Shown here piece after piece: positions 1 to 64,000 of a DNA stretch of 64,000 nucleotides; the first letter of the stretch is position 1, and each line of letters opens with the position of its first letter. The notes beneath the pieces were generated by a model. The model made no database searches. It was not told where the DNA came from and worked only from the letters and a program-made list of their open reading frames with translations. Location: contig NZ_CP034900.1 in the NCBI RefSeq assembly GCF_005082365.1, forward strand, positions 124,001-188,000, in the 5' to 3' direction. A program made the translations under genes and the position numbers. The stretch is from Buchnera aphidicola (Artemisaphis artemisicola). GTDB lineage: Bacteria; Pseudomonadota; Gammaproteobacteria; Enterobacterales; Enterobacteriaceae.

Positions 1-157
1 TCGAACTCAAGCTAAAAATATGATCATATCTAATTCTATATCTATTAATACTAAAAGAATAAGAAAAAATCATATTTTTAATAATAATGATAAATTATTT
101 GGAAAGTTTACTTTGTTATCTAGAGGCAAAAAACATCATTCTTTATTATGTTGGTAG
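1..157 (+). CDS. tyrS: Tyrosyl-tRNA synthetase, C-terminal end (partial)
   Basis: Only the last 51 codons lie in the window; the gene enters from the left edge and stops with TAG at 155-157. The visible tail ends LFGKFTLLSRGKKHHSLLCW, which matches the end of the S4-like RNA-binding domain of gammaproteobacterial TyrRS (E. coli ends with a closely similar [21 protein letters not shown]). TyrRS charges tRNA-Tyr in the cytoplasm, and this C-terminal domain contacts the anticodon arm. The catalytic Rossmann domain is outside the window, so nothing can be said about it. The gene is convergent with sufA, separated by only 7 bases with no room for a separate terminator. Identification rests on recall of the E. 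coli C-terminus. Confidence 0.85.
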   Translation, partial: RTQAKNMIISNSISINTKRIRKNHIFNNNDKLFGKFTLLSRGKKHHSLLCW

Positions 158-164
158 TTTATTT

Positions 165-554
165 TCAATTTATTGCAAAACTTTCACCACAACCACAGAA
201 TTTATCTAATTTAGCGTTATGAAATTTAAAAACTGTATTAATGTTATTTTTCACAAAATCAATTTGAACACCTTCTAAAAATGGGATTTCTTGAGTAGAT
301 ATATATATATAAACGTTTTTATAAAAAAATACTATTTCTTTTCTATCTTGTTTTATTATTTCTGAATTTTTTACTAATTTCATAGTATAACGAAATCCTG
401 CACATCCTGATTTTTTTATTCCTAATCTTATTCCTTTATTATCAGAATCTAAATTAATTAAAAACAAAATTTGTTTTATAGCATTTTTAGTTATTGAAAT
501 ACTTTTCCAATCATTTTTTTTAGGAATATAAGTGTTAATTTTATTGTTATTCAT
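165..554 (-). CDS. sufA: Iron-sulfur cluster A-type carrier SufA
   Basis: A-type carrier of the HesB/IscA family, 129 residues (E. coli SufA 122), which accepts Fe-S clusters and passes them to apo-proteins. The three cluster-ligand cysteines are present: C51 in the GCAGF motif, and C120 and C122 in CGCGES near the C-terminus. The closing stretch (VFKFHN...CGCGESFA) favours SufA over IscA or ErpA, and its neighbour ydiK is also next to sufA in E. coli. The other suf genes (sufBCDSE) are not beside it, so the ancestral operon has been cut away or relocated. The cluster-dependent enzymes in this window (IspH, NuoB, NuoE, NuoF, NuoG, NuoI, YfaE) are plausible clients; that is inference. Start ATG at 554 gives the usual N-terminal extension. 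Confidence 0.9.
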   Translation of the reverse strand: MNNNKINTYIPKKNDWKSISITKNAIKQILFLINLDSDNKGIRLGIKKSGCAGFRYTMKLVKNSEIIKQDRKEIVFFYKNVYIYISTQEIPFLEGVQIDFVKNNINTVFKFHNAKLDKFCGCGESFAIN

Positions 555-687
555 TGTATTCTCTTTGAAAAATATTTATAGAAATAAAAAGTAATTTTAT
601 TTTAAAATATATCTTATTTTAATAAAATTTTTTTATTTAAAAGAATATGTTTTTTATTAATTATTTTTATAAAATTTAATGTTATAA

Positions 688-716
688 TTGATTTTATATT
701 TTTAATAAAATAAAAC
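688..716 (+). promoter_or_regulatory. Possible sigma-70 promoter for ydiK
   Basis: In the 233-bp gap between the divergent sufA and ydiK there is TTGATT at 688-693, a 17-bp spacer, and TAAAAC at 711-716. The match is moderate and the region is so A+T rich that chance matches are expected. Confidence 0.25.
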
Positions 717-787
717 TATTTTATAAAATTAAATTCATTTTACAAGAAATAATTTTTAATATAAAAATATTGAGGTACAACAATTAT

Positions 788-1870
788 ATGCAAAATCCAA
801 AAGAAAAAATGGATTTATCACAGTCTATTTTATCACTAATATTTATTATTTCTATAGGTGTAATAAGTTTTTTGATAATTCACCCATTTATATTAGGATT
901 TTCTTGGGCTAGCATGATTGTAATTGCCACTTGGCCTCTTATGTTAAGAATACAAAATTTTTTGGGAGGCAAACGTTTTTTTGCTGTAATAATAATGATA
1001 GCAATTTTGTTGCTTTTATTTATTATCCCAGTATTTTTTTTAGTAAAAAGTTTAATTGCAACAAGTATACCTCTTATTCATTGGTTTAGTTCAAATACTC
1101 TAGAATTTCCGGAATTATCTTGGTTACAAGATATCCCTCTTGTTGGTAAAAAAATATTTACTAGTTATAAAGAATTATTAGATGGTGATGGAGGAGAATT
1201 AATTCGCGAGATAAGACCTTATATGGGTCGTACAACTGAATTTTTTATTATTCAAGCTAAAAATTGTGGACTTTTTTTTATACATTTAACACTAATGTTA
1301 TTATTTAGCATATTATTCTATTGGAATGGTGAAAAAATTAGCAGTATTATTCGTTATTTTGCATTTCGACTTAGTAAAAAAAATGGAGACGCTATTGTTT
1401 TATTAGCTGCTCAAGCAATTAGAGCTGTTGCTTTAGGAGTAGTTGTAACTGCTTTTATTCAAGCTGTTTTATCTGGAATAGGATTATTCATTTCAGGGAT
1501 ACCTTATTCGGTATTATTAATGATAATAATTTTTTTTTCTTGTTTAATACAATTAGGACCACTACCTATTTTAATTCCATCAATCATATGGCTGTATTGG
1601 AATAACAATCCTACTTGGGGTACAATATTATTGATTTGGAGTTGTCTTGTATTTATACTTGACCATGTTCTTAGAGCGTTTTTTATACGTATAGGAGCCG
1701 ATTTACCTATTTTGTTAATTTTATCTGGAGTGATTGGTGGTTTATTAGTTTTTGGAATAATTGGTTTGTTTATTGGTCCAGTAGTATTATTAATATTTTA
1801 TCGTTTAATAATATCATGGATGTATGGTATTTCAATTTCATCTTTTTTAAAAAATACATCATTAAAATAA
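788..1870 (+). CDS. ydiK: YdiK, AI-2E family inner-membrane transporter-like protein
   Basis: Polytopic inner-membrane protein of the AI-2E/UPF0118 family; 360 residues from this start (E. coli YdiK 370). The true substrate is not established. Hydrophobic segments occur near residues 10-30, 32-50, 58-82, 150-180, 210-270 and 290-345. Strongly conserved stretches include HPFILGFSWA near the N-terminus, LLAAQAIRAVALGVVV in the middle and LILSGVIGG near the C-terminus. I chose ATG at 788 rather than TTG at 770 because it places the PFILG motif exactly where E. coli has it (31 residues precede it in both). A GAGG at 772-775 lies rather far upstream. Retention of this transporter in a genome with few permeases suggests a needed exchange with the host, which is inference. 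Confidence 0.92.
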   Translation: MQNPKEKMDLSQSILSLIFIISIGVISFLIIHPFILGFSWASMIVIATWPLMLRIQNFLGGKRFFAVIIMIAILLLLFIIPVFFLVKSLIATSIPLIHWFSSNTLEFPELSWLQDIPLVGKKIFTSYKELLDGDGGELIREIRPYMGRTTEFFIIQAKNCGLFFIHLTLMLLFSILFYWNGEKISSIIRYFAFRLSKKNGDAIVLLAAQAIRAVALGVVVTAFIQAVLSGIGLFISGIPYSVLLMIIIFFSCLIQLGPLPILIPSIIWLYWNNNPTWGTILLIWSCLVFILDHVLRAFFIRIGADLPILLILSGVIGGLLVFGIIGLFIGPVVLLIFYRLIISWMYGISISSFLKNTSLK

Positions 1871-2214
1871 GGTTTTAATTAATCTAATAGCTACATAAGA
1901 CTTTTAATTAAATATAATTTAAAATTATGATAATATATAAAAAATTGATTTTTTTAGATAATACTTAATAAATTTTTATCGTGATATAATAATATTTTTA
2001 AAAAAATTGAACTTCATCACATGTCCTGTTTAAAACTGCTTTCATATTAGTTAAAGTATACTGTTAAAATTCTTCTCCCTAATATTATTAAATTTTTTCT
2101 ATTAAGTATTTTAAAAAAACTCTATTAGAGATAAGATTATGACTGACTAGTTTTTCGTGAGTGTTATCACATCTTGCTATTCTTTCCAGAATAAAAATTC
2201 ATTTAGAGAAAAAA
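1871..2214. other. 344-bp intergenic region ydiK-aroH
   Basis: No gene is supported here. Very A+T-rich DNA is interrupted at about 2007-2070 by a less biased stretch with promoter-like words: TTGAAC at 2007-2012 followed 16-17 bp later by TTTAAA/TTAAAA around 2029-2035, and an isolated TATACT at 2057-2062. A single GACTAGT word occurs at about 2145; it recalls half of a TrpR operator but has no partner. A 9-codon ATG reading frame at 2021-2050 has no ribosome binding site and no Trp codons. The open frame from GTG 2161 continues into aroH but is unlike other AroH N-termini. In E. coli the gene before aroH is ppsR; nothing of it is recognisable. Confidence 0.5.
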
Positions 2215-3261
2215 ATGAAAAAAACAGATGAACTACGTACAATACGAATTGATCCATTAATAACTCCATCTGAACTGGCACAAAAATATGCTATTACTTC
2301 AGATATTATGGATACTGTTATCACAACAAGACAAAATATTGCTCGTATTCTGACTGGAGAAGATTTGCGATTACTTGTTGTAATAGGTCCATGTTCCGTT
2401 CATGATCCTGTTGCTGCAGTAGAATATGCACATCGATTATATGAATTACGAGTAAAATACAAAGATCGTCTTGAAATTATCATGCGTACATATTTTGAAA
2501 AACCAAGAACAGTTGTTGGATGGAAAGGATTAATTTCAGATCCAGATTTAAATGGTAGTTTTCGAGTTAACCATGGATTAGCGCTAGCCCGAAAATTATT
2601 ATTAGATATTAATGCATTAGGAATGCCTGCTGCAACAGAATTTCTTGATATAGTTATAGGTCAGTTTATTGCAGATTTAATTAGTTGGGGAGCTATTGGA
2701 GCAAGAACAACTGAAAGTCAAATTCATAGAGAAATGGCTTCTGCTCTTTCTTGTCCAGTAGGTTTTAAAAATGGCACTGATGGAAATATAAAAATTGCAA
2801 TTGATGCTATTCGCGCTGCAAAAGTCCGCCACTTGTTTTTAGCTCCTAATAAAAACGGACAGATGACAATTAATCATACTAGTGGAAATCCATATGGACA
2901 TATAATTATGAGAGGAGGACGTTCTCCTAACTATCATTCTGAGGATGTTGATTTAGCAATACAATGTTTGCGCGAATTTAATTTATTTGAACGTTTAATG
3001 ATAGATTTTAGTCATGGTAATTGTTTAAAAGACCATATTCGTCAAAAAAACGTCTCTAAATCTGTTTCCAATCAAATTTCTCGTGGTTCTCAAGCTATAT
3101 TTGGTGTTATGATTGAAAGTTTTTTAGAAGAGGGTTTCCAAAAAGTAGTAGATAATCAAACATTAATATATGGTAAATCAATTACCGATGCTTGTTTAAA
3201 TTGGAAAGATAGTACTTTAATTATTCAACAATTAGCAGATGCTGTAGATACGCGTTTTTAA
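2215..3261 (+). CDS. aroH: 3-deoxy-7-phosphoheptulonate (DAHP) synthase, AroH type
   Basis: Catalyses the first step of aromatic amino acid synthesis: phosphoenolpyruvate plus erythrose 4-phosphate to DAHP. From ATG 2215 it is 348 residues, the exact length of E. coli AroH, the tryptophan-sensitive isozyme, and it begins MKKTDELRTIRI versus MNRTDELRTARI in E. coli. Active-site motifs GPCSVHD, KPRTVVGWKGLISDP, GARTTESQIHRE and DFSHGN are all present. In-frame codons back to GTG 2161 add 18 residues with no family counterpart and are rejected. The gene is monocistronic: a strong terminator follows at once. Supplying aromatic amino acids to the aphid is an established Buchnera role. No TrpR-type palindrome is visible upstream, so repression by tryptophan is probably lost. 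Confidence 0.96.
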   Translation: MKKTDELRTIRIDPLITPSELAQKYAITSDIMDTVITTRQNIARILTGEDLRLLVVIGPCSVHDPVAAVEYAHRLYELRVKYKDRLEIIMRTYFEKPRTVVGWKGLISDPDLNGSFRVNHGLALARKLLLDINALGMPAATEFLDIVIGQFIADLISWGAIGARTTESQIHREMASALSCPVGFKNGTDGNIKIAIDAIRAAKVRHLFLAPNKNGQMTINHTSGNPYGHIIMRGGRSPNYHSEDVDLAIQCLREFNLFERLMIDFSHGNCLKDHIRQKNVSKSVSNQISRGSQAIFGVMIESFLEEGFQKVVDNQTLIYGKSITDACLNWKDSTLIIQQLADAVDTRF

Positions 3262-3266
3262 TTTAT

Positions 3267-3297
3267 ATGCTAGTCAAAATAATTGACTAGCATTTTT
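3267..3297 (+). terminator. Rho-independent terminator of aroH
   Basis: Perfect 11-bp stem ATGCTAGTCAA (3267-3277) / TTGACTAGCAT (3283-3293), 5-nt loop AATAA, and a run of five T (3293-3297). It lies 6 bp after the aroH stop and before the thrS start. It is one of the best-formed terminators in the window. Confidence 0.9.
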
Positions 3298-3333
3298 AAA
3301 GATTTTAAAAATATTTTTATTAAGGATTTAAGA

Positions 3334-5262
3334 ATGCCTGTAATAAGATTTTGTGATGGAAGTCAACAGGTCTATAAGAATTCTGTTCGATTAATAGAAG
3401 TTATTAAGCATTTACAACCAAATATAACAAAATCTATTATTGCTATTACTGTTAATAGTCATTTTTCAAACTTTAATACTTTAATTACAGAAGATTCTTT
3501 TGTAGAATTTATTAAGATCCAAGATAATAAAGCATTAAATGTTATTCGATATTCTTGCGCGCAACTTTTAAGTTATGCTGTAAAAAATATATGGCCACTT
3601 GCACAAATTTCTGAAAATAATATTACAAATAATGGTTTTTACTGTGATATAGATTTAAAAAACAAAATTACAGAAGAAGATTTTGTATTATTAGAAACTG
3701 ATATGAAACGTCTTATTAAAAAAGAATATAATATATTACATCAATTAGTTTCTTATGATCAAGCCATTGAAATATTTCAAAAACGTTGTGAAAAGTATAA
3801 AATATCTTTAATAAATAAAAAAAATGATCCTAAAAAGAATATTGCTTTATATTATCATGAAAATTATGTAGATATTAATATAGGCATGCAAGTGTTAAAT
3901 ATAAAATTTTGTAAAAATTTTAAACTGCAAAAAATTGGAGGTGTTTATTGGGAAGGAAATAAAAAAAATAAGATGTTACAGCGTATTTATGGTACTGCTT
4001 GGTCTAATCAAAAAGAATTAGAAAAATATCTAAATTATTTAAAAGAATTAGAAAAAAGAGATCATAGAAAGATTGGTGTTTTCCTCGAATTATATCATAT
4101 GCAAGAAGAATCTCCAGGAATGATTTTTTGGCATAATAAAGGTTGGATTATTTTTAATGAACTTGAGAATTTTGTTCGAAAAAAATTAAAAGAATATAAA
4201 TATCAAGAAGTTAAAACTCCATTATTAATTGATAAATTAATATGGCAAAAAAGCGGGCATTGGGATAATTATAAAAATGCTATTTTCACAACACCATCAG
4301 AACATCGAGAATATTGCATTAAACCAATGAATTGTCCTGGTCATGTTCAAATTTTTAATAGTGAATTAAAATCTTATCGAGATTTGCCTATTCGAATAGC
4401 AGAATTTGGAAGTTGTCATCGTAATGAACCTTCAGGTTCATTGCATGGTCTTATGCGAGTACGTAATTTTACTCAAGATGATGCACATATTTTTTGCACG
4501 AGAGAACAAGTGCGTTCTGAAATTAACAATTGTATTAAAATGATATATGATTTATACAGTATATTTAATTTTAAAAAAATATTAGTTAAACTTTCTACTC
4601 GTCCAGAAAAACGTATTGGTACTGATTCTTTATGGGATCAGTCTGAAAAAGATTTATCTGATATGCTGATAGAAAATCATTTATCATTTCAATATCAATT
4701 AGGAGAAGGTGCTTTTTATGGACCGAAAATTGAATTTATTCTACAAGATTCTTTAGATCGAAATTGGCAATGTGGAACAATTCAACTTGATTTCTACTTA
4801 CCATCACGTTTAAATTCATTTTATATTAATGAAAAGAACGAACGTAAAGTTCCTGTAATTATTCATCGGGCTATATTAGGTTCTATCGAACGTTTTATTG
4901 GTATATTAATTGAAGAATGTTCAGGAAATTTACCAACATGGTTATCTCCAATACAAGTCGTAATTATTAGTGTGCATAATATTGGTTTAGATTATATTAA
5001 GAAGTTAGTTAAAACTTTTTCTATTATCAACATTCGAATAGAATCTGATATAAGAAATGAAAAAATAGGCTTTAAAATTCGTGAACATACACTGCGTAAA
5101 ATTCCTTATATACTAATTTGTGGAGAAAAAGAAATCAGCGCTAATAAGATATCTGTTCGAAATAGAAATGGAAATTGTTTTACAATGATTGATGTTGATG
5201 TTTTTATTAAAAAGTTACAAGAAGAAATTATTACTCGTAGCTTTTATCAAATGGAGGAATAA
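3334..5262 (+). CDS. thrS: Threonyl-tRNA synthetase (editing site lost)
   Basis: Charges tRNA-Thr. From ATG 3334 (MPVIRFCDGSQ; AAGGA upstream) it has 642 residues, the same as E. coli. Domains in order: TGS (about 1-62), editing domain (about 63-224), class II catalytic core (about 243-535), anticodon-binding domain (536-642). Catalytic zinc ligands are present: Cys in MNCPGH, His in DDAHIF, His in PVIIHRA. The editing domain, which in E. coli removes mis-attached serine using H73, H77, C182 and H186, has Y73, Q77, N182 and Q186 at exactly those positions, so hydrolytic editing should be dead although the domain fold is retained. An upstream in-frame start at 3283 is rejected because it lies inside the aroH terminator. 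It is followed by infC with 3 bp between stop and start. Confidence 0.97.
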   Translation: MPVIRFCDGSQQVYKNSVRLIEVIKHLQPNITKSIIAITVNSHFSNFNTLITEDSFVEFIKIQDNKALNVIRYSCAQLLSYAVKNIWPLAQISENNITNNGFYCDIDLKNKITEEDFVLLETDMKRLIKKEYNILHQLVSYDQAIEIFQKRCEKYKISLINKKNDPKKNIALYYHENYVDINIGMQVLNIKFCKNFKLQKIGGVYWEGNKKNKMLQRIYGTAWSNQKELEKYLNYLKELEKRDHRKIGVFLELYHMQEESPGMIFWHNKGWIIFNELENFVRKKLKEYKYQEVKTPLLIDKLIWQKSGHWDNYKNAIFTTPSEHREYCIKPMNCPGHVQIFNSELKSYRDLPIRIAEFGSCHRNEPSGSLHGLMRVRNFTQDDAHIFCTREQVRSEINNCIKMIYDLYSIFNFKKILVKLSTRPEKRIGTDSLWDQSEKDLSDMLIENHLSFQYQLGEGAFYGPKIEFILQDSLDRNWQCGTIQLDFYLPSRLNSFYINEKNERKVPVIIHRAILGSIERFIGILIEECSGNLPTWLSPIQVVIISVHNIGLDYIKKLVKTFSIINIRIESDIRNEKIGFKIREHTLRKIPYILICGEKEISANKISVRNRNGNCFTMIDVDVFIKKLQEEIITRSFYQMEE

Positions 5263-5268
5263 AGTATT
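5253..5268 (+). promoter_or_regulatory. Strong Shine-Dalgarno and AUU start of infC
   Basis: GGAGG at 5253-5257, inside the last codons of thrS, lies 8 nt before ATT at 5266-5268. The ATT is in frame with infC and is followed by codons for KGGKRVQ, the known N-terminus of IF3. The same AUU start is used in E. coli, where IF3 discriminates against it and so represses its own synthesis. Confidence 0.92.
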
Positions 5269-5808
5269 AAAGGTGGAAAAAGAGTTCAATTAACACGTCC
5301 TAATCGAATAAATGGTGAAATCCGTGCTATTAAAGTTCGTCTTACAGGCGTTGAAGGAAATCAAATAGGTATAGTTCATTTACGTGAAGCCTTAGAAAAA
5401 TCTGAGGAATTAGGTTTAGATTTAGTTGAAATAAGCCCGAATGCTGAACCTCCTGTTTGTCGTATTATGGATTATGGAAAATTTCTTTATGAAAAAAGCA
5501 AGTCTTCTAAGGAACAAAAAAAGAAACAAAAAATAATTCAGATAAAAGAAATTAAATTTCGTCCAGGAACAGACGAAGGTGATTATCAAGTAAAATTACG
5601 TAATTTAATACGTTTTTTAGAAGATGGAGATAAAGTTAAAATTACTTTAAGATTTAGAGGTCGAGAAATGGCACATCAAAAAATTGGTGTTGATGTGTTA
5701 AATAGAATTCAAAATGATTTAATTGAGTTAGCAAGTGTTGAATCATTCCCATCTAAAATTGAAGGTCGTCAAATGATAATGATTTTAGCTCCAAAAAAGA
5801 AACAGTGA
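5266..5808 (+). CDS. infC: Translation initiation factor IF-3 (AUU start)
   Basis: IF3 binds the 30S subunit, keeps subunits apart and checks the start codon. Reading from ATT 5266 gives 180 residues, the E. coli length, beginning (M)[14 protein letters not shown]. There is no in-frame stop between 5266 and the first ATG (5467, codon 68), so a start at ATG would delete the N-terminal domain and the linker. Motifs: [17 protein letters not shown] at the domain junction, then the Lys-rich linker, then the C-terminal domain with [13 protein letters not shown] and RFRGREMAH. It lies 3 bp after thrS and heads the IF3-L35-L20 cluster. Because AUU initiation is itself the feedback device in E. coli, autoregulation is probably conserved. 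Confidence 0.96.
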
Positions 5809-5889
5809 TCTTTACTAGATATTCTTCTGAATATATAAATTATTTTTAAATAATTTTTATATTTTTTTATAATTTAAATGAAATATTTT

Positions 5890-6087
5890 ATGTCTAAAAT
5901 TAAAACTTTAAAAAGTGCAGCAAAACGTTTTAAAAAAACTGCATCTGGTAAATTTAAGCGTAAGCAAGCAAATTTACGTCATATTTTAACAAAAAAAACA
6001 ACAAATAAAAAACGTCATCTTCGTCCTAAGATTTTAGTATCTAAAGGAGATATAGATAAAGTTAAATCTTTTTTACCATATGCGTAA
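5890..6087 (+). CDS. rpmI: Ribosomal protein L35 (bL35)
   Basis: Small basic protein of the large ribosomal subunit. From ATG 5890 it is 65 residues ([17 protein letters not shown]...), the E. coli length. An in-frame ATG at 5878 would add MKYF, which has no family counterpart. The body is the typical Lys/Arg-rich L35 sequence ending KVKSFLPYA. It sits between infC and rplT in the conserved order. In E. coli this gene and rplT are repressed by L20 binding to the leader; the 81-bp infC-rpmI gap here contains only a weak A+T hairpin (5837-5856), so conservation of that control cannot be judged by eye. Confidence 0.95.
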
Positions 6088-6128
6088 ATCAACTTATTTG
6101 TTAAGATTTTACGAATAGGAGAGCATAT

Positions 6129-6485
6129 ATGGCTCGTATAAAACGTGGTGTAGTAGCTCATGCTCGTCATAAAAAAATTTTAAAACAAGCAAAAGGTTAT
6201 TACGGAGCTCGTTCTCGTATTTACAGAGTAGCGTATCAGGCAGTAATTAAAGCAGGTCAGTATGCTTATCGTGATCGAAGACAACGTAAAAGACAATTCC
6301 GTCAATTATGGATTACTCGTATTAATGCAGCTGTGCGTCAAAGTCAAATGTCTTATAATAATTTTATTTTTGGTTTAAAAAAAGCATCGATTAACATTGA
6401 TCGAAAAATATTGTCTGATATTGCTGTGTATGATATTTTTTCATTTAATATATTAGTTCAAAAAGCAAAAGAAGCTTTATTATAA
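6129..6485 (+). CDS. rplT: Ribosomal protein L20 (bL20)
   Basis: Primary-binding protein needed for early assembly of the large subunit, and in E. coli the repressor of rpmI-rplT translation. It has 118 residues, as in E. coli: basic N-terminal extension [16 protein letters not shown] and the helical region [37 protein letters not shown] lies just ahead of the ATG. It ends at 6485, followed by a 192-bp gap with four hairpins before pheS. Confidence 0.97.
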
Positions 6486-6506
6486 TAAAAAGATCTTAAA
6501 ATATAA

Positions 6507-6529
6507 GAGGGGAAAATTACTCTCCCCTC
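6507..6529 (+). terminator. G+C-rich hairpin after rplT
   Basis: Stem GAGGGGA (6507-6513) / TCCCCTC (6523-6529), 9-nt loop, 21 nt after the rplT stop. It is the most G+C-rich element in the neighbourhood. No T run follows, so it may be a 3'-end stabilising or processing structure rather than a classic intrinsic terminator. Confidence 0.5.
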
Positions 6530-6549
6530 CATTATTACTAATTCAAATA

Positions 6550-6578
6550 ATCAAATCGAATATTTGATATTATTTTTT
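6550..6578 (+). terminator. Hairpin with T6 tail in rplT-pheS gap
   Basis: Stem ATCAAAT (6550-6556) / ATTTGAT (6562-6568), 5-nt loop, followed after ATTA by six T (6573-6578). Terminator-like, but weak because the stem is A+T rich. Confidence 0.4.
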
Positions 6579-6581
6579 AAA

Positions 6582-6601
6582 TTTCAACATATTAGTTGAA
6601 A
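6582..6601 (+). repeat. Inverted repeat upstream of pheS terminator-like hairpin
   Basis: TTTCAAC (6582-6588) / GTTGAAA (6595-6601), 6-nt loop. It lies 2 nt before the next hairpin; the pair resembles the stacked stems of an attenuator, but no alternative pairing was demonstrated. Confidence 0.35.
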
Positions 6602-6603
6602 AT

Positions 6604-6633
6604 AAGCTTCCTTCATGGAAGCTTTTAGTATTT
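6604..6633 (+). terminator. Terminator/attenuator-like hairpin before pheS
   Basis: Perfect 8-bp stem AAGCTTCC (6604-6611) / GGAAGCTT (6617-6624), 5-nt loop TTCAT, then TTAGTATTTT. It ends 45-50 nt before the pheS ATG, where E. coli has the pheM-pheST attenuator. Confidence 0.6.
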
Positions 6634-6677
6634 TAGATGTTATATAAAATATATATTAATAAAAATAAGACCATAAA

Positions 6678-7667
6678 ATGTTAACTTTAAACAAATTGCT
6701 CAACATTATTAAAATAGATATAAAAAATTCAAAAAAAATAGAAGAATTAGATGAAATTCGTATTAAATATTTAGGGAAAAAAGGTATTTTAACTTCATAT
6801 ATAAAAAATTTAAAAAATTTTTCTTTTGAAGAAAAAAAAAAGTATAGTATTATGATTAATAAAATTAAAAAAGAAGTTATTCAAACAATTGATCAAAAAA
6901 ATACAAAATTAACTAATCTTATTTTAGAAGAACGTATTAAAAAAGAACATATTGATATCTCTCTTCCTGGACGTCGCATCAAGAATGGTGTTTTGCACCC
7001 TATAACATATACTATTAATTCTATAGTAAATTTTTTTTTAAAATTAGGATTTCAATCATTAAATAGTCCTGAAATAGAAGACGAATATCATAATTTTGAT
7101 GCTTTAAATATTCCTAAAAACCATCCAGCTAGGAATAGTCAAGATACTTTTTGGCTTGATAATAATCGTTTATTAAGAACCCAAACTTCAAATATGCAAA
7201 TTCGAATTCTGAAAAAAGAAAAACCTCCCATTAGAATAATTTTTCCTGGCAAAGTATATCGTAATGATTATGATTCTACACATACACCTATGTTTCATCA
7301 GATCGAAGGTTTAATAGTAGATAAAAATATTAACTTTTCTCATTTAAAATGGATTATATATAATTTTTTATATGATTTTTTTGGAAAAGAAATTTCTATT
7401 AAATTTCGTCCATCTTATTTTCCTTTCACTGTACCTTCTGCAGAAGTAGATATTATTAATCATAAAGGAAAACCTTTAGAAGTATTAGGATGTGGTATGG
7501 TTCATCCTAATGTTTTAAAAAATGTTGGTATCAATCCAAAAATTTATTCTGCTTGTGCTTTTGGCATGGGAATTGAACGTATTATAATGTTACGTTATGA
7601 TATTTCTGATCTTCGATCTTTTTTTGAAAATGATATAAGGTTTTTAAAACAATTCAAATATAATTAG
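6678..7667 (+). CDS. pheS: Phenylalanyl-tRNA synthetase alpha subunit
   Basis: Catalytic alpha subunit of the alpha2-beta2 PheRS; 329 residues (E. coli 327). An N-terminal coiled-coil arm (about 1-90), rich in Lys and Glu, contacts tRNA-Phe. The class II catalytic domain follows, with motif 2 around [24 protein letters not shown] and motif 3 around [16 protein letters not shown]. Start ATG 6678 gives [12 protein letters not shown], then the conserved [12 protein letters not shown] at about 27-38. It is followed by pheT after 9 bp, so the two subunits are co-transcribed. A possible attenuator precedes it, but no ATG-started leader peptide like E. coli PheM exists. Confidence 0.97.
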
Positions 7668-7676
7668 TGAGATACA

Positions 7677-10067
7677 ATGAAATTCAGTGAAAAATGGTTA
7701 CGTGAATGGATAGATTTAAAAGTTGAAAGTCATGTTTTATATGACCAAATTTCTAGTGCTGGTATTGAAGTTGAGTCAATAGAAAAATTTAAACCTGTGT
7801 TAAATGGAGTTGTAGTTGGCAAAATAATAAAATGTATTACGCATTCTCAATCTGATAAATTAAAAATAATAAAAGTAGATATAGGTATAAAAAAATTATT
7901 AAATATTGTATGTGGAGCGTCTAATTGTCGTAATGGGATAAAGGTTGCAGTTGCTACTATTGGATCTTTATTAAAAAAAAATATAAAAATTGATATCAAA
8001 TTTATAAAAGGAGAATTATCTGAAGGAATGTTATGTTCTTATTTTGATTTAGGCATGTTTTATAGCAATAAAGTTATTGAATTAACTCATGAAATTCCTT
8101 TAGGAACTAGTATTAATAATTGTTCATTATTACAAGATAATATCATTAAAGTTTCTATTACATCTAATCGTCCAGATGGTTTAAGTATTTTAGGAATATC
8201 ACGTAATATAGCTGCTATTAATAATTTTAGACAAGTTACTTTAAAACAAAAAATCATTCCTGCAGTAATTCAAAGAAAAATTAAAATCAATATTCAATCT
8301 GAAAAAAAATGCATTCGTTATTCAGGAAGAATTATAGAAAATATCAATGTAAATGTTGATACTCCTGATTGGATGAAAAAAAAATTATTTTTTTCTGATA
8401 TGTTATCAGAAAATATAATTACTAATATTATTAACTATGTATTAATTGAATTTGGTCAGCCATTAAATGCATTAGACTCAGATTATATTTTGGAAAAAAA
8501 TATTATAGTTCGTATGGCAAAAGATTATGAAAACATAGTTTTACAAGATAATACTCAGATAACTTTAAATAAAAATATATTAGTTTTTTCTGATAGAAAA
8601 AAAATATTATCTCTTCCTGGAAATATAAATTCTCATCATGTTGATATTAATAAAAACACTAAAAATATTTTTTTAAATGCGTATTTAATTAAAAAAGGTT
8701 CAATGTTTGATATTTTTAAACTTGTTAATAATAATAAGATATTAGAATATTACAATTATGGGATTGATCCATTAAAGCAATTTGATGCCATTGAGTATGC
8801 AACTGATTTAATTATAAAAATCTGTGGAGGAATTCCTGGTCCAATTAACACTAAAGATATTAATTCATTTATTTTTTATAATAACAAAACAATAAGGTTG
8901 AATCATAAAGTACTAAATAAAAAAATTGGGTTTTTTATTCATGAAAATATTATTTCAAAAATTTTATATAATCTTGATTATCAGTTGACTTTTACAAAAA
9001 CTTTTTGGGATGTTGTGCCTCCTAGTTGGAGATTCGATATATTAATTGAAGAAGACGTAATTAGTGATATAATTCGAATATATGGATATAATAATATAAG
9101 TTTAACTCCGTTACAAGAAAACTTAAATATCATCAAAAAAAATAAATCAGTAGATTTTTTGTTAAGCAGATCTACTACTATATTGGTAAATAAAGGTTAT
9201 TATGAAGCAATAAATTATGGCTTCATAGATCCTAAAATATGTAATATAATTTTTCCAAATGAAGAAAAAATATTATTATCTAATCCTATTTCTCAAGATA
9301 TGTCTTGTATGCGTTCATCTCTATGGCCTGGTTTACTTAAAAATATTTCATATAATAAAAATCGTCAGCAACAAAGTATTCGTTTTTTTGAAAGCGGATT
9401 TTGTTTCTCTATAGATAAGGAAGAAACTCTTGGTATAAGACAAGATATGTTTTTATCTGGAGTTATAAGTGGAAATTTCATTGAAGAAAATTGGCATGAT
9501 AAAACAAGAAAAGTAGATTTTTATGATTTAAAAGGAGATTTAGAATCTGTTTTAGAATCAATATGTGATATTAATAATATAGAATTTCAACGTAAATTGG
9601 TTTCTGGATTGCATCCTGAACAAAGCGCTGCAATATATCTAAAAAATAATTATATTGGTAGTATTGGTGCAATTGATCCTAGATTAGAAAAAAAACTAAA
9701 TGTGAATAGTGCTACTTTTTTATTTGAAATATCTTTTAAGAATTTTTTAAATATTAAACCATTAAAAATTAAAGAAATTTCAAAGTTTCCTACTATTCGA
9801 AGAGATATTGCAATATTGATTGCAGAAGATATTCCAGCTTATGCTATTATTAAAAAATGTAAAAAATTTTTTACAAACAAAAAAGTAGAAATTAATTTAT
9901 TTGATGTATATTCTTGTAAAGAATTTGCTAGTCAGAAAAAAAGTTTAGGTATTAGTTTTATTTTTCAGGACGAAAAAAAAACTTTACAAGATAACGAAAT
10001 TGATTTAATGATGAATGATTGTATAAAAACATTAAAGGAAAAATTTCAAGTTATCTTAAGGAAATAA
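7677..10067 (+). CDS. pheT: Phenylalanyl-tRNA synthetase beta subunit (editing pocket eroded)
   Basis: Beta subunit, 796 residues (E. coli 795). In order: N-terminal region with tRNA-binding EMAP-like domain (about 40-150), B3/B4 editing domain (about 210-365), B5, the catalytic-like fold, and the C-terminal anticodon-binding FDX-ACB domain (about 700-796, starting [13 protein letters not shown]). The B3/B4 site that hydrolyses Tyr-tRNA-Phe in E. coli looks destroyed: the His of GQPMHAFD is N264 (GQPLNALD), the Gly-rich loop GGIFGGEHSG has become [10 protein letters not shown], and the Glu of LLECA (E. coli E334) is N334. Domains away from the pocket are well conserved, so charging should be normal. 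Four bp separate it from ihfA. Confidence 0.96.
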
Positions 10068-10071
10068 GCTT

Positions 10072-10371
10072 ATGGTTCTTACAAAATCTGAAATTTTAGA
10101 AAATTTATTCGAAAAATTGCAATTAACTAAACAAGAATTAAAAAAATTTGTAGACTTTTTTTTTGAAGAAGTTAGAAAGTCTTTAGAAAAAGGAGAAGAT
10201 GTTAAATTGTCTGGATTTGGAAACTTTCAAATAAAAAACAAGAAAGCTCGTCCTGGAAGAAATCCAAAAACAGGAGAAAATATTCTCATAACAGCTAGAA
10301 GAGTAGTTACTTTTAAAGCTGGTCGAAAACTCAAAAGTAGAATTGATTATTATTATTTAAAAAAAAAATAA
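10072..10371 (+). CDS. ihfA: Integration host factor alpha subunit
   Basis: DNA-bending nucleoid protein of the HU/IHF family, 99 residues as in E. coli IhfA. It normally forms a heterodimer with IhfB, which is not in this window. The DNA-minor-groove arm and its intercalating proline motif are intact ([12 protein letters not shown]...ITARRVVTF). It lies 4 bp after pheT, the same order as in E. coli, and is closed by a terminator. Its targets in this genome are unknown; in E. coli one target is the carAB promoter, and carAB is also in this window. Confidence 0.96.
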
Positions 10372-10373
10372 CA

Positions 10374-10395
10374 TCTAATTTTATTAGAATTTTTT
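10374..10395 (+). terminator. Terminator after ihfA
   Basis: TCTAAT (10374-10379) / ATTAGA (10383-10388) with a 3-nt loop, followed by A and six T (10390-10395), directly after the ihfA stop. Confidence 0.6.
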
Positions 10396-10418
10396 AAATT
10401 TTTTACAAGAAATAAAAT

Positions 10419-11492
10419 ATGCGAATTTCTGATTTTTCTTTTAATTTACCAAAATCACTTATATCTTTTTATCCTTATCTTATTCGAAGTCAATGTCGTT
10501 TAATGATTGTAGATGGAAATACTCATAAATTATCTCATAAATATTTTTTTAATATTATTGATGAAATTAATTCTGGTGATTTACTAATTTTGAATGATAC
10601 AAAAGTGATTCCTGCTCGATGTTTTGGATATAAAAATAGTGGAGGTAAAATTGAAATTTTAGTTGAACGAATATTAGATTTTAATAAAATTTTAGTAACT
10701 ATTAAAAATAGAAAAAATATTAACATTGGAACAAATATTTTTTTTGGATATAAAAAGAAAATTATGAGTTCTATTATCGATTATAAAAATTCTTTTTTTA
10801 CAATTTTATTTCATAATCAAATTAATTCAGCTATTGATATTATTAATACTATTGGAGAAATTCCTTTACCTCCTTATATCAAAAGATTTAAAAATACATT
10901 AGATACAGATTTCTACCAAACTGTTTATAAAAAAAAAATAGGTTCTATTGCAGCACCTACTGCTGGACTGCATTTTGATTTACCTTTATTAGATGATTTA
11001 CGTAATAAAGGTGTAAATATTGACTATATTACTCTTCATATAGGCTCTGGAACTTTTCAACCTATTAAAACTATTAAAATTGAAGATCATATTATGCATT
11101 CTGAATTAGTTGAAGTTTCTTCTTTTTTGATACAAAAAATTAAATCTTGCAAAAAACAAGGTGGTCGCATTATTGCAGTTGGAACTAGTACACTGAGAGC
11201 TTTAGAAAGCGCTTATAATTCATCCGCTTGGAATAAAAATAAAAATTTTATAAGCGATACTGATATTTTTATATATCCTGGTTACAAACATAATGTTGTT
11301 GATGCATTAATTACAAATTTTCATTTTCCTCAATCAACATTAATTATGTTAGTAGCTTCTTTTGTCGGTTATAAAAAAACTATGAATGCTTATCATGAAG
11401 CAATAAAGCATAAATATCGTTTTTTTAGTTATGGCGATGCAATGTATATTACTTTTAATAAACATGCTTCATATGAAAAGGTAGTTGCTTAA
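10419..11492 (+). CDS. queA: S-adenosylmethionine:tRNA ribosyltransferase-isomerase
   Basis: Transfers and isomerises the ribose of S-adenosylmethionine onto preQ1 in tRNA to give epoxyqueuosine. 357 residues (E. coli 356). N-terminus [15 protein letters not shown] matches the family. Conserved motifs include [56 protein letters not shown] and the C-terminal NFHFPQSTL. It acts after Tgt, the next gene (49 bp away), and the order queA-tgt-yajC is ancestral. Retention of both genes shows that wobble-base queuosine-type modification of tRNA is still under selection. Confidence 0.97.
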
Positions 11493-11499
11493 TTTTTAA

Positions 11500-12678
<1,179 letters not shown>

Positions 12679-12681
12679 ATA

Positions 12682-13017
12682 ATGAGTTTTTTTATTCAAA
12701 ATTCTTATGCTGCAATAAATACATCTTCAGAATCTGGTAATTCATATTCTTTGATATTTATGTTAATAATATTTTTATTAATTTTTTATTTTGTTCTTTT
12801 TCGTCCTCAACAAAAAAAAGATAAAGAACATAAAAATCTTATGAATTCTCTTGTTGTAGGAGATGAAGTCATAACAACTAGTGGTTTATTAGGAAAAATA
12901 AAGAAAATCACAAAAAATGGATATATTTTACTACAACTAAGTGACACAACAGAAGTTTTCATAAAAAAAGATTTTATAGCATCATCTTTGCCTAAAGGAA
13001 CTTTAAAATCTTTATAA
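12682..13017 (+). CDS. yajC: YajC, Sec translocon accessory membrane protein
   Basis: Single-pass inner-membrane protein, 111 residues (E. coli 110). A transmembrane helix lies at about 24-42 (SLIFMLIIFLLIFYFVLF) and is followed by the conserved RPQQKK cytoplasmic motif and a small beta domain (VVGDEVITTSGLLGKI...FIKKDF). In E. coli YajC associates with SecDF and the operon continues secD-secF. Here the gene is followed directly by the convergent glyS, so secD and secF are absent from their ancestral position. YajC therefore probably acts alone with SecYEG or YidC, which is inference. No terminator is visible in the 27-bp convergent gap. Confidence 0.94.
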   Translation: MSFFIQNSYAAINTSSESGNSYSLIFMLIIFLLIFYFVLFRPQQKKDKEHKNLMNSLVVGDEVITTSGLLGKIKKITKNGYILLQLSDTTEVFIKKDFIASSLPKGTLKSL

Positions 13018-13044
13018 TATATTTAAATTTGTATTGAATAAAAA

Positions 13045-15117
13045 TTAATATAAATAAGAAAAATTAGTGATTTTAAAAAAAAATTTTTTTAATTCATATA
13101 ATAAAAGTAAGCGATTGATGCGTATTTCAGAGTTACAATCATATATTGTAACTTTATCAAAAAAATTACATATTGGTTTCTCAAGATCTATTATTTTGAG
13201 TAAAATTTCTTTATATTTTTTTTCTTTAAACAAATCTTTTGTGTCAGTATGTAATTTTTTAAGTTTGTTAAATAATATAATTTCTTCTGTTGTTTTCATT
13301 ATTGCAAGATTAATATCTCCATTGATTTCTTTATTTTCTTTCTTTAATATATTAGAAATTCTTTTTATAGACAATAAAATTTTTTTTGAATGCTTTGATT
13401 GCTTAAAAAAAGATATATCTTGTATTTTTTTATTGATATCTATTAAATTTGTTGAGTTATATGATAAAACTGAATTAATAATATTTATACAAAAACCTTT
13501 TTCTTGATACCAATTTGATATTCTTGCTATAAAAAATTCTATAATTTTATCACATAATATTGAATTATTAGTATTTTTTTTATCATATAGATAAAGACTT
13601 TGATTAAATAAATCCTTTAAATCTAATTGTATATTTTTTTTGATAATAATACGAATTATTCCTATAGCCAAACGTCTTAATGCAAAAGGATCTTTATTCG
13701 ATTTGGGAATATTCCCGATGTAAAACATTCCTGATAAAGTATCTGCTTTATCAGAAATAGATAATAAACAACCTATAGAAGTAGATGGAATTTTATCACC
13801 TGAAAAAGACGGTAAATACTGCTCTTTTAGAGCAATAGCAACATTTTTATTTTCTTTATCTTTTAAGGCGTAATACATGCCCATAGTACCTTGTAGTTCT
13901 GGGAATTCACATACTGCATTGGTGACAAGATCGCATTTTGATAAAAGTGCAGCTCTAATTACATCTTGTTTATTAATATTTTTGTATTGAGACATCCATG
14001 ATACAAGAAATTTAAGACGTAATGTCTTATCGTGTAATGAACCTAAATGATTTTGAAATAATACTTTTTTTAAAGATACAAAATAATTTGCTAATTTTAT
14101 TTTTTTATCATTTTTTAAAAAAAATTCTGCATCTGAAAGTCGTGCATGCATAACTTTTTCATTTCCTATAATAATTTGTTTAGGATACTTTGAATTAATA
14201 TTAGAAATAAAAATAAAATATGGAATTAAATCTTTTTTAAAATTATATATTGGAAAACATTTTTGTTGTTTTTCTATAATATATATTAATACTTCTTTGG
14301 GTATTTTAAGAAATTTTTTTTGAAAAGTAGCTAAAAGTATTGTTGGTGATTCTACTAAAGAAGTTACTTCTTCAATCAAAAAATCGTTAATTTTTATAAA
14401 ACCATTAATTTTTTTTACTGCCTCTTGCATTTGATTAATGATGCTTTCTTTTCGCATTTTATAATCAGCAATTATTTGATATTTCTTAAAAAGAATGGAT
14501 GGATATTCTTCTGCATTTTTAATTTTTATTTTTTTGTTAATTGAAGAAATATGACTTTGAAGTAAATTATTAGAAGATATATTAAATATCTTTCCTTTAA
14601 TAATTTGTTTATCTAATAATATGACTATATTACGAATAGGACGTAAAAATATTTTATTCTCTATTTCCCATCTCATAGATTTTTCTATAGAAATGTTTTT
14701 TAATATTAATTCAGTTATTTTAGGAAGTAATAGCTCTATTTTTTCTTGTTTTTCTATTTTTTGATAGAACAACCATGAACCTTTTTCAGTTTTTATATGA
14801 GAGGCTTCATTTATATTAATACCACACTTTTGCGCCCAATAAATAGCTGCTTTTGTTGGTGAATTATTTTGATAATACGCGTTTTTTAAAGATGGCCCCT
14901 TTTTGTTGATTTCTATAAATCTATCTTTTGTATCTAGTGCTATAATTTTTAATGCGAGTCTTCTTGGAGTAGAAAAAGAATGTGTTTCTTTATATTCAAT
15001 ATTATAAGACTTTAATATCTTAATAAAATTATTATGGAAATTTAAGGATATTTTATACGCTAATTTAGCAGGTAATTCTTCAGTACCTATTTCAATCAAA
15101 AGATTTTTTTTTGTCAT
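13045..15117 (-). CDS. glyS: Glycyl-tRNA synthetase beta subunit
   Basis: Beta subunit of the bacterial alpha2-beta2 GlyRS, 690 residues (E. coli 689); it binds tRNA-Gly. N-terminus [18 protein letters not shown] is the family signature. An HD-like middle domain region (about 330-470: [17 protein letters not shown]...GYYA-type helices, [10 protein letters not shown]) and a C-terminal anticodon-binding domain follow. The start at 15117 overlaps the end of glyQ by 26 bp, because GlyQ has a longer tail than in E. coli. The unusual overlap suggests translational coupling. An antisense open frame at 13067-13507 is a shadow. Confidence 0.96.
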
Positions 15118-16030
15118 TTTTTTCTCGTTTTTTTGGAAATGATGGAAAACTTAAATTTTTTCTATAATTTAAGTATTCTTTTGCAATTTGAGTTGTTAAT
15201 TTACGAATACGTAATATATAATTTTGACGTTCGTTTGAAGATATAACTTTTCTTGCATCTAATAAGTTAAAAATATGATTTGCTTGTAATGTTTTTTCAT
15301 ATGAAACTAACAATAATGGTTCTTTTAAATTTATTAATTTTTTTGCTTCTATTTCATATAATTCAAAAGAACTAAATAAAAAATCAATATTAGAATATTT
15401 AAAATTATATTTTGATTGTTCAATTTCATCTTGTTGAAAAATATCACCATAAGTAATTTTATAATGTTGATTTTTATTCCAGATAAGATCATATACTTTT
15501 GATTTATTTTGCATATGCATAGCAATTCGTTCTAAACCATAGGTTATTTCTACAGTTACAGGATTGCATTCTAATCCACCTACTTGTTGAAAATAAGTAA
15601 ATTGAGTAATTTCCATGCCGTTTAACCATACTTCCCAACCAATTCCCCAAGCTCCTAAAGTAGGATTTTCCCAATTATCTTCTACAAAACGTATATCATG
15701 TATTGATTGATCAATATTTAATAAATTTAGTGAATCTAAATAAATATTTTGAATGTTTTTAGGAGAAGGTTTTACAATAACTTGAAATTGATAGTAATGC
15801 TGTAAACGATTAGGATTTTTAGCATATCTTCCATCCGAAGGACGACGACAAGATTGTACATATGCTGCGCTAATTGGTTCGGGGCCAATTGTACCAAAAA
15901 AGGTTCTATTATGAAATGTACCAGCTCCTACTGGTAAATCTAATGGCTGAAAAATAGTACATCCTTGTTTTAACCAGTATGTTTCTAAAGTTAAAATTAA
16001 ATTATAGAAAGTATTATGATAATTTTTCAT
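15092..16030 (-). CDS. glyQ: Glycyl-tRNA synthetase alpha subunit
   Basis: Catalytic alpha subunit, class II; 312 residues (E. coli 303). The opening [20 protein letters not shown] and the motifs [36 protein letters not shown] and [22 protein letters not shown] identify it. The extra length is at the C-terminus: a basic tail ([14 protein letters not shown]) replaces the short NKDK-type ending of E. coli and runs 26 bp into glyS. This looks like a lost stop codon with read-through to the next one. It is divergent from folE, with 185 bp of A+T-rich DNA between them. Confidence 0.96.
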
Positions 16031-16215
16031 GTAAGAACCAGAAAAGATAATAAAAGATATATTTTATATTTTTTATAATTTTATGTAATAATAAGTTTAT
16101 ATATTTTTTTTGTATTAATTTTAAATTTATAATTAATAATTTTATATATATATTGTAATTATTTAAATGTTGTAAAAATAGATATCCAAACATATTTATT
16201 ATAGAAATTAAAAAA

Positions 16216-16881
16216 ATGATAAAAGAAATTAGTCAAGAAGCTAGTTTAGCATATAATGAACTATTAAAAAAAAATTTAGAGAATCCTATTCTCAAAGAAT
16301 ACAATGATATAAATGAAAAAGAAAGAGAATTATTAATTACTGAATATGTATCTAAAATTATGATCTTACTTAATTTAGATTTAATGGATCAGAGTTTAAA
16401 AGATACACCTATTCGTATATCAAAAATGTATATTAATGAGATTTTTTCAGGTTTAAATTATAAAAATTTTCCAAAAATTACATTTATAAAAAATAAAATG
16501 AGAATTAAAGAAATGATTATAATTAAAAACATAGTATTAATTAGTACTTGTGAACATCATTTTATAACTATGAATGGACATGCTACTATTGCATATATTC
16601 CTAAAAATAAAATCATAGGATTATCTAAAATAAATAGAATTGTTCAATTTTATGCTAAACGACCTCAAATACAAGAACGTTTAACCAAACAAATATCAAT
16701 CGTATTAGAAGTTTTGCTCGAAACAAAAAACATTGCAATTATTATAAAAATGGATCATTTTTGTGTTAAAGCACGTGGTGTTTGTGATGTAAATAGCCAA
16801 ACCATTACTTCTTCTGTATCTGGTTTATTTGAATCTGATAAAAACATTTATAATAAATTTTTTATGCAAAAAAATGTTTAA
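16216..16881 (+). CDS. folE: GTP cyclohydrolase I
   Basis: Converts GTP to 7,8-dihydroneopterin triphosphate, first step of folate (and preQ) synthesis. 221 residues (E. coli 222). Zinc and catalytic residues are present in STCEHHF and HFCVKARG, with conserved DTPIRISKMYINEIFSGLNY and PKNKIIGLSKINRIVQFYAKRPQIQERLT. It keeps the ancestral order folE-nfo-rplY, genes that in E. coli are separated by tens of kilobases. With folA and folC elsewhere in the window it indicates that at least part of the folate pathway is kept. 227 bp without any gene or clear signal follow. Confidence 0.96.
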   Translation: MIKEISQEASLAYNELLKKNLENPILKEYNDINEKERELLITEYVSKIMILLNLDLMDQSLKDTPIRISKMYINEIFSGLNYKNFPKITFIKNKMRIKEMIIIKNIVLISTCEHHFITMNGHATIAYIPKNKIIGLSKINRIVQFYAKRPQIQERLTKQISIVLEVLLETKNIAIIIKMDHFCVKARGVCDVNSQTITSSVSGLFESDKNIYNKFFMQKNV

Positions 16882-17108
16882 TTATGAATTAAATATATTA
16901 TTTTTTTTAGTTGATTAAAATATATTTTCTCAGTATTATACTAATTTTAAAATAAAGATTTATAGTTATGTTTTTTAATAAATAAAAAATTTTTTAATAA
17001 TTTTTAGTTATATTCTTGTATAATTCTTTTTTAATTTTTTTATTATCTATTTAAATATATTTAAAAAAATTTAAAATAGAAATAAAATTTTTATAGGAAA
17101 AATAAAAA

Positions 17109-17957
17109 ATGAATTATATCGGAGCACATGTTAGTTCTTCTGGTGGTTTAGAGAAAACAGTTTTACGTGCTATTGCAATCAACGCAACAGCATTTTCTTT
17201 TTTTACTAAAAATCAACTTCAATGGTTTTCTCCGCCATTAATGAAACAAAAAATAGATAATTTTAAATTATCTTGTATTAAATATAAATTTACACCTCAA
17301 CAAATTTTACCTCATAGTAGTTATTTAATAAATTTAGGCCACCCTATTGATAGTTTGTTAGAAAAATCTCGTATTGCTTTTATTAATGAAATTAATCGTT
17401 GCGATGACTTAGGTTTAGTTTTTTTAAATTTTCATCCAGGTAGTCACTTAAATAAAATTACTGAGACTAATTGTTTGTTAAGAATTTCTAAATCCATTAA
17501 TATTGCTTTAAAAAATACCAAGAACGTAACTTTAGTAATAGAAAATACTGCAGGACAAGGAACTAATGTTGGATATTGTTTTGAACATTTATCAAAAATT
17601 ATAAAAAATGTTTATGATCAATCTAGAATTGGAGTGTGTATTGACACTTGTCATTTATTTGTATCAGGTTATGATCTGCGTAGTGTTCAAGATTGCGAAT
17701 ATATGTTTGAAAAATTTAACAATTTAATAGGACTAAAATATTTAAAAGGTATTCATTTAAATGATTCAAAAAAGAAAATTAATAGTCGAGTTGATCGACA
17801 TGAAAGTTTAGGATTAGGAGAAATAGGCGAAATAGCTTTTGAATGGATTATAAATAATATAAACTTTAACAATATTCCTATGATTTTAGAAACATCGAAT
17901 CCTAAAATATGGAAAGAAGAAATTATTTGGTTAAGATCAAAAAAAATAGTTCAATAA
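17109..17957 (+). CDS. nfo: Endonuclease IV (AP endonuclease)
   Basis: Cleaves DNA 5' of abasic sites during base-excision repair. 282 residues (E. coli 285). TIM-barrel metal-binding motifs typical of AP endonuclease family 2 are visible: [61 protein letters not shown] and [10 protein letters not shown]. It is one of few repair genes usually kept in Buchnera. The start ATG has a weak GGAAAA box ahead. rplY follows 26 bp later. Confidence 0.96.
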
Positions 17958-17983
17958 ATTCATTTTATTAAAAAGGTTTAAAC

Positions 17984-18268
17984 ATGTTAGAAATTAAAGC
18001 AGAAAAAAGAATAGAAAAAGGAAAAAGTTTTAGTAGAAGATTAAGAATCAACAATAAATTTCCAGGAGTTTTATATGGTGTAAATAAAAATATTATGTTA
18101 TTAACATTAGATCATAATATAATTTTTAATTTACAAAAAAAAATAGAATTTTATAAAGAAAATTTATTTTTGCTTGTTGAAAATCATAAATATATTGTAA
18201 AAGTGCAAGCCGTTCAAAGACATCCGTTTAAATTGAAATTATTACATATTGACTTTTTATATATTTAA
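17984..18268 (+). CDS. rplY: Ribosomal protein L25 (bL25)
   Basis: 5S rRNA-binding protein of the large subunit. 94 residues, the E. coli length, so it is the short form without the CTC C-terminal domain. Recognisable motifs: [21 protein letters not shown] and [19 protein letters not shown] at the C-terminus. AAAAAGG lies before the ATG. It ends shortly before a long hairpin shared with the convergent yabI. Confidence 0.96.
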
Positions 18269-18280
18269 TAGTGATGGTAT

Positions 18281-18320
18281 AAAATATTTTCATCATAATA
18301 ATTATATGAAAATATTTTTT
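18281..18320. terminator. Bidirectional terminator between rplY and yabI
   Basis: Thirteen-bp perfect stem AAAATATTTTCAT (18281-18293) / ATGAAAATATTTT (18306-18318) with a 12-nt loop; T-rich on both exits. It lies between two convergent genes and can serve both. Confidence 0.7.
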
Positions 18321-18328
18321 AGATTTTT

Positions 18329-19090
18329 TTAAAATAATATAGTGAAAAAAATTTTTCTAAAAATCAACATTGTAGGATGAAACTGTATAGCAATTAGACT
18401 GAATATTCCAGAGAGAGTTGTTAATATCGCTAGCCATCCAATTTTTTTCTGAGTAAAAAAAGAAGAAGTTTTTATTTTGTTCTTTTTTATTTTCCACCAT
18501 TTTGATGTTAACCATATTCCGAGCCATATTAAAATTGAAATTAATAATAATAACCATTTAAAATAATTATTTTCAGTATTTTGTGGTATATTTATGGTAA
18601 TGCCTGTGACTATACCAGGAAAAAAATATACTGGAGGCCATAGTATACATCCTATGATACTAGGAAAAATAAACTTATTTAAAGGCAGTTTTAACATTCC
18701 TGAAACCATAGGTATTAGAGGTCTAGTTGGTCCAATAAATCTTCCAACAATAATAGTCATTATACTATGTTTGTGTAATACAGATTGCACTCTATTAAAT
18801 AGAGATTGATTTTTTTTTAAAAATTTTAAATTATAAAGCCAATTTTTAAAATACAAACCAATATAATATGAGATCCAGTCTCCTAGTAAACAACCTACTG
18901 TTCCGGAAATCCAAGCAGGATAAAATGATAATCTTCCATCTCCTATGAATGTACCTAACATAGTCATTAAAATAATTCCAGGAAGCAATAATCCAACGAA
19001 AGCAAGAGATTCTAAAAAAGAAATAATACCGACTACTAATAGCGCATAAGTTAAAGATTCTGTTATAAAAGATGTTATCCAAGATTCCAT
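18329..19090 (-). CDS. yabI: DedA-family membrane protein YabI
   Basis: Polytopic inner-membrane protein of the DedA/SNARE-associated family, 253 residues (E. coli YabI 254). DedA proteins are needed for envelope integrity, and members have been linked to lipid-carrier flipping; the exact role of YabI is not established. Family signatures are clear: FLESLAFVGLLLPG (about 25-38), GCLLGDWISYYIG, and FIGPTRPLIPMVSGMLKLP with its essential Arg and Gly. Four to five hydrophobic segments include a C-terminal pair. It is divergent from surA across 148 bp. An antisense open frame and two same-strand frames inside it are shadows. Confidence 0.93.
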   Translation of the reverse strand: MESWITSFITESLTYALLVVGIISFLESLAFVGLLLPGIILMTMLGTFIGDGRLSFYPAWISGTVGCLLGDWISYYIGLYFKNWLYNLKFLKKNQSLFNRVQSVLHKHSIMTIIVGRFIGPTRPLIPMVSGMLKLPLNKFIFPSIIGCILWPPVYFFPGIVTGITINIPQNTENNYFKWLLLLISILIWLGIWLTSKWWKIKKNKIKTSSFFTQKKIGWLAILTTLSGIFSLIAIQFHPTMLIFRKIFFTILF

Positions 19091-19238
19091 AAATTCTCTA
19101 TTGATATATTAAAAAAATTTTATGTATATATTTTATACTTTATATTTTTTTTTAAATAACCTCAAGAAAAATATTTGAAATTTATTTTAATTATGTAAAA
19201 ATTTTTGTATTAAACCCTATTAAAAAAGAAGAATTTTA

Positions 19239-20525
19239 ATGAAATTATTTATATTTATAATATTTTATATATTTAGTAGTATTTTTTACGTTTTTGCAGA
19301 TACAAAAGAAAAAAAAATAGACAATATTGTAGCAATTGTCAATGATCAAATTATATTAAATAGTGATGTAGATCAAGCTCTTTCCCTTTTTAAAAATCAA
19401 GGTAAAAAATTAACAGTTCCTTGGAAGTTAGATTTTTTTAAAGATAAAATTATTGAAAAATTAATTATAGATTCTTTAATATTACAAGAAGCAAATAAAA
19501 AACAAATTAGAATTACTAAAGAACAAGTAAATAATGTTATTAAAAATATTGCTTTAGAACATAATATGACTCTTCGTAATTTTAAAAATTATATTTTATT
19601 TAACGATCCTCATCATTATATTTCTTACAAAGATTATTTTAAAAACATCGAAAAATTATTAAAAATAAAAATAATTCAAGATTATGAACTTCGTAAACGT
19701 ATCAAAATTTCAGAGAAAGAAATAAATGTTCTTTTTAAAAAACTTATTCAAGATGAAAAAAAATTCGAAAAAATCAATTTAAGTTATATTTTAATAAAAA
19801 AACATTCTAATGATATTATGCATGATAAAAAAATATTATCAAAAAATATTATAAATAAAATTAATCAGGGCTATGATTTTGATAAAATATATATAGAATG
19901 TAAAAAAAATAAAAATGTTTTTTCAGCAAAAAAAATGTTTTGGATGTATTTTAAAGATTTTCAAAATAATTTTTCTGAAACTTTAAAAGTTTTTAAAAAA
20001 GGTCAAATTTTAGGACCTATTTTAGGAAAAAAAGGATTTTATATATTTAAAATCAATGATATTAAAAATAATAAAAACATTATTACTGAATTTTATATAC
20101 AACATTTATTAATTAAACCTTCTATTACTTTAACAAATTCAGAATCAAAAAAATATATTTTTAATATATATAAAAATATCAAAAAAGAAGTTTATACTTT
20201 TGATTATGCTGTAAAAAATTTTTCTCATGATATATATTCATCTCAAAAAAAAGGTGATTTAGAATGGATTTCAACAGAGTTATTTAATGCTGAATTTAAC
20301 AAAGAACTATCATATTTAAATAAATATGAAATCAGTAAACCTATTAAATCTAATTTTGGATGGCATATAGTTAGATTATTAAGAAAACGTATAGTAGATA
20401 AAATTTATAATTTAAAAAAACAAGAGGCTTATAATATATTATTAGAAAAAAAAATGATAACAGAAAAATATAATTGGATAAAAGATCTTAAAAATTCTTC
20501 TTATATAAAAATTTTAAGATCATAA
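19239..20525 (+). CDS. surA: Periplasmic chaperone / peptidyl-prolyl isomerase SurA
   Basis: Periplasmic chaperone for outer-membrane protein precursors. 428 residues, same as E. coli. The N-terminus is hydrophobic (FIFIIFYIFSSIFYVFA) with a cleavage-like FADTK at about 20-24, consistent with a signal peptide. The chaperone N-domain begins KIDNIVAIVNDQIILNSDVDQA. Two parvulin domains follow at about 180-280 and 283-385; the second keeps the HLLIKPS, KKGDLEWIS and SNFGWHIVRLL motifs, whereas the first has drifted. A C-terminal helix completes the chaperone fold. In E. coli it lies between lptD and pdxA; both are missing here. rsmA follows after 39 bp. Confidence 0.94.
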   Translation: MKLFIFIIFYIFSSIFYVFADTKEKKIDNIVAIVNDQIILNSDVDQALSLFKNQGKKLTVPWKLDFFKDKIIEKLIIDSLILQEANKKQIRITKEQVNNVIKNIALEHNMTLRNFKNYILFNDPHHYISYKDYFKNIEKLLKIKIIQDYELRKRIKISEKEINVLFKKLIQDEKKFEKINLSYILIKKHSNDIMHDKKILSKNIINKINQGYDFDKIYIECKKNKNVFSAKKMFWMYFKDFQNNFSETLKVFKKGQILGPILGKKGFYIFKINDIKNNKNIITEFYIQHLLIKPSITLTNSESKKYIFNIYKNIKKEVYTFDYAVKNFSHDIYSSQKKGDLEWISTELFNAEFNKELSYLNKYEISKPIKSNFGWHIVRLLRKRIVDKIYNLKKQEAYNILLEKKMITEKYNWIKDLKNSSYIKILRS

Positions 20526-20564
20526 TATATTTTATTAAATAACATTTAAAATAATTATAAATTC

Positions 20565-21386
20565 ATGAGTATAAAGAATTTTTATAAATATTTCCCCCTA
20601 AAACAATATGGACAAAATTTCCTTATTAATAAAAATGTAATAAATGATATTATTAAAATAATTAATCCCCAAAAACATCAAATATTAGTAGAAATTGGAC
20701 CAGGATTGGCAGCATTAACAAAACCAATTTGTCAATTTTTAGAAGAATTAATTGTTATTGAAATAGATGTTTGTTTAGTTGATTTATTAAAAAAATATTT
20801 TTTTTGTTCAAAAATAAAAATTTTTCATCAAGATGCTTTAAATTTTGATTATAAGAAATTATATTTTAAAAAAAATAAACTTATTCGTGTTTTCGGAAAT
20901 TTACCATATAATATTTCTACATCTTTAATTCTTTATTTATTTAAACAGATAGAAGCAATTGAAGATATGAATTTTATGTTACAAAAAGAAGTTGCTGAGA
21001 GATTAGTAGCATCACCAGGTAATAAATCTTATGGTCGCTTAAGCATAATTTCACAATATTACTGTAAAATTAAAATATTATTACATATTACACCTGAAAA
21101 TTTTCAACCAATTCCTAAAGTTCACTCAGTTTTTATTAATTTAACCCCTCATAAAAACTTTCTTTATTTTGTTTATGATGTAAATATTCTTAGTCGTATT
21201 ACAAAAATAGCATTTCAAAATAGAAGAAAAATTATACGTCATAGTTTAAAAACTTTATTTTCTGAAAAAGAATTAATTGAATTAAAAATTAATCCTAAGT
21301 TTAGAGCTGAAAATATTTCTATTATTGAGTATTGTCGATTATCTAATTATTTATATAAAAAATTTAATAACTTAAAAAAAAATTAA
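20565..21386 (+). CDS. rsmA: 16S rRNA dimethyladenosine transferase
   Basis: KsgA/RsmA dimethylates A1518 and A1519 in 16S rRNA during small-subunit assembly. 273 residues, the E. coli length. Rossmann SAM site at about 40 (VEIGPGLAAL) and the catalytic NLPYNIS motif at about 112-118 are intact; the basic C-terminal domain includes FQNRRKIIRHSLK. pdxA, which precedes it in E. coli, and apaG, which follows it, have both been deleted here; apaH begins 33 bp later. Confidence 0.97.
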   Translation: MSIKNFYKYFPLKQYGQNFLINKNVINDIIKIINPQKHQILVEIGPGLAALTKPICQFLEELIVIEIDVCLVDLLKKYFFCSKIKIFHQDALNFDYKKLYFKKNKLIRVFGNLPYNISTSLILYLFKQIEAIEDMNFMLQKEVAERLVASPGNKSYGRLSIISQYYCKIKILLHITPENFQPIPKVHSVFINLTPHKNFLYFVYDVNILSRITKIAFQNRRKIIRHSLKTLFSEKELIELKINPKFRAENISIIEYCRLSNYLYKKFNNLKKN

Positions 21387-21419
21387 TATTAAATTTCAAA
21401 TTTCAAAGGAAAATATCAT

Positions 21420-22238
21420 ATGAGTACATATTTTACTAGTGATGTTCACGGATGTTATAAAGAATTTAAAATGCTTTTAGAAAAAGTATCTTTTAATTAT
21501 AAAAAAGATTATTTATGGATCGCAGGGGATTTAGTTTCTCGTGGTCCTGATTCACTTAAAGTTTTAAGATATGTGTATTCTTTAAAAGATCGAGTTAAAA
21601 TAGTACTTGGAAATCATGATATTAATTTAATTGCAGTTCATGCTGGTATTAAACAAAATAAGAAAGAAAATAATTTTGATGAATTTTTATCAGCATCAGA
21701 TAGTTTTAAATTGATAAAATGGTTACGATGTCAATCAATTTTTAAAATTGATGAAACGCATAAAATTATTATGTCTCATGCTGGCATTAGTCCTCAATGG
21801 AATGTTAATATAGCCAAAACATGCGCATTAGAAATTGCAGAGTTTTTATCAAATAAAAATTATGATTTATTTTTAGAAGTTATTTATTATAATAATAATA
21901 TAGATTTTTGGCAATCTAATTTAAATAGATTAAATCGATTAAAATATGCTATGAATAGTTTTACAAGAATGAGATATTGTTATCCTGACGGTCGATTGAA
22001 TATGTTTTTTAAAGAATCTCCAAATTTAATTAAATATCCTTTACAACCGTGGTTTGCTATTCCTTGTAAAATTCCCCAAGAGTATTCTATTTTTTTTGGA
22101 CATTGGTCTTCTTTGAAAGGGACTTATGTGCCAAAACCTTTTTTTGCACTAGATTCTGGTTGTTGTTGGGGAGGAGAATTAAGCATGTTTCGATGGGAAG
22201 ATAAAAAATGGTTTTCCCAGTCTTTTTTGAAGAGATAA
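21420..22238 (+). CDS. apaH: Diadenosine tetraphosphatase
   Basis: Hydrolyses Ap4A to two ADP, limiting the Ap4A (or Np4 cap) pool made by aminoacyl-tRNA synthetases. 272 residues (E. coli 280). The calcineurin-like metallophosphatase motifs are in order: TSDVHGCYKEF, AGDLVSRGPDS, LGNHD, and SHAGISPQW, with FGHWSSL and ALDSGCCWGG later. AAGGAAAA precedes the ATG. It is convergent with folA with 45 bp between them and no obvious terminator. Confidence 0.96.
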   Translation: MSTYFTSDVHGCYKEFKMLLEKVSFNYKKDYLWIAGDLVSRGPDSLKVLRYVYSLKDRVKIVLGNHDINLIAVHAGIKQNKKENNFDEFLSASDSFKLIKWLRCQSIFKIDETHKIIMSHAGISPQWNVNIAKTCALEIAEFLSNKNYDLFLEVIYYNNNIDFWQSNLNRLNRLKYAMNSFTRMRYCYPDGRLNMFFKESPNLIKYPLQPWFAIPCKIPQEYSIFFGHWSSLKGTYVPKPFFALDSGCCWGGELSMFRWEDKKWFSQSFLKR

Positions 22239-22283
22239 TAATTTCTCTTTAAATTTTTTATTTTTAATTATTGTAAATTCATT

Positions 22284-22769
22284 TTATCGTGATAAAATTT
22301 CAAACTTATAGTTATAGGGATTTTTTTTGTTTTTAGAAACCTTTTTTGTAAATAATTTTTTCCAAGATGGGTATAATTGATATTTAGGAAAATAAGCATC
22401 ACCAATTAAATTAATATCTATATGAGTTAAATATAATTTATTAGCATAAAACAACATTTGCTTATATATCTTAGCTCCACCAATAACCATAATTTCTTGA
22501 TTAGATTGTGATAAAATTATTGCATTATGTATTGAATTAGTCCAAATCACACCTTTTTTTTTTATTTTATTACTACTAATCACAATATTTGTACGCATTG
22601 ATAAAGGTTTTTCTCCAATTGATTCCCAGGTTAAACGACCCATTATTATGTTTTTTTTTATTGTATTGTTTTTAAACCATTTCAAATCTTCTGGAAGATA
22701 CCAAGGTATTTTGTTTTTATATCCAATAACTAAGTTATTAGATATAGCAGCAATTAAACTTATATTCAT
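22284..22769 (-). CDS. folA: Dihydrofolate reductase
   Basis: Reduces dihydrofolate to tetrahydrofolate with NADPH, regenerating the cofactor consumed by thymidylate synthase. 161 residues (E. coli 159). Conserved elements: MNISLIAAISNNLVIGYKNKIPWYLPEDLKWFK (Met-20 loop region and active-site Asp/Glu position), IIMGRLTWESIG and VIGGAKIYKQML. It is transcribed toward apaH, as in E. coli, and follows carB by 87 bp; the genes between car and folA in E. coli are gone. Confidence 0.96.
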   Translation of the reverse strand: MNISLIAAISNNLVIGYKNKIPWYLPEDLKWFKNNTIKKNIIMGRLTWESIGEKPLSMRTNIVISSNKIKKKGVIWTNSIHNAIILSQSNQEIMVIGGAKIYKQMLFYANKLYLTHIDINLIGDAYFPKYQLYPSWKKLFTKKVSKNKKNPYNYKFEILSR

Positions 22770-22856
22770 ATTTATATATTTATATTTAAGTTGTAATCAA
22801 AATTTTCATGGGAATTATAAATATGTTTTACAACATATTTATAAAATTTTTTAAAT

Positions 22857-25800
22857 TTATTGTATTTTTTTATGTATTTTTTGAAGAGATCTTACTGTTT
22901 TTGTTGGATTTTCATTTAATGCCATTACTGTTGCAAATGCACCATTTAAAGTAGTATCATAATGAACTTTATATTGAAGAGCACTATAACATATTAACTT
23001 CGAATCTTTTATTCCTTGATAACATGATATAGTATTAATAATATAAGAATATTCTCCGTTTTTTAAACGATCTTGTATATGCGGACGTCCTTCATGCACT
23101 TTATTAACTAATCTAGATGAAATTCCAAATTTTTTTAAAGCTATTGCTGTTCCTTTAGTAGCATCTATTTTAAATCCTAGTTTTTTTAATTGAATTACTA
23201 AATTTTTAATATTTTTTTTATCATCATCTCTTACTGAAATAAGGACTCGACCTGATTTGGTCATATTTGTATTAGCGCCTAACATGGCTTTAGAAAAAGC
23301 TTCTGAAAAATTTTTTCCAATACCCATTACTTCTCCAGTAGAACGCATTTCTGGACCTAATATAGGATTGATTCCTGGGAATTTATCGAAAGGAAGAACT
23401 GCTTCTTTTACTGAGAAATATGGTGGAATTATTTCAGTTTGAAAACCTTGTTCTAATAGTTTTTGACCACACATTACTCGTACAGATATTTTTGCTAATG
23501 CAAGACCAGTTGCTTTTGAAACAAATGGAACTGTTCGTGCTGCTCTTGGATTTACTTCTATAATATAAATAATATTGTTTTTAATAGCAAATTGTACGTT
23601 CATTAATCCTTTTACAGATAGTTTAAAAGCTAATTGTGTTACTTGTTCTCTAATTTTGTTTAGAATGTCATTAGTTAAGGTATAAGCTGGTAAAGAACAT
23701 GCAGAATCTCCGGAATGTATTCCAGCTTGTTCAATATGTTCCATAATACCGCCAATTAATACTGTCTTTCCATCACAAATAGCATCAACATCTACTTCTG
23801 TAGCATAATCTAAATATTGATCCAGTAAAATAGGTGTAGTATTATTTTTTTTTAAAACTGTTCTGAAATAATTTTTTAAACCATGTTTATCATAAACAAT
23901 TTCCATTGCTCTTCCACCTAAAACATAAGATGGTCTAACCATTATTGGATATCCAATTTTTTCCGCTTGTTTGTAAGCATCGTTTAAAGTTAAAACAGTT
24001 GCATTGAGTGGTTGTTTTAATTGTAATTTAGCAACAATTTTTTGAAATTTATATCGATCTTCTGCTTTATCTATAGATTCTGGGTTTGTTCCTATTATCG
24101 AAATGTTTTCTTTTTCAAATTCACGTGCTAGTTTTAATGGTGTTTGTCCTCCATATTGAATAATAACTCCTTGAGGTTTTTCTATTCTAACTATTTCCAA
24201 AACATTTTCTAATGTAATAGGTTCAAAATATAGTCGATCTGAAATATCATAATCTGTAGATACGGTTTCTGGATTGCAGTTTATCATAATTGCTTCAAAA
24301 CCATCTTCTCGTAAAGCTTGGGCTGCATGTACGCAACAATAATCAAATTCTATACCTTGTCCTATTCTGTTAGGACCTCCTCCTAATATAATAATTTTTT
24401 TTTGATTATTATTCGGATTTGATTCACATTCATCTTCCCATGTTGAATACATGTATGCTGTTTCAGTTGAAAATTCTGCTGAACATGTGTCAATTCTTTT
24501 ATATACCGGATGTAGATTTAATTTAAAACGTAATTGTCTTATTTCTATTTCTTTTTTTTGAGTAAGTATTGCAATGCGTTTATCAGAAAAACCTTTTCTT
24601 TTAATATTATATAAGAAATTATATTTTAATCCAATAAATCCATTTTCTTTAATTTTTTTCTCTAGAAGAATAATTTCTTCGATTTGCACAAGAAACCAGG
24701 GATCAATGGATGTTAATTCAAAAACGTCATTAACAGACATACCAAATCGAAACGCGTCTCCAATATACCAAAGACGTTCAGAACCTGCATCTTTTAATTC
24801 ATGTCTAATTTTTATTAAATACTCTGGATCAGAATTAGATATTTTAGAATCAAATCCACTTGCTCCTGTTTCTAAACCGCAAATAGCTTTTTGTATAGAT
24901 TCTTGAAAAGTACGGCCAATTGCCATGACTTCTCCTACAGATTTCATTTGCGTAGTTAGTCTGTCATCACATCCTATAAATTTTTCAAAATTAAATCTAG
25001 GAATTTTTGTTACTATGTAATCTATTGATGGTTCAAATGATGCGGTAGTATTAGTTCCTGTTATATCATTAGCAAGTTCATCAAGTGTATATCCAACAGC
25101 TAATTTAGCAGCTATTTTTGCAATAGGAAATCCTGTTGCTTTTGATGCTAATGCAGAAGAACGAGAAACTCTAGGGTTCATTTCAATAACAATCATTCTT
25201 CCGTTTTTCGGGTTTATTGAAAATTGTACATTAGCGCCTCCAGTTTCTACACCTATTTCTCTCAGAATAGCCATAGAAGCATTTCTCATCATTTGATATT
25301 CTTTATCAGTGAGAGTTTGTGCAGGTGCTACAGTGATTGAATCTCCTGTATGTATGCCCATAGGATCTAAATTTTCAATTGAACAAACAATAATACAATT
25401 ATCATTTTTATCTCGTACGACTTCCATTTCATATTCTTTCCAACCTATAAGAGACTCGTCAATCAGTAACTCAGTGCTAGGAGATAATTTAAGTCCTCTT
25501 TCGCAAATCATTTCAAATTCTTCATGATTATAAGCAATTCCACCTCCATGTCCACCCATTGTAAAAGAAGGACGAATAATACATGGAAAACCTACATCAT
25601 TTAAAACTAAAAAAGCTTCTTGAAGATTATGCGCAATACCGCATTTTGCAGTTTCTAGTTTTAATTTTTTCATGGAATATTCAAATAACTTTCTATTTTC
25701 AGCTTTTTGAATAGCGTTAACTGTAGCACCTATGATTTTAACATTAAAATTATTTAAAATTCCTTTTTTATCTAATTCTAAAGCACAATTTAAAGCTGTT

Positions 25801-26078
25801 TGACCTCCCATAGTTGGAAGTAATGCATTTGGTTGTTCTTTTTTAATAATTTCTTTTACTGTTTTCCAATGGATTGGTTCAATATATGTAGCGTCAGCCA
25901 TGCAAGGATCTGTCATAATAGTTGCAGGATTAGAATTAACAAGAATTATCCTATAACCTTCTTCTTTTAACGCTTTACAAGCCTGTGCTCCGGAATAGTC
26001 AAATTCACATGCTTGGCCAATGACTATTGGTCCTGCTCCAAGAATTAAAATTGATTTGATATCAGTAGATTTAGGCAT
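22857..26078 (-). CDS. carB: Carbamoyl-phosphate synthase large subunit
   Basis: Makes carbamoyl phosphate from ammonia (channelled from CarA), bicarbonate and two ATP, feeding both arginine and pyrimidine synthesis. 1073 residues, identical in length to E. coli. Two homologous ATP-grasp halves: the first starts [21 protein letters not shown], the second [19 protein letters not shown] at about 560. The oligomerisation segment lies between them, and the C-terminal allosteric MGS-like domain (about 935-1073) is retained, including [22 protein letters not shown]. Arginine supply to the aphid is a known Buchnera function. It lies 17 bp downstream of carA, in one operon. Open frames on the plus strand here are shadows. 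Confidence 0.98.
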
Positions 26079-26095
26079 TTTTTTTCCCTAATTAA

Positions 26096-27244
26096 TTACT
26101 GAGTTTTATCTCGTTTATGAACGATTAATTCAATAAAATGATCAAATAAAGATGAAGCATCATGTGGTCCAGGACTAGCTTCTGGATGGCCTTGAAAACT
26201 AAAAGCTGATTTATTAATTAAAGAAAGTCCTTGTAATGTTCCATCAAAAAGAGAACTATGTGTCATTTCTATATTATTGGGTATATTTTTTTTACTTACA
26301 GTAAAACCATGATTTTGAGATGTAATAATAACTTTGTTGGTTTTTATCTCTTTTACAGGATGATTAGCTCCGTGATGACCAAATTTCATTTTTATAATAT
26401 TAGCTCCGCTAGCTAAAGCAAGCAGTTGGTGTCCTAGACATATTCCAAAAATAGGTATTGATGTAGCTAGAAAATCTTGAATAGCTTTAATAGCATAATG
26501 ACAAGGTCTAGGATCTCCTGGTCCATTAGATAAAAAAATTCCGTCTGGCGATAAATTTAATACTGTTTTTGAATCAGTAGTAGCAGGAACAATAGTTAGA
26601 TGACATCCCCTATCTACTAACATTCGTAATATATTTCTTTTTACTCCAAAATCATAAACAACAACATGAAATAAAGAATGTTTTTTTTTAAGAGAAAAAA
26701 ATTTATTTTTCTTAAAAATAAAGCTTCCTGTATTCCAATTATAAATAGATTTAGTAGAAACTTTTTTTACTAAATCTAAACCTTGTAAATTTAAAAAATT
26801 TTTAGCATGTTTTTCTGCTATGACGCAGTTTTCTTTTGAATCTTCTATAATACATCCATTTTGAGAACCTTTACTACGTAAAATTCGAGTTAGTTTTCTT
26901 GTATCAATATCAGATATTGCAACAATATTATTATCTTTTAAATACAAAGAAAAACTTTTTTTATTTCGATAATTACTTGCAATAGGTGATAAGTCACGAA
27001 TAATAAGTCCTTTGACGTGAATTTTGGATGATTCTTCATCATTAGAATTTGTTCCAACGTTGCCGATATGGGGATAAGTTAGTGTTACTATTTGATGAGA
27101 ATAAGAAGGATCAGTAATTATTTCTTGATAACCAGTTATCGATGTATTAAAAACAACTTCACCTACCGTCATTCCCTTAGCTCCAATAGCTCGTCCGTGA
27201 AATCTAGTTCCATCTTCTAATACAAGTACTGCTGATTGGCTCAA
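26096..27244 (-). CDS. carA: Carbamoyl-phosphate synthase small (glutaminase) subunit, TTG start
   Basis: Glutaminase subunit that delivers ammonia to CarB. 382 residues, as in E. coli. The catalytic triad is present: Cys in GICLGHQ, and His and Glu in [11 protein letters not shown]. The N-terminal domain starts [22 protein letters not shown]. The start codon is TTG at 27244-27242, preceded by GGAGG five bases upstream; E. coli carA also starts with UUG. An ATG five bases upstream of it is in another frame and stops after one further codon (ATG TTT TGA), overlapping the true start. dapB precedes it, as in E. coli, separated by 218 bp containing a promoter and two palindromes. Confidence 0.97.
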
Positions 27245-27286
27245 AACATCCTCCGTTAAAAAATATTTTTTTATTTTTATTTTTTT

Positions 27287-27318
27287 AACTTAATTATAGT
27301 AATTATAATAATTAAGTT
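27287..27318. repeat. Inverted repeat in the carAB leader
   Basis: Perfect 11-bp arms AACTTAATTAT (27287-27297) and ATAATTAAGTT (27308-27318), 10-nt spacer. On the carAB strand it begins only 2 bp downstream of the -10 box, so it falls at the transcription start and would form a 5'-terminal RNA hairpin or a protein-binding site. It is almost pure A+T, which makes chance occurrence possible. Confidence 0.5.
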
Positions 27319-27320
27319 GT

Positions 27321-27349
27321 ATTTTAACGAAAATTAATATTTTTGTCTA
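27321..27349 (-). promoter_or_regulatory. carAB promoter
   Basis: On the minus strand: -35 TAGACA (27349-27344), exactly 17 bp spacer, -10 TAAAAT (27326-27321). Both boxes match 5 of 6 consensus bases, the best sigma-70 match I found in the window. It lies 77 bp upstream of the TTG start. Confidence 0.6.
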
Positions 27350-27364
27350 TTATGATAACAGACA
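27344..27364. promoter_or_regulatory. Palindrome overlapping the carAB -35 box
   Basis: 21-bp near-perfect palindrome centred on 27354: arms TGTCTATTAT and ATAACAGACA match at 9 of 10 pairs. Its left arm contains the -35 element of the carAB promoter. It does not resemble the ArgR, PurR or RutR boxes known at E. coli carAB. An operator role is inference. Confidence 0.4.
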
Positions 27365-27462
27365 TTTATATAATATTTAAAAATTGTGTTTATTTTTTAT
27401 AAAAATATAACTATATATTTAATTGGTTGAATAAATTATATAAAAATATTTTTTAAAAAATT

Positions 27463-28272
27463 TTAAAATGATAGTACATCTTTCATGTTAAATAAACCTT
27501 TATTTTGTCTATAAATCCATAAAGCAGATTGTATAGCACCTTGAGCAAATGATATTCTATTAGATGCAGTATGAGTAATTTTGATTTCTTCTCCAAAACT
27601 AGAAAACATAACAGTATGTTTTCCAACAATATCACCTGCTCGTATAATAGAAAAACCAATTTTATTTGTTTCTCTAATTCCGGTAATTCCTTTTTGATAA
27701 TATATAGAATTTGTATTTAAATCCCAGTTCATTACTTTTGATATAACTTTTCCTATTTCTAAAGCCGTTCCTGAAGGTGCATCTATTTTATTACGATGAT
27801 GATACTCAATGATATTGATATCAGAATTATTTCCTATTATTTCAGTGGTTTTTTTAACTAATTGCAAAAGCAAATTAATTCCTATGCTAAAATTAGATGA
27901 AATAACTATTCCGATGTTTTTAGAACATGATTCTATAATATTAATTTCTCGTTTTGAAAATCCAGTAGTACCAATAACAATATTTTTATTAAATTTATTA
28001 CAATATTCTAAATATTTCAATGTACTGCTTGGTTTAGTAAAATCAATTAAAATGTCAAAATCGTTCTGTTTTATATTTGATTGATTACTTATAAGAACAC
28101 CTATTTTCCCTATTCCAAGAATTTCTCCAATGTCTTTATTAATGAGTTCGTGCTTATCTTGAACTAATGCAGCAGATAAAGATACATGTTCATTTTTTTG
28201 TATTTCTTTGATAAGTATTTGCCCCATACGACCCATGGGACCGGTAATTGCAATTCGAACTTTTTTATTCAT
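27463..28272 (-). CDS. dapB: 4-hydroxy-tetrahydrodipicolinate reductase
   Basis: NAD(P)H-dependent reductase of the diaminopimelate/lysine pathway, needed for peptidoglycan and for lysine supply to the host. 269 residues (E. coli 273). The nucleotide-binding motif GPMGRMGQ is at residues 11-18, and the substrate site EYHHRNKIDAPSGTALEIG is intact. It lies between ispH (22 bp upstream) and carA, the E. coli order; rihC, between ispH and dapB in E. coli, is absent. Confidence 0.97.
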   Translation of the reverse strand: MNKKVRIAITGPMGRMGQILIKEIQKNEHVSLSAALVQDKHELINKDIGEILGIGKIGVLISNQSNIKQNDFDILIDFTKPSSTLKYLEYCNKFNKNIVIGTTGFSKREINIIESCSKNIGIVISSNFSIGINLLLQLVKKTTEIIGNNSDINIIEYHHRNKIDAPSGTALEIGKVISKVMNWDLNTNSIYYQKGITGIRETNKIGFSIIRAGDIVGKHTVMFSSFGEEIKITHTASNRISFAQGAIQSALWIYRQNKGLFNMKDVLSF

Positions 28273-28294
28273 TTTTAGAATATCTCTATATAAT

Positions 28295-29236
28295 TTAACA
28301 TTTTTTATTAGATAAATTTTTTGGAACTTTAAAAGTTATTTTTTCTTGAACACCCAACATTTCTATAGGTTTATTAGCTCCTAAATTTTGTAAATATTCA
28401 ATGACTTCTGTAACTAATATTTCTGGTGCAGAAGCTCCAGCTGTAATACCAATAGAATTAACGTTTTTTAACCATTTTATTTTTATATCAGCAACAGAGT
28501 TGATAAGTTTAGTAAATGTTCCCATTTCTTGTCCTAATTCTGCTAATCGATTGGAATTGGAAGAGTTTTTTGAACCTACTACCAATATTATATCAGTTAT
28601 TTTAGATAATTTCTGAACTGCTATTTGACGATTAGTTGTTGCATAGCATATATCTTCTTTAGCAGGACCAGAAATTTTTGGGAATTTATTTTTTAAAGCA
28701 GAAATAATGTTTTTTGTATTATTAATAGATAAAGTAGTTTGTGTAACAAAATTTAATTTTTTATCATTTTTAACAGATAAATTTTTAACATCTTTTATTG
28801 ATTCTATAAGGTATATTTTACCTTTTTTATTATCATATTGTCCGATTGTTCCTTGAATTTCAGCATGTCCTTTATGACCAATAATAATTGTTTCTATTCC
28901 TTTTTTACTAGATTTTGATACTTCTATATGTACTTTTTTTACTAATGGACAGGTAGCATTTAATATAGTTAATTTTTTTTTTATTGCTTCTTCAGTAACT
29001 TTTTTAGAAACTCCATGTGCTGAAAAAACTACTATTGAATTAGCAGGAATTTGTGAAATTTTTTCAACAAAGATCACTCCTTTTTTAAGTAATTGATTTG
29101 TTATATATTGATTATGTACTAATTCGTGTTTTACATATATTGTTTTTTTATATATTTTTAATGCATTTTCTACTATTAAAACTGCTCTTTTAACACCAGC
29201 GCAAAAACCTCTTGGATTACTTAATATAATATTCAT
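28295..29236 (-). CDS. ispH: 4-hydroxy-3-methylbut-2-enyl diphosphate reductase
   Basis: Last enzyme of the MEP isoprenoid pathway, yielding IPP and DMAPP; a [4Fe-4S] enzyme. 313 residues (E. coli 316). The three cluster cysteines are in RGFCAGVKRAV (about 12), NATCPLVKKVH (about 96) and EDICYATTNRQ (about 197), and the E-H proton relay motif TTL/HGHAEIQGT region is present. In E. coli fkpB lies between lspA and ispH; here it is missing and only 63 bp separate the two. ispE of the same pathway lies at 55.5 kb. Confidence 0.97.
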   Translation of the reverse strand: MNIILSNPRGFCAGVKRAVLIVENALKIYKKTIYVKHELVHNQYITNQLLKKGVIFVEKISQIPANSIVVFSAHGVSKKVTEEAIKKKLTILNATCPLVKKVHIEVSKSSKKGIETIIIGHKGHAEIQGTIGQYDNKKGKIYLIESIKDVKNLSVKNDKKLNFVTQTTLSINNTKNIISALKNKFPKISGPAKEDICYATTNRQIAVQKLSKITDIILVVGSKNSSNSNRLAELGQEMGTFTKLINSVADIKIKWLKNVNSIGITAGASAPEILVTEVIEYLQNLGANKPIEMLGVQEKITFKVPKNLSNKKC

Positions 29237-29299
29237 AATATTGAACAGTCCAGAATTTAGATATGAGTAGCTTTTAATATTATATAAAATATTTTAAAG

Positions 29300-29776
29300 T
29301 TAACGATTTGTTTGTGCAAGAATAATAATTCCAAAAAAAATACTACAATCAGCTATATTAAAAGTAGCAAAATGCCAAGTATCAAGATGCATATCAATAA
29401 AATCTATTACAAATCCATAAAGAATTCGATCAATTAAATTTCCAATTGCCCCTGCCATTATTAAACAATAAGCAGTTATTTTTTTTATTTCATTTTTTTG
29501 AGATTTTATAATTATTCTGATTATTACTAATACAGTAGAAATGCTAACAGTTGATAAAAACCATCTTTGCCATCCTGATTGATTAGACAAGAAACTAAAT
29601 GCTGCGCCATCATTATGTACTTGCACAATGCTTACTATTGGTAATATTTCTATAGTTTCACTTATTTTTATGTGTTTTATAATCCAATATTTACTGAAAA
29701 AATCGATGATAAGAATTGGAATTATTATGATAATATTAAACCATTTGTTGTATTTTTTAAAATATTGATTTTTCAT
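29300..29776 (-). CDS. lspA: Lipoprotein signal peptidase (signal peptidase II)
   Basis: Inner-membrane aspartyl protease that cleaves prolipoprotein signal peptides. 158 residues (E. coli 164), with four hydrophobic segments. The catalytic Asp motifs are present: GNLIDRILYGFVIDFID and FATFNIADCSIF. Its ATG at 29776 shares one base with the ileS stop codon (TAATG), indicating translational coupling. The ancestral ribF-ileS-lspA order is kept. Confidence 0.96.
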   Translation of the reverse strand: MKNQYFKKYNKWFNIIIIIPILIIDFFSKYWIIKHIKISETIEILPIVSIVQVHNDGAAFSFLSNQSGWQRWFLSTVSISTVLVIIRIIIKSQKNEIKKITAYCLIMAGAIGNLIDRILYGFVIDFIDMHLDTWHFATFNIADCSIFFGIIILAQTNR

Positions 29777-32598
29777 TATATGAATATACGTTTTTCACCA
29801 TTTCCTATTGTGTTTAAAATACAACGATTACAAATATTATCATCGTGTACATGATTGTTATCAGGAATGAAATAATGCCAACATCTAAGACATTTCTTAC
29901 CTTCAATTTTGTTTAAAGAAACTTTTAAATTAGGAATTTTTTTGCTTTTTTTCGTATTTTTAGGAGCTATATCATATATTTTTATTTTAACATCAGATGT
30001 TAAAAATATGAATTTTATTTCTTTTTCTAAAATCTTTAATTTTTTAAATAATGAAAGAGAAACATATAGAGTTATACAACATTCTAGTGAATTAGTAATA
30101 TTTTTTTTTGTGATTTCTTCTTCTATAAATTTATTAATTTCATTTTTGATTTTAATTATTTCATTCCAAAATTGATTATTCAGCAAATCATCTTGATTTA
30201 AGTTAAATAATTTATCAAACCACTCTTCCATAAATACATATTGATATTTATTATTTGGTAAATATTTCCATATTTCATGAGCAGTAAAAGATAATATTGG
30301 TGCTATCCATCGTACAAGTGCATTAATAATATAGTACATTGCTGTTTGACAACTACGTCTTTCTTTACTATTTTTCTTTAAAGTATATTGTCTATCTTTT
30401 ATAATATCGAGATAGAAAGAGCCCATTTCTATAGAACAAAAATACATTATACGTTGTACTACTGCATGAAAATTATAATTCTTATAAGATTCTATAATTT
30501 CTTCTTGAACTATTTTTGTTTGTCCTATAGCCCATTTATCTAAAAAAATCATATTATTTTTAGATATAATATTTTCTTTTGGATTAAAATCGTTTATATT
30601 GGCTAATATAAAACGTGCTGTATTTCTAATTCTTCTATATATATCTGATGAATTTTTTAAGATTTCATTAGAGATACAAATATCACTAGAATAATTAGAA
30701 GATGCAACCCATAATCTTAAAACATCAGCTCCTAATGTATTTATTATATTGTTAGGACTAATAGTATTTCCTATAGATTTAGACATTTTTTGTCCTTGTG
30801 CATCTACTACAAATCCGTGAGTTAATACTTTAGAATATGGTGCTTTTTTAGTTATTAATGTTGATATAATAAGTGAAGACATAAACCAACCTCTATGTTG
30901 ATCGGATCCTTCTAAATACATATCTGCACTATTTTTAGTATATTTTTTATTTTTATATTCTATTGATGTATGTGTATTGCCTGATTCAAACCATACATCT
31001 AATATATCTAAAGATTTATTATATAGTGCATATTCTTGATCTAATATTTCTTTTAAATCTATATTCCACCATGCTTGTATTCCTTCTATTTCTACTTTTT
31101 TTGCTATTTTTTCCATTAAAAAAAATGTTTTAGGATGTATATTACCTGTTTTTTTGTTTATAAAAATTGACATTGGAACACCCCATTGTCTTTGTCTTGA
31201 GATGCACCAATCAGGTCTTTTTTTAATCATTTCTTTAATTCTTAATTCTCCCCATTCAGGGATCCAAGATACTTTTTTTATTTCTTTTAATAATTTATCA
31301 CGTAATTGTTCTCGATCTATATTAATGAACCATTGTGGAGTTGCTCTAAATATAATTGGACTTTTGTGTCTCCAACAATGTGGATAACTATGTAGCAAAG
31401 AATCATGATGAAACAATACATTATTTTTAATTAATAATTTTATAATAATTGAGTTAGATTTTAAAACGTTTAATCCATTTAATTGTGGATGTACATAATT
31501 TTCATAATTTCCTTGAGAATTTACTAAATTATTAATTTTAATATTATATTGTTTACAAACAATATAATCATCTAAACCATGATCTGGTGCGGTATGAACA
31601 GCTCCAGTACCTGATTCTAAAGTTACATGTTTTCCTAATATTACAGGTAAATTAACATTTTTTAAAAATGGATGTAAAAATTTTGTATATTCTAAATATT
31701 TACCTTTGATATAATTTATTGATGTCCATTTTTTAATTTTTAGTATATATAATATATTTTTGACTAATTTTTCTGCTATAATTAAATTATATTTTGGAGT
31801 TTCTATTAATTCATATTTAAATTCTGGATGTATTGAAATAGCTTGACTAGATGGAAGAGTCCAAGGTGTAGTAGTCCAAATAGGAAGATAAACTTCTTTT
31901 TTATTTAATATTTTATAATTAAATAATTTTTCTATAAGATTTACATCTAGACATTTAAAACCTACAATAATTGAATCTGAAGTTTTAGAAGAATATTCAA
32001 TTTCTGCTTCAGACAATGATGAAGAACATTTAAGACACCAGTATACAGGCTTAAAATCTTTATATAAGTATTTTTTTTTAATAATTTTTGATAATGTTCT
32101 AATAATATTTGCTTCATTTTTAAAATTCATCGTTAGATGAGAATTTTTCCAATCACCTATGACTCCTAATCTAATAAAATCTTTTTTTTGTTTTTCAACT
32201 TGTTCTTTTGCATATTGTCTACATTTTGTTTGAAATTCTATAGTAGATATTTTTTTATCATTAATTTTTAGTTTTTCTTCAATTTTTTGTTCAATTGGCA
32301 ATCCATGGCAGTCCCAAGATGGAATATAAGGTGCATCGAAACCTGATAAGTTTTTAGATTTTATAATGATATCTTTTAAAATTTTATTTACTGCATGTCC
32401 GATATGAATATTTCCATTAGCGTATGGCGGACCATCATGCAGAAAAAATATTTTTTTTTCTGATTTTGTTTTTCTAATTAATTTATATAAATTATTTTCG
32501 TACCAATCTTTTAATATTAGAGGTTCTTTTTTTGATAAATTTCCTTTCATGGAAAATTTTGTTTTAGGTAAATTTAAACTTTTTTTATAATCATTCAT
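29776..32598 (-). CDS. ileS: Isoleucyl-tRNA synthetase
   Basis: Class I synthetase, 940 residues (E. coli 938). HIGH motif within PPYANGNIHIGHAVNKILK (about 58-75) and KMSKS within GQKMSKSIGNT are present. The CP1 editing domain appears functional: the Thr-rich TTTPWTLP and GTGAVHTAPDHGLDDY motifs, including the key His and Asp, are intact, in contrast to ThrRS and PheRS in this window. The C-terminal zinc finger has both CxxC pairs (CLRCWHY and CNRCI). It is 17 bp downstream of ribF and overlaps lspA by one base. Confidence 0.98.
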   Translation of the reverse strand: MNDYKKSLNLPKTKFSMKGNLSKKEPLILKDWYENNLYKLIRKTKSEKKIFFLHDGPPYANGNIHIGHAVNKILKDIIIKSKNLSGFDAPYIPSWDCHGLPIEQKIEEKLKINDKKISTIEFQTKCRQYAKEQVEKQKKDFIRLGVIGDWKNSHLTMNFKNEANIIRTLSKIIKKKYLYKDFKPVYWCLKCSSSLSEAEIEYSSKTSDSIIVGFKCLDVNLIEKLFNYKILNKKEVYLPIWTTTPWTLPSSQAISIHPEFKYELIETPKYNLIIAEKLVKNILYILKIKKWTSINYIKGKYLEYTKFLHPFLKNVNLPVILGKHVTLESGTGAVHTAPDHGLDDYIVCKQYNIKINNLVNSQGNYENYVHPQLNGLNVLKSNSIIIKLLIKNNVLFHHDSLLHSYPHCWRHKSPIIFRATPQWFINIDREQLRDKLLKEIKKVSWIPEWGELRIKEMIKKRPDWCISRQRQWGVPMSIFINKKTGNIHPKTFFLMEKIAKKVEIEGIQAWWNIDLKEILDQEYALYNKSLDILDVWFESGNTHTSIEYKNKKYTKNSADMYLEGSDQHRGWFMSSLIISTLITKKAPYSKVLTHGFVVDAQGQKMSKSIGNTISPNNIINTLGADVLRLWVASSNYSSDICISNEILKNSSDIYRRIRNTARFILANINDFNPKENIISKNNMIFLDKWAIGQTKIVQEEIIESYKNYNFHAVVQRIMYFCSIEMGSFYLDIIKDRQYTLKKNSKERRSCQTAMYYIINALVRWIAPILSFTAHEIWKYLPNNKYQYVFMEEWFDKLFNLNQDDLLNNQFWNEIIKIKNEINKFIEEEITKKNITNSLECCITLYVSLSLFKKLKILEKEIKFIFLTSDVKIKIYDIAPKNTKKSKKIPNLKVSLNKIEGKKCLRCWHYFIPDNNHVHDDNICNRCILNTIGNGEKRIFI

Positions 32599-32615
32599 TA
32601 TTTTCTCTTTATCTA

Positions 32616-33563
32616 CTAATATCTATTATTATTAAAATATTTTTTAACTATCTCAACATCTTTAAAAATTTGATTTTGCAGTTCTTCTTTTGAATTAAAT
32701 GTTTTTTCATTGCGTATTTTTTTGTATATAAAAACTTCTATATCTTTTCTATATAAATTGATATTTATATTAAATAAATGAACTTCAAGATATATATTTT
32801 CGTTTGATTTTAAAAAACTAGGTTTGATACCAATATTTGATATTCCTATATATTTTTTATTTGAATTTAAGAAAAAAGATATCTTTACTGCATATACTCC
32901 TTTATTTAATAAGAAATTTTTATTTAACAATATATTAGCTGTAGGATAACCTATTGTTCTTCCTATTGCATTTCCATGAATTACTTTACCATAAATACTA
33001 AATAAACGACCAAGAAAAAGAGAAGCAAGTTTTATATTATTTTCAGAAAGAGCTTTTCTTATATTAGTACTACTAACTTTTATATTGTTCTTATATAAAG
33101 GTTTAATTTTTATAATCTTAAATTGATATTTTTCTCCTAATTTTTTTAAGATAGCAATATTGCCGTTTCTTTGAAAACCAAATTTAAAGTCATTTCCTAC
33201 TACTATAAACTTCATATGCAGTTTATTTATTAATATATTTATGATAAAATCTTCTGGACTCAAAGATGAAAAGTATTTATTAAATTTAATGCATAAAATT
33301 TTATCAAAATTATATGATATAATTCTTTTTATTTTTTCACGAAATTGTGTAATACGAACTGGAGCATCATGTTTTTTTAAAAATTCTAAAGGTTGAGGTT
33401 CAAATAAAATAATTATAGTTTTTAAATCATATTTTTGTCCTATCTTTTTTGTATTAAAAAATAATTTTTGGTGACCTAAATGTATTCCATCAAAATTTCC
33501 TATAGTCACTACTGAATTAGAATTTATTTCTTTAAGATTATGAATTCCTCTTATAAGTTTCAT
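32616..33563 (-). CDS. ribF: Bifunctional riboflavin kinase / FAD synthetase
   Basis: Phosphorylates riboflavin to FMN and adenylylates FMN to FAD. 315 residues (E. coli 313). The N-terminal nucleotidyltransferase has GNFDGIHLGHQKL (about 22-34) and SSTNIRKAL; the C-terminal kinase has GRTIGYPTANI and the LEVHLFNIN region. FMN and FAD are needed by NuoF (FMN) and other flavoenzymes. It heads the minus-strand ribF-ileS-lspA series and is divergent from rpsT. Confidence 0.96.
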   Translation of the reverse strand: MKLIRGIHNLKEINSNSVVTIGNFDGIHLGHQKLFFNTKKIGQKYDLKTIIILFEPQPLEFLKKHDAPVRITQFREKIKRIISYNFDKILCIKFNKYFSSLSPEDFIINILINKLHMKFIVVGNDFKFGFQRNGNIAILKKLGEKYQFKIIKIKPLYKNNIKVSSTNIRKALSENNIKLASLFLGRLFSIYGKVIHGNAIGRTIGYPTANILLNKNFLLNKGVYAVKISFFLNSNKKYIGISNIGIKPSFLKSNENIYLEVHLFNININLYRKDIEVFIYKKIRNEKTFNSKEELQNQIFKDVEIVKKYFNNNRY

Positions 33564-33766
33564 GATTAATTTAACCTTATTTAATGAAATAAATTACATT
33601 TAAAATTTTATATTATATTTTTGCATTAATTTTTAAGAAAATTATTGATTGTTCAAATAGTAGTATTGTTCACTAAGTATAGTAATATATAAGAATATAT
33701 TTTAATAATATTATTAGTATTATTTTTTAAATAAATATTTAATTTTTAAAAATTCAGGGGTAGACA

Positions 33767-34036
33767 TTGGCTAATATTAAAGCTTCTAAAAAAGATGCTA
33801 TTGCATCTGAAAAACGTCGAAAAAAGAATTCTAGTCGTCGCTCAATGATTCGAACGTTTATAAAAAGGGTACGAATAGCTATTATATCTGGTGATAAAAA
33901 AATAGCACAAGAAGCATTTAAAAAAATGCAACCAATTGTTGATAGCCATGTAAGTAAAGGTTTAATACATAAAAATAAAGCTGCACGTTATAAATCTAAT
34001 TTATCTTTAAAAATTAATAAAATATCTAGCAATTAG
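33767..34036 (+). CDS. rpsT: Ribosomal protein S20 (bS20), TTG start
   Basis: Basic three-helix protein binding 16S rRNA, 89 residues (E. coli 87). The sequence [26 protein letters not shown]...[14 protein letters not shown] is unambiguous. The start is TTG at 33767, six bases after AGGGG (33756-33760); E. coli rpsT also starts with UUG, which in that organism is part of its translational autocontrol. No ATG or GTG is available in frame nearby. It is monocistronic, divergent from ribF and convergent with dnaJ. Confidence 0.96.
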
Positions 34037-34049
34037 TTTTTTTTTGAAT

Positions 34050-34086
34050 AGTATTGCCTCTAAATTTTATTCAGAAGCAATACTTT
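34050..34086. terminator. Bidirectional terminator rpsT/dnaJ
   Basis: Stem AGTATTGC (34050-34057) / GCAATACT (34077-34084), extended past one mismatch by TCT/AGA, with TTT at the plus-strand exit. It lies between the convergent rpsT and dnaJ stops. Confidence 0.65.
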
Positions 34087-34094
34087 ACATAGTA

Positions 34095-35231
34095 TTATCC
34101 TGTCAAATCATCAAAGAATCTTTTTACTCCATCAAAAAATCGTTTTGAACGAGGACTATTTTTTTCACCTTTAAACCCATTGAAACTATTTCCTAATTCA
34201 TGAAGAAGATTTTTTTGTTGTTCATTAAGATTAACCGGTGTTTCTACTACTACTCGGCATAATAAATCTCCTTGATATCTGTTTTGAACTGATTTTACTC
34301 CTCTACCGCGAATACGAAATAGTTTTCCTGATTGCGTTTCATAAGGTATTTTTAATTTTACTCTACCATCTAGAGTAGGTACTTCTATTTCTCCTCCTAA
34401 TGCAGCCATGGTAAAATTTATTGGTACTTCACAATATAAATTATTTTCTTCACGTTCAAAAATAGGATGTTTTTTAACGGTAATTTGAACATAAAGATCA
34501 CCAGATTGAGCTCCATTTAAACCAGGTTCTCCTTCATTATTCAATCGAATACGATCATTAGTATCAACACCTGGTGGAATTTTGATTGATAATGTTTTAT
34601 ATGTTTCAATTCTTCCTTGTCCACGACATAACTGACATGGATCTTTTATTACTGTACCTCTACCATTGCATGTAGGACAAGATTGTTGTACAGTAAAAAA
34701 TCCTTTTCTCATATGTATTTGACCTTTACCATGACATGTAGAACATGATCTAGGTTTAGTTCCTGTCTTTGTACCACTTCCATAGCATTTTTTACATTTT
34801 TGAAGAGTTGGAACTCTAATTTCTTTTGTTACTCCTTTTACTGCTTCTTCTAATAATATTTCTATATTGTAACATAAATCAGCGCCTTTTTTGGCTCGTT
34901 GTGTTCTATTGCCACCAAAAATATCACCAAAAACATCTCCAAAAATATCACCAAAATCTGCAGAACTTGTAAAAGTGCTATATGTATTATTACTAGAATG
35001 ACCATTTTCAAAAGCTGCATGACCATATTGGTCATATGCATTTCTTTTGTCTTCATTAATTAAAATTTCATAAGCTTCTTTTATCTCTTTAAATTTTCCT
35101 TCTGCAGTTTTATCTCCTTGATTTCTATCTGGGTGATATTTCATTGCTAATTTTTTATATGCTTTTTTAATTTCTCTTTCTTCTGCTGATTTTGGAATTC
35201 CCAAAATATGATAGTAATCTTTTTTAGCCAT
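34095..35231 (-). CDS. dnaJ: Chaperone DnaJ (Hsp40)
   Basis: Co-chaperone that delivers substrates to DnaK and stimulates its ATPase. 378 residues (E. coli 376). J-domain with the HPD tripeptide ([10 protein letters not shown]), Gly/Phe-rich linker (about 75-110), four zinc-binding CxxCxGxG repeats ([32 protein letters not shown]) and the C-terminal substrate domains. It is second gene of the dnaK operon, with a G+C-rich hairpin in the 111-bp gap. Confidence 0.98.
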
Positions 35232-35263
35232 TTTTATTCTTCTTCCAGATTGTAAAATAATTA

Positions 35264-35293
35264 CACGGGCGTAGAAATTTATCTAGGCCCGTG
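35264..35293 (-). promoter_or_regulatory. Hairpin between dnaK and dnaJ
   Basis: Stem CACGGGC (35264-35270) / GCCCGTG (35287-35293), continued after a G/G mismatch by TAGA/TCTA. It is strikingly G+C rich for this genome. No T run follows on the minus strand, so it is more likely a transcript-stabilising or processing element, or a partial attenuator lowering dnaJ relative to dnaK, than a full terminator. Confidence 0.6.
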
Positions 35294-35342
35294 CTGATTT
35301 AAAATCCTTTATAATTATTTTCCATAATTTGACTAAAATTTA

Positions 35343-37256
35343 TTATTTTTTAGGATCTTTAATTTCTTCAAATTCTGCGTCTACAACATTTTCATCTTTT
35401 TTATCAGATGATTTATTATTATCTTTTGTATTATTTTCTGATTTTTTTTGAATAATTTCTGTTAGCTTAGATGATGTTTTTAAAAGAATTTGTATATTAT
35501 TTTCAATTTCGGATTTATTTTCTCCTTTTAATGCTTCTTCTAATTTATCTAAAGCTGATTGAATTTCTTGTTTAGTTTGTTCATCAATTAAACTTTTATT
35601 TTCATTTAATTGTTTTTTAATGCCATGAATTAATTGATCCCCTTGATTTCTAGTTTGAATTAATTCTTCAAATTTTTTATCAGCTTCAGAATTTGCTTCT
35701 GCATCACTAACCATTTTTTTAATTTCTTCCTCATTGAGTCCAGAAGAAGCTTTGATAGTAATTTTTTGTTCTTTTCCTGTTTTCTTATCTTTTGCTGATA
35801 CATGTAGTATACCATCAGAATCAATATCGAATGTTACTTCAATTTGAGCAGTTCCTCTAGGAGCTGGCTCAATTCCATCTAAATTAAACTGACCTAAAGA
35901 TTTATTATCTAATGATCTTTTACGTTCACCTTGTAATACATGTATAGTTACTGCCGATTGATTGTCTTCTGCTGTTGAAAATACTTGACTATGTTTAGTT
36001 GGAATAGTAGTATTTTTAGTTATGAGCGGAGTCATTATTCCACCCATAGTTTCAATTCCTAATGATAAAGGAGTTACATCAAGCAATAAAACATCTTTAA
36101 CATCTCCAGATAGCACGCCTCCTTGTACTGCAGCACCGACAGCTACAGCTTCATCTGGATTTACATCTTTTCTAGGTTCTTTACCAAAAAATTCTGCAAC
36201 TTTGGTTTGAACCATAGGCATTCTTGTTTGACCGCCTACTAATATAACATCGTTAATATCTTTTATTGATAATCCAGCGTCTTTTAATGCAACTTTTAGT
36301 GGTTCAATGGAACGTGTTACTAAATCTTCTACTAAAGATTCTAATTTAGCTCTAGTAACCTTAATATTTAAATGTTTAGGACCATTAGAATCAGCTGTTA
36401 TATATGGTAAATTTACGTCTGTTTGCTGTGCAGATGATAGTTCTATTTTTGCTTTTTCTGCTGCTTCTTTTAATCTTTGCATAGATAATGGATCATTTCT
36501 TAAATCAATTCCTTGTTCTTTTTTAAATTCTTGGACTAGATAGTTAATTAATCTACTATCAAAATCTTCTCCTCCAAGGTGTGTATCTCCATTTGTTGCT
36601 AGTACTTCAAATGTTTTTTCTTTATCAACATCATCAATTTCAATTATAGAAATATCAAAAGTTCCACCGCCTAAATCGTAAACAGCTATTGTTCTATTTC
36701 CTTGTCCTTTATCTAGACCATAGGCAAGTGCTGCAGCTGTTGGTTCATTAATAATTCTTTTTACTTCTAATCCAGCAATTCTTCCTGCATCTTTTGTAGC
36801 TTGACGTTGGGCATCATTAAAATATGCAGGAACTGTTATAACAGCTTCTTTTATTGATTCTCCTAAATAGTCTTCAGCAGTTTTTTTCATTTTTTTTAAT
36901 ACTTCTGCAGAAATCTGAGGAGGTGCAATTTTTTGTTTTTTTATATTAATCCAAGCATCACCATTATCAGAATTTATAATTTGATAAGGCATTATTTTTA
37001 TATCACGTTGCACTTCATCATCTTGAAATTTTCTACCAATTAAACGTTTTATTGCAAATAACGTGTTTTTTGGATTAGTAATAGCTTGACGTTTAGCTGG
37101 TTGTCCTACTAAAACTTCTCCTTCTTGAGTATATGCAATTATTGAAGGAGTAGTACGGTCGCCTTCTGAATTTTCTAGAACACGAGGTTTGTTGCCATCC
37201 ATAATAGCAACACAAGAGTTGGTTGTTCCCAAGTCAATACCAATAATTTTACCCAT
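35343..37256 (-). CDS. dnaK: Chaperone DnaK (Hsp70)
   Basis: ATP-dependent Hsp70, 637 residues (E. coli 638). N-terminal ATPase with [13 protein letters not shown] (about 5-17), the [14 protein letters not shown] phosphate loop and [11 protein letters not shown]; the linker [15 protein letters not shown] (about 388-402); substrate-binding domain; helical lid; and the C-terminal tail [11 protein letters not shown] that contacts partners. An AGGAG ribosome binding site lies just upstream. It is transcribed from a well-preserved sigma-32 promoter about 120 bp upstream, preceded in the leader by a stem-loop. Base composition is less A+T biased than its neighbours, as expected for a highly expressed conserved gene. 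Confidence 0.98.
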
Positions 37257-37280
37257 TGAACATTCTCCTATTTTATATCT

Positions 37281-37308
37281 TCATAAATTGGGTTTGCAAC
37301 CTTTATGA
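37281..37308 (-). promoter_or_regulatory. Stem-loop in the dnaK 5' leader
   Basis: Arms TCATAAA (37281-37287) / TTTATGA (37302-37308), with an inner GGTT (37291-37294) / AACC (37298-37301) stem and a 3-nt bulge. It lies about 12 nt upstream of the dnaK Shine-Dalgarno. Its position suggests a role in translation or mRNA stability; a thermosensor role is speculative. Confidence 0.4.
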
Positions 37309-37373
37309 GGCCTTTTGTTGGAGTTTAACTAGCTACATAGGATTGTAATTGTACTTTATTTGATAATGATTAT

Positions 37374-37404
37374 TAAATGGGGTCTCTTTTTCTCTCATCA
37401 AGGG
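37374..37404 (-). promoter_or_regulatory. Sigma-32 heat-shock promoter of dnaK
   Basis: On the minus strand: -35 CCCTTGATG (37404-37396), 13-bp spacer, -10 CCCCATTTA (37382-37374). This matches the RpoH consensus (CTTGAAA / CCCCATnT) and is nearly identical to the words of the E. coli dnaK P1 promoter. The runs of C stand out in this A+T-rich region. Confidence 0.9.
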
Positions 37405-37452
37405 TTTAGTACAAAAAAAATAAAGATTTAATGAAGTATTAATGCATTATGA

Positions 37453-37480
37453 TTGATTTTTAGAACTTAAAAAATATGAT
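37453..37480 (+). promoter_or_regulatory. Candidate nuo operon promoter
   Basis: TTGATT (37453-37458), 16-bp spacer, TATGAT (37475-37480), about 90 bp upstream of nuoA. Further TATAAT-like words downstream make the assignment uncertain. Confidence 0.35.
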
Positions 37481-37569
37481 TATATTATAATGTATAATGT
37501 TATATTTATTTTTTATAATTTACTATTATTATAATAAGATAATAATTTTTATTATTTGTAGGAAAATTT

Positions 37570-37947
37570 ATGTTAAGCAATACAAAATTGTTCACTGAAT
37601 ATTTATCTTTTTTTGTTTTTGTTATGTTTTCTTTAGGATTTTGTTTATTCATGTTATTTTTAAGTTGGGTTTTGGGAGGTAAATCTTTTTCTAGGTATAA
37701 AGATACTCCTTTTGAATCTGGTATCGTACCAGTTGATAATATTTCTCTTAATTTTTCTGTTAAATTTTACTTAATAGCTATGTTTTTTGTTATTTTTGAT
37801 GTTGAAGCACTTTATTTATATGTTTGGTCTATTAGTATTTATGAATTAGGATGGATTGGATTTAGTGAAGCCTTTCTTTTTGGAACTTCTCTTTTATTAG
37901 GATTATTTTACTTAATTCGTATTAAAGCGTTAAATTGGGCATCTTAA
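37570..37947 (+). CDS. nuoA: NADH dehydrogenase I chain A
   Basis: Small membrane subunit of Complex I near the quinone site. 125 residues (E. coli 147; the missing part is the polar C-terminal tail plus a few N-terminal residues). Three transmembrane helices, about 13-38, 66-87 and 94-116. Signatures: DTPFESGI, and FYLIAMFFVIFDVEALYLY, which carries the conserved acidic residues. It is the first gene of the 13-gene nuo operon, whose order is the same as in E. coli; GGAAAA precedes the ATG. Confidence 0.96.
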   Translation: MLSNTKLFTEYLSFFVFVMFSLGFCLFMLFLSWVLGGKSFSRYKDTPFESGIVPVDNISLNFSVKFYLIAMFFVIFDVEALYLYVWSISIYELGWIGFSEAFLFGTSLLLGLFYLIRIKALNWAS

Positions 37948-38011
37948 ATATTATAAAAAGCTTTTAAAAACTATTTTAGTAAATTTTAATTTATTATAAT
38001 GAGATATCTAT

Positions 38012-38686
38012 ATGAAATATACTTTAACTAGAGTGGATGCTCAAAAAAACAATAAAAAATATCCGAAACGTACAATTAAATCTGTTGCAGATCCTATTGA
38101 AGAATATATAAAAAAAAATCTTTTTATGGGAAAAGTTTCTCAATTACTACATAAATTAGTTAATTGGGGACGAAAGAATTCTCTTTGGCCATATAATTTT
38201 GGATTGTCTTGTTGTTATGTAGAAATGGTTTCTTCTTTTACTTCTGTTCATGATGTTGCACGTTTTGGATCAGAAGTTTTACGTGCTTCTCCTAGACAAG
38301 CAGATGTTATGATTATTGCAGGTACACCATTTATAAAAATGGCTCCTGTTATTCAAAGATTATATGATCAAATGCTAGATCCAAAATGGGTTATTTCTAT
38401 GGGAGCGTGTGCTAATTCTGGTGGAATGTATGACGTTTATTCTGTAGTTCAAGGAGTTGATAAATTTTTACCAGTTGATATTTATATTCCTGGTTGTCCG
38501 CCTCGTCCTGAAGCTTACATGCAGGCTTTAATGTTATTACAAAAATTAATTAATGAAGAAAGACGACCTTTATCTTGGGTTGTTGGAGAACAAGGAGTTT
38601 ATCAAAAAAAAATGTTATCAGAAAAAATTAAAAAAAGAGATAAAATAATTAAAATTATTAATCTTCCAACAACAGAAACTATTTAA
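38012..38686 (+). CDS. nuoB: NADH dehydrogenase I chain B
   Basis: Peripheral-arm subunit that ligates cluster N2, the last Fe-S centre before quinone. 224 residues (E. coli 220). Ligand cysteines are present: adjacent Cys-Cys in LSCCYVEM, one in [12 protein letters not shown], one in [11 protein letters not shown]. Compared with E. coli, the segment before NWGRKN has a short insertion (SQLLHKL). 89 bp containing a small TATCTA/TAGATA hairpin (38723-38737) precede nuoCD. Confidence 0.97.
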
Positions 38687-38775
38687 TTAAATTTTAAATA
38701 CAAATTTCTTTTAAATTACTGATATCTATTTTAGATAAAAATAATTTTTTTAAAACTAAATATAAAAAAAAATTT

Positions 38776-40581
38776 ATGATACATTTAATTCAACAAGAAA
38801 AAAATAAACATTTATTGAAAAATAATTCTGAATCGCACTTAAATGATTGTGTAATTACAAATTTATTTAATGTTTTTGGAAAAGAATCTTTCTTTCATCA
38901 AATTACTTTAACTAATTTTCCTATACTATGGATTGATAAAAATTTATTAATAGAAGTTGGAAAATTTTTAAGTAATTTATCTAAACCTTATATTATGCTT
39001 TATGATTTACATGGTACAGATGAACGTCTTAGATTGCATCGTGAAAATTTACCTAAAGCGGATTTTTCAGTTTTTTATCATTTAATATCTATTGAACGTA
39101 ATTCTGATATTATGCTTAAAGTTCCATTATTAGAGCATAATTTAATTTTACCTACTTTTACTAGTTTATTTCCTAATGCTAATTGGTATGAACGTGAAAT
39201 CTGGGATATGTTTGGTATTGTGTTTGACAAACATCCTAATTTAACTCGAATTCTTATGCCTAGTAATTGGGAAGGACATCCGTTAAGAAAAGATTATTCT
39301 TCACGAGCTACTGAATATAAACCTTTTTTTTTCAATGAATCGAAAGAAGACTTTGAAATGAATGCTTTAAAATTCATTCCTGAGTTATGGGGAATGAAAC
39401 GTAAAAATGATCTTACCGAATTTATGTTTTTGAATTTAGGACCAAACCATCCTTCAGCTCACGGTGCTTTTAGAATTGTTTTACAACTCGATGGTGAAAA
39501 TATTGTAGATTGTGTACCAGATATTGGATATCATCATCGCGGAGCTGAAAAAATAGCAGAACGTCAGTCATGGCATAGTTATATTCCATATACTGATCGA
39601 ATTGAATATCTAGGTGGTTGTGTTAATGAAATGCCTTATATTTTAGCTGTAGAAAAATTAGCTAATATTTCAGTACCAGAAAAAGTAGAAGTTATCAGAG
39701 TGATGATGTCAGAATTATTTCGAATAAACAGTCATTTATTATATATTTCTACTTTTATTCAAGATGTAGGATGTATGAGTCCTGTTTTTTTTGCTTTTAC
39801 TGATCGTCAAAAAATATATGATTTAGTTGAAGCAATTACAGGTGCTCGTATGCATCCTGCATGGTTTCGTATAGGGGGAGTAGCTAATGATCTTCCAAGA
39901 GGATGGAATTTTTTATTAAAAGAATTTCTTGACTGGATGCCTAAAAGATTGCAATTTTATATAAAAACTGCTTTACAAAATACTATTTTAATTAATCGTT
40001 CTAAAGGAATTGCAGAGTATAATAAAAAAGAAGCATTACAATGGGGTGTAACAGGATCAGGTTTACGTGCTACCGGGTTAAATTTTGATATAAGAAAATA
40101 TAGACCTTATTCTGGGTATGATAATTATAGTTTTGAAATCCCTATAGGAACAGGAGTAAGTGATTGTTATTCTAGAGTTATGATTAAAGTTGAAGAAATT
40201 TATCAAAGTCTTATTATTTTAAAACAATGTTTAAATAATATGCCAGAAGGTCCTTTTAAATCAGATCATCCATTAACTACACCTCCTTCTAAAGAATGTG
40301 TTTTACAGAATATAGAGACTATGATTACTCATTTTTTGCAGGTTTCTTGGGGTCCAGTGATTTCAGAAAATGAAAGTTTTCAAATGATTGAAGCAACAAA
40401 AGGAATTAATAGTTATTACCTGATTAGTGATGGTAGTACAACGAGCTATCGTACAAGAATACGTACACCTAGTTTTCCACATTTACAACAAATACCTTCA
40501 GTAATTCGTGGAAGTTTAATATCTGACTTAATTGTATACTTAGGTAGTATAGATTTCGTCATGTCTGATGTGGACAGATAA
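38776..40581 (+). CDS. nuoC: NADH dehydrogenase I fused chain CD
   Basis: Fusion of the NuoC (30-kDa) and NuoD (49-kDa) subunits, 601 residues (E. coli about 600), the arrangement typical of gammaproteobacteria. The C part (about 1-190) has [16 protein letters not shown] and [10 protein letters not shown]. The D part begins around [16 protein letters not shown] (about 220), with [12 protein letters not shown] and DCYSRV later; its His and Asp/Tyr residues line the quinone cavity. It forms the Q-module with NuoB and NuoI. The stop at 40579-40581 is 2 bp before the ATG of nuoE. Confidence 0.97.
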
Positions 40582-40583
40582 TT

Positions 40584-41092
40584 ATGTGTAAAAAAAAAGT
40601 AAATTAAAAGAAATTTCTCTTAAATTTCAGTTAACCAATGAAGAAATAAATGAAATAGAAAAACACAAAAAATATTACGAAAATTTCCGGGCAGTCTCTA
40701 TTGAAGCATTAAAAATAGTTCAAAAAAAACGAGGCTGGGTTTCTGATCAAGCGATTAATGCTATTGCTGAAATACTTCAAATTAATTCGATTGAAGTTGA
40801 AGGTGTTGCTACTTTTTATAGTCAAATTTTTAGACAACCTGTAGGTCGTAATATTATTCGTTATTGTGATAGTGTAGTTTGTTTTTTAACTGGTTATATA
40901 AATATTCAAATTGCTTTACAAGATCATTTAAAAATTAAAAAAGGACAAACTACTAAAGACAATAGATTTACTTTGTTACCAGTTTGTTGTTTAGGAAATT
41001 GTGATAAAAGTCCAACAATTATGATTAATGAAGATACATATTCGTTTTTAACTCCAGAATCTATACCATGTTTATTGGAATCATATAAATGA
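40584..41092 (+). CDS. nuoE: NADH dehydrogenase I chain E, reading frame interrupted at an A9 tract
   Basis: 24-kDa subunit holding cluster N1a. The protein is clearly present from about 40592: [30 protein letters not shown], and the [2Fe-2S] ligands in YCDSVVC (CxxxxC) and CCLGNCDK (CxxxC). It ends at 41092 and overlaps nuoF by ATGA. The only suitably placed ATG (40584, 2 bp after nuoCD) is out of frame: after ATG TGT it enters nine A (40590-40598), and the frame closes at TAA 40605. One extra A would give a 169-residue protein (E. coli 166) with an N-terminus of expected length. In the NuoE frame itself a TAA lies at 40589-40591 and no ATG, GTG or TTG occurs upstream of the domain; an AUU at 40613 is the nearest alternative. 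Confidence 0.85.
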
Positions 41093-42420
41093 ATAAATTT
41101 TTACGGATTCAAGAAACACATCCCTTAACTTGGCGATTAAGAGATGATCAAAAAACTGTTTGGATTAAAGAATATTCTGAAAAATATGGTTATCAAGCAT
41201 TAAGAAAAGCAATAAAAGAAATAATTCCAGAAAATATTGTTAATATAATAAAAGATTCTGGTTTAAAAGGAAGAGGAGGAGCTGGTTTTCCTACTGGATT
41301 GAAATGGAGTTTAATGCTTAAAAATAAAATGTCTTTAGATTGTCGATATTTAGTTTGTAATGCTGACGAAATGGAACCTGGTACATATAAAGATCGATTA
41401 TTAATTGAAAAAATTCCTCATCAATTAATTGAAGGAATGATATTAGCAGCGTATGCACTAAATGTTTCTCGTGGATACATTTTTTTAAGAGGAGAATATG
41501 TTCAAGCAGAACATGTTTTAAAGAAATCCATAGAAGAAGCTATTAATTTTGGTTATCTAGGATCTAATATTTTAGGAAGTCATTTCAATTTTGAATTAGT
41601 CTTGCATACTGGAGCTGGTCGATATATTTGTGGTGAAGAAACTGCTTTGCTTAATTCATTAGAAGGTCGTAGAGCTAATCCTAGGTCTAAACCACCATTT
41701 CCAGCAGTATTTGGTTTGTGGGGCAAACCTACTTGTGTAAATAATGTTGAAACGTTGTCTAATGTTCCATGCATTATATTGCACGGTGTTGATTGGTATA
41801 AAAATTTATCTAAAAGTTCTGATTGTGGTACTAAATTAATGGGATTTTCAGGAAAAGTAAAAAATCCTGGTGTCTGGGAATTACCTTTTGGCACTACTGC
41901 TCGAGAAATTCTAGAAGATTACGCTCATGGAATGCTTCCTGGATCATTTTTAAAAGCTTGGCAACCTGGTGGAGCTGGAACAGATTTTCTTACTGAAGCA
42001 CATTTAGATGTACCTATGGATTTTATTCATATTAGTAAAGTAGGAAGCCGTTTAGGAACTGCTCTTGCTATGGCTGTTGATGATAAAACTAATATGGTTT
42101 CTCTATTGTATAATATAGAAAAATTTTTTTCTCGAGAATCATGCGGTTTATGTACTCCATGTAGAGATGGATTGCCATGGATTGTAAAAATATTAAAAAA
42201 TTTGGAACAAAGGAAAGGGCATAAAAATGATATACACACTTTAGAACGATTATGTATTAATTTAGGTCCAGGGAAAACATTTTGTGCTCACGCACCAGGA
42301 GCAATAGAACCATTACAAAGCGCCCTAAAGTATTTTCGTTGTGAATTTGAAGATGGAATCAGTATTAAAACGAAAGATATAAATCAACAAATCGTTGGGA
42401 TTCAATCTAATCTATCTTAG
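41089..42420 (+). CDS. nuoF: NADH dehydrogenase I chain F
   Basis: 51-kDa subunit that binds NADH and FMN and holds cluster N3. 443 residues (E. coli 445). FMN/NADH-site motifs: [50 protein letters not shown] and [13 protein letters not shown]3 ligands are in [12 protein letters not shown] plus the distal Cys of [11 protein letters not shown]. Its start overlaps the nuoE stop by four bases (ATGA), so it is translationally coupled to nuoE, which matters for the frameshift in nuoE. 84 bp separate it from nuoG. Confidence 0.98.
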
Positions 42421-42504
42421 ATATAAAATATTGATAAAAAATGTTTATTGTAGATAAATAATTAAAAAAACTTTATTTAATAAAAGTTTTGGGATCATTC
42501 TTGT

Positions 42505-45240
42505 ATGGCTAAAATTTATATAGATAATAAAATATACAATGTTAATCAATCAGATAATTTATTACATGCTTGTTTATCAGTAGGTATTAATATTCCTTAT
42601 TTTTGTTGGCATCCTTTATTAGGAAGTTTAGGAGCATGTCGTCAATGCGCTGTAATGCAATATAGTGATTTAAAAAATTGTTCAGGACGATTAATTATGT
42701 CTTGTATGACTCCTGTTACGGAAGGAGCTGTCATATCAATACAGGATAGTGAATCAAAAATTTTTAGACGTACTATTGTAGAACTTTTATTAACTAATCA
42801 TCCTCATGATTGTCCTGTATGTGAAGAAGGTGGTCATTGTCATTTGCAAGACATGACTGTAATTACCGAACATAATACACGTAATTATAGATTTAAAAAA
42901 AGAACACATAAAAATCAATATTTAGGTTCTTTTATTAAACATGAAATGAATCGTTGTATTAGTTGTTATAGGTGTGTTAGATATTATAACGATTATGCAG
43001 ATGGTACTGACTTAGGTGTTTATGGTGCTAATAATAACATTTATTTTGGTCGCATAGAAGATGGTGCATTAGAAAGTGAACATTCTGGTAATTTAATAGA
43101 ATTATGTCCGACTGGTGTATTTACTGATAAAATACATTCTAAAAAATATAGTCGTAAATGGGATATGCAATATGCTCCTAGCATATGTCAAAATTGTAGC
43201 ATTGGTTGTAATATTAGCGTTGGAGAGCGTTATGGAGAAATAAGAAGAATAGAGAACAGATATCATGAAAATATAAATAATTATCTAATTTGTGATCTTG
43301 GTCGTTTTGGGTATTTACATAATAATTTACAAAATCGTCCTAAAAAACCTTCTTATCGTGATTATAATAATAATTTAAATATATTAGATTTTAACGATGC
43401 TGTGCAATTAGGGTTTGATTTTTTTCAAAAATATAAACGTGTAATTGGAGTAGGTTCTATTCGATCTAGTATAGAAAATAATTTTTCATTACAAGAATTA
43501 GTAGGAATAGAAAATTTTTCTAATGGCATGTCCAATAAAGAACATGCTTGTGTTAGTTTAATTTTAAAAGTCTTAAAAAATAACGATATATATATTCCAT
43601 CTTTAAAAGAAATTGAAAGCTATGATGTAATTTTAATTATAGGTGAAGATTTAACAAAAACATCTCCTCGAATGGCTCTAGCAGTACGTCAAGCAGTTAA
43701 AAATAAAGCAAAAGATATTGCAAGTTTAAATGGAATACCTTCATGGAATTCTGCTTCTATTGTTCATCTTGCTGAGAACGTTAAAAATTCTCTTTATATA
43801 ATACATACACATGAAAGTAAATTAGATGATATTTCTGAATGGTGTTATTATGCACCTGTATATGAACAAGTAAATTTCGCATCTGCGATTGCTCATGAAA
43901 TAGATAAAAGTTTACCGGTAATTTCAAATCTAAATTCTTTATTAAAACAAAAAGCTTTATTAATTGCTAATCGTTTAGTTCAATCTAAAAAATCTTTAAT
44001 TATTTCAGGTTCTCATTCTTTTAGTAGTTCAATTATAAAAGCATCTATAAATATTGCTAAATCTATTAAAATAAAAGTTTCTAATCACCATGTTGGAATG
44101 GCTTTTTTAACAGCTTCTTGTAATTCTTTGGGTGTAGGATTACTTGGTGGTATGTCTATAGAATGTGCATTAGAACAATTTAAAAAAGAAAAAGCAGATG
44201 CCATAATTTTTATGGAATATGACTTATATCGTTTTGCATCTCAATATGATTGTAATTTTATTTTCAAGAATAAAGATAAAGTTATTACTATAGATCATCA
44301 ATATACAAAAACTTATAAAAATTCTGGATTAACTTTACCTTCAACTAATTTTTTTGAAAGTTCTGGAACAATAATAAATTTTGAAGGTAGAGCGCAACGT
44401 TTTTTTCAAGTTTATGATCCTAATTTTTATCACAATAATAACTGTTTAATTGCAAGTTGGAAATGGTTTCATTTTATTAAATATAAAATTCATAATAAAA
44501 AAATTTCTTGGTTGAATTTAGATGATGTGATAAGTGCATATACTAAAAAATATTCTTTTTTAGAACCAATTAAAAAACAAGAAGTAAATTCTAATTTTCG
44601 TATTCATGGTCAAAAAATTGCTCGATCTCCTATTAGATCTAGTGGTAGAACATGTTTACGTGCTGATATTGATATTCATGAACCTAATCAACCCAAAGAT
44701 ATTGATAGTATGTTTGCATTTTCTATGGAAGGATATAATCAACCTAATAAAAATTTATCTCATGTTCCTTTTGCTTGGTTTCCTGGATGGAACTCTCCAC
44801 AATCATGGAATAAATTTCAAAAAGAAATAGGTAGGGAATTAATTTCAGGAGATTCTGGTATACATATTTTTAAAAACAATAAAAATATAGAAGATTTTTA
44901 TTTTGAGTGTATATTTAAAAATTATACGATAGAAGCAAACTGGTATATTATTCCATATTATCATCTTTTTGGAAATGAAGAATTAACTCAATATTCATCA
45001 ATTATACAAGAAAATATACCTTTAGAATATGCTTTAATCAGTTTATCCGATGCAATTAAATTAGGTTTAAAAAAAGATTCTATAGTAGAATTTAATTGTT
45101 TAAATCAAGACTATCAATTAGGGGTGCGATTTTCTAGATATTTAAATCAAAAACAAATAGCCTTGCCTATAGGAAGAAAAGGTTTTCCAACTAATCTTGT
45201 TGGCAAAAAAATTAAATATTTACGGGAATTTATTAAATGA
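42505..45240 (+). CDS. nuoG: NADH dehydrogenase I chain G
   Basis: Large 75-kDa Fe-S subunit, 911 residues (E. coli 908). N-terminal [2Fe-2S] ferredoxin domain ([20 protein letters not shown]), His-Cys ligands ([19 protein letters not shown]), [4Fe-4S] ligands ([11 protein letters not shown]) and the extra N7-type cluster ([12 protein letters not shown]), followed by a molybdopterin-oxidoreductase-like domain. The C-terminal half is more diverged than the N-terminal half. The stop overlaps the nuoH start as ATGA. Confidence 0.97.
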
Positions 45241-46205
45241 TTTTTTCAGATCTAAAGATTGTTCAAATATTTTTTTCTCTTTTAAAAGTTATTTGTGTTT
45301 TATTTTTTGTCATATTTTCTAGTGCTATGCTGAGTATTGTTGAAAGAAGATTATTAGCTTTTTTTCAAAATAGATACGGACCTAATCGAGTTGGTTGGAT
45401 GGGAAGTTTACAGTTATGTGCTGATATGATTAAAATTTTATTTAAAGAAGATTGGATTCCTCCATTTAGTAGAAAATTTATTTTTGTCTTATCACCAATA
45501 ATTGCTTTTCTTTCTTTACTATTTGTAATTCCTATTATTCCATTTACTTCTTCTTTTGTAATTATTGATTTAAATATAGGAATATTATTCTTTTTAATGA
45601 TGGCTAGTTTATCTGTATATGCTGTTTTATTTGCTGGTTGGTCTAGTAATAATAAGTATGCATTATTAGGAGCAATGCGTGCTTGTGTGCAAACTTTAAG
45701 TTATGAAGTTTTTTTAGGATTGTCTCTTATGGGAGTTGTAGCTCGATCAGGATCTTTTAATATATCAGAAATTGTGAATAATCAAAAAGAAATCTGGAAT
45801 ATTTTTCCACAGTTTTTGGGATTTTTGACTTTTTTTATAGCAGGTTTAGCTGTATGTCATAGACATCCTTTTGATCAGCCTGAATCTGAACAAGAATTAG
45901 CTGATGGCTATCATATTGAATATTCAGGAATGAAATTCGGTTTATTTTTTATTGGAGAATATATTTCTATTATTACAATTTCATCGTTAATTGTAACAAT
46001 GTTTTTTGGTGGTTGGTTCGGTCCTTGCATTCCTGGTTGCATTTGGTTTATTTTAAAAACAATGTTTTTTATTTTTTTATTTATTTTAATTCGAGCTTCT
46101 TTACCGAGACCTAGATATGATCAAATGTTATCATTTGGATGGAAAATTTGTTTACCAACAACATTGTTCAATTTGTTTTTAACGGCTTTTTTTATATTGC
46201 TATAA
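45237..46205 (+). CDS. nuoH: NADH dehydrogenase I chain H
   Basis: Membrane subunit joining the Q-module to the membrane arm and forming part of the quinone chamber. 322 residues (E. coli 325), eight predicted transmembrane helices. Signatures include [19 protein letters not shown] near the N-terminus, the cytoplasmic loop [22 protein letters not shown], and [18 protein letters not shown]. It overlaps nuoG by four bases. Confidence 0.97.
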
Positions 46206-46228
46206 TTTTTTGAAAGAGATTTTTATTT

Positions 46229-46771
46229 ATGATGTTTAAAAATATTATCATTGGTTTGTTTACACAAATTAGAAGCATGTTTATGATTGGTTCAAATATT
46301 TTTTCAAGAGTTGAAACTAGATCATATCCAGAAGAAAAAGTAAAACTTTCCCCTCGTTATCGAGGTCGTATTATACTAACTCGTAATATAGATGGAAGAG
46401 AACGTTGCGTTGCTTGTAATTTATGCGCTGCTGTTTGTCCTGTTGATTGCATTTCTTTGCAAAAATCTGAAAAAATTGATGGTCGTTGGTATCCAGAATT
46501 TTTTAGGATTAATTTTTCTCGTTGTATATTTTGTGGTTTATGTGAAGAAGCTTGTCCTACTGCTGCAATTCAGTTAATTTCTGACTTTGAATTATCTGAT
46601 TTTAAAAGAACAGATTTAGTATATGAAAAAAAAGATTTATTAGTTTCTGGTCCAGGTAAATATCCCGATTATAATTTTTATAATTTTTCTGGTGTAACTA
46701 TAGGAGGAAAAAAAACAGGCGATTTGGATATAGAGAGTAAACCTGTTGATGTAAAAAATTTATTGCCGTAA
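46229..46771 (+). CDS. nuoI: NADH dehydrogenase I chain I
   Basis: Ferredoxin-like subunit with two [4Fe-4S] clusters (N6a, N6b). 180 residues, as in E. coli. Both CxxCxxCxxxCP motifs are present: [15 protein letters not shown] and [15 protein letters not shown]. An amphipathic N-terminal helix anchors it to the membrane arm. The stop codon is embedded in the very strong Shine-Dalgarno of nuoJ (TAAGGAGGT, 46769-46777). Confidence 0.97.
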
Positions 46772-46780
46772 GGAGGTTTT

Positions 46781-47287
46781 ATGGAATTTGTTTTTTATAT
46801 ATGTTCGTTTATAGCAGTTGTTTCTACAGTTTTTATAATTTTTCAAAAAAATGCAATATATGCTTTATTATATTTAATACTTTCTCTTTTATCAATATCA
46901 GGCATTTTTTTTTCTCTTGGTGCTTTTTTTGCTGGTTCTTTAGAAGTAATTGTTTACGCTGGAGCCATTATAGTCTTGTTTGTTTTTGTTATTATGATGC
47001 TTAACATTAATGAAAAATGTAATATACAAGAAACAAAACATTTAAAAAATACTATTTGGATTGGATCAATTATTTTATCGTTAATATTATTATCTTCAAT
47101 GACTTATGCAATATTTTGTCTAAAAGAAAAAAAAATAGAAGGATTGTTAATTGATTCTAAAATTATAGGAATAAATTTGTTTGGTCCTTATATGTTTTTA
47201 GTAGAATTATGTTCGATTCTTTTATTATCTGCTTTAGTTGTTGTTTTTCATATTGGAACAGAAAAACGTGTTATTAAGAAAAATTAA
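46781..47287 (+). CDS. nuoJ: NADH dehydrogenase I chain J
   Basis: Membrane subunit with five transmembrane helices. 168 residues (E. coli 184; the C-terminal tail is shorter). The conserved third helix EVIVYAGAIIVLFVFVIMML includes the pi-bulge region important for the conformational switch. The ribosome binding site TAAGGAGGT is a full match to the 16S rRNA tail, unusually strong for this genome, and overlaps the nuoI stop. Confidence 0.96.
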   Translation: MEFVFYICSFIAVVSTVFIIFQKNAIYALLYLILSLLSISGIFFSLGAFFAGSLEVIVYAGAIIVLFVFVIMMLNINEKCNIQETKHLKNTIWIGSIILSLILLSSMTYAIFCLKEKKIEGLLIDSKIIGINLFGPYMFLVELCSILLLSALVVVFHIGTEKRVIKKN

Positions 47288-47321
47288 TAACTATATACCA
47301 TTTTATTAAGGATCATAAATT

Positions 47322-47624
47322 ATGATTTCTGTATTCTATGGATTATTTTTATCATTAATATTATTTATTCTGGGTTTAATATCATTAATCCTTCGACGCA
47401 ATATATTATTTATACTAATTAGTTTAGAAATTATGATTAACGCTGCTAGTTTAGCATTAATAGTAGTTGGCAGTTATTGGCATCAAGCAGATGGTCAAAT
47501 AATGTATATATTTAGCATTACTCTAGCTGCAGCAGAAGCTAGTATAGCTTTAGCATTATTACTTCAACTTTACAGACGTCATAAAACATTAAACATTGAT
47601 ATGTTAAGTGAGATGGATGGATGA
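47322..47624 (+). CDS. nuoK: NADH dehydrogenase I chain K
   Basis: MrpC-like membrane subunit, 100 residues, as in E. coli; three transmembrane helices. The buried Glu residues of the proton path lie in [14 protein letters not shown] and [20 protein letters not shown]. Its stop overlaps the nuoL start (ATGA), so translation is coupled. Confidence 0.97.
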
Positions 47625-49465
47625 ATATTATTTTTTTTATAATTTTATCTCCTTTAATAAGTTTTTTATTTTTATCTTTTAAACAAGGTTTCATTTCAAA
47701 TAAAAGCACTGCAAAGATAGGTATTTTTTCAATATTTTTATCGTTTTTTATAACTTGTTATTATGGTTTAATTATTATCAAAGATACCAATAAAATTTTT
47801 ATTGAAAAATTATGGAATTGGTTATCTATTAATGAATTGAAAATTGATTTTGCTTTATTTTTAGATGGATTATCTTTAAGTATGTTATTTGTAATAACTG
47901 GAGTAGGGTTGCTAATACATATTTTTTCTTCTTGGTATATGAAGGATAAAGAAGGTTATTCACGTTTTTTTGCGTATACTAATTTATTTATAGCAAGTAT
48001 GTCAATATTAGTATTAGCTGATAATTTTTTATTTATGTATTTAGGATGGGAAGGAGTAAGTGTATGTTCTTATTTGCTTATTGGTTTTTATTATACTGAA
48101 CATAAGAATAATTTTTCAGCTTTAAAAGCTTTTATTTTAACTAGAATTTCTGATGTATTTTTAATAATTGGAATATTTTTAATATATCAAAAATATGGCA
48201 CTCTGAATTTTCAAGAAATTAAATTTTTATCGAGTTTTTTTAATATAGAAAATCTTCATCAAACTAATATTATTACGCTTTTTTTGTTCATAGGAGTTAT
48301 TGGTAAATCAGCTCAATTACCACTACATACATGGTTATCTGATGCTATGGTTGGTCCTACTCCTGTATCAGCTTTAATACATGCAGCAACTATGGTGACA
48401 GCTGGTGTTTACTTAATAGCAAGAACGTATTTTTTATTTCTATTAACTCCAGATATATTATATCTAATAGGTTTTATTGGAACTTTAACAATATTAATTT
48501 CTAGTATTACTGCTTTATTTCAATATGATATAAAACGGATTTTAGCATATTCTACTATGAGCCAAATAGGGTATATGTTTTTAGCTTTAGGTGTAAAAGC
48601 ATGGAGTGCTGCAATTATACACTTAATTGCACATGCTATTTTTAAAGCATTATTATTTTTATCTGCGGGTTCTTTAATTACGTCGTGTAAGAATGAAAAA
48701 AATATATTTAAAATGGGTGGTTTGCGAAAAGAATTGCCTTTTTTATATATTAATTTCATAGTAGGAGGAGGATCTTTAGTTTCTTTTCCTTTAATAACGT
48801 CTGGTTTTTATAGCAAAGGCAGCATTTTGTTTAGTGTTTTAGAAAATGGTTATAATAATTTATTTTTTGTTGCTTTATTTTGTTCTTTTTTAACAGCTTT
48901 ATATACATTTAGAATGATTTTTGTTATTTTCCATGGAAATAATACTTATAGAGTAGCTTCTTCTAATACGTATGCACATAATGTTCCATTGTTAATTCTT
49001 TTAATTTTTTCTACCGTACTAGGTTCATATATATCACCACCATTATTGAATGTATTTCCTGTTTCTAATCTATTAAATCATGATAAATTTATATTTGAAA
49101 TAGTATGTAGTATATTATCTATCTCTGGAATATATTTGTCTTATTATTTTTGGATTAAAAAACTGTATTGTATTAATCAAATATTTAAATATAAATTTAT
49201 GCAAAATATATATTATTTTATTTTTAAAGGATTTGGTTTTGATTCATTTTATAATATATTTTTTGTAAATTTTTATTTATATATATGTAAAATAGTATCT
49301 CATGATCCGATTAATAAAATAATTAATTATTTATCAAAAATAACTCGGATACTTAACCTTTTTTTATTAAGAACGAGCAATGGCTATGTAAGATGGTATA
49401 TTGCTTCTATGATATTAGGTATTACTTCTATTTTTATATTGATTTTATTTTTTAATGTAATTTAA
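47621..49465 (+). CDS. nuoL: NADH dehydrogenase I chain L
   Basis: Distal antiporter-like proton-pumping subunit, 614 residues (E. coli 613). The fourteen-helix core includes [21 protein letters not shown] with the key Glu, [38 protein letters not shown] with the key Lys, and the broken helix around [11 protein letters not shown]. The long C-terminal lateral helix and anchor helix (about 500-614) are retained. An antisense open frame at 48520-48759 is a shadow. A 94-bp gap precedes nuoM. Confidence 0.97.
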
Positions 49466-49559
49466 AAACATTTCATATTAATCAACTTATAATTTTAACA
49501 TGTAAATAAATAATTTAATTGATACAATAGTCATAATAAACAATAGGAATATATGTGTA

Positions 49560-51077
49560 ATGTTACTTTCTTTATTGATTATCATTCCAATTTGTAGTGG
49601 TTTTTTTTCTTTTTTTTCTTATAAATTCAATAAAAACATTCCTCGTTGGATTTCATTAATAGGAATTGTATCTATATTATTAATTACGATTATAATATTT
49701 TTACAAACAAGTTATCATTCTCTTCAGGAGGTAAATTATCCTTATTGGAATTATCAATTAATTATACCTTGGATACCAAGATTTGGAATTGAATTTAATA
49801 TTGCAGTTGATGGTTTTTCTATAATTATGCTTATTTTTTCTTCTTTACTATCTATAATAGGAGTTTTATGTTCATGGCATGCAGTTAAAAAAAATGAAGG
49901 ATTTTTTTATTTAAATTTTATGCTTGTTTTAAGTAGTGTGATAGGCGTTTTTATTTCTATTGATCTATTTTTATTTTTTTGTTTTTGGGAAATTATGATA
50001 ATTCCAATGTATTTTTTGATTACATTATGGAGTGATCAAAATGATCAAAATAAAATATTTTTTGCGGCTAATAAATTTATTATATATGGACAAATTTCTG
50101 GTGTAATACTTTTATCATCTATTTTATTGTTAGTGTTCAGTTGTTATCAAAATACTAATATTTTAACATTTAACTATGATTTATTAATGTCTGCACCTAT
50201 TAATCAATATATAGAATATCTTGTCATGATCGGTTTTTTTTTATCCTTTGCTATAAAAATGCCAATTTTTCCATTTCATGGATGGTTGCCAGAAATTCAT
50301 GCTCAATCTATATCTTGTGGTGTAGTAGAAATTATTGGTGTATTACTAAAAACAGCTCCTTATGCTCTTTTAAGATATAATTTAGCATTTTTCCCTTTAG
50401 CAACAAAAGATTTTGCTCCAATTGCTATTTTTTTAGGGATTACTAGTATACTATATGGATCTTTTCTTGCTTTTTCACAAACTAATATTAAACGATTAAT
50501 TGCTTATTCTTCTCTTGCTCATATGGGTTTAATTTTAGTTGGAATTTATAGTAATAATGAAATAGCTCTTCAAGGTATAGTAATACAGATGCTATCTAAT
50601 AGTTTATCTACTGCTGCTTTATGTATATTATCTGGTTATATTTATAAATATTTTAAAACTCAAGATATGAATAAAATAGAAGGTTTATGGTCTTGTATTT
50701 ATTTTGTTCCAGCTTTTTCTTTATTTTTTTCTTTTGCAAATCTAGGAATTCCTGGAACAGGAAATTTTATTGGTGAATTTTTAATTTTATATGGTATTTT
50801 TAATGCGTTTCCTTTTATATGCATATTAGCATGTACTGGTATGATTTTTTCTTCTATTTATTCTTTGTATATGATTCAAAAAGTTTTTTATGGTTCATAT
50901 CATAAAAATTTTACAATTTTTTATATAAAAAAAATAGAATTATGGACAATAATAGCATTAATTTTTATATTAATCTTTTTAGGCTTTAATCCACAAAAAG
51001 TTATAAATATTTCATATAATTCTATACATAATATTCAACAGAAATTTAACCATTCTATTTTAAAGATAAGGTTGTAA
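49560..51077 (+). CDS. nuoM: NADH dehydrogenase I chain M
   Basis: Antiporter-like proton-pumping subunit, 505 residues (E. coli 509). Motifs: FLFFCFWEIMIIPMYFLI with the essential Glu, AIKMPIFPFHGWLPEIHAQS with the essential Lys, and SSLAHMGLILVGIY. The start MLLSLLIIIPICSGF matches the E. coli N-terminus MLLPWLILIPF. nuoN starts 6 bp after it. Confidence 0.97.
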   Translation: MLLSLLIIIPICSGFFSFFSYKFNKNIPRWISLIGIVSILLITIIIFLQTSYHSLQEVNYPYWNYQLIIPWIPRFGIEFNIAVDGFSIIMLIFSSLLSIIGVLCSWHAVKKNEGFFYLNFMLVLSSVIGVFISIDLFLFFCFWEIMIIPMYFLITLWSDQNDQNKIFFAANKFIIYGQISGVILLSSILLLVFSCYQNTNILTFNYDLLMSAPINQYIEYLVMIGFFLSFAIKMPIFPFHGWLPEIHAQSISCGVVEIIGVLLKTAPYALLRYNLAFFPLATKDFAPIAIFLGITSILYGSFLAFSQTNIKRLIAYSSLAHMGLILVGIYSNNEIALQGIVIQMLSNSLSTAALCILSGYIYKYFKTQDMNKIEGLWSCIYFVPAFSLFFSFANLGIPGTGNFIGEFLILYGIFNAFPFICILACTGMIFSSIYSLYMIQKVFYGSYHKNFTIFYIKKIELWTIIALIFILIFLGFNPQKVINISYNSIHNIQQKFNHSILKIRL

Positions 51078-51083
51078 TTAATA

Positions 51084-52556
51084 ATGACAATAAATTTTCA
51101 ACAATTAACAGTATTACTGCCTTTGTTGATTGTAATATTCACTGCAGTAACAGTCATATTATCTATTTCTTATAATCGAAATCATTTTTTTATTGCTATA
51201 TTAAGTATAGTAGGTCTTATATGTTCATTTTTTTCACTATATTTATTATTTGATGTTATTCCTATAGATGTAACTACTTTATTTCATATTGATAGTTATT
51301 CTATTTTATATATCGGAATGATTATAATTTCTAGTATTAGTACATGCATTTTTGCATATCCGTGGCTAGTAAAATATCAATTTAATAAAGAAGAGTTTTA
51401 CTTATTAATTTTAATTTCAACATTAGGTGCAATATCATTAATTATTTCAAATCATATGGCATCATATTTTATTAATATAGAATTGATATCTTTACCTATT
51501 GTTGGTTTAATTGCTTATTCTGATTATGAAAAATATTCTTTAGAAGCATCATTTAAATATATTATATTATCTGCTATTTCATCAAGTTTTTTATTGCTTG
51601 GTATTGCATGGATTTATGCTATTTCTGGTAATCTTGAAATTATATCTATACATCAAATTTTTAAAATAGCATCTGAAAAAGAAATATTAGTAGTGCTATT
51701 TGGAATTTTTATGATTTTATTTTCTTTATGTTTTAAATTGTCACTTGTTCCTTTTCATTTATGGACTCCTGATGTTTATCAAGGAACTCCTATTCCAGTA
51801 TTATCTTTTTTATCTACTTCTGGTAAAATTGCTATTTTTAGTATTTTATTGCATTTATTATCACATATATCTGATTTAGATAATAAAATATTATTTTTTG
51901 CAATATCAATTATTACTATTTCTTCTATATTAATTGGTAATACAATGGCTCTTTTTCAAAATAATATTAAAAGATTATTTGGCTATTCCTCTATATCTCA
52001 ATTTGGTTATCTACTTATAGTGGTTCTTGTGTCGAATAAAAATTATCAATTTTCTTTAGAAACGACCACAATTTATCTATTTAACTATTTACTTAGCAAC
52101 ATAGTATGTTTTGGTATTATTAATTTAATCGAAAATACAAACAGACAGCATTATAATAATTCAATTACTTCATATAAGGGATTGTTTTGGTCACAACCTA
52201 TATTATCTAGTATACTCACTCTTGCTCTTCTTTCTTTATCAGGAATACCTATGACTTTAGGTTTTATTGGAAAATTTTATATCTTGTCAATTATTATAAA
52301 AGAACGTTTATGGATGATAGGTATTTCTTTTGCAATTGGAACTATATTAGGTCTTTATTGTTATTTAAGAATTCTTTTAAATTTATACTTAAGTCCTGTA
52401 AAATATCCTGAAAGAACTTTAAATATTTCAAGTAACTTGATTTATACACCTACTAAAATAGTTATATTTATTTTAGGAATATTATTATTTATCTTAGGTT
52501 TATATCCTGATCCTTTAATGAAATTAGTTCAATTGTTTCAATTAAATTCATATTAA
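51084..52556 (+). CDS. nuoN: NADH dehydrogenase I chain N
   Basis: Third antiporter-like subunit, 490 residues (E. coli 485), last gene of the operon. Conserved helices: SHFI-type ASYFINIELISLPIVGLIAY, FKLSLVPFHLWTPDVYQGTPIPVLSFLSTSGK and GYSSISQFGYLLI. No clear terminator follows; the 66-bp gap before folC is A+T only, so folC and cvpA may be transcribed from nuo. Confidence 0.97.
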   Translation: MTINFQQLTVLLPLLIVIFTAVTVILSISYNRNHFFIAILSIVGLICSFFSLYLLFDVIPIDVTTLFHIDSYSILYIGMIIISSISTCIFAYPWLVKYQFNKEEFYLLILISTLGAISLIISNHMASYFINIELISLPIVGLIAYSDYEKYSLEASFKYIILSAISSSFLLLGIAWIYAISGNLEIISIHQIFKIASEKEILVVLFGIFMILFSLCFKLSLVPFHLWTPDVYQGTPIPVLSFLSTSGKIAIFSILLHLLSHISDLDNKILFFAISIITISSILIGNTMALFQNNIKRLFGYSSISQFGYLLIVVLVSNKNYQFSLETTTIYLFNYLLSNIVCFGIINLIENTNRQHYNNSITSYKGLFWSQPILSSILTLALLSLSGIPMTLGFIGKFYILSIIIKERLWMIGISFAIGTILGLYCYLRILLNLYLSPVKYPERTLNISSNLIYTPTKIVIFILGILLFILGLYPDPLMKLVQLFQLNSY

Positions 52557-52622
52557 AACTATATTTATATTAAAATTATTAAATATAATTGTAATATAAG
52601 ATAATAATTATACAATTTATAT

Positions 52623-53882
52623 ATGACTAATAAAAATTTTTCTTTATCCATGTGGTTGAAATATTTAGAAAATTTAGATAAAAAAACAATATTTAATCTT
52701 TTTGAATTAAAATCTATTGCAAAAATTTTAGATTTATTATGTTTAAAATCTTTTATTTTTACTGTTGGAGGAACTAACGGTAAAGGTACAACTTGTGCAA
52801 TGTTAGAAACATTGTTATTGAATTCAGGTTATACAGTAGGTTTATATACATCTCCTCATCTTATTAATTATGTAGAACGAGTTAGAATTAATGGTTGTGT
52901 TCTTGATGAAAATGATCATATTGATGCTTTTAAAAATATAGAACAAGCCAGAAATTCTACTTTACTAACTTATTTTGAATTCATTACACTGTCAGCATTA
53001 ATGTTATTTAAAAAGCATTCTTTAGATGTTATAATATTAGAAGTAGGTTTAGGGGGACGATTGGATGCTACTAATGTTATAGATGCTAATTTATCTATAA
53101 TTACTAATATAAGTTTAGAGCATACTTGTATATTAGGAAAAGATCGTGAAAGTATCGCTCGTGAAAAATCTGGTATTTTTAGAAAAAATAGGATTGCTGT
53201 AATTGGAGATATAGATATTCCAAATTCTATTATTAAAATAGCTCAGAAAAAAAAAACAATATTAAAAATAATCAATATAGACTGGTTTTGGAAAGAAAAA
53301 AAAAGTTCTTGGAATTTTATTCATTCAAATATTCAATTATATAATTTACCTAAAACTTACATACCATTATCTAATACAGCTACTGCTTTAGCTGCTCTAT
53401 ATTATTCAGGTTTAAAAATTAATGAAGAAATTATAAGAAAATATATTGTCTCTGTCAAAGTATTAGGAAGATTTCAGATAATTTCTACTAATCCTTATAT
53501 TATTATTGATGTAGCTCATAATCCCAGTGCTGCTTTATTTTTATCTAAACAAATAAATAATATAAATAATATACATATACGGGGAAAGATATATGCAATA
53601 TTAGGCGTATTAAGAGATAAAGATATTTTAGGAATAATTAATTATTTAAAAAATAAAATTAATTATTGGTACATCACACCTTTACAAACATCTCGAACTG
53701 TTACTAAAAAACAATTAAAAAGCATTTGTTCTAAAATTTCTAATATATCTATTGTAAATAATCTTCAAGAAGGTTATAAAAAAGCATTAATATTAGCAAA
53801 AAAAGAAGATGCTATTTTAATTTTTGGTTCGTTTTTTATTGTTTCAGAATTTTTTTCATTAACAATGAATAAAATATTATAA
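52623..53882 (+). CDS. folC: Bifunctional dihydrofolate synthase / folylpolyglutamate synthase
   Basis: Mur-ligase-like enzyme adding L-glutamate to dihydropteroate and extending polyglutamate tails on folates. 419 residues (E. coli 422). ATP loop FTVGGTNGKGTTC (about 48-60), YTSPHLINYVERVRING, EVGLGGRLDATN and GKDRESIAREKSGIFR are intact. The E. coli order accD-folC-dedD-cvpA-purF is reduced to folC-cvpA. With folE and folA it is one of three folate genes in this window. Confidence 0.97.
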   Translation: MTNKNFSLSMWLKYLENLDKKTIFNLFELKSIAKILDLLCLKSFIFTVGGTNGKGTTCAMLETLLLNSGYTVGLYTSPHLINYVERVRINGCVLDENDHIDAFKNIEQARNSTLLTYFEFITLSALMLFKKHSLDVIILEVGLGGRLDATNVIDANLSIITNISLEHTCILGKDRESIAREKSGIFRKNRIAVIGDIDIPNSIIKIAQKKKTILKIINIDWFWKEKKSSWNFIHSNIQLYNLPKTYIPLSNTATALAALYYSGLKINEEIIRKYIVSVKVLGRFQIISTNPYIIIDVAHNPSAALFLSKQINNINNIHIRGKIYAILGVLRDKDILGIINYLKNKINYWYITPLQTSRTVTKKQLKSICSKISNISIVNNLQEGYKKALILAKKEDAILIFGSFFIVSEFFSLTMNKIL

Positions 53883-53912
53883 ACTGATAAAAAATATAAT
53901 TTTGGTAGATTT

Positions 53913-54376
53913 ATGATTTTAATAGATTATATTATAATATTTATTATTATTGCTTCGATTTCTTTAGGTTTTTTACGTGGTTTTTATCAAGAATTGATTT
54001 CTATTTATTTTTGGTTTTTTAATTTTTGTTTTTTTAATAAATATTATTATTTTAGTTCTTTTTATTATAATTCAATGCCATTTTTTTTAAAAAATAAAAT
54101 TCTTATCTTAATAATGATAATTTTTTTTTTATTATCAAAAAGATGTTAATTTTTTTTATAAAAATATTTATAAAAAGCAGCAAAATTTCTTATTATAATA
54201 TTATATTAGGAGGTTTATTTGGAATTTTTAGAAGTGGAATATTAATTTTATTATTTTTTTTCTGTTTTAGTTTTTTGAATAAGAGTAATTATGATTTATA
54301 TATAAGTAATTCAATATTAATTTCCATTTATTTTGAAATAATGAAATATGTTTTATTTTTTTTTCATAGTTTATAA
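53913..54376 (+). pseudogene. cvpA: CvpA, membrane protein, frameshifted at a T10 tract
   Basis: CvpA is an inner-membrane protein named for colicin V production; its cellular role is poorly defined. Two overlapping open frames (53913-54149 and 54143-54376) make one CvpA: the first starts MILIDYIIIFIIIASISLGFLRGF, like E. coli MVWIDYAIIAVIAF...RGF, and the second contains ILGGLFGIFRSGILI, like RVLGVCFGALRGVLI. They are joined at ten T (54121-54130); one more T restores a continuous 154-residue protein (E. coli 162) with four transmembrane helices. No other lesion is seen. It could be a recent pseudogene, a gene rescued by polymerase slippage, or a sequencing error. purF, its usual partner, is absent. 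Confidence 0.8.
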
Positions 54377-54377
54377 A

Positions 54378-54420
54378 CTAAGCACATTATTAGTATTTTA
54401 TGAAATTATAGTGTGCTTAG
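54378..54420. terminator. Bidirectional terminator cvpA/prs
   Basis: Nine-bp stem CTAAGCACA (54378-54386) / TGTGCTTAG (54412-54420), extendable by about three pairs including one wobble; loop about 20-25 nt. It starts 2 bp after the cvpA stop and lies downstream of prs on the other strand. Confidence 0.65.
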
Positions 54421-54460
54421 AATTATAGATTGCGAGATGATATTAATATCTTTAATATTT

Positions 54461-55432
<972 letters not shown>

Positions 55433-55514
55433 TTAAATTAATATTATTTTCTATATTTAATTTTATTATTTAGATAATCAATTATTTAAAATATAGATAT
55501 AAAAATATTTTTTT

Positions 55515-56393
55515 TTATTTATAAAAAAGATATTTTTTTTTATTAAGCATTTTATGTAATGGTGAAATATTAACACTTTTCGCTATAAATCCTTGCATAT
55601 TTTTAGGTAATAAAGAAAAAATTTTTTGAGCGGATTTTTTATTGTTAAATTCGGAGAAAACACAAGAACCAGTACCAGTCATTCGTGAAGGTGCATATGA
55701 AGAAAGCATTGAAATTAATTTTTTTATTTTAATAAATTTTTTTTTTGCGATATATTCAAAATCATTACTAAAAGGTAATTTTAATAAACTCTTAAGAGAT
55801 TTTTTAGAAGTATTGCTCATTAAAAATGGACTCGAAAACATTTGTTTTGTAGATATATGTATGTTGGGATATACGACTAAATACCATTTTTCTTGTCTTT
55901 TTATAGGATGCAATATATTTCCTATTCCTTCAACAATAGAAGTTTTTCCTATAATAAAACCTGGGGTATCTGTTCCTATTTTAAGACTAAATGAAGCTAA
56001 TTCTTGCAACGTAAATTGTGTATTCCATAATTTATTTAAAACTATTAAAGTGGTTGCAGCATTTGAAGAACCACCTCCTAATCCACTACCCATTGGAATT
56101 CTTTTATATAAAAATATTTTTGCTCCATAATGATTTGCATCTATTCTGCCATAGGATAATGCTTTTGCTTTTAATAATTTAGCAGAACAAACAATGCTAT
56201 TTTCTTTATTTTCTAAAAGTTTTTTTTTACTAAATAATTGAATTTTTCCAGTTTTATTAGGAATGATTTTTAATGTATCACCATAATTAAGAAATTGAAA
56301 TAAAGTTTGTATATTATGATATTTATTTTCACGAATACCAGTGACGTAAAGAAATAAATTAATTTTTACAGGAGATAGCCATGTATAAATCAT
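55515..56393 (-). CDS. ispE: 4-diphosphocytidyl-2-C-methyl-D-erythritol kinase
   Basis: GHMP-family kinase of the MEP isoprenoid pathway. 292 residues (E. coli 283). Substrate Lys/Asn region WLSPVKINLFLYVTG at the N-terminus, ATP loop RIPMGSGLGGGSSNAATTL (about 92-110) and the C-terminal MTGTGSCVFSEF. In E. coli lolB precedes ispE; here lolB is gone and a 203-bp gap leads to prfA. A 162-residue antisense open frame is a shadow. Confidence 0.96.
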   Translation of the reverse strand: MIYTWLSPVKINLFLYVTGIRENKYHNIQTLFQFLNYGDTLKIIPNKTGKIQLFSKKKLLENKENSIVCSAKLLKAKALSYGRIDANHYGAKIFLYKRIPMGSGLGGGSSNAATTLIVLNKLWNTQFTLQELASFSLKIGTDTPGFIIGKTSIVEGIGNILHPIKRQEKWYLVVYPNIHISTKQMFSSPFLMSNTSKKSLKSLLKLPFSNDFEYIAKKKFIKIKKLISMLSSYAPSRMTGTGSCVFSEFNNKKSAQKIFSLLPKNMQGFIAKSVNISPLHKMLNKKKYLFYK

Positions 56394-56451
56394 TTTTTGA
56401 TTAATTTAAATATATTTATATTAGTGTTTATTGAAATTACAATAAAAAGAT

Positions 56452-56474
56452 TTAAAATGATATAATCATTTTAA
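56452..56474. repeat. Inverted repeat over a TATAAT box upstream of prfA
   Basis: Arms TTAAAATGAT (56452-56461) and ATCATTTTAA (56465-56474), 3-nt spacer. The centre contains a perfect TATAAT (56461-56466) on the plus strand, but no good -35 lies 16-18 bp upstream. Nearly pure A+T, so chance is possible. Confidence 0.35.
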
Positions 56475-56596
56475 TATAAATATTCTAATATTCATAGTTT
56501 TTAAAATTATTAAAAATATATTTTTGAATATATTAATAATTAAACATTTGATATTAATTAATATTTTTTTTAAATACTAATAAATAAAGGAATATT

Positions 56597-57682
56597 ATGA
56601 ATAATTCTATCTTAAATAAATTAAAATCTTTGAAAATTCGTTATCAAGAAATAGAATTAATGCTTACTCAAAAAGATGTTATATCAAATCAAGAAAATTT
56701 TAAAAATTTATCTAAAGAATATTTAAAACTATCTGAAATTATCAAATTATTTATTCAATGGGAAAAATTAGAAATTGATATTAAGAATATTAATTCTTTA
56801 TTGAAAGATGTAGAAATTCAAGATATGGCAGAAGAAGAATTGTATTTATTTAAAAAAAAGAAAAAAATAATAGAAGAAAAAATTCATAAATTATTGTTAC
56901 CTAAAGATCCTAATGATGAACATAGTTGTTTTATTGAAATTAGATCGGCAACTGGAGGAGATGAGTCTTCAATTTTTGCTGGTGAACTTTTTAGAATGTA
57001 TACGCGATATTCAGAATCTCATTTTTGGAAAGTAGAAATAATGAATACTAGTGAAAGCGAGAAAGGAGGATTTAAAGAAATAATTGCAAAGATTACAGGA
57101 AAAGGTGTTTGTGGTCGTTTGAAATTCGAATCTGGCGGTCATCGTGTACAAAGAGTACCGGAAACAGAATCACAAGGAAGAATTCATACATCTACTTGTA
57201 CTGTAGCTATTATGCCTGTTACTCCTGAAACTGAAAAAGAAGAGATTAATTCTTCTGATTTAAAAATTGATACTTTTCGGTCTTCTGGTGCTGGTGGACA
57301 ACACGTTAATACTACTGATTCTGCTATTCGTATCACCCATATTCCTACTGGAAATGTAGTAGAATGTCAAGATGAACGATCTCAACATAAAAACAAAGCA
57401 AAAGCATTATCTATTTTATCAGCACGTATTTATGCAAATAAGTTAGAGAAAAATCATCAAGAAAATTCTTTAATGAGAAAAGTATTGTTAGGAACTGGTC
57501 AACGATCAGATAGAAATAGAACTTATAACTTTCCTCAAAATAGGATTACAGATCATCGAATTAATTTCACTATATATAAATTAGATGAAATATTAGAAGG
57601 AAACTTAGATCTGCTAATTGATCCAATAACTCAAGAATATCAGGCTGATATACTTTCTTCTCTATCTAAATCAAAACTATGA
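56597..57682 (+). CDS. prfA: Peptide chain release factor 1
   Basis: Recognises UAA and UAG and releases the finished peptide. 361 residues (E. coli 360). The catalytic GGQ is in [17 protein letters not shown], methylated by PrmC, the next gene. The stop-codon recognition tripeptide PxT reads PET (PAT in E. coli) within [16 protein letters not shown]. In E. coli hemA lies upstream in the operon; here it is absent. AAAGGAAT precedes the ATG. The stop overlaps prmC by four bases (ATGA). Confidence 0.97.
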
Positions 57683-58506
57683 ATATTAAAAATTGGTTAA
57701 AAAAAACTATTCAAATATTATCTTATGTAGATAATCCTAGATATGAAGCTGAACTTTTATTAAGTTATATTTTACAGCGTAATCGTAGTTTTATTATCAC
57801 AACTGATTATGTTGAACTAACTAAAAAACAGTATAAATATTTAAATCATATAGTATATCGTAGATCTTTAGGAGAACCAATAGCTTATATAATTAAAGAA
57901 AAAGAATTTTGGTCTTTGTCTTTACGCGTTTCATATGATACTCTTATCCCGAGATCTGATACAGAAATTTTAGTAGAACAAGCAGTATCTAAAATAAATA
58001 CTAACTCTTCTCTTATTCTTGATTTAGGAACTGGATGTGGAGCTATTGCTCTAGCTTTAGCAAGTATATGTTCTAATTGGAATATTATAGGAATTGATAA
58101 ATCAAAAAAAGCACTTGAAATAGCTAAAATTAATGCATTTAAATTAAATTATAAAAATATTTCTTTCTTTTATAGCAATTGGTTTTCAAATGTTCATCAA
58201 AAATTTAATATTATTATAAGTAATCCTCCTTATATTAGTAAAAAAGAATTACATTTTTTAAAAAAAGATATTTTTTTTGAACCCCGAAATGCTTTAATTT
58301 CTAATAATAATGGATTGTTAGATATTCAAAAGATTATAAAAAAATCAAACAATTATTTATTTTCAGGAGGTTGGTTGTTAATAGAACATGGATGGCGGCA
58401 AAAATTGCAAGTGCAATATTTATTTAAAAAATATCATTTTTTCCAAATAGAATCTTATCAAGATTATGGAGGCAATGATCGTGTAACAGTTGGAAGAAAA
58501 ATATAA
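57679..58506 (+). CDS. prmC: Release factor glutamine methyltransferase
   Basis: PrmC/HemK methylates the Gln of the GGQ motif of release factors. 275 residues (E. coli 277). N-terminal helical domain, SAM motif [15 protein letters not shown] (about 115-129) and catalytic IISNPPYIS (about 181-189). Translationally coupled to prfA through the ATGA overlap, which pairs the enzyme with its substrate. The following 168 bp are A+T-rich with no clear signal. Confidence 0.97.
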
Positions 58507-58674
58507 AAATAGAATTTTGCATGATTTTAATAAATTCTTATAAAAATAAATATATTATATTAATAACAATAAAAAAATTTTAATATATGTTAATATATAA
58601 TATATTGCTTATTATAAGTTTTCATAAAATTTAAATTTTTTAACTACTTTAAAAATATTACTATTACTAATAAA

Positions 58675-59484
58675 ATGATATCTCTTTCTAATATTAATTT
58701 TTCTAAATTATCACTTTTTGAATCTATTATGATTGCTTTTCAAGCGATTCGAAAAGATTTTCCTACAAATTCTGTTTTATCTGAATTAAAAAATAGAACA
58801 AAGGAAGCAAAGTCTTATATTTCATCTGAACATGAACCAAAAAAAAAGTTAGAAAAATTATTAGAACTGTTTTATATTAATTGGAATTTTGGTAGTGCAA
58901 GCGGTGTTTATAAGCTTTCAGATGTACTCTGGATTGATAATGTATTGAAAACACGTCAAGGTACTGCAGTGTCTTTAGGTATTCTTTTTCTCCATATTGC
59001 TCAAGAATTAAAATTACCATTAAATCCTGTAGTTTTTCCTACTCAACTTATTTTAAGAGCAGATTGGTTGAATAAAAAAAAATGGCTTATTAATCCTTTT
59101 AATGGAGATATATTAGACCAACATACATTAGAAGTATGGTTAAAAGGCAATATTAGTCCAACCGCAGAATTATATGAAAACGATTTATATACAGCTGAAT
59201 CTATTACAGTCATTCGAAAAATGTTAGATACATTGAAGTCTGCATTAATGGAAGAAAAAAAAATGGAATTAGCTTTAAATGTAACTAATTTATTATTACA
59301 TATTGATCCAAATGACCCGTATGAAATTCGCGATAGAGGACTAATATATGCTCAATTAGAATGCAATCATGTTGCTTTAACAGATTTAATTTATTTTGTA
59401 GAACACTGTCCTGAAGATCCAATTAGTGAAATTATCAAAGTTCAAATTCATTCTATTGAGAAGAAAAAAATTACTTTGCATTAA
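58675..59484 (+). CDS. sirB1: SirB1 (YchA), transglutaminase-like/TPR protein
   Basis: 269 residues, exactly the E. coli SirB1 length. The N-terminal part is a transglutaminase-like fold (NWGFG-type segment, LSDVLWIDNVLKTRQGTAVSLG), with LPLNPVVFPTQLILR and LINPFNGDILDQHTLEVWLKGNISP in the middle. The C-terminal part is TPR-like (NDPYEIRDRGLIYAQLECNHVALTDL...CPEDPISEII). Its biochemical function is not established. It follows prmC as in E. coli, where sirB2 lies between; sirB2 is missing here. It is convergent with nadE, 8 bp apart. Confidence 0.94.
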   Translation: MISLSNINFSKLSLFESIMIAFQAIRKDFPTNSVLSELKNRTKEAKSYISSEHEPKKKLEKLLELFYINWNFGSASGVYKLSDVLWIDNVLKTRQGTAVSLGILFLHIAQELKLPLNPVVFPTQLILRADWLNKKKWLINPFNGDILDQHTLEVWLKGNISPTAELYENDLYTAESITVIRKMLDTLKSALMEEKKMELALNVTNLLLHIDPNDPYEIRDRGLIYAQLECNHVALTDLIYFVEHCPEDPISEIIKVQIHSIEKKKITLH

Positions 59485-59492
59485 AATATATT

Positions 59493-60299
59493 TTATTGTG
59501 TAATTGGTAGATTACGTTTATGTAATGTTTTTAAGTACATTGTTTCAATAATTTTTTGACTAATAGGATCTATTTTTTTGCCTTCTAAATATGAATCAAT
59601 TGTATCATATGTTACGCCTAAAATACATTCATCTTCTTGTTGTGGATTTTCATCTTCTAGATCTGCCATTGGTTTTTTTAGATATAAATGCATAGGACAA
59701 TTTAATTTTTTTAGTAAAAATTTACCTTGTCTTTTATTTAATTTAGCAATAGGATTAATATCTGTTGCATTATCTCCATATTTTGTAAAGAATCCAGTGA
59801 TATTTTCAGCTGCATGTCCTGTTCCGACTACCAGACCACAATTAACTGCAGCAATACTATATAGTACTTTCATTCTTTCTCTAGCTTTTTCATTGCCTCG
59901 GATATAATCTGAAATAAAAATTCCTGATTTTTGTAAAGATTCTTCACTACTTAAAACTGCTGGTTTAATATTAACATTAACAACTTGATCTGGACATATA
60001 AAATTAACAACATCTTGACAATCTTTTTCATCATACTGAATACCATAAGGTAAGCGTAATGCAATAAATTTATAACTATTATTTTTCGTTTCTTTTCTTA
60101 GTTCTTCTATAGCTATTTGAGATAATTTTCCAGTTAATGTAGAGTCTTGTCCTCCACTAATCGCAACTATTAAAGATTTTAAATCACGATGATGAAGTAA
60201 ATATTTTTTTAAGAAATCAATACAATTTATAATTTCTATTTCTGGTTTAATAATTGATTTTACTCCTAATAGTTTAATAATTTTTTTTTGAATACTCAT
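59493..60299 (-). CDS. nadE: NH3-dependent NAD+ synthetase
   Basis: Amidates nicotinic acid adenine dinucleotide to NAD+. 268 residues (E. coli 275). PP-loop [14 protein letters not shown] (about 44-57), [42 protein letters not shown] and [13 protein letters not shown] are conserved. The protein ends right after PIT-Q; the last eight or so residues of E. coli (FDDFWKK) are gone, probably through an early stop. NAD is the substrate carrier for Complex I encoded nearby. It is divergent from ackA across 89 bp. Confidence 0.96.
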
Positions 60300-60388
60300 A
60301 TATATTTTCCTGATTGTTTTATATATTAAAGATTAAATATATCCTTTAAGATTAATTATTTTAATATTATTAAAAAGCGGATAAAAAA

Positions 60389-61594
60389 TTGAATAATTTA
60401 ATTCTTGTATTAAATTGTGGTAGTTCTTCTATAAAATTTGCAATATTAAATCCTAAAACTGAAAAAAAATATTTATCTGGTGTAGTAGAATGTTTATTTT
60501 TACCAGAAACATCTATCACATGGAAGTGTTTAGGAATCCAATATAAAAAAAGCATAGGTTCAAAAATTGATCATAAAACTGCTTTAATATTTATTATAGA
60601 TGAAGTTTTATTTAAACAAAAAGATATTTTAAAAAATTTAATAGGAATAGGACATAGAGTAGTTCATGGAGGAATTAAAATTAAAAAATCAATGTTAATT
60701 AATGAAGATGTTATTAAAAAAATTAAAGATGCGATTTCTTTTGCTCCATTACATAATCCAGCAAATTTAATAGGAATTAAAATATTTAGAGAAAAATATT
60801 TTAATTTATCAAAAAAAAATGTAGCAGTTTTTGATACCTCTTTTTATCATAATATGCCTGAAATTTCTTTTTTATATGCAATACCATATAATTTTTATAA
60901 GAAATATGGCATTAGACGTTATGGTGCTCATGGTATCAGTCATAAATATGTAGCTAAAAAAGCTTCTATAATTTTAAATAAAACATTTAGTTCTTTAAAT
61001 ATAATAACATGTCATTTAGGTAATGGAGCTTCTGTTTCTGCTATTTGCAATGGAATATGTGTAGATACTTCTATGGGATTAACTCCTTTAGAAGGATTAG
61101 TAATGGGCACAAGGAGTGGTGATATAGATCCTTCTATTGTTTTTTTTATGAATAAAAAACTCAATATGAGTCTTGATGAAATTGAGATAATTTTAACAAA
61201 AAAATCAGGATTATTAGGTTTAAGTGAAATAAGTAGTGATTTTCGTTATTTTGAAAAAAATTATAATATTAAAAAAAATGCTAAAAGATCTGTAGATGTA
61301 TTTTGTCATCGATTATCTAAATATATTTCAGCTTATACTACTTTAATGGAAAATCGTTTAGATGGAATTGTCTTTACAGGAGGAATTGGCGAAAATGTAC
61401 CATTAATTAGAAAATTAACTCTTTCTCGTTTATCTCTTTTAGGATTTAAGATAGATAACAAACTTAATTCATCTATGATAATGGGAAAATCCGGATTAAT
61501 TAGTAAAAATCTTTCTTGGCCAGTATTTGTTATTGCAACAAATGAAGAATTAGCAATAGCCAAAGAAACAATGAATATAATTAACAAAAAATAG
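60389..61594 (+). CDS. ackA: Acetate kinase, TTG start
   Basis: Interconverts acetate + ATP and acetyl phosphate + ADP. 401 residues (E. coli 400). Signatures: LVLNCGSSSIKFAIL at the N-terminus, GHRVVHGG, FDTSFYHNMP, YGAHGISHKYV, CHLGNGASVSAI, MGTRSGDIDPSI and FTGGIGEN. The only start that fits is TTG at 60389: there is an in-frame TAA 18 bp upstream (60371) and no ATG or GTG between; translation from TTG gives NNLILVLNCG against E. coli SSKLVLVLNCG. GCGGA 7 bp upstream may serve as a ribosome binding site. It forms the Pta-AckA pair with the next gene (39 bp away). Confidence 0.96.
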   Translation: MNNLILVLNCGSSSIKFAILNPKTEKKYLSGVVECLFLPETSITWKCLGIQYKKSIGSKIDHKTALIFIIDEVLFKQKDILKNLIGIGHRVVHGGIKIKKSMLINEDVIKKIKDAISFAPLHNPANLIGIKIFREKYFNLSKKNVAVFDTSFYHNMPEISFLYAIPYNFYKKYGIRRYGAHGISHKYVAKKASIILNKTFSSLNIITCHLGNGASVSAICNGICVDTSMGLTPLEGLVMGTRSGDIDPSIVFFMNKKLNMSLDEIEIILTKKSGLLGLSEISSDFRYFEKNYNIKKNAKRSVDVFCHRLSKYISAYTTLMENRLDGIVFTGGIGENVPLIRKLTLSRLSLLGFKIDNKLNSSMIMGKSGLISKNLSWPVFVIATNEELAIAKETMNIINKK

Positions 61595-61633
61595 TTATTT
61601 TTAAAAAAATGATGTCATCATAATAGGATAATT

Positions 61634-63751
61634 ATGTCACGCACTATAATGCTTATTCCTTTAAACAAAGACGCAAGTTTAACCACAATTAGTTTAAGTA
61701 CAATTTATTTTTTTTCTAAGCATAAACTTTCTAAGTCTATTTTATATATTTCTTGTATCAATAGTGCATTTAATAGTACATCATTAATTATTAAAAAATA
61801 TTTTTCAGAGCGTGTTGATACATTAGATGTTGTAGATTTTTCTAAAGTTTTTTTTGCGTCTTATGAATATGATACTTTATTAAACAAGATAATTGAAGAA
61901 TGTTATCAAAAAAAATTTTTATATGATTTAATTTTAATTGAAGGAGTTCAGTATAATCATAGCATTAATGCTGAACAAATTAATTTTGATATTTCTCAAA
62001 ATTCTAGTGCAGAAGTAATATTTATAGAAAATTTAAAATATAATTCATCTGAATATATTCAGAAAAAAGAAAATAAAATTAAATTATTTTTAGAAAATAA
62101 AAAATATAAAAATATTTTAGGCATCATTTTTAATGAAATTAATTCTCCTTTTATAGATAAACAATGCAATTTTATACAAAAATTAAAAATTTTAAGAAAA
62201 AAAGAAAAAAATAAAAGAGATTTAATTATTAAAAAAAAATTATTCAAGAATCAATTTTTTTCAACTATAGCTTGCATTCCATGGAACAAAAAAATTATAA
62301 AAACAAATATTTTAGAAATTTATAGATTTTTAAACATAAAATGTTTAAATTTAATAGAAAAAAAATCTTGTTACGTAGAAAAGATTATGATATTTGATGA
62401 GAATTATATAAATATATCAAACAAAAATTATTCTAATACTTTAGTTATTCTTTCTTTTAGTCGTATAAATATTTTTTTAAATTTTTTTAAATTAAATCTA
62501 AAAATGCATAATATTCAAGGTGTTATTTTAACTGGAGTATTAAATTCAAAAAAAAATATTATATCTTTATGTCAAGTATTTATTCGCAGGTGTATTTATG
62601 TTCTTTTTACAAAACTTAATACGTTAGAAATTCTATCTCAATTATGCAATTTTAATTTTAATATTTATTTGAAAGATAAAATATATATTAATAAATTACA
62701 AAAATATGTTTCTAGTTTTTTTTGCTATTCTTCTATAACAAACTTTAAAAAAAAATATAGTTATAATAAAAAATATTCGCCTAAAGAATTTTGTTTATAT
62801 ATAAAATTATTATCAAGAGAAAAAAATAAACGTATTCTATTACCTGAATCATATGAAATTCGAATATTAAAAGCTGCTTCTATATGTCATGATGATAAGA
62901 TTGCTCAATGCGTGTTATTAGGTGAATCTAAAAAGATTTATAGAATAGCTGATAATGCAGGAATTAAATTAAGCAGAAACATTGAAATAATAAATCCTAT
63001 ATCAATAAGAAAAAATTATGTTAATCGTCTTGTAGAACTTCGAAAAACAAAAGGCATGAATGAATTGTTAGCTAAAAAACAATTAGAAGATAATATTGTT
63101 TTAGCTACATTAATATTAGAAGCTGATCAAGTAGACGGATTAGTTTCTGGATCAGTTAATACTACTTATAATACTATACGTCCAGCGCTACAAATTATTA
63201 AAACTAGTCCTAATAGTTTATTAGTTTCATCTATTTTTTTTATGTTATTACCTAATTCAGTTTTAATTTATGGTGATTGTGCTATTAATATTAATCCTAC
63301 TGCAGAAGAATTAGCAGAAATTGCTATTCAAACTGCAGATTCATCAAAAATTTTCGGAATAGAACCACGTATTGCTATGTTGTCTTATTCAACTGGCAAT
63401 TCTGGTATTGGATATGAAGTTGAAAAAGTCAGAACTGCTACTTGCATTGTAAAAAAAAGAAGACCTGATTTAATTATTGATGGTCCTATTCAATACGATA
63501 CAGCTATCTCAAAAACAGTTGCTAAATTAAAAGCACCAAATTCACCAATCTTAGGATCTGCAAATATATTTATTTTTCCAGATTTAAACTCTGGCAATAT
63601 AGCTTATAAAGCAGTACAACGTTCTTCTAAAATTTTATCCATTGGTCCAATGTTGCAAGGTTTAAAAAAACCAGTCAATGATTTATCACGAGGTGCATCA
63701 ATAGAAGATATTATTTACACAATTGCGTTGACATCTATTCAAGATATATAA
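61634..63751 (+). CDS. pta: Phosphate acetyltransferase (N-terminal P-loop domain eroded)
   Basis: Transfers the acetyl group of acetyl-CoA to phosphate; with AckA it yields ATP. 705 residues (E. coli 714). The C-terminal catalytic domain (about 395-705) is strongly conserved: RILLPES, LVELRKTKGM, LEDNIVLATLILE, DGLVSGSVNTT, YGDCAINI, MLSYSTGNSG, DGPIQYD, GPMLQGLKKPVNDLSRG. The N-terminal DRTGG/P-loop half, regulatory in E. coli, has drifted badly: the IPTGTSVGLTS loop reads IPLNKDASLTT, and the region about 100-395 is Lys/Asn/Ile-rich with little recognisable motif. Enzyme activity should persist; allosteric control by NADH or pyruvate is probably lost (inference). Confidence 0.95.
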   Translation: MSRTIMLIPLNKDASLTTISLSTIYFFSKHKLSKSILYISCINSAFNSTSLIIKKYFSERVDTLDVVDFSKVFFASYEYDTLLNKIIEECYQKKFLYDLILIEGVQYNHSINAEQINFDISQNSSAEVIFIENLKYNSSEYIQKKENKIKLFLENKKYKNILGIIFNEINSPFIDKQCNFIQKLKILRKKEKNKRDLIIKKKLFKNQFFSTIACIPWNKKIIKTNILEIYRFLNIKCLNLIEKKSCYVEKIMIFDENYINISNKNYSNTLVILSFSRINIFLNFFKLNLKMHNIQGVILTGVLNSKKNIISLCQVFIRRCIYVLFTKLNTLEILSQLCNFNFNIYLKDKIYINKLQKYVSSFFCYSSITNFKKKYSYNKKYSPKEFCLYIKLLSREKNKRILLPESYEIRILKAASICHDDKIAQCVLLGESKKIYRIADNAGIKLSRNIEIINPISIRKNYVNRLVELRKTKGMNELLAKKQLEDNIVLATLILEADQVDGLVSGSVNTTYNTIRPALQIIKTSPNSLLVSSIFFMLLPNSVLIYGDCAININPTAEELAEIAIQTADSSKIFGIEPRIAMLSYSTGNSGIGYEVEKVRTATCIVKKRRPDLIIDGPIQYDTAISKTVAKLKAPNSPILGSANIFIFPDLNSGNIAYKAVQRSSKILSIGPMLQGLKKPVNDLSRGASIEDIIYTIALTSIQDI

Positions 63752-63777
63752 GATATGTATAATAAACAAAATTTATC

Positions 63778-64000
63778 TTAAATTTTAATTATGATATTTC
63801 CATCTGGTTGACAGCAACATGGAAAAATCTCTCTTTTTTTAAATAAAGCAGCCATTGGCTGTTTTATTGAATAAAATATTTTTCCTTTAATTAATTCTAT
63901 ACGACATAAACCGCAATATCCAGATCGACATTGATATTCTATATTGACGTTATTTAGCTCTAATATGAGTAATAATAGATTTGTTTTTTTATATATTATA
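63778..64000 (-). CDS. yfaE: YfaE, [2Fe-2S] ferredoxin for ribonucleotide reductase (5' end cut)
   Basis: Read on the minus strand, the window holds 73 codons ending in TAA (63780-63778). The protein has the plant-type ferredoxin cysteines YQCRSGYCGLC plus the distal Cys in FPCCCQPDGN; E. coli YfaE has YQCREGYCGSC and LPCCC. YfaE maintains the diferric-tyrosyl cofactor of class Ia ribonucleotide reductase NrdB, and in E. coli it follows nrdAB; those genes should lie just beyond the window. Only a few N-terminal residues are missing (E. coli 84 residues). It is convergent with pta, with 26 bp between and no visible hairpin. Confidence 0.92.
   Translation of the reverse strand, partial: IIYKKTNLLLLILELNNVNIEYQCRSGYCGLCRIELIKGKIFYSIKQPMAALFKKREIFPCCCQPDGNIIIKI

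Follow-up and report, generated by a model that had tools for sequence, protein, structure and literature searches.

Degenerate editing sites of aminoacyl-tRNA synthetases (aaRSs) have been described for host-restricted bacteria with small genomes (Melnikov et al. 2018 PNAS, as cited in PMC7373986, PMC10057733 and PMC11020763). Going by these citing papers, editing-domain degeneration in such bacteria is established, and the original prediction for the DNA analyzed here, which referred to loss of editing as a general trend in host-restricted microbes, agrees with what was already published. The Buchnera genome from which this DNA derives resembles the bacteria of that study, as cited, in having degenerate editing sites while free-living relatives keep theirs. 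Beyond the cited trend, the dating of the loss across the genus, its selectivity across enzymes and a conserved pocket of replacement residues were worked out for Buchnera here. Mycoplasma has degenerate editing domains in the same three enzymes, ThrRS, PheRS and LeuRS (Li et al. 2011, via PMC7373986 and PMC4014445). However, Mycoplasma is an independent lineage, and at most two losses per genome are said to be known (PMC7373986), whereas in the Buchnera genome three enzymes are without key residues.

Among individual enzymes, the yeast mitochondrial ThrRS MST1 (PMC4267643) has no post-transfer editing and Ser-tRNA-Thr can form, as is likewise predicted for Buchnera; MST1 is without the entire editing domain, whereas Buchnera ThrRS keeps it. 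In the Anabaena ThrRS T2 (PMC4787780) editing is impaired and the domain is kept, as in Buchnera. In contrast to the Buchnera enzyme, which is the sole copy, T2 is a second copy that retains the HxxxH and DxCRGPH motifs and is hindered by an insertion. The editing domain of E. coli ThrRS (1TJE, 1QF6) has fold, length, D180 and K156 in common with Buchnera ThrRS, but all four catalytic or ligand residues and Gly95 are changed in the latter. In E. coli all four residues, H73, H77, C182 and H186, are critical for editing, and kcat is reduced more than 500-fold by C182A/S, 7000-fold by H73A and 70-fold by H186A (PMC4041444). Serine is held by H73 and Gly95, and C182 touches the 2'-OH of A76 (PMC7302879).

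The thrS gene and its editing residues

The window, i.e. the whole stretch of 64,000 nucleotides analyzed, carries thrS at 3334..5262 on the forward strand, as do all features of the gene given below. The encoded threonyl-tRNA synthetase of 642 aa matches E. coli ThrRS 1QF6 along its entire length (E 1e-265) and is 58% identical to the MG1655 enzyme over the full 642 residues. It has N1-N2 and anticodon-binding domains and is single copy in the genome, which comprises 641,024 bases on two contigs, the second being the 7,618-base leucine plasmid (Buchnera pLeu). Almost every sequence match of this plasmid was to Buchnera aphidicola, the best at 83%, and the nearest hits came from aphids of the tribe Macrosiphini. 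The N1 domain (residues 1-62; 3334..3519) was delimited by alignment to E. coli ThrRS and a structure model. It is followed by the N2 editing domain (residues 63-224; 3520..4005; model, Pfam tRNA_SAD 30 bits), in which the catalytic residues are lost and the fold is kept, by the catalytic domain (4060..4935) and by the anticodon-binding domain (4936..5259; PF03129). The catalytic domain shows a class II core with an intact zinc site, formed by C334 (4333), H385 (4486) and H511 (4864), as had been predicted; R363, D180 and K156 are unchanged as well.

The four editing codons read as claimed in the original prediction. Codon 73 (TAT, 3550..3552) specifies Tyr in place of E. coli His73, codon 77 (CAA, 3562..3564) Gln in place of His77, codon 182 (AAT, 3877..3879) Asn in place of Cys182 and codon 186 (CAA, 3889..3891) Gln in place of His186. 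End-to-end alignment confirmed all four substitutions (H73Y, H77Q, C182N, H186Q), and the HxxxH and CxxxH pattern of editing-competent ThrRSs is absent. Further changes in the editing site are H81Y (TAT, 3574..3576), G95N (AAT, 3616..3618) at the glycine that binds serine in E. coli (PMC7302879), and Y104C (TGT, 3643..3645). Codon 174 (TAT, 3853..3855) specifies Tyr, where MG1655 has Phe and the family sample His. The claim of a full-length domain alignable without gaps held up: the alignment was ungapped through both motifs, and the N2 model (pLDDT 89.7) had 1TJE as its top PDB match with a TM of 0.93.

Two observations were made at the borders of the gene. Upstream, 72 bases (3262-3333) separate thrS from the DAHP synthase gene; autoregulation through the ThrRS N-terminal domain is unlikely, because this gap is probably too short for an operator like that of E. 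coli thrS. Downstream, infC at 5266 has apparently retained the rare ATT start (ATT AAA GGT GGA AAA), as in E. coli.

Distribution across the genus and the probable loss of Ser-tRNA-Thr editing

The ThrRS sequences of 36 Buchnera aphidicola genomes (the genus sample) and 28 free-living members of the family were compared. HHCH was kept in 28/28 free-living members, so that the 641 kb source genome combines genome reduction with relatives that keep the site. All four residues were changed in 32/36 genomes of the genus, which excludes a sequencing quirk; the other four keep one residue each, H77 at loci L006 and L018 and H73 at L011 and L023. Total loss within a retained domain, called notable in the original prediction, is therefore the norm in the genus. 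Gln186 (36/36) and Tyr81 (36/36) were found throughout, and Gln77 (34/36), Tyr174 (34/36) and Cys104 (33/36) nearly so, while positions 73 and 95 varied. The predicted Asn182 is present, yet it is private to the source genome (GAT to AAT); the remaining 35 of the 36 genomes have Asp182.

A scan of named genomes gave three loci only. Among the named Buchnera beyond the genus group, Pemphigus has YQCQ and Periphyllus NHLQ, both without H73 and H186. Since H186 is missing from both, H186Q probably predates the split of these lineages and the loss of C182 came later, going by a tree that is partly resolved. In other small-genome relatives, single-residue losses concerned H73 in 6/7 cases, and the editing domain was lost or wrecked in eight. 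At L102-L107, ThrRSs of small-genome relatives were without N1-N2 domains or had decayed remnants. One Buchnera thrS (L037; G008:C1:3721-5645) is split into two frames, the first covering residues 1-422 and the second, which contains stops, residues 411-642.

Based on the E. coli mutants and on the roles of H73, Gly95 and C182, the ThrRS of the source genome is very likely devoid of post-transfer editing of Ser-tRNA-Thr. The mutant data (PMC4041444) thus strongly support the predicted inability to clear this product in cis. Because D180 and K156 are retained, N2 may still have a weak residual hydrolytic activity. A substitute was searched for by homology in the whole source genome, a method that an unrelated editor would escape. 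No free-standing trans editor was detected, as tRNA_SAD (PF07973) occurred only in AlaRS and ThrRS and the INS-type editing domain (PF04073) only in ProRS; there was no second ThrRS. In the ProRS INS domain (G000:C1:263792-264832) K279 is kept and F replaces H369. The D-aminoacyl-tRNA deacylase DTD (PF02580) was likewise undetected in the whole source genome, and proofreading by DTD therefore seems absent. Thr-to-Ser mistranslation is predicted for this organism; the serine error could be reduced if threonine is abundant relative to serine or if pre-transfer editing operates.

A probably dead site in a retained domain

We consider it probable that the post-transfer editing site is dead and that the domain is kept for folding and tRNA handling. 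With H73, H77, C182, H186 and the serine-binding Gly95 gone, the enzyme would be unable to hydrolyze Ser-tRNA-Thr. N1-N2 would be retained since it presumably continues to fold onto the rest of the enzyme and to hold the acceptor arm of the tRNA, and so contributes to charging and perhaps to pre-transfer editing that depends on tRNA. Early in the history of the genus, a conserved packing set (Q77, Y81, C104, Y174, D182, Q186) would have filled the emptied pocket, with the two serine-holding positions, 73 and 95, left to drift. Only the zinc-based active site, the supply of Thr relative to Ser and whatever pre-transfer editing exists would then hold misacylation in check, and therefore some Ser at Thr codons would be expected. 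We regard folding and acceptor-arm handling as the most likely reasons for retention. At ranks 7-16 of the fold search, an N1-N2 fold without an editing function turned up in a mammalian mitoribosome large-subunit protein, which we take to be mL39, and this provides a precedent. In yeast, the ThrRS editing domain aids aminoacylation and tRNA-dependent pre-transfer editing even with the histidines mutated (PMC4267643). The role of N1-N2 in charging is not indispensable in general, because other symbionts have deleted the domain.

By default, such a loss is attributed to the weaker selection that acts in small populations passing through bottlenecks. A more specific cause, compatible with a dead site in a kept domain but on balance unlikely, would be that mischarging is rare because Buchnera makes threonine in excess and has to import its serine. 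The source genome and its relatives contain thrC, whereas serA was undetected in them, so threonine may exceed serine in the source organism; PheRS editing, where the error is Tyr, is lost as well, which also counts for this cause. However, among 40 small-genome relatives nine losses occurred in genomes without thrC, and the association of thrC with loss reached p = 0.06, shared ancestry being uncorrected.

Plain relaxed decay, with a useless domain drifting under A+T mutation pressure until its deletion, was judged against the codon data. This explanation would account for the drift at positions 73 and 95, for the truncated or deleted editing domains of several relatives in the family and for the visible decay of LeuRS editing residues. 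Constraint on N2 is also plainly lower than on the catalytic domain, for which dN/dS was 0.07-0.16. However, the values for N2 were 0.16-0.36 in 7/8 close pairs (0.83 in one), and N2 stop codons were found in none of the genomes of the genus. At 4-fold sites of thrS (about 91% A+T) a mean of 6.6 changes was counted and 1/52 sites was invariant. In contrast, Q186, Y81 and D182 are near-invariant in the 36 genomes, and codon 186 underwent 5 codon changes among 35 genomes, all of them synonymous. Amino-acid changes numbered 0 at position 81, 1 each at 182 and 174, 2 each at 104 and 77, 9 at 95 and 10 at 73. From the codon counts, dN/dS and column tests taken together, N2 is under purifying selection, though relaxed; positions 77, 81, 104, 174, 182 and 186 appear fixed with new residues and the serine-binding positions 73 and 95 appear to drift. 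The codon data thus already disfavor plain decay, which we regard as improbable.

Fixed replacements could also indicate that the pocket was rebuilt and selected for a job other than Ser-tRNA-Thr hydrolysis, with a parallel rebuilding in PheRS. Such a job might be, for instance, hydrolysis of another kind, or steering the acceptor end so that Ser-AMP is preferentially hydrolyzed before transfer; we give this only a small chance of being correct. Still less probable, and in our estimate very unlikely, is a remodelled pocket that works with altered chemistry or an altered ligand, such as hydrolysis based on Asp182 and Gln186 or binding of another aminoacyl-tRNA. The column tests, for which the set of four ligands had been fixed beforehand by the earlier finding, gave a divided answer here. 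The four ligand columns were more conserved than the other replaced N2 columns (P = 0.007), which together with the retained K156 and D180 and the same pattern of fixed replacements in PheRS beta would speak for a working pocket. Against N2 columns in general, however, they were not more conserved (P = 0.10), and packing would explain their constancy. Moreover, free drift is seen at H73, whose mutation affects the kinetics most strongly, and at the serine-binding Gly95, and the source genome itself carries D182N. A permutation test on a pocket of eight positions gave P = 0.00015, but this set was partly picked post hoc and was not relied on. Compensatory changes beside the threonine-binding site were also looked for; among the pocket positions inspected only 477 and 509 were clearly changed, the others being invariant or nearly so, and no adaptation was evident. 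Finally, a still active site with its four ligands moved to adjacent positions has next to no chance, given the ungapped alignment through both motifs, the superposition of the model on 1TJE and the additional replacement of H81 and Y104.

Proofreading in other synthetases and biological meaning

Under the preferred reading of a dead site in a kept domain, ThrRS would be one of several synthetases from which proofreading disappears selectively, with Phe lost, Leu being lost and Ala and Ile kept. For PheRS, LeuRS, AlaRS, IleRS and ValRS the residues inspected were those which we take to be the editing residues. In PheRS beta, encoded by pheT (7677..10067, forward strand), these are lost (R244L, H265N, G318N, E334N, T354N, A356I), and the replacements are near-fixed in the genus (L244 21/21, N354 21/21, N265 20/21). 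LeuRS of the source genome (L118 265-2844; G000:C1:480155-482731) has lost T247, T248, T252 and D345. Its CP1 residues are mixed in the genus (D345 in 24/30, T252 in 10/30), and judged by them the CP1 editing site is in ongoing decay. IleRS, encoded by ileS (29776..32598, reverse strand), has intact CP1 editing residues except N250S. Across the genus the editing residues were unchanged in 30/30 genomes for IleRS and in 21/21 for AlaRS; those of ValRS were intact in the source genome, to which this last comparison was confined. As read from these residues, the loss of proofreading is selective, ThrRS and PheRS having lost it, LeuRS decaying and AlaRS and IleRS having kept it.

Buchnera offers a clean natural experiment, in which an obligate nutritional symbiont has fixed the loss of two proofreading sites and a third is going, with at least two unchanged genus-wide. 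With this contrast it can be asked which decoding errors are intolerable to a cell, and whether tRNA handling is the reason for retaining a dead editing domain. Given the replacements conserved across the genus, lost catalytic residues should not be equated with a drifting domain.
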